Source of the DNA: Thermodesulfobacteriota bacterium
GTDB lineage: Bacteria; Desulfobacterota; DSM-4660; Desulfatiglandales; HGW-15
Assembly: GCA_025454125.1 (NCBI GenBank)
Contig: JALOPA010000059.1
Span: 1-8,211, forward strand
Direction of reading: 5' to 3'
Length of the DNA: 8,211 nucleotides
The notes below the pieces were generated by a model that ran no database searches, had not been told where the DNA came from, and worked only from the letters and a program-made list of their open reading frames with translations. Positions 1 to 8,211 of this stretch are shown piece by piece. Positions within the stretch are counted from its first letter, which is position 1. Every line of letters starts with the position of its first letter. The position numbers were made by a program, and so were the translations under genes.

Positions 1-553
1 AGGGAATGCTCCGCGCACCATAGGCCCGGCTTCGCTTTGCAAGGATGGGGTGAGCCATCGTAAGCGCGGTCCTGTCCTGCAAGGGATAGGTAATAGCCTC
101 GCGCATCACTTGGGCCCGCCCACGCTCACCTTTCGTGTCCTCCCGCTCCTCTGCCATCCTGTTCAGGAAGCGCAGGAGTGCCAGGTCCACACTGATGTTC
201 ACGAGCTTTGACGTCTCGTCGCCTGGCCGTGTTAGGCCTTTCGTCAGATTGGCCGTGGCCTTGGCCTCTTCCTCAGCGAGGTCCCGCGGAGGTCTTTGGG
301 AAGGCCTTGCTGGTGGCGGTGGCAGTGGCAAAGCAGCGTCCCCTTCCGGCCCTCCGTTGCTCTCAACCGCAGGACTGCCCGAGGCTGGCAACGCGGTCAC
401 AGCTTCGGCCTCCTCTTCGGGCGGCGCTGGATCAACCGGGGGGCGTGGCACCAGTCCTTCGAAGCTCAGGTCGGAACGTCGCTGGGTGGCCCTGCCGGCG
501 GCCTGGAGGCCACGGAGAAGCCTGTCGTTAGGTAATCCGCTCCCGCCGCTCAT
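1..553 (-). CDS. Putative ribbon-helix-helix centromere-binding (ParB/ParG-like) protein, C-terminus cut by window
   Basis: The frame opens at an ATG overlapping the parA stop as ATGA and stays open for 184 codons to the window edge, so the C-terminus is missing. A perfect AAGGAGG Shine-Dalgarno lies 9 nt upstream (569-563). Residues 1-110 look disordered: basic near the start (RLLRGLQAAGRATQRR at 11-26), then rich in Pro, Ala, Gly and Glu with a proline run at 78-81. Residues about 116-157 fit a ribbon-helix-helix fold: strand KLVNISV, helix DLALLRFLNRMAEE, a charged turn, then helix GRAQVMREAIT, whose RAQVMREAI resembles the second helix of CopG/ParD-type proteins. In type Ib partition systems a small RHH protein encoded just after parA binds the centromere, represses the operon and stimulates the ATPase through a flexible basic N-terminal tail. 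The order and the tail fit that role, but the tail is longer than in ParG. The partition role is inferred from position and fold; no family was confirmed. Confidence 0.6.
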   Translation of the reverse strand, partial: MSGGSGLPNDRLLRGLQAAGRATQRRSDLSFEGLVPRPPVDPAPPEEEAEAVTALPASGSPAVESNGGPEGDAALPLPPPPARPSQRPPRDLAEEEAKATANLTKGLTRPGDETSKLVNISVDLALLRFLNRMAEEREDTKGERGRAQVMREAITYPLQDRTALTMAHPILAKRSRAYGARSIP

Positions 554-1785
554 TCTCCACTACCTCCTTCCTCCTCATCGCTCCGCGCGATGCTTCGGTA
601 GTAATTTTCCACCGCCGTCTGGTAGTCATCGAAGGCCCTGGCATCCCCTGATAAGCCAAGGATGAGCCCGAGCATGGCCCTCTCCTCAGCCAGAAGGCTT
701 TTCTTCGCCGAGGGCATGAACTTCCCGAGATAGCGTGGGCCCGCCGTCAGCGTCAGAGGGTTGGTACCTTCGTCCATCCCTTCCGTGAAGAACTCCAGTT
801 GCTCCAGATCGCGGTCGCTCAGTTCCTCGGGGTTGGGGGGGATGGTCCCTCCGTAGGCCCTGGCCAGCTCCTCCACCGCGGTCATGTTGTAGGTGACCAT
901 TTGCAAGGAAGCCATTTCTCGGATTTCGGCCAGGATGCCGAAGGTTCGATTGGCCTTCCGCATGAGGCGGTCGATCTCCAACCGATTGATGCGCTCGGTA
1001 AGGGGGGGGCGCTTGCCTCGCCCGGTCGCGATCCGGTTGTAGATCAATCCTTTGAAAAGTGGCTCTGGGGCTTGTCCCGTCCGGCCTTTCTCACGCTCAA
1101 TCGACTGAATCTCCTCACGGAGAGCAGGGAAACCCGGCAAGGGATCCGCGCTCTGCATGTCCACAAGCAAGGCGAAGGCGTCGCACGTCGCCAGAGCCCC
1201 TTTGAGCACCAGGCTGTCCACGTTCGGCAGGACGTCGAAAAGAATGAAGTCCCACGGCTTTCCGCGGCGCTCCACCAAGGCATCAATGGTGGCGGCAAAA
1301 AGGGCTCGACGTGTGGGACGTTCCTGCATCCGGGGATTGGCCGCCACAGTGGCCAAATGCGTCTCCGCACAGGGCATGAACTCGAAACATGCCTTGGGGT
1401 TTTGAGGATCAACCTGGACACGTTTGATGGTCGTGAACAGCCCCTCGGCTTCGATTCGTGCTTCCGGGAGGAACTGGGTACGTGCTTCGAAATAGGTGGC
1501 ACCCGGCCTGGCTGCTCCAACGATGCGCTGCAGGGCACGTCCCGTGCCGTGCCCGTTGTGGAACTCCCTCGGCGCAAAACGGTGCGTCAAGGGCCCATGC
1601 CCTTCGCTGATCTCCGCGATCAGGACGTCCGCCCCGCGCACCGCCAGGGCGGCTGCCGTCTGGACGGTTGAGGCCGTCTTGCCGCAACCCCCTTTCCCTG
1701 AGCCAAGCATGATGGACCGTGGTCGATCGCTGAGCCCTACCCACTCGAGGTCCGGGCCCTGGTCGGTCTGGATGACGTTAAACAT
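550..1785 (-). CDS. parA: ParA-type partition ATPase (deviant Walker A family)
   Basis: This 411-residue protein is a P-loop ATPase of the ParA/MinD group, which drives segregation of low-copy replicons by ATP-dependent binding to the nucleoid. Residues 25-37 carry IMLGSGKGGCGKT, the deviant Walker A box with its signature lysine (K31). Residues 180-188 (FILFDVLPN) match the Walker B strand. The strand after the P-loop, normally ending in a DxDPQ-like motif, reads VLIAEISEG at 54-62, so the usual aspartates are replaced. The Walker A and B motifs are about 146 residues apart, longer than in small ParF-like proteins, and there is no N-terminal helix-turn-helix domain because the P-loop starts at residue 31. 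The ATG is preceded by GGAG at 6 nt and by a promoter in the gap upstream. The stop overlaps the RHH gene. Family assignment is firm; the partition role follows from the downstream RHH gene. A MinD-like or conjugation-linked ATPase is less likely. Confidence 0.82.
   Translation of the reverse strand: MFNVIQTDQGPDLEWVGLSDRPRSIMLGSGKGGCGKTASTVQTAAALAVRGADVLIAEISEGHGPLTHRFAPREFHNGHGTGRALQRIVGAARPGATYFEARTQFLPEARIEAEGLFTTIKRVQVDPQNPKACFEFMPCAETHLATVAANPRMQERPTRRALFAATIDALVERRGKPWDFILFDVLPNVDSLVLKGALATCDAFALLVDMQSADPLPGFPALREEIQSIEREKGRTGQAPEPLFKGLIYNRIATGRGKRPPLTERINRLEIDRLMRKANRTFGILAEIREMASLQMVTYNMTAVEELARAYGGTIPPNPEELSDRDLEQLEFFTEGMDEGTNPLTLTAGPRYLGKFMPSAKKSLLAEERAMLGLILGLSGDARAFDDYQTAVENYYRSIARSDEEEGGSGE
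561..569 (-). promoter_or_regulatory. Strong Shine-Dalgarno for the RHH gene, inside parA
   Basis: The minus strand reads AAGGAGGTA, complementary to the 16S rRNA tail over nine bases, 9 nt before the ATG at 553. It lies within the last codons of parA. The partner may therefore be translated more efficiently than the ATPase, as partition systems usually need more DNA-binding protein than ATPase. Confidence 0.75.
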
Positions 1786-1872
1786 TCAACTCTCCGTGTT
1801 GGTGGTTGTTTCGGGTTGTTTGCGTAGCGCTGTTGCCTTGTTTACTTAGTGCCATACCTGATCGCTTGTCTG

Positions 1873-1901
1873 ATTGTAACACTTTCTCTTTTTTCTGTCT
1901 A
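1873..1901 (-). promoter_or_regulatory. Sigma-70-like promoter for the par operon
   Basis: On the minus strand TAGACA (1901-1896, five of six matches to TTGACA) is separated by exactly 17 bp from TACAAT (1878-1873, five of six matches to TATAAT). Transcription would start near 1866, leaving a leader of roughly 80 nt before the parA ATG. It is the best promoter match I found in the window. It lies between the repeat array and parA, so a protein bound to the repeats could control it. Confidence 0.65.
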
Positions 1902-1936
1902 CTACCTTTTTATTTCTTCCTCTTCCCCTGTATTTT

Positions 1937-1972
1937 TTTGCCTTGCTCTTTGCCTTGCTCTTTGCCTTACTC
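1937..1972. repeat. Three tandem 12-bp direct repeats (TTTGCCTTGCTC)
   Basis: TTTGCCTTGCTC occurs at 1937-1948 and 1949-1960, and with one mismatch (TTTGCCTTACTC) at 1961-1972. The array lies about 36 bp upstream of the -35 box of the parA promoter. Short tandem repeats upstream of a parA/RHH pair are typical targets of RHH centromere-binding proteins. Binding here is inferred from position only. Confidence 0.7.
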
Positions 1973-2070
1973 TCCGCTTCTTTCGTCTTTTCTTTTCCTC
2001 TCTGCTCCTTTCTTTCTTTGGCGCTGGTTTTGTTTAAGTGTTGATTCCTTGACCTGTTGCTTTGGATATC

Positions 2071-2102
2071 TGTATATGTGTATGTATAGATGTATGGGTA
2101 TG
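2071..2102. repeat. Short GTATG-rich alternating repeats
   Basis: The segment is dominated by TGTA/TATG steps. Exact GTATG occurs at 2080-2084, 2092-2096 and 2098-2102, with a related GTATA at 2072-2076. It is a distinct AT-rich, largely alternating patch beside the polypyrimidine tract. It could be a flexible or easily melted segment or a set of protein half-sites; nothing shows which. Confidence 0.4.
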
Positions 2103-2131
2103 TTTTCGCCTGTTTTCCTTTCTGCCTGGCT

Positions 2132-2143
2132 ACCTCTTGAGGT
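2132..2143. repeat. Small inverted repeat after the primase stop
   Basis: ACCTC and GAGGT form 5-bp arms around a 2-bp centre, a few bases downstream of the primase stop. No T-run follows on the minus strand and the loop is too tight for a good hairpin, so it is not a convincing terminator. It could be a small operator or chance. Confidence 0.25.
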
Positions 2144-2146
2144 TTG

Positions 2147-4069
2147 CTAGAGGGATCCCCCGACGCCGCCCCCCGAGGCGATGGTTCTTGGCCGGAGCCC
2201 CCCAAGCTTCGCCAGCTCACGGAGGATCTCCCCCTTCTCTTTGACGATGGCCTCCCGGCGGTCCAAGTCCATGGTTAGGTAGGGCTCGTTCAACTCACGC
2301 TCGATCTCCCCAAGCTTGAGGGTGAGCACTTTCTTGTGCACCAAGAGGTGCAGCAGAAATGCGTCTCCGCCCTCAAGCCGTTTAGCCCGCCTGGCCTTGG
2401 CTTCACGCATTACAGCGACGGCCAGCGGGGAGGCGGGAACGCCCCCATTCTCGGCGATCTCGAGCACCAGGTGGCCGTGAGGTAAAACCTCCCATTCCCA
2501 GGCTGGGACATTCCGGACCGCATCCAGGCCGCGGGCGTCCCCATCGGCCATGTATTCCAGGGCGAGCCAGATTTCCTTTTCAAGGGCCGGCAAGGGGAGC
2601 ACCTCAGCACTGGGCTTCCCCCCCGCTTTTGGCGCCAAGGCGGCCTCCTGGCGTTGCCGTTGCCGGTTCCCTTGGGCTTCCTTCCGCACGGAGTCCAGAC
2701 AGCTCAAGAGCTGCCCAATGGACGTTTTGGCTTCCGCAGCCAAGGCCTCCAGGATCAGCCGCGGGGGAGCCACGCGGGGATACCCTTCGCATAGGAACTC
2801 GCCGAGAAGCTGGAGCAGGCGCATCCGGTCCTGCACACTGTCCTCGCGGAGCCTGTGGGTCTCTTTGAGGTGGGCAATGATCCACGCGGTCCACTCTTGG
2901 CTTTGCCGTGGCGAGGCCAAGAGCCGCTTCACCGCCTCCCCCCCGTACCGGCGAACCGTCTCATCGGGATCGAGCTTAGAGCCACCCGCTTCGGCGGGTT
3001 TCTGCCGCAGGATGACAACCCTGAGATTGGCGGCCAGGAGTTTCGGCAGGGCTTTCTCGGTGGCTTTCATCCCGGCTTGGTCCGGGTCGAGCCAGATGAT
3101 GACGGAGTCCGTCCCGCGGGCGATTTCCTGAGCTTGTTCCTCAGTCAACGCGGAACCCATGACCCCAACGGCGGGCATACCTGCGGCCTCAAGGCTTAGG
3201 ACGTCGAAGTATCCTTCCGCTAGGACCCACGGCAATCGACTGGTGCGCTTCGAGAGAGCTTCGGCCAGCCCGAACAAGAGGTCTCTTTTGCGGAACAGGA
3301 AGGTTTCTGGGCCATTCAGGTATTTCGACGCCTCGGTTGAATCCGGCAAAGCAGTGACGACCGCGCCCTCCAGGGCACGCCCCGCAAAGGAAACGGGCCT
3401 CCCGGTGCGATTCCGGATCGGAATGACCAAGCGGTGTCGCAGGAAATCCACAGGCCGGCCACTCCGCTGGCTGCGCCGGACCAGCCCGCTTTCAACCATC
3501 TCGTCGTAGCTGTAACCCAGGCCCCGCAGGTGGGCCGCCAAGCTGTCCCATTGGTCCGGGGCATACCCCAGACGTTGCGCAATGGCATCCGGCAGAGCAC
3601 GCGCCTTGAGGGCCTCCAGGGCCAGTCGTGAACCGGGGGTATCTCCCTGCCATAGCTGGGCCCGGAAGAAGGCATCTACGGCCTCCAGGAGCCCACAGAA
3701 CCGCTCCCGCTTTTCCCGTGCGGCATCCCGGTCCGTGGGCCCTTGGTCACCGCCATAAACCCTCCACTCAGAGCCCAGATCCACGCCTCCAAGATGGGCC
3801 AGGTATTCCACAGCCTCATGAAAGCTCATCCCATCCAGCTCGGTGAGCCAGGTCAGGACGTCGCCGGACTTCTTGCAGGTGCTGGCGAAACAGTGGAAGC
3901 CCCGCAAGGGGTCGGAGTAGATGTGAAGCGAAGGTTTTTGGTCGTCATGAAAGGGGCAACAGACGGTCCAACCGCCCGGAACGACGTGGATTCTAAGCCC
4001 CCGCCGCTCCGCCAGTTCCCGAACATGGAGCGCCCGGAGTAACTGCTCTCGAAGGGCTGCGCTCAGCAT
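2147..4069 (-). CDS. dnaG: DnaG-type DNA primase
   Basis: This 640-residue protein makes RNA primers at the replication fork. Residues 36-70 form the CHC2 zinc-binding domain, with probable ligands C38, H41, C60 and C65. The last pair is spaced C-x4-C where DnaG normally has C-x2-C, and an extra C37 is present. Residues 213-271 are the basic N-terminal part of the catalytic core (RLVIPIRNRTGRPVSFAGR, then KYLNGPETFLFRKRDLLFG). The TOPRIM domain follows, with the EGYFD glutamate at 285 and DPD metal-binding aspartates at 328-330, then DPDE at 367-370. Residues from about 400 onward are helical and include a Gln/Arg-rich linker near 465-480; by analogy the C-terminus would contact the helicase. 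E. coli DnaG is 581 residues, so this one is slightly longer. The ATG lies 2 nt after the helicase stop with AGGGG upstream, so the two are probably coupled. Identity is firm. It is probably the element's own copy rather than the host's. Confidence 0.93.
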   Translation of the reverse strand: MLSAALREQLLRALHVRELAERRGLRIHVVPGGWTVCCPFHDDQKPSLHIYSDPLRGFHCFASTCKKSGDVLTWLTELDGMSFHEAVEYLAHLGGVDLGSEWRVYGGDQGPTDRDAAREKRERFCGLLEAVDAFFRAQLWQGDTPGSRLALEALKARALPDAIAQRLGYAPDQWDSLAAHLRGLGYSYDEMVESGLVRRSQRSGRPVDFLRHRLVIPIRNRTGRPVSFAGRALEGAVVTALPDSTEASKYLNGPETFLFRKRDLLFGLAEALSKRTSRLPWVLAEGYFDVLSLEAAGMPAVGVMGSALTEEQAQEIARGTDSVIIWLDPDQAGMKATEKALPKLLAANLRVVILRQKPAEAGGSKLDPDETVRRYGGEAVKRLLASPRQSQEWTAWIIAHLKETHRLREDSVQDRMRLLQLLGEFLCEGYPRVAPPRLILEALAAEAKTSIGQLLSCLDSVRKEAQGNRQRQRQEAALAPKAGGKPSAEVLPLPALEKEIWLALEYMADGDARGLDAVRNVPAWEWEVLPHGHLVLEIAENGGVPASPLAVAVMREAKARRAKRLEGGDAFLLHLLVHKKVLTLKLGEIERELNEPYLTMDLDRREAIVKEKGEILRELAKLGGLRPRTIASGGGVGGSL

Positions 4070-4071
4070 GG

Positions 4072-5565
4072 CTAGCCCCTACCTTCTTCGTCAGGCGGAA
4101 TCAGGGCGCGGCGCTGCAGTCTGGCCGGAGGCTGCACGGGGCCACCGCTGCCGTCCGTGTACCGCTCGATCTGGCGGAAATCAGTCCTGGACATATAGAA
4201 CGCCAGCATCCAACGGCCTTTCGGGCCTTTGCGATGTTTTACAATTTCCGCCCAAACCTCCACATACTCCGGCTCGGGTGAATCTTCTGCAGGTGGACGG
4301 TTACTCGCGTCATACAGGAACATGATGACGTCGGCATCGGCCTCAATGGCTCCCGAATCGCGGAGGTCGGACATTTGGGGCCTCCCACCCTGACGGTGCT
4401 CAATCTCGCGATTCAACTGGCTGAGCAGCACCACAGGAGTCCGTAGCCCATTGGCGATCTTGGTCTTGATGGCACGACTGATTTCACCCAAAGCCGTTGC
4501 GAGGTTCCCAGAGGAGTCGGAGCCGGACGTATCAAAGAGCTGGAGGTAATCGATGACCACCAGGGAAGGGGGGGTCCCCTTCTGGAGCGTCTTGGCCTGC
4601 AGGGCCGCAATCACGTCGCCTATGGCGCTGAACGAAGAGTCGTAGAGCACGATCTGTCGTGCCTTTATACCCTCAAGAGCTTCCCTGATCACTTCCAGGT
4701 CGTCGTCTTGGAGGTGCCCAGCCTGCAGCCGCCGTGTGTCTATTCCGGTCGACGTGGCGATTTCGCGCTCAAGAATATCCTCCTCAGTCATTTCCAGAGA
4801 CACGAAAGCCGCCCAGCGACTGGGGTCTTGAGAGGCGGTCGTGCGCAGGAACTTGGCGGCCAGCGAGGTTTTACCTTTGCCAGGCCGCGCCGCCAGAACC
4901 AGCACACTCCCAGGCCTCAATGAACCGCCGAGGCAGTGGTCGATATTACTGATCCCACAGCGTGCGCCGGCATACCGTGTTTTGTCATCCCGGTGCTCAA
5001 CGTTCTCAAGGATGTTCTCCATCACTTGTTCACCAACCTCAGCGAAGGTGACGCCTTGAAGGCGGTCTTGAGCACCTTGTTGATTCTCGATCCGGAGGAG
5101 GTCCTGGGTGATGTCTGAAATGAGTTCCCGCGCAGGCTTAGCCCCAGCAGCAGCTTCCCTTTCCAGGTTTTGCCCCAACGCTGTGAGCCTTCGGAGGTCG
5201 TTGAATTCCTGGAGGGTGCGCAAGCCCTCATCAAGGTTGCTGATCGCTCCGGCGTAGAGCAGATATTCCTCTAGAGCTTCCCAGTCAGCAACGGTGCCTC
5301 TGGGTATTTCGCGATAGATCCGTTGGGTGTCTGCGACCGCAGCGACACCACCTCTCGCTTCATCCACCCACAGGTCCAACATCGCGCTCGCGATCGCCTG
5401 GTTGCGTGGCACAAAGAAAAAGGGCGTCCGGCTATTGTCCATAGCGCGTTTGAGCCCCGCGAGCACAGGCAGCAAGTCTCGCTCTCGACTGGAGATAGAA
5501 GCGGCCATCACAACGCCCGAAAGGAAGGCTCGCTCTAGGTCTTCGATTTCGCTGCGTTCACGCAT
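4072..5565 (-). CDS. dnaB: DnaB-type replicative DNA helicase
   Basis: This 497-residue protein would be the hexameric 5'-3' helicase of the element's replication fork. Residues 1 to about 150 are helical and match the DnaB N-terminal/linker region in position. The RecA-fold motor follows: Walker A ARPGKGKT at 226-233, catalytic glutamate in SLEM at 257-260, Walker B LVVIDYLQLF at 335-344, LSQLNREIEHR at 381-391, MSDLRDSGAIEADADVI at 398-414, and KHRKGPKG at 443-450, where the DnaB arginine finger lies. All key residues are present. I chose the ATG at 5565, which overlaps the upstream stop as ATGCGTGA and has GGAG at 7 nt. An in-frame upstream ATG at 5595 would add 10 residues but lies deeper in the upstream gene. 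Primase follows after 2 nt. RadA or phage Twinkle-like helicases are excluded by the DnaB-specific motif order. Confidence 0.94.
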   Translation of the reverse strand: MRERSEIEDLERAFLSGVVMAASISSRERDLLPVLAGLKRAMDNSRTPFFFVPRNQAIASAMLDLWVDEARGGVAAVADTQRIYREIPRGTVADWEALEEYLLYAGAISNLDEGLRTLQEFNDLRRLTALGQNLEREAAAGAKPARELISDITQDLLRIENQQGAQDRLQGVTFAEVGEQVMENILENVEHRDDKTRYAGARCGISNIDHCLGGSLRPGSVLVLAARPGKGKTSLAAKFLRTTASQDPSRWAAFVSLEMTEEDILEREIATSTGIDTRRLQAGHLQDDDLEVIREALEGIKARQIVLYDSSFSAIGDVIAALQAKTLQKGTPPSLVVIDYLQLFDTSGSDSSGNLATALGEISRAIKTKIANGLRTPVVLLSQLNREIEHRQGGRPQMSDLRDSGAIEADADVIMFLYDASNRPPAEDSPEPEYVEVWAEIVKHRKGPKGRWMLAFYMSRTDFRQIERYTDGSGGPVQPPARLQRRALIPPDEEGRG

Positions 5566-5923
5566 TGAGGATCTCCGTCCGGCTGGTTGTGGCAATGATT
5601 CGGGCCAAAATTTGGCCCTGCTCTTCCAGCATCTGCTGGAGGACGGTTTCCGGGTTTTCCTTGTGGCCTAAGGCTTGGAGGGATTTAAGAACCTCGACGT
5701 TGATTCGCGCCTTGTAGGTCATCACGACGTGCGCCGGGTCATCCCCATCCTCACACGTCTGTGGCCAGAGGTAGATTCCACGCCCGTTGGCAGCCTTCAA
5801 CGTGTCGTATAGTTGGCTGGTTGTGCGCCGGGCGAGTTCGGTGCCGTAGCTCCGCAACACCCGAGGTGCCGTGATGTGAACCAGGATTTCCAGTTCACTG
5901 CTGGTGCGCTCATCCGGCAACAT
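5558..5923 (-). CDS. Orphan 121-residue protein between initiator and helicase
   Basis: I do not recognise this protein. It starts MLPDERTSSELEILVHI and has no P-loop, signal peptide, membrane segment or cysteine pair. The first two thirds look like a mixed alpha/beta domain, with hydrophobic strands such as LEILVHITAP and HVVMTYKARINVEV. The last 40 residues are a helical, amphipathic stretch including ETVLQQMLEEQGQILARII. The ATG at 5923 has GAGG at 6 nt; an upstream in-frame ATG at 5935 would add four residues but has a weaker site. It overlaps the initiator stop by 14 nt and the helicase start by 8 nt, so the three are surely co-translated. Genes in this position in phage and plasmid operons often encode helicase loaders or initiator accessory factors. 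That is the best guess, but it rests only on position. It does not resemble ATP-dependent DnaC-type loaders. Confidence 0.75.
   Translation of the reverse strand: MLPDERTSSELEILVHITAPRVLRSYGTELARRTTSQLYDTLKAANGRGIYLWPQTCEDGDDPAHVVMTYKARINVEVLKSLQALGHKENPETVLQQMLEEQGQILARIIATTSRTEILNA
5573..5576 (-). promoter_or_regulatory. Shine-Dalgarno deciding the helicase start
   Basis: GGAG on the minus strand lies 7 nt before the ATG at 5565, inside the last codons of the upstream gene. No comparable motif was noted for the earlier in-frame ATG at 5595. This supports the 497-residue form and translational coupling to the 121-residue gene. Confidence 0.55.
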
Positions 5924-7958
5924 CAGCAGCCTCATCTTCGATTTGTTTGGCGACGTCGTTCATGATCGCAATGAACTTGTTCACTATGGTGGGCCCAAGG
6001 GCTCCCACCAGTGGTCGTTGTTGGTTTTGTCGGTCGAAAAGGTAGCGGTCCAACCGCCCAAGCTCCTGGCTAAGGGTGTGTGCGGTGCCCTTCATGTATT
6101 TCTCGGCGCACCCCAAGGCCTCTATCCAGGCCGCGATCGCCTCACAGGACTTGAGGTGATCGGATTCGTGCCGTTCCAGAGTGTCATCAAGTGCATCCCA
6201 AGCCGCAGCCAGGCGTTCTGCAAGGACGGTTCCGATGGGAGTTTTCCCTTGTTGTAAGCGTGTGAGGTATTGTGTCGCTCTCCGCAAGGGTGCGATGTTC
6301 CACTGCCGGCTGTTCGGGGTTTGCCCGTAGCCTTGTTTCACGCCCCATGGCCGTAGGGAAGGCGTTTCTGCGTAGGCGGCTAGCGCGATCGCATAGACGC
6401 CCAACGTGTCCTCGGGTCCGTATCCAGTCAGCAACTCAGCCGGGGCGATAGCCTGACTGGCACACAACTTCCCAAGCAACTCGGGTGGACTTTGGCAGGT
6501 GGTGGCTGTGGGTTTTGTGGGAGGGAGGGTCGGGGATATCACCCTCTCCCGAGACACCTCCTCGCCCTCTGTTTCCGCGTGTTCCAACCAGAAAGCCACT
6601 TTCTTGGGAGATTGCAGGGTCTCCAGAATCCAGAAGGCTGCGCGTTTTCGTAGTTTCCCCTTCCGCTCACACGCCAGGATTTCCTTCAAGAACCTTAGCG
6701 TCTCGGTAGTTCCCCCCATTTTCTGAACCTGTTCGTGCAGTGCGCTTCGGTGCTCTGCACTCCACTTGATTCCACATTTTTCGAATTCTTCAATCAGCTC
6801 CTGCAAGCTTGTACCGTATGCCCCCTGTTCGGCATCTGAAGGAGGACCTCCCCCCCCTGGGCAGGCAAGGGCAGGCGTTTGGGCCTCAGTCCCCTCGCGC
6901 GCGCGCGGTACCTCCCGGGTACTGCCTGCCGCCTGAGAGGGGTACGTACTTAAAATTCTATTATATGGAAGGGGTTGTTCTCTTCTTCCTTCAGAAGATC
7001 TGTCTGTCTCTTCCAGGGACCTGTCATTGTTTTCCTGACCCCTGTCTTTTTCTTCCGGTGAAGACCTGTCGTTCTTTTCCGGACCCTTGTCTTTTTCTTC
7101 CGGAACCCTGTTGTGTTTATCCTGCAGCCTGTCGGGTCCTTCCGGATCTAACACATCCTCTACTTGGAGGCCTGAGGGAGCCTGGGCAGAAGTGGCCGAG
7201 CCAGGTTGGTCATGTTGAGGCAAAGGAACACCATGGGCGTCTGTCAGGACCAAACCTTCTGGAATAGCGTGCTCGCCGGTCCAGCGAACACGGAGGTAGG
7301 GTTTCTTGCTGCCCACACCCCGCGCGTCGAACCGTTCGAAGGCGCCTAATTGAACCAGTTGGAACAAGCGGTAGCGCAGGCCGCGCTCACCCAAATGGAG
7401 GTGACTTTCGCCTATAACAGCCTCGGCGTGGAACAAGACCGGGGTGTCGACTGAGAGCCCATTCGCGGCCTGCTCCTCGGAAAGGTAGCGGTAGATGGCA
7501 AGCCAGGTGCACCGCAGGGCTGGGCCGAAGTCGGGATTGGCGTGGAATACGAACTCCCGCGGGACCTCAATGCCGCGGAAGCGGGTTGCGAAACCTTTGA
7601 AGGCGGGGTGGGGCGTGGAAACTCCGGCCCAGCGCAACCGGTATTGGTTTCCTCTGGGGTCTGAACCGCCGGGGATGACGTCCAGATACCCAAGGTCCTC
7701 CAGGGCGCGGAGAAGCTTCCGAGTGCGCCGAGCGTCTTGGGCAGCCAAGCCGAGCGCAGTCTGGATGGTCGCCATTTGAAGGTGAAAATAGCCGAATTCA
7801 TTGGCTGTTGTGCCAAAAAGCCGCGCAGAGCCATGGGTAAGGCTTTGAATGGCGACCAAAGTCCACCGAAGTTCATCCGAGATGGGGAGCGTGAGCAGAT
7901 CTGGGTGGGTTCGGAAGTAGTTCTGGCGTAGCGGATGAAGGCGGGGCACTGGGTTCAT
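5910..7958 (-). CDS. Putative replication initiator with two winged-helix domains and a repeat linker
   Basis: This 682-residue protein begins MNPVPRLHPLRQNYF. Two DNA-binding-type regions follow. At about 26-110 a helix-rich segment contains MATIQTALGLAAQDARR, then LRALEDLGYLDVI and a wing ending YRLRW. At about 149-225 a second module contains LRYRLFQLVQLGAFERF and ends LRVRW. Tandem winged helices are the architecture of Rep_3-type plasmid initiators and a single one that of lambda O, but no family signature was confirmed. Residues 272-322 are charged tandem repeats with a 15-residue period (PEEKDKG then PEKNDRSS, PEEKDRG then QENNDRSL). A Pro/Gly-rich linker follows, then a helical C-terminal half from about 385 that could bind the orphan protein or helicase. 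The ATG at 7958 overlaps the upstream stop as ATGA and has AAGG at 7 nt; an earlier in-frame start at 7991 is less likely. The initiator role is inferred from domains plus the helicase/primase context. Confidence 0.68.
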   Translation of the reverse strand: MNPVPRLHPLRQNYFRTHPDLLTLPISDELRWTLVAIQSLTHGSARLFGTTANEFGYFHLQMATIQTALGLAAQDARRTRKLLRALEDLGYLDVIPGGSDPRGNQYRLRWAGVSTPHPAFKGFATRFRGIEVPREFVFHANPDFGPALRCTWLAIYRYLSEEQAANGLSVDTPVLFHAEAVIGESHLHLGERGLRYRLFQLVQLGAFERFDARGVGSKKPYLRVRWTGEHAIPEGLVLTDAHGVPLPQHDQPGSATSAQAPSGLQVEDVLDPEGPDRLQDKHNRVPEEKDKGPEKNDRSSPEEKDRGQENNDRSLEETDRSSEGRREQPLPYNRILSTYPSQAAGSTREVPRAREGTEAQTPALACPGGGGPPSDAEQGAYGTSLQELIEEFEKCGIKWSAEHRSALHEQVQKMGGTTETLRFLKEILACERKGKLRKRAAFWILETLQSPKKVAFWLEHAETEGEEVSRERVISPTLPPTKPTATTCQSPPELLGKLCASQAIAPAELLTGYGPEDTLGVYAIALAAYAETPSLRPWGVKQGYGQTPNSRQWNIAPLRRATQYLTRLQQGKTPIGTVLAERLAAAWDALDDTLERHESDHLKSCEAIAAWIEALGCAEKYMKGTAHTLSQELGRLDRYLFDRQNQQRPLVGALGPTIVNKFIAIMNDVAKQIEDEAADVAG
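6896..6907. repeat. (CG)6 dinucleotide run
   Basis: Six perfect CG dinucleotides occur within the initiator linker, encoding alternating Arg and Ala. The run can adopt Z-DNA when supercoiled. It sits about 35 bp from the AT-rich patch. It may simply reflect high GC coding of a low-complexity linker. Confidence 0.55.
6942..6971. other. AT-rich patch beside the repeats, candidate DNA unwinding element
   Basis: Within the GC-rich initiator gene the plus strand here includes TTAAAATTCTATTATATGG. It encodes LPYNRILSTY and lies about 20 bp from the last iteron-like unit. In lambda ori an AT-rich segment follows the O-binding iterons inside gene O in the same way. A role as the melting site is inferred. 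Confidence 0.45.
6993..7145 (-). repeat. Seven tandem 21-24 bp iteron-like units inside the initiator gene
   Basis: On the minus strand the units lie at 7145-7125, 7124-7104, 7103-7083, 7082-7059, 7058-7038, 7037-7014 and 7013-6993. They share a core like GGAAGAAAAAGACAGG. Units alternate 21 and 24 bp in the central part, giving a 45-bp higher-order period. The units at 7103 and 7058 differ by a single base over the first 21 bp. The period of about two helical turns, head-to-tail order and location beside an AT-rich patch resemble plasmid or lambda iterons. The units keep the reading frame and encode a charged linker, so selection on the protein alone is the alternative explanation. Confidence 0.8.
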
Positions 7959-8152
7959 AGACCACCCTTGCGCCCATGGCAAGACACGCACAGAATGGTG
8001 GAACTCGGGGCGTAGCCCTCAAGCGTTGTGGTCGGCATTGGCGTACTCGGATGATGTTGATCGCAGCGGCACGGTGGTGCAAACACCGTGGCCTGAAGCC
8101 CCGACTCTATCACCCTCGGCCTTGGCGATCCAGGGCCGAGGTGCTCGCACAC
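7955..8152 (-). CDS. Small HNH-like zinc-binding ORF upstream of the initiator
   Basis: This 65-codon ORF begins with GTG; an in-frame stop at 8191-8189 limits any extension. AGGA lies 4 nt before the GTG, a short spacing. Residues from about 31 include CRCDQHHP and the end reads ILCVSCHGRKGGL, which matches the LCxxCHxRK ending of HNH endonucleases, with DQHH as a possible counterpart of their DHH. Family members usually have a clear CxxC pair before the DHH and an Asn before the final CxxC; here the first pair is irregular and no Asn is visible. Its stop overlaps the initiator start as ATGA, which supports translation. It is shorter than most HNH nucleases, so it could be a minimal nuclease, a degraded remnant or a zinc-binding regulatory peptide. 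A competing frame, open from the right edge to 8019, shows no recognisable motif. Confidence 0.42.
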   Translation of the reverse strand: MCEHLGPGSPRPRVIESGLQATVFAPPCRCDQHHPSTPMPTTTLEGYAPSSTILCVSCHGRKGGL

Positions 8153-8211
8153 CTGGTCCTGAGAGGGGTTGAGGGATAAGAGAGGACATCAGTACAAGGC
8201 TACTCCTAACC

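Follow-up and report, generated by a model that had tools for sequence, protein, structure and literature searches.

Origins of replication located inside the gene of their own initiator protein are already established for phage lambda, plasmid pSK41 and phage Tuc2009. Lambda relies on the helicase and primase of its host. The annotation of NC_001416 places the lambda iterons within the O gene. PMC6022878 describes them as four 18-bp mid-gene iterons with dyad symmetry, with an AT-rich unwinding region on their coding-downstream side. For pSK41, PMC5703833 reports four Rep boxes located centrally in rep, the gene of a 319-aa initiator; the boxes are bound by the N-terminal domain of Rep, and the central linker that they encode is dispensable. 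The orf16 (Rep) gene of the lactococcal phage Tuc2009, annotated as encoding a DnaD-like helicase loader, carries central tandem repeats with a best period of 15, and the record of this phage notes an origin of replication within the gene.

Here we analyse an 8,211-nucleotide stretch of DNA, referred to as the window, in which a putative replication initiator gene, rep, carries a central array of seven 21-bp units with an AT-rich patch on its coding-downstream side (Table 1). The mid-gene repeats and the side on which the AT-rich region lies recall lambda O/ori, and the central location of repeats in a putative initiator gene resembles that in pSK41 and Tuc2009. The likeness to the lambda layout, proposed in the preliminary description of this locus, holds for these two elements but does not extend to symmetry: no dyad was seen by eye in the units, and at lengths of 12 bp and above the repeat finder detected no inverted repeats within the array. 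Consequently, the units look more like the asymmetric iterons of plasmids. Unlike in lambda, genes for a helicase and a primase lie beside rep; unlike the 319-aa protein of pSK41, Rep is 682 aa long and matches no RepA_N model; and its repeat period of 21 differs from that of Tuc2009 orf16. We propose that the array and the adjacent patch are probably the replication origin of the element itself, which would be functionally of the same kind as these three origins. The main point of interest is then the initiator, which is without known relatives.

Table 1. Coordinates of the genes, the repeat array and the other features of the window.
Feature	Position	Strand	Remarks
rep, putative replication initiator gene	5910-7958	minus	682 aa, ATG start
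Rep protein layout			N-terminal part (residues 1-271), then repeat-encoded charged linker, then C-terminal part
Iteron-like array, seven 21-bp units	6996-7145	minus	consensus CCGGAAGAAAAAGACAGGGCT
Array units	7125-7145, 7104-7124, 7083-7103, 7062-7082, 7038-7058, 7017-7037, 6996-7016	minus
Possible degenerate eighth unit	6975-6995	minus	purine-rich, without GACAGG core, read from sequence
AT-rich patch, candidate duplex-unwinding element	6946-6965	none	85% AT; coding-downstream side of array
125-aa protein, function not assigned	5558-5935	minus	best Pfam E 0.17, below cut-off
DnaB-like replicative helicase gene	4072-5565	minus	PF03796 E 5.2e-59; phrog_19 E 7.5e-57
DnaG-like primase gene	2147-4069	minus	PF08275 E 4.6e-25; phrog_6444 E 9.8e-74
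Intergenic region	1786-2146	none	rival origin or partition site
ParA-like partition ATPase gene	550-1785	minus	PF13614 E 8.6e-08; phrog_164 E 3.5e-10
Possible ribbon-helix-helix partner of ParA	2-553	minus	open at window edge

Gene organization and relatives of the neighbouring genes

The minus strand carries all genes taken as real in the window. rep overlaps the gene of the 125-aa protein by 26 bp, the latter overlaps the DnaB-like gene by 8 bp, and the DnaG-like gene starts 2 bp past the DnaB-like gene. Because of these overlaps and of the 2-bp junction, the four genes presumably form a single operon, with rep at the apparent head and the helicase and primase genes, which match Pfam and phrog profiles, downstream. 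From this gene order we infer that Rep is the initiator, and the position of its gene suggests that the 125-aa protein is a loader or an accessory protein. The product of the gene at the window edge scored E 0.14 with RHH_1, below the curated cut-off. The start of rep was set at the ATG at 7958, following the identical 682-aa protein P0001, which is encoded on one 56.9-kb JGI contig.

The primase has 197 protein relatives (the best 120 of the 197 being listed), which were then aligned. Relative P0003, full-length at 641 aa, 46% identical and encoded on a 29.7-kb contig, points to a sister replicon. A scan of viral contigs with the primase only yielded no relative (34 stretches), a search with an alignment of two primases recovered loci in viral contigs (2) and in genomes (13), and distant plasmid relatives were found in 249 records. 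Distant relatives of the helicase occur in 1258 phage and 1236 plasmid records, the best place of each being below 60% identity; their neighbours were inspected in five phage loci. No relative of ParA was found in viral contigs or plasmids. When six window proteins were compared by tblastn (E up to 1) with 16 loci (L001-L016), the primase was found in 15 loci, the helicase in L001 only, and a 184-aa window protein gave one weak match in L009 (29 residues, E 0.18), while Rep, the 125-aa protein and ParA had no match in these loci. The viral contig fragment L003 carries near its end (20861-21042) a tandem array with strong periods of 18, 24, 42 and 66 bp (GCAGAAGCAAAAGC...), which is probably a protein repeat rich in Ala, Lys and Glu.

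The Rep protein

No significant initiator family model was found for Rep among Pfam and phrog profiles. The whole protein gave very weak matches to phrog_345 (replication initiation O-like, E 0.031), phrog_1701 (DnaD-like, E 0.042) and DUF922 (E 0.042). The phrog_345 match spans residues 188-352 of a 693-aa reading of the protein, linker included, and both initiator matches vanished when pieces of Rep leaving the linker out were searched; no convincing sequence relation thus links Rep to lambda O. RepA_N was not matched by whole Rep at E 0.1, nor any Pfam model by three N-terminal pieces at E 5, and Pfam searches returned no Rep_3 domain.

Homologues were sought in several collections, and none was confirmed in IMG/VR (2 stretches fitted a pattern), in GTDB contigs (14 stretches), among plasmids or among phages. 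In a word-sharing search over about 5.8 billion proteins, whole Rep found itself alone among the matches listed (at least 7997 candidates scored), as did residues 1-245 (4066 candidates). Two matches, both at chance level (E 1.8), came from PDB sequences. The N- and C-terminal parts were each modelled from a single sequence, with poor results (mean pLDDT 45 and 48, respectively). The N-terminal model runs helix-helix-helix-strand-strand, then strand-helix-strand-strand-helix-strand-strand, a predicted order compatible with two winged helices, which we take as a lead only. Foldseek returned 293 matches to this model at E up to 10 and zero at E 0.001; since the winged-helix proteins among the 50 matches listed (MarR types, the DnaD N-terminal domain, RTP) are not significant, we draw no conclusion on the fold of Rep.

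Organization of the repeat array

The presence of seven head-to-tail units inside the putative initiator gene, as first described, was borne out by TRF, which detects the array, and by a shuffle test: the seven units average 0.667 in pairwise identity, whereas shuffling the linker codons 5000 times gives a mean of 0.312 (sd 0.024, maximum 0.413). The units match their consensus at 14-20 of 21 positions. A weight matrix built from them scores 20.3-30.6 inside the array and 11.5 at the best other site of the window. Units of 21-24 bp sharing a GACAGG core had been announced; the shared core stands, but the unit is 21 bp long and GACAGG is exact in four of the seven units only, the others having GACAGA, GACAAG or AACAGG (one mismatch each). 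Anchored on this GACAGG-like hexamer, core spacings are 21, 21, 24, 21, 21 and 21, the sole departure being one extra TCA codon (7059-7061). These spacings refute the alternation of 21 and 24 bp claimed earlier, and the supposed 45-bp super-period, a period that TRF also reports, comes down to a single duplicated pair, 7018-7062 / 7063-7103. The possible eighth unit was counted only in the identical-codon test (eight-unit division) described below and was left out of the identity and block tests.

A half-site pattern allowing two mismatches matched the window 23 times, 7 times in the array and 16 times outside, with 11 matches expected by chance. A two-unit iteron pattern had no match in viral contigs. 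Three one-mismatch DnaA boxes occur in the window, below the chance mean of 5.6, and none of them lies in the array. When folded as single-stranded DNA, the 6880-7160 coding strand outdoes 199 of 200 shuffled versions; the repeats may account for this by themselves, and the result was given no weight.

Repeats in other initiator genes

To set a base rate, 15-30-bp periodicity was scored in mechanically called ORFs of at least 100 aa from the loci at hand. Across nine phage loci, eight initiator genes outscored 148 further ORFs (Mann-Whitney p 2.9e-6), including in a length-matched comparison (n=46, p 1.5e-5), and their best repeat sits at 0.41-0.58 of gene length. Four of these controls (lambda, Tuc2009, r1t and A118) were picked for known in-gene origins; the other four, which come from listed helicase matches and were picked without such knowledge, gave p 0.0019. 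Five phage loci were taken from helicase matches, one of which, L022, is without annotated initiator and contributes none. Seven of the eight controls score at least 15. Lambda O itself scores 15, a value reached by 40 of 317 background ORFs, and the L018 initiator scores 10, as do 151 of the 317 or better. On the same measure, 12 of the 317 background ORFs score at or above rep of the window.

This last count speaks for an alternative in which the repeats are a feature of the protein only: a charged and probably disordered linker grown by slippage and duplication of the 21-bp (seven-codon) unit, with no role in cis. The one recent 45-bp duplication visible in the array speaks for the same alternative. 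We consider such an explanation unlikely on the grounds of the codon-level pattern set out in the next section.

Constraint at the DNA or the protein level

Selection on a protein is expected to leave synonymous positions free. In the array, mean conservation at codon positions 1, 2 and 3 is 5.57, 5.43 and 5.43 of 7, about equal, and third positions therefore vary as little as the other two. The best-kept bases fall mainly in two blocks, CNGGAA and GACAGG, separated by about 12 bp from centre to centre. Third positions depart from the consensus in 2 of 28 cases in the blocks and 9 of 21 in the spacer (Fisher p 0.005, an optimistic value since the blocks were defined after the units were seen). 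Where two units have equal amino acids, the same codon is used in 47 of 52 pairs in the blocks and 4 of 10 in the spacer; where the amino acids differ, the third base is equal in 25 of 32 and 19 of 53 pairs, respectively. Codon 1 of the units, for instance, encodes Pro four times, Gln twice and Leu once, always as C-x-G. Third positions kept mainly in two blocks, even across amino-acid changes, are predicted neither by selection on the protein nor by neutral duplication. Likewise, identical codons are used between units in 53 of 71 cases, exceeding the mean of 28 under window-wide codon usage (0 of 5000 resamplings as high).

In favour of a protein-only linker, the linker codons are purine-rich, outside the units too, with AGA or AGG used for all nine Arg codons in 6945-7145, and when the usage of the linker itself is the null, identical-codon use is ordinary (p 0.22), lag-21 identity has p 0.29 and lag-45 identity p 0.04. 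Heterogeneity among columns, compared with random placement of mismatches, has p 0.009 with all seven units, p 0.048 without 7062-7082 and 7083-7103, and p 0.29 without 7017-7037 and 7038-7058. The two recent duplicates differ at five positions, one of them in a GACAGG core, which is about chance level (hand count). The copies of the array are related by duplication and thus not independent. Taken as a pattern of sequence, the third positions of the blocks appear to favour selection on the DNA; because the copies share ancestry, constraint at the DNA level is likely, short of proof.

The AT-rich patch and the intergenic region

The preliminary description placed a rare AT-rich patch about 20 bp past the repeats. 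By calculated stability the patch does rank lowest among all 20-mers of the window, but its distance from the nearest well-preserved unit is 30 bp, shrinking to 9 bp with the degenerate unit included, and a stretch in the intergenic region is less stable over 30, 50, 100 and 200 bp. The patch may also belong to the same compositional shift as the purine-rich linker, as a protein-only linker would have it. In five of the eight control initiators the least stable 20-mer of the gene starts -25 to +80 bp from the repeat end; in the remaining three it is far from it (112, 229 and -364 bp). None of 54 TRF rows (period of at least 15) from 17 other loci had its tandem array at the 20-mer of lowest local stability, the best rank being 4, although this measure misses a true case since the iterons of lambda are themselves absent from its TRF rows. 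About 40 bp beyond the patch, still inside rep, an alternating CG run occurs at 6893-6908 (CGCGCGCGCGCG within a palindrome), possibly a Z-DNA-prone or GC clamp element.

The intergenic region, 361 bp long, is the sole long gap among the genes taken as real; it is GC-poor and strongly pyrimidine-rich on the plus strand. Three 12-bp tandem repeats, one with a mismatch, occupy 1937-1972 (TTTGCCTTGCTC), and one extended -10 promoter-like site, against 1.8 expected by chance, lies at 1901-1873 on the minus strand, upstream of parA. We regard the region as a candidate partition site or rival origin.

With such a region at hand, the array could be a control locus, bound by Rep or another protein and acting in copy number, incompatibility or autoregulation, and replication would start elsewhere, for example in this intergenic region or upstream of rep beyond the window. 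The lower stability of the intergenic region over 30-200 bp and its tandem repeats would suit this possibility, as would the direct repeats upstream of parAB in Deinococcus, which act in maintenance according to PMC7671480. Repeats upstream of parA near a promoter-like site are, however, what is expected of a partition or regulatory site, and no place outside the array approaches the weight-matrix scores of its units. An origin located away from the array seems improbable to us, more so than a protein-only linker.

GC skew

Within the window, the cumulative GC skew has its minimum at 7163, and synonymous codons switch most strongly between G- and C-endings at 7150, a strength matched by 6 of 500 permutations. 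This change occurs at the array and is absent at the intergenic region, which argues, weakly, for an origin in rep over one upstream of parA. Among synonymous codons ending in G or C, G-ending ones make up 31% (33/106) in the part of rep encoding the N-terminal part (7146-7958), 47-50% in the remaining coding segments, the short array excepted, and 7 of 10 in the array itself. The switch is one-sided, with almost no synonymous skew to the left of the array, a pattern that an exchanged N-terminal module would explain no less well than an origin; the codon bias of 7146-7958 could thus mark an exchanged domain. In none of the eight control phage loci does the cumulative minimum fall inside the initiator gene, which makes the skew weak evidence, and the skew turn was dropped as proof of an origin. 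In lambda, within 35-43 kb, the minimum is at 38383, near O.

A putative origin within rep

The proposal that the origin lies in the initiator gene, already put forward in the preliminary description, draws on the third positions of the blocks, the melting patch, the apparent operon, the synonymous skew change and the repeats of other initiators, whereas a significant family model for the initiator is missing and the skew turn is not diagnostic. The array would act in cis as the origin of the replicon, embedded in the gene that encodes its initiator. Its seven iterons would be bound by Rep, mostly on one face of the DNA since they are spaced by two helical turns, each Rep reading the two conserved blocks about one turn apart; two binding domains in Rep would fit this arrangement. 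The assembled complex would then strain and open the AT-rich patch, at which the DnaB-like helicase and the DnaG-like primase encoded downstream would be loaded. At the protein level the same DNA would serve only as a charged, probably flexible linker joining the N- and C-terminal parts. This reading, in which Rep would work on the array and the patch beside it much like lambda O or pSK41 Rep, is the best available and in our view fairly probable. A more elaborate version is offered tentatively and seems to us rather doubtful: Rep would found a new initiator family, two N-terminal winged helices would recognize an asymmetric iteron through two half-sites separated by one helical turn, the origin would also encode the Rep linker, and the element would bring its own helicase and primase.

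If the origin is indeed located in rep, an initiator without known relatives would be added to those proteins of phages and plasmids whose origin sits in a linker-coding segment. Such a layout would then seem to arise repeatedly, perhaps since the binding protein and its site move as one module. The locus would also represent a compact and self-contained replicon module, comprising initiator, helicase, primase and partition functions, from an uncultured element.
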